Assembly: GCA_041486365.1 (NCBI GenBank)
Contig: JBGPLH010000209.1
Coordinates: forward strand, 1 to 6,087
Length of the DNA: 6,087 nt
From: JBGPLH01 sp041486365 [NCBI: Thermodesulfobacteriota bacterium]
Lineage (GTDB): Bacteria; JAUYMQ01
Direction of reading: 5' to 3'
Shown: positions 1-6,087 of the stretch, piece by piece
Layout of the letters: every line of letters begins with the position of its first letter
Position numbering within the stretch: position 1 is the first letter of the stretch
Position numbers and translations under genes: made by a program
The notes under the pieces: model-generated
What the model was told of the DNA's origin: nothing
Seen by the model: only the letters and a program-made list of their open reading frames with translations
Databases searched by the model: none

Positions 1-1
1 C

Positions 2-2206
2 ACGATCATCCTCTCGGACTCCTCCTACAACATCAACAAGATCCTCGACATCATCCGGCAGGTCGACGTCGCTTCCTACCAGGAGACGCTCGAGATCATC
101 GTGCTCAAGTACGCCGCGGCGGCGGACGTCGCCGAGGAGATCTCGCAGGTCTTCGGCGAGGGGCAGCAGCAGGGGGGCGGCGGCGGGATCGTGCGGCGGC
201 TCCGGCAGGGGGGGATCCCCGGCCAGCCCGGGCAGAGCGGCCCGAAGATCATCACCGACGAGCGGACCAACTCGCTGATCATTCTCGCGAGCCCGCGCCA
301 GATCGACGACATTCGCGGGCTGATCCGCCGGCTCGACTACCAGACGGGCCGCGGCCGCATCCACGTCTACTACCTCGAGAACGCCGACGCGAAGGAGCTT
401 GCGGAAACGCTGGCGAGCCTCGGTGTGGGCGAAGGCGGCGGCAAGCGGGGCGGGGCGTCCTCGGCCCAGGGGCAGCCCGGTGGCGTGCCCGCGGCAGTAG
501 CCGCCACGGTGGCGGAGCTGGGCGAGGGCGTGAAGCTCACCAGCGACGAGCCCACCAACGCGCTCATCATCGAATCGTCGCCCGAGGCCTACGAGACCAT
601 CAAGGAAGTGATCGAGAAGCTCGACATCAAGCGGCCGCAGGTGCTGGTGGAGGCGCTGCTCCTCGAGGTGAGCGTCGGGCCCAATACCCTGAGTACGGGC
701 GTCGCGCTGGCGGGTGGGGATTTCTTCAACCAGAACAACCCCGCCAAGGGAGGGATCTTCGGAAACACGTCCTTCTCCACCAACCCGCCGTCCGGTGCGG
801 GCAGCGGTATCCTTAGCGCGGCCACCCTGGGGTCCATCATCGGTAGTGGAGGCGGAGCGGGGGGGGTGGACCCGCTCTTCGGCTCGCTGATCTCAGGCTT
901 CAAGGCCGTGAACGTCAGGACCGCAGGGCTCGATGGGAAGCTCGGCACCGCCGATGACACGTTCGTCCCGGTCCCCGTGATCCGGGCGGCCATCCAGGCC
1001 GCCGCCTCCCGGACCGACACGAACATCCTCTCGGCGCCCAACATCCTGACGACGGACAACCAGGAGGCCGAGATCCAGGTCGGTGAGAACATCCCGATCC
1101 AGACCGCGGCAATCTCCAGCACGTCCTCCGCCGGAACGGTGCCCACCACCGACAATACGCTCGTGAACAATTCGTTCGAGCGTCAGGACACCGGCGTGAT
1201 CCTGAAGGTCACGCCCCAGATCAGTGAGGGCGACAACGTCCGGCTGGAGATCTCCAACGAGATAACCGAGGTGAAGGACGACGGGAGCCCCGTCGGGCTC
1301 CCCAACCTGACAAAGCGCTCCCTGAAAAACGTGGTCTACGTCGCCGACGGCGCCACCGTCGTGATCGGCGGCATCATCTCCTCCAACCTTTCGAAGGGGA
1401 GCAACCGCGTCCCCTGGCTCGGCGATATCCCGGGCCTCGGTTGGGCCTTCAAGAACAAGACGAAGTCGATGCGCAAGGTAAACCTCATCGTCTTCCTCAC
1501 ACCCCACATCGTCCGGAGCCCGGAGGACCTGCGCCGGGTGACCAATTTCAAGCAGAAGGAGTTCGAGACCAAGTCGCGCGAAGCCCTGCGACAGACGGAC
1601 GAGGAGGAGCGCCGTGAGCGTGAGACCCGGGAGAAAGCCCGGGCGGAGGGGAAGTCCGTTGAGGAGTATGAGGATAAGTACAATCTCAACAGGGCGAGGA
1701 GCCCGATAGACCAGGCGCTCAAGCAAATCAAGAAGAGCAACACGACCGGAGGCGCGGCTCCGGCCGGCGCTGCGCCCAGGGCCACGCCCGGCCGCCGGGA
1801 AGAAATGATCGGCGCTCCGGAGTCGAAGGCGCCCTCGGAGGACGCAACCGGCCGCGTGATCGCGGGGGAGCACGGCGCGGCGCCGCCGTCCCTCGAAACC
1901 CCCGAAGCCCAGGCCCCTCCCGCGGCCGCGCCCAAGCGCACGGCATCGATCCCCGCCGGCGACTACACCGTGCAGGTCGGCGCCTTCCCCGATCGCAACC
2001 AGGCCGAGCGCCTCACCGACAAGCTCAAGGACAAGCGCTACGACGTCTACATGACGTCCGGCGTCGTCACGGGCGGCGGCGTGGTGCACCGCGTGCGCGT
2101 AGGCCGCTTCGAGACCGAAGCGCAGGCGCGCCAGGTCGCCGGGAAGCTCCAGAAGGATCTCTCCGGCGAGGAGACCGTCCCCTTCGTGGTAAAATTGGCC
2201 CAGTGA
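2..2206 (+). CDS. gspD: T2SS secretin GspD with C-terminal SPOR domain (5' partial)
   Basis: Outer-membrane secretin, forming the channel through which folded periplasmic proteins leave the cell. The frame is open from base 2, so signal peptide, N0 and most of N1 lie upstream; the GTG at 101 is internal. 734 residues are visible (residue 1 = bases 2-4). In order: end of an N1-type domain (1-25); N2 (about 31-100) with a Gly/Gln-rich loop; N3 (about 115-210) with a Gly-rich loop; secretin domain (211-507), including NILSAPNILTTDNQEAEI and the signature VPWLGDIPGLGW (from residue 470) followed by NLIVFLTPHIV; a charged, probably helical stretch (about 515-570); a Pro/Ala-rich linker (about 580-650); and a SPOR domain (654-734, with YTVQVGAF and VHRVRVGRF). 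SPOR domains bind peptidoglycan glycan strands lacking stem peptides. Known GspD tails usually end in a pilotin-binding S-domain, which I do not see. Secretin identity is certain; the SPOR call is strong by motif. Confidence 0.96.
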   Translation, partial: TIILSDSSYNINKILDIIRQVDVASYQETLEIIVLKYAAAADVAEEISQVFGEGQQQGGGGGIVRRLRQGGIPGQPGQSGPKIITDERTNSLIILASPRQIDDIRGLIRRLDYQTGRGRIHVYYLENADAKELAETLASLGVGEGGGKRGGASSAQGQPGGVPAAVAATVAELGEGVKLTSDEPTNALIIESSPEAYETIKEVIEKLDIKRPQVLVEALLLEVSVGPNTLSTGVALAGGDFFNQNNPAKGGIFGNTSFSTNPPSGAGSGILSAATLGSIIGSGGGAGGVDPLFGSLISGFKAVNVRTAGLDGKLGTADDTFVPVPVIRAAIQAAASRTDTNILSAPNILTTDNQEAEIQVGENIPIQTAAISSTSSAGTVPTTDNTLVNNSFERQDTGVILKVTPQISEGDNVRLEISNEITEVKDDGSPVGLPNLTKRSLKNVVYVADGATVVIGGIISSNLSKGSNRVPWLGDIPGLGWAFKNKTKSMRKVNLIVFLTPHIVRSPEDLRRVTNFKQKEFETKSREALRQTDEEERRERETREKARAEGKSVEEYEDKYNLNRARSPIDQALKQIKKSNTTGGAAPAGAAPRATPGRREEMIGAPESKAPSEDATGRVIAGEHGAAPPSLETPEAQAPPAAAPKRTASIPAGDYTVQVGAFPDRNQAERLTDKLKDKRYDVYMTSGVVTGGGVVHRVRVGRFETEAQARQVAGKLQKDLSGEETVPFVVKLAQ

Positions 2207-2231
2207 CGGGAACTTCCTCCCCTCCAGGCCC

Positions 2232-2236
2232 AGAGG
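2232..2236 (+). promoter_or_regulatory. Ribosome binding site of gspE
   Basis: AGAGG lies 7 bases before the GTG at 2244, in the 37-base gap after the gspD stop. It supports that GTG as the gspE start. The protein then begins just before the conserved LGQIL stretch, as expected for the family. Confidence 0.7.
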
Positions 2237-2243
2237 TCCAGGC

Positions 2244-3959
2244 GTGGTTTCCAGAAGGCTCCCCCTCGGGCAGATCCTGAAAGAGCAGGCCGGGATCACC
2301 GAGGCCCAGATCGACGAGGGCCTCCGGATCCAGCGCGAGAAGGGGGGCCGCCTCGGGGAGATCCTCGTCGGCCTGAAGGCTATCTCCGAGGAGGAGCTGC
2401 TCCGGGCGATCGCCTTCAAGATGGACCTCGAGTACCTGGCCGAGATCCCGGCCTCGCAGATTGACCGGGGGCTCGTCGCGCTCATCCCCATCAACTTCGC
2501 GAAGCAGTACACCCTCATTCCGGTCCGGGAGCGCGACGGCATGGCCGTCATCGCCACCGCGGACCCGCTGGACTTCTACGCCCTGGATGACGTGCGGATG
2601 CTGCTCGGCATGGACGTCGAGCCCGCCGTCGCGCGCCCCCAGGCGATCCTCGACGCCATCAACCTCGTCTACCAGCGCGAGTCGGGGGCCGCCGAGCAGA
2701 TGATGAGCGGCCTGGAGCAGCAGGACCTGGGCGTCCTCGCCTCCGAGATCGAGGAGCCGCAGGATCTCCTCGATTCGGCCGACGAAGCGCCGATCATCCG
2801 GCTGATCAACTCGCTCCTGTACCAGGCGGTGAAGGACCGCGCGAGCGACGTACACATCGAGCCCTTCGAGAAGGACCTCGTCGTGCGCTACCGGATCGAC
2901 GGGATCCTCTACGAGATCCTGCGGCCGCCCAAGCGGCTGCAGTCCAGCATCGCCTCCCGCGTGAAGATCATGTCGGGGCTCAACATCGCCGAGAAGCGCC
3001 TGCCCCAGGACGGGCGCATCCGGATCAAGATCGCGGGGAAGGACATCGACATCCGGCTCTCGGTCGTCCCCACGAGTTGGGGCGAGCGGATCGTGATGCG
3101 GCTCCTGGACCGCTCGAATGTGCTGCTCGATCTGGACCAGATCGGCCTCATGCCGGAGCAGCTCGAGGTCACGAACAAGCTGATCCAGCGCAGCCACGGG
3201 ATCATCCTGGTGACGGGCCCGACCGGCAGCGGCAAGACCACGACGCTGTACGCCGCGCTCCAGAAGATCAACACGCCTGACAAGAACATCATCACGGTCG
3301 AGGACCCCGTCGAGTACCAGATCGAGGGGATCGGCCAGATCCAGGTGAACCCCAAGATCCATCTCACGTTCGCGGGCGCGCTCCGATCGATCCTGCGGCA
3401 GGACCCGGACGTGATCCTGGTCGGCGAGACGCGCGACCTGGAAACCGCGGAGATCGCCATCCAGGCCTCCCTCACGGGGCACCTCGTGTTCAGCACGCTG
3501 CACACGAATGACGCCGCGGGGGCCATCACGCGCCTGATCGACATGGGGATCGAGCCGTTCCTGGTCTCGAGCTCCGTGGTCGCGATCTACGCCCAGCGGC
3601 TCGTCCGGCTGGTGTGCCACGACTGCGCAGGGAAGGCGCGCCCCACCGACGAGGAGCTCCGCCGGCTCGGTGTCCCCGAGCTAACCGCCCGGGACGCGGT
3701 GGTGTTCCACGCGAAGGGGTGCGAGCGGTGCATGGGGACGGGTTACCTCGGCCGAACGGCGATCTACGAGCTGATGCTCCTGGACGACCGGATCCGGAGC
3801 CTGATCCTCAAGAACGCGGACTCCAACACGATCAAGCGAACCGCCCTCGAGAACGGCATGAAGACTCTGCGCATGGATGGCGCGCGTCGCGTGCTCTCGG
3901 GCGCCACCACCATCGAGGAACTGCTGCGGGTCACCGAAGAGGATCAAATCAACCTGTAG
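2244..3959 (+). CDS. gspE: T2SS assembly ATPase GspE
   Basis: Hexameric ATPase at the cytoplasmic face of the inner membrane that powers pseudopilus assembly. 571 residues, within the usual family range. The N-terminal domain (1-150, T2SSE_N/MshEN type) starts with two 24-residue repeats (7-30 and 36-59) separated by 5 residues. An acidic linker (about 155-180) leads to the N2E domain (SDVHIEP at 201-207). The C-terminal ATPase has Walker A GPTGSGKTT (325-333), Asp box TVEDPVEY (351-358), Walker B DVILVGETRD (389-398, catalytic Glu at 395) and His box GHLVFSTLHTND (412-423). A tetracysteine zinc site is complete: C458-x2-C461 and C493-x2-C496. All catalytic residues are present, so the enzyme should be active. 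PilB/MshE-type relatives share this layout, but the flanking gspD, gspF and gspG make GspE the better call. The GTG start is supported by AGAGG at 2232. Confidence 0.97.
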   Translation: MVSRRLPLGQILKEQAGITEAQIDEGLRIQREKGGRLGEILVGLKAISEEELLRAIAFKMDLEYLAEIPASQIDRGLVALIPINFAKQYTLIPVRERDGMAVIATADPLDFYALDDVRMLLGMDVEPAVARPQAILDAINLVYQRESGAAEQMMSGLEQQDLGVLASEIEEPQDLLDSADEAPIIRLINSLLYQAVKDRASDVHIEPFEKDLVVRYRIDGILYEILRPPKRLQSSIASRVKIMSGLNIAEKRLPQDGRIRIKIAGKDIDIRLSVVPTSWGERIVMRLLDRSNVLLDLDQIGLMPEQLEVTNKLIQRSHGIILVTGPTGSGKTTTLYAALQKINTPDKNIITVEDPVEYQIEGIGQIQVNPKIHLTFAGALRSILRQDPDVILVGETRDLETAEIAIQASLTGHLVFSTLHTNDAAGAITRLIDMGIEPFLVSSSVVAIYAQRLVRLVCHDCAGKARPTDEELRRLGVPELTARDAVVFHAKGCERCMGTGYLGRTAIYELMLLDDRIRSLILKNADSNTIKRTALENGMKTLRMDGARRVLSGATTIEELLRVTEEDQINL

Positions 3960-3996
3960 GGGCGGGGCGCGTGTTCCGCCCCCGCGGAATCGCGGG
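3959..3996 (+). promoter_or_regulatory. Two overlapping hairpins in the gspE-gspF gap
   Basis: Hairpin A pairs 3959-3968 with 3973-3982 (8 Watson-Crick pairs plus 2 G-U, loop of 4) and begins at the last base of the gspE stop codon. Hairpin B pairs 3981-3986 with 3991-3996 (6 GC pairs, loop GAAT) and covers the only G-rich stretch next to the gspF ATG at 3999. They share bases 3981-3982, so both cannot form fully at once. There is no U-tract, so neither looks like an intrinsic terminator. A role in coupling gspF translation to gspE is inference only. Confidence 0.45.
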
Positions 3997-3998
3997 TC

Positions 3999-5243
3999 AT
4001 GGCCGTCTTCGTCTACAAGGGCTTCGACGCCGCGGGCCGGACCACCGGCGGGATCGTCGACGCGGACTCCGCCCGGCTCGCGCGTGTGAAGCTGCGCAAG
4101 TCCGGGATCTTCCCCACCGACCTCTCGGAGGAGCGGCAGCAGGCCGCCGTCCGCGGAGGCGCGGAGGGAATCCTCCGCCGCCAGTTCTCGTTCCGCCAGG
4201 TCTTCGGCCGCGTCACGGAGAGCGACAAGTCGATCCTCACCCGCCAGCTCGCCACGCTGATCGGCGCCGGGATCCCGGTCGTGGACGCGCTCACCGCGTT
4301 GATCGACCAGGTGGAGAACCCCCGGATCCAGGTCGCCGTGGGGCAGGTGCGCCAGCGCGTGAACGAGGGCTCGTCGCTGGCCGACGCGATGGCCCAGCAC
4401 CCGAAGGTCTTCTCCTCGCTCTACGTGAACATGATCCGCGCGGGCGAGGCGGGTGGCGCCCTCGAGGTGGTGCTCGAGCGACTCGCCGACTACCTCGAGA
4501 GCCAGGTCCGGCTCCGCAACCGCGTCTCGGCGGCCATGGTCTACCCGATGGTGATGAGCGGCATGGCGGTGCTCTTCATCGGTGTACTGGTGACCTTCGT
4601 CGTGCCGAAGCTCACGGAGATCTTCAAGAGCATCAACCAGCCGCTCCCGCTCGCCACGATCCTCCTCATCAAGCTCTCGGACTTCATGAAGGTCTGGTGG
4701 TGGGCGGTGATCGCCGCGGGGACCGGCGCCTGGTTCGGTTTCCGGCGCTGGAAATCGAGCGAGAAGGGCCGGCCCACCTGGGACCGCTTCATCCTGGGCG
4801 TCCCGCTCGTCGGGAAGCTCGCGCGGACGGTCGCCGTGGCGCGCTTCTCGAAGACACTTGCCACGCTGCTCTCCAGCGGCATCCCGCTGATCCGCTCCCT
4901 GGAGATCGTGCGCAACATCATGGACAACGCGATCCTCGCGACCGCGCTCGACCAGGCGCGTGAGAGCATCACGGAGGGCGCCAGCATCGCCCAGCCGCTG
5001 CGGGCGAGCGGGCAGTTCCCGCCGATGCTGATCCACATGATCGCGATCGGCGAGAAGTCCGGCGAGCTGGAGGCGATGCTCGGCAAGGTGGCGGAGGCTT
5101 ACGACAACGAGGTCGAGACGACCATCGCCAAGATGACCTCCTGGCTGGAGCCGGTGATGATCCTCGTGATGGCCACCGTGGTGGGCGCGATCATCATCTC
5201 GATCCTGATCCCGATCTTCAACATCAACCAGGTGATTGCATGA
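3999..5243 (+). CDS. gspF: T2SS inner-membrane platform protein GspF
   Basis: Polytopic inner-membrane protein that links the GspE ATPase to pseudopilus assembly. 414 residues, close to the usual 400-406. It has the family's opening (MAVFVYKGFDAAGR), then two T2SSF domains (about 78-200 and 281-402). The first contains LATLIGAGIPVVDAL and NMIRAGEAGGALE; the second repeats this pattern as LATLLSSGIPLIRSL and HMIAIGEKSGELE. Three membrane segments are visible at about 178-203, 230-250 (with three Trp in a row) and 384-406. The ATG at 3999 has only a weak GCGGG just upstream, held in a potential hairpin, so translation may depend on ribosomes finishing gspE 39 bases earlier. The stop overlaps an ATG at 5240 (ATGA). 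Nothing is truncated or missing. Confidence 0.97.
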   Translation: MAVFVYKGFDAAGRTTGGIVDADSARLARVKLRKSGIFPTDLSEERQQAAVRGGAEGILRRQFSFRQVFGRVTESDKSILTRQLATLIGAGIPVVDALTALIDQVENPRIQVAVGQVRQRVNEGSSLADAMAQHPKVFSSLYVNMIRAGEAGGALEVVLERLADYLESQVRLRNRVSAAMVYPMVMSGMAVLFIGVLVTFVVPKLTEIFKSINQPLPLATILLIKLSDFMKVWWWAVIAAGTGAWFGFRRWKSSEKGRPTWDRFILGVPLVGKLARTVAVARFSKTLATLLSSGIPLIRSLEIVRNIMDNAILATALDQARESITEGASIAQPLRASGQFPPMLIHMIAIGEKSGELEAMLGKVAEAYDNEVETTIAKMTSWLEPVMILVMATVVGAIIISILIPIFNINQVIA

Positions 5244-5271
5244 GGCAAGCAGCCGCGTCCGGCCCTGTCCA

Positions 5272-5276
5272 AGAGG
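5272..5276 (+). promoter_or_regulatory. Ribosome binding site favouring the gspG start at 5282
   Basis: AGAGG lies 5 bases before the ATG at 5282. The competing ATG at 5240 overlaps the gspF stop and has no comparable purine-rich site. The same AGAGG pentamer precedes gspE. This favours 5282, which also leaves a 38-base gap like those between the other genes. Confidence 0.6.
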
Positions 5277-5281
5277 TTCCC

Positions 5282-5869
5282 ATGAACGCTCCCCCCGCCC
5301 TCCTCAACGAGTTCGCCGCGGCTCTTTCGGCTCGGGGGGAGGGCGAGGCTCCTGCCGAGCCTACGTCGCGATGGGCTCGCGAGGACGCTCGCCCTCCCAG
5401 AAATATCCGGAGCGATCACGGCTTCACGCTCATCGAAATCATGGTCGTGGTGGTGATCATCGGCCTCCTGCTCACGGTCGTCGCCTCCAACGTGACGAAG
5501 AGGCTCCAGACGGCCGAGCACGTGAAGTCACAGGCCGACATCAAGGGCCTGGAGACCGCCGTCGAGACCTACCGCCTCGACAACGGCCTTTACCCCACCA
5601 CGGAGCAGGGGCTCGAGGCGCTCGTCCGCAAGCCGGCCTCGGAGCCGATCCCACAGAGCTGGAACGGCCCTTACCTGAAGGGGCAGTCGGGCGTGCCGAA
5701 GGACCGATGGGGGAACGACTACCTGTACCTCCAGCCGGGCGCCCACAACCCCGACTCATACGATGTCTGGACCCGCGGGCAGGATGGCCAGGACGGCGGC
5801 GAAGGACCCAACGGCGACGTCGGCAACTGGGCCCCCGAGCCCGAGACCCAGCAGACGGCGGCGCCTTGA
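5282..5869 (+). CDS. gspG: Major pseudopilin GspG with an abnormally long leader
   Basis: Main subunit of the periplasmic pseudopilus. The prepilin peptidase site is G|FTLIE, with the -1 Gly at 5420-5422, Phe+1 at 5423 and Glu+5 at 5435. A hydrophobic helix follows (MVVVVIIGLLLTVVAS). The mature part is 148 residues and has the GspG hallmarks: YRLDNGLYPTTEQGLEALV, RWGNDYLYLQPG and the C-terminal calcium-site region RGQDGQDGGEGPNGDVGNW. The last dozen residues after the Trp are a small Pro/Gln-rich tail. The leader is 47 residues from the chosen ATG, or 61 from the alternative ATG at 5240 (ATGA overlap with gspF); GspG leaders usually have about 6-10. About 21 leader codons come from a palindromic repeat (5337-5398). 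I chose 5282 for its AGAGG site. There is no in-frame start closer to the cleavage site. The call is firm; the start is not. Confidence 0.95.
   Translation: MNAPPALLNEFAAALSARGEGEAPAEPTSRWAREDARPPRNIRSDHGFTLIEIMVVVVIIGLLLTVVASNVTKRLQTAEHVKSQADIKGLETAVETYRLDNGLYPTTEQGLEALVRKPASEPIPQSWNGPYLKGQSGVPKDRWGNDYLYLQPGAHNPDSYDVWTRGQDGQDGGEGPNGDVGNWAPEPETQQTAAP
5337..5398 (+). repeat. REP-like imperfect palindrome inside the gspG leader
   Basis: Two 25-base arms, 5337-5361 and 5374-5398, are inverted copies matching at 21 of 25 positions around a 12-base spacer. The spacer holds the 6-base palindrome TCGCGA (5366-5371). The four mismatches form two doublets, where one arm reads GC and the inverted copy of the other reads CG. 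The arms are very GC-rich (GGGAGGGCGAG at the outer end). The element is translated in the gspG frame as about 21 Gly/Glu/Ala/Pro/Arg-rich codons. Its size and form suit a repetitive extragenic palindrome or miniature mobile element. I recall similar palindromes from Planctomycetota genomes, but copy number here cannot be judged from one window. Confidence 0.7.
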
Positions 5870-5875
5870 CACGGC

Positions 5876-5955
5876 ACGGCTTCACGCTCCCGCGGGCCCA
5901 GAGCGAAGTGAGGGGCCGGTCTAACAATGACAGGGACAGGTACGGTTTCACGCTC
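5876..5955 (+). repeat. In-frame direct repeat of the prepilin cleavage-site coding sequence
   Basis: Bases 5876-5889 and 5942-5955 match at 13 of 14 positions, 66 bases (22 codons) apart and in the same frame; both encode GFTL. The upstream copy, extended to 5875-5889, is identical over 15 bases to the gspG cleavage-site region at 5417-5431. The downstream copy is the functional one, since only it continues into Ile-Glu and a hydrophobic helix. The upstream copy continues into Pro-Arg. It could be a remnant of a former gspH start or a recombination product with gspG. Confidence 0.6.
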
Positions 5956-6087
5956 ATCGAGATCATGGTCGTCCTTCTGCTGATCGGCCTTATCTTCAGC
6001 TTCGTCCTCCCCCAGTTCCGCGCCCGGACCGACGCCGATCTCAAGCGCTCCTCGATCCGGCTGGCGGCCACCATCCAGAACATCTTC
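5908..6087 (+). CDS. gspH: Minor pseudopilin GspH (3' partial)
   Basis: Minor pseudopilin, expected near the tip of the pseudopilus with GspI, J and K. 60 residues are visible from the GTG at 5908: a 13-residue Arg/Asp/Asn-rich leader, the cleavage site G|FTLIE (-1 Gly at 5944-5946, Glu+5 present), a hydrophobic helix (IMVVLLLIGLIFSFVLP) and the start of the globular part, including SSIRLAATIQNIF, before the window ends. GTG 5908 has AGAG 4 bases upstream and leaves a 38-base gap after gspG. The alternative is TTG 5866, which overlaps the gspG stop and gives a 27-residue leader that begins MTRHGFTL, itself like a prepilin start. The ATG at 5927 is out of frame. H is assigned from position after gspG and helix style; another minor pseudopilin (GspI) is possible, since the diagnostic C-terminus is missing. 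Confidence 0.82.
   Translation, partial: MRGRSNNDRDRYGFTLIEIMVVLLLIGLIFSFVLPQFRARTDADLKRSSIRLAATIQNIF

Follow-up and report, generated by a model that had tools for sequence, protein, structure and literature searches.

What is a strong palindrome doing inside the translated leader of a pseudopilin gene? The question is raised by gspG, which encodes the major pseudopilin of a type II secretion system (T2SS) and lies at positions 5282–5869 (+ strand, stop codon included) of a 6,087-nt stretch of DNA from a Thermodesulfobacteriota bacterium, hereafter the window. The leaders of type 4 pilins are described as hydrophilic, variable in length, facing the cytoplasm and cut off by the prepilin peptidase (PMC10191384).

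The palindrome and its place in gspG

The protein read from 5282 carries both features of a GspG pseudopilin, namely the N-methylation motif (N_methyl, 3.3e-8) and the T2SSG domain (2.6e-36) of Pfam. The upstream gene (3999–5243, + strand) was named gspF from gene order and from its relatives. The gspG open reading frame opens at 5240, with an ATGA overlap with gspF, and we chose 5282 as the start on the grounds that the upstream context (AGAGGTTC..ATG) agrees with that of the closest relative. Between 5282 and the cleavage site there is no in-frame ATG, GTG or TTG, so that, given standard starts, the repeat must be translated. The leader (5282–5422, + strand), whose cleavage is predicted from the motif, thus has 47 residues, counting the Gly before FTLIE, and contains the translated repeat EGEAPAEPTSRWAREDARPP.

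The initial annotation had placed a 62-base imperfect palindrome with 25-base arms between the gspG start and the cleavage site, with its codons open in the gspG frame. An inverted-repeat search recovered it at identical coordinates, with arms of 25 nt each (5337–5361 and 5374–5398) that are complementary at 21 of 25 positions (84%) and lie 12 nt apart, and it is situated within the open frame 5240–5869, ahead of GFTLIE. The intervening 12 nt (5362–5373) form the loop of the large palindrome. The palindrome begins 55 nt downstream of the first base of the 5282 ATG, and 21 nt separate its end from the Gly codon of GFTLIE. The open frame across it is unsurprising because neither unit contains a stop codon in any of the six frames, and five of the six are open across the full 62 nt.

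This palindrome, with a score of 47, is the sole hairpin of the window that scores at least 45. When the window was shuffled locally, 3 of 200 sequences reached the same score, and among 500 synonymously recoded gspG sequences one did so within 5322–5421. Across 32 loci (340,044 nt), 17 hairpins score at least 45, whereas two locally shuffled versions had 3 and 0. The predicted RNA fold is −48.7 kcal/mol (z −4.6), and none of 200 dinucleotide shuffles is equally low. However, the fold is only ∼1.4 sd below that of 200 synonymous recodings (−42.0, sd 4.7), indicating that the strength of the stem is partly due to a GC-rich peptide. An Rfam search of the window gave no match, and neither did a search with the palindrome in plasmid and phage collections. 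The weightiest argument for a real palindrome is its match to a repeat family found elsewhere.

The leader of the next gene in the window, gspH (5866–5958), has a peculiarity of its own. The prepilin coding start occurs twice in it, as CACGGCTTCACGCTC at 5875 and as TACGGTTTCACGCTC at 5941, and the doubled start reads HGFTLPRAQSEVRGRSNNDRDRYGFTLIE, perhaps the product of a 66-nt duplication or insertion. This leader, with its second FTL-like stretch, folds no better than shuffles, and a 16-base piece taken from it is absent from the 31 genomes searched.

A dispersed family of REP units

A more fitting description of the palindrome is a pair of REP units placed face to face. Unit 1 (5337–5361, + strand) consists of the tag GGGAG, an outer stem GGC/GCC, a ga/ga internal loop, an inner stem GGC/GCC and the loop TCCT, and unit 2 (5374–5398, − strand) is inverted and has the same layout with the inner stem GCG/CGC. 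Each arm folds by itself (GGGAG-GGC-ga-NNN-TCCT-NNN-ga-GCC), and the four arm-to-arm mismatches amount to two compensatory changes of inner-stem pairs, from GGC/GCC on the left to GCG/CGC on the right. A REPIN consists of two inverted REP units separated by a short distance, and here two inverted units do make one palindrome.

Leaving the inner stem free in the search pattern revealed AGC/GCT and CGC/GCG variants in viral contigs. A GCG/CGC inner stem also occurs in the viral contigs L191 and L192, there with a different tag; the GGGAG-tagged GCG/CGC pattern had no match in viral contigs, and these two copies were retrieved with a shorter pattern. The unpaired tag is GGGAG in the window units and in most copies, GGTAG once (L042) and GGTGG twice (L191 and L192, whose ORFs have no Pfam match).

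Covariation was measured in two sets of units. The chosen set (20 rows, 16 distinct) omits six rows with a changed outer stem (L106, which has one too, was retained), as well as the poor matches L060, L062 and L063. In this set, 97.9% of 96 cells are paired versus 85.7% in shuffles, and the covariation score is higher than in any of 500 shuffles or in the slid controls; 13 of the 500 shuffles have as many pairs with changes on both sides. The second set (20 rows, 10 distinct) comprises 18 of the 21 free-stem matches plus the two window units, with L060, L062 and L063 restored but without L044, L048 and L051, which repeat L041 and L050. Retaining the poor matches gave 90.0% of paired cells versus 78.8% in shuffles, with no shuffle out of 500 reaching the covariation score and 18 having as many pairs with changes on both sides. 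In L061, one inner pair is broken. L060, L062 and L063 pair poorly and are without the GGGAG tag, and we judged them to be chance matches. The outer stem, whose bases are fixed by the searches that supplied most rows, shows no covariation. Rows without its GGC/GCC pair poorly and were likewise attributed to chance, with the possible exception of L111. A hairpin of 20–40 nt with complementary stem changes, as expected of a REP, was therefore found for the inner stem only.

The initial annotation had proposed an inserted palindromic repeat. That the repeat belongs to a dispersed family is supported by one genome, a Gemmataceae bin (G027) in which the exact unit pattern with a free inner stem has 8 matches (0 for the reversed control), and by viral contigs, in which the pattern is present as well. 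The other 30 of the 31 genomes have no exact match. These include G001, the genome of the closest relative, where nine weak matches were found, the best with 19 of 20 bases but without a full unit, and where the dimer pattern is absent. The tags point outward in all 13 dimers (the window and 12 others), with gaps of 9–70 nt, in a scan of 26 loci plus the window that allowed up to three mismatches and omitted L044, L051 and L057 (repeats or overlaps) together with L060, L062, L063, L105, L107, L109 and L110.

Some copies elsewhere also lie in open frames. In G027, one unit is in frame in a RecD-like helicase ORF (L058) at about residue 250, with the helicase domain beginning at 292. In one viral contig, three related ORFs (7892–8749 and 11828–13303 in L042, 3258–4673 in L065) carry an in-frame dimer near the N-terminus. 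They have no Pfam match, their N-terminal regions align across the repeat, and a tblastn search of a repeat-carrying viral ORF against phages gave no match. An analysis of reading-frame preference among the inserted copies was dropped because the choice of ORF is too uncertain in GC-rich DNA.

A RAYT partner was also sought, as had been suggested. Y1_Tnp has 47 matches in 18 of the 31 genomes, and in 34 of these 47 neighbourhoods, including every one of the six in G027 and two of the three in G001, no unit with up to four mismatches lies beside it. Eight hits at five mismatches occur near Y1_Tnp, one of them with a paired inner stem (L087); all were judged to be chance. The window element thus resembles a REPIN with its RAYT in having paired inverted units, and differs in that no RAYT gene is linked here to the window unit.

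REP families of the GTAG type are described as having intragenic copies, some of them translated and some in DNA repair genes, whereas the translation of others, located at the beginning of genes, is doubtful (Di Nocera et al. 2013, PMC3733652). As far as that description goes, the window element shares with them a short imperfect tagged hairpin, complementary stem subfamilies, head-to-head dimers and translated copies; however, its tag is mostly GGGAG instead of GTAG. Searched by terms, the main text of the same paper yielded no pilin or leader case. The palindromic elements of Rickettsia, described as ∼150 bp long and translated in frame inside genes (PMC10969869), are comparable as in-frame translated palindromes; by the same description, the window element is set apart by its length of 62 bp, its two REP units and its location in a leader. 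Four stretches of the repeat letters had no match in the papers searched, the translated motif EAPAEP retrieved unrelated papers only, and a limited literature search found no earlier report of a palindromic insertion in a prepilin leader. Intragenic REPs and in-frame palindromic elements are already known, and what is of interest here is the placement in a leader.

Palindromic repeats in other gsp operons

In a Manganitrophaceae operon (L006, 4890–9740), seven palindromic hairpins occupy consecutive junctions of gsp operon genes; they differ from the window unit. At gspH, gspI and gspJ of this operon, no start codon lies between the hairpin and the cleavage motif, which means that at least the 3' part of the hairpin lies within the translated frame. 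At gspF and gspG, a start codon is present downstream of the hairpin; inspection showed the same arrangement at two later junctions, ahead of an ORF without Pfam match and of a PilM/GspL-like gene. The repeat is therefore inside the frame at 3 of 4 junctions that precede genes with a prepilin motif versus 0 of 3 others, a contrast that is suggestive of a leader bias, with numbers far too few for a test.

Among the repeats of this operon, copy number rests on the one in the gspH leader, which is found at at least 40 places in its genome, G007 (73 matches on two strands, merged; 40 of 105 candidates scored). With a crossing defined by an upstream start and 20 further codons beyond the repeat, no open frame runs across 35 of these 40 places. 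The five that are crossed are the gspH leader itself, a MacB-like ORF, an aldehyde dehydrogenase, in which the copy is N-terminal and closely followed by a start codon, and two ORFs that have no Pfam match. The MacB-like ORF (L154, 3–2600) carries the palindrome in frame at about residue 434, perhaps in a linker, or perhaps between two genes that share one frame.

Similar cases were seen at other loci. The repeat of the gspH leader of L010 has 14 matches in G011, counting itself, and one of them is inside the gspJ leader; the hairpin in the gspG leader of L010 is not multi-copy in this genome, with itself and one partial match. In a close Nitrospirae pair whose GspF proteins share 384 of 419 aligned residues, a GTAG-type palindrome fills the gspF-gspG junction of L008 (6288–6315), and the corresponding site of L009 (∼5843) is empty. 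The general pattern of the L008 palindrome occurs at five places in G009, one of them letter-identical and probably the copy itself. Translation of the L008 copy is uncertain because a start codon follows the repeat. The earlier argument that a cleaved leader could tolerate an insertion is strengthened by independent cases, namely the gspH, gspI and gspJ leaders of Manganitrophaceae and the filled and empty junctions of L008 and L009.

Persistence of the insert in the leader

We consider it likely that the palindrome is a REPIN-like, head-to-head REP pair that is tolerated in the cleaved leader of gspG. The pair would have inserted at the gspF-gspG junction and joined the gspG reading frame, possibly mobilised in trans by a Y1 transposase of the RAYT type. 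It could have persisted since its units are stop-free, the peptide it encodes is hydrophilic and it lies in a prepilin leader, which would remain in the cytoplasm until the prepilin peptidase removes it, making the insert nearly neutral. This reading needs nothing beyond the known properties of leaders.

An alternative is that the stem has been retained for an action on the mRNA, where it would shield or separate the gspG segment and raise GspG over GspF. The REP between malE and malF of E. coli is a precedent for such shielding or separation of mRNA segments, a strong stem is predicted on the gspG transcript, other lineages have repeats at gspF-gspG or gspG-gspH junctions, and the L008/L009 pair provides a filled and an empty junction. 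However, ribosomes would open a stem that lies within translated sequence, and in 22 of 24 relatives the 250 nt ahead of the gspG-like motif contain no hairpin that scores at least 45. Moreover, the hairpins of L006 are also found before gspF, after gspJ and before the PilM/GspL-like gene; their presence at seven junctions, prepilin or not, weakens a special role at gspF/gspG, and repeats at non-prepilin junctions of one operon indicate that tolerance suffices without regulation. We therefore regard an mRNA role as improbable.

It is still less probable that the leader peptide has a function of its own and is conserved at the protein level, the palindrome being incidental. Counted from the nearest start, the window leader, at 47 residues, is longer than that of any of the 24 relatives (5–41, median 15.5) in which a search within 800 nt of gspF found a gspG-like motif; this search found none in 7 of 31 loci. 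Long leaders are also present in L010 (41 residues) and in L029 (40 residues), the locus of the closest GspF relative (72% identity; G001, labelled Deltaproteobacteria), which would fit a functional peptide. However, the leaders of the window and of L029 have no clear similarity, and the insert matches a DNA repeat known from several contexts. L029 is not an empty site, its leader being an unrelated sequence, and neither an empty site nor a target-site duplication was found for the window insertion. The gspG gene of L029 has an in-frame TAG (5072–5074) soon after the prepilin motif, which may reflect a pseudogene or a sequencing error. Finally, an inverted repeat arising by chance in GC-rich coding DNA, as the few window shuffles that reach its score would allow, is hardly credible and is already contradicted by the dispersal of the exact left unit, with covariation, in another genome and in viral contigs.

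The tolerated REP pair would provide a concrete reason for the survival of REPs inside genes, namely that the part of the host peptide that carries them is cut off once it has been translated. A broader and more doubtful possibility is that pseudopilin leaders are a recurrent safe site for unrelated palindromes across phyla, where the insert is cut off, and that stems at the gspF-gspG-gspH junctions are perhaps recruited for dosage. If leaders are recurrent refuges of this kind, they would offer natural filled and empty sites in which the effects of REP stems on the expression of neighbouring genes could be tested.
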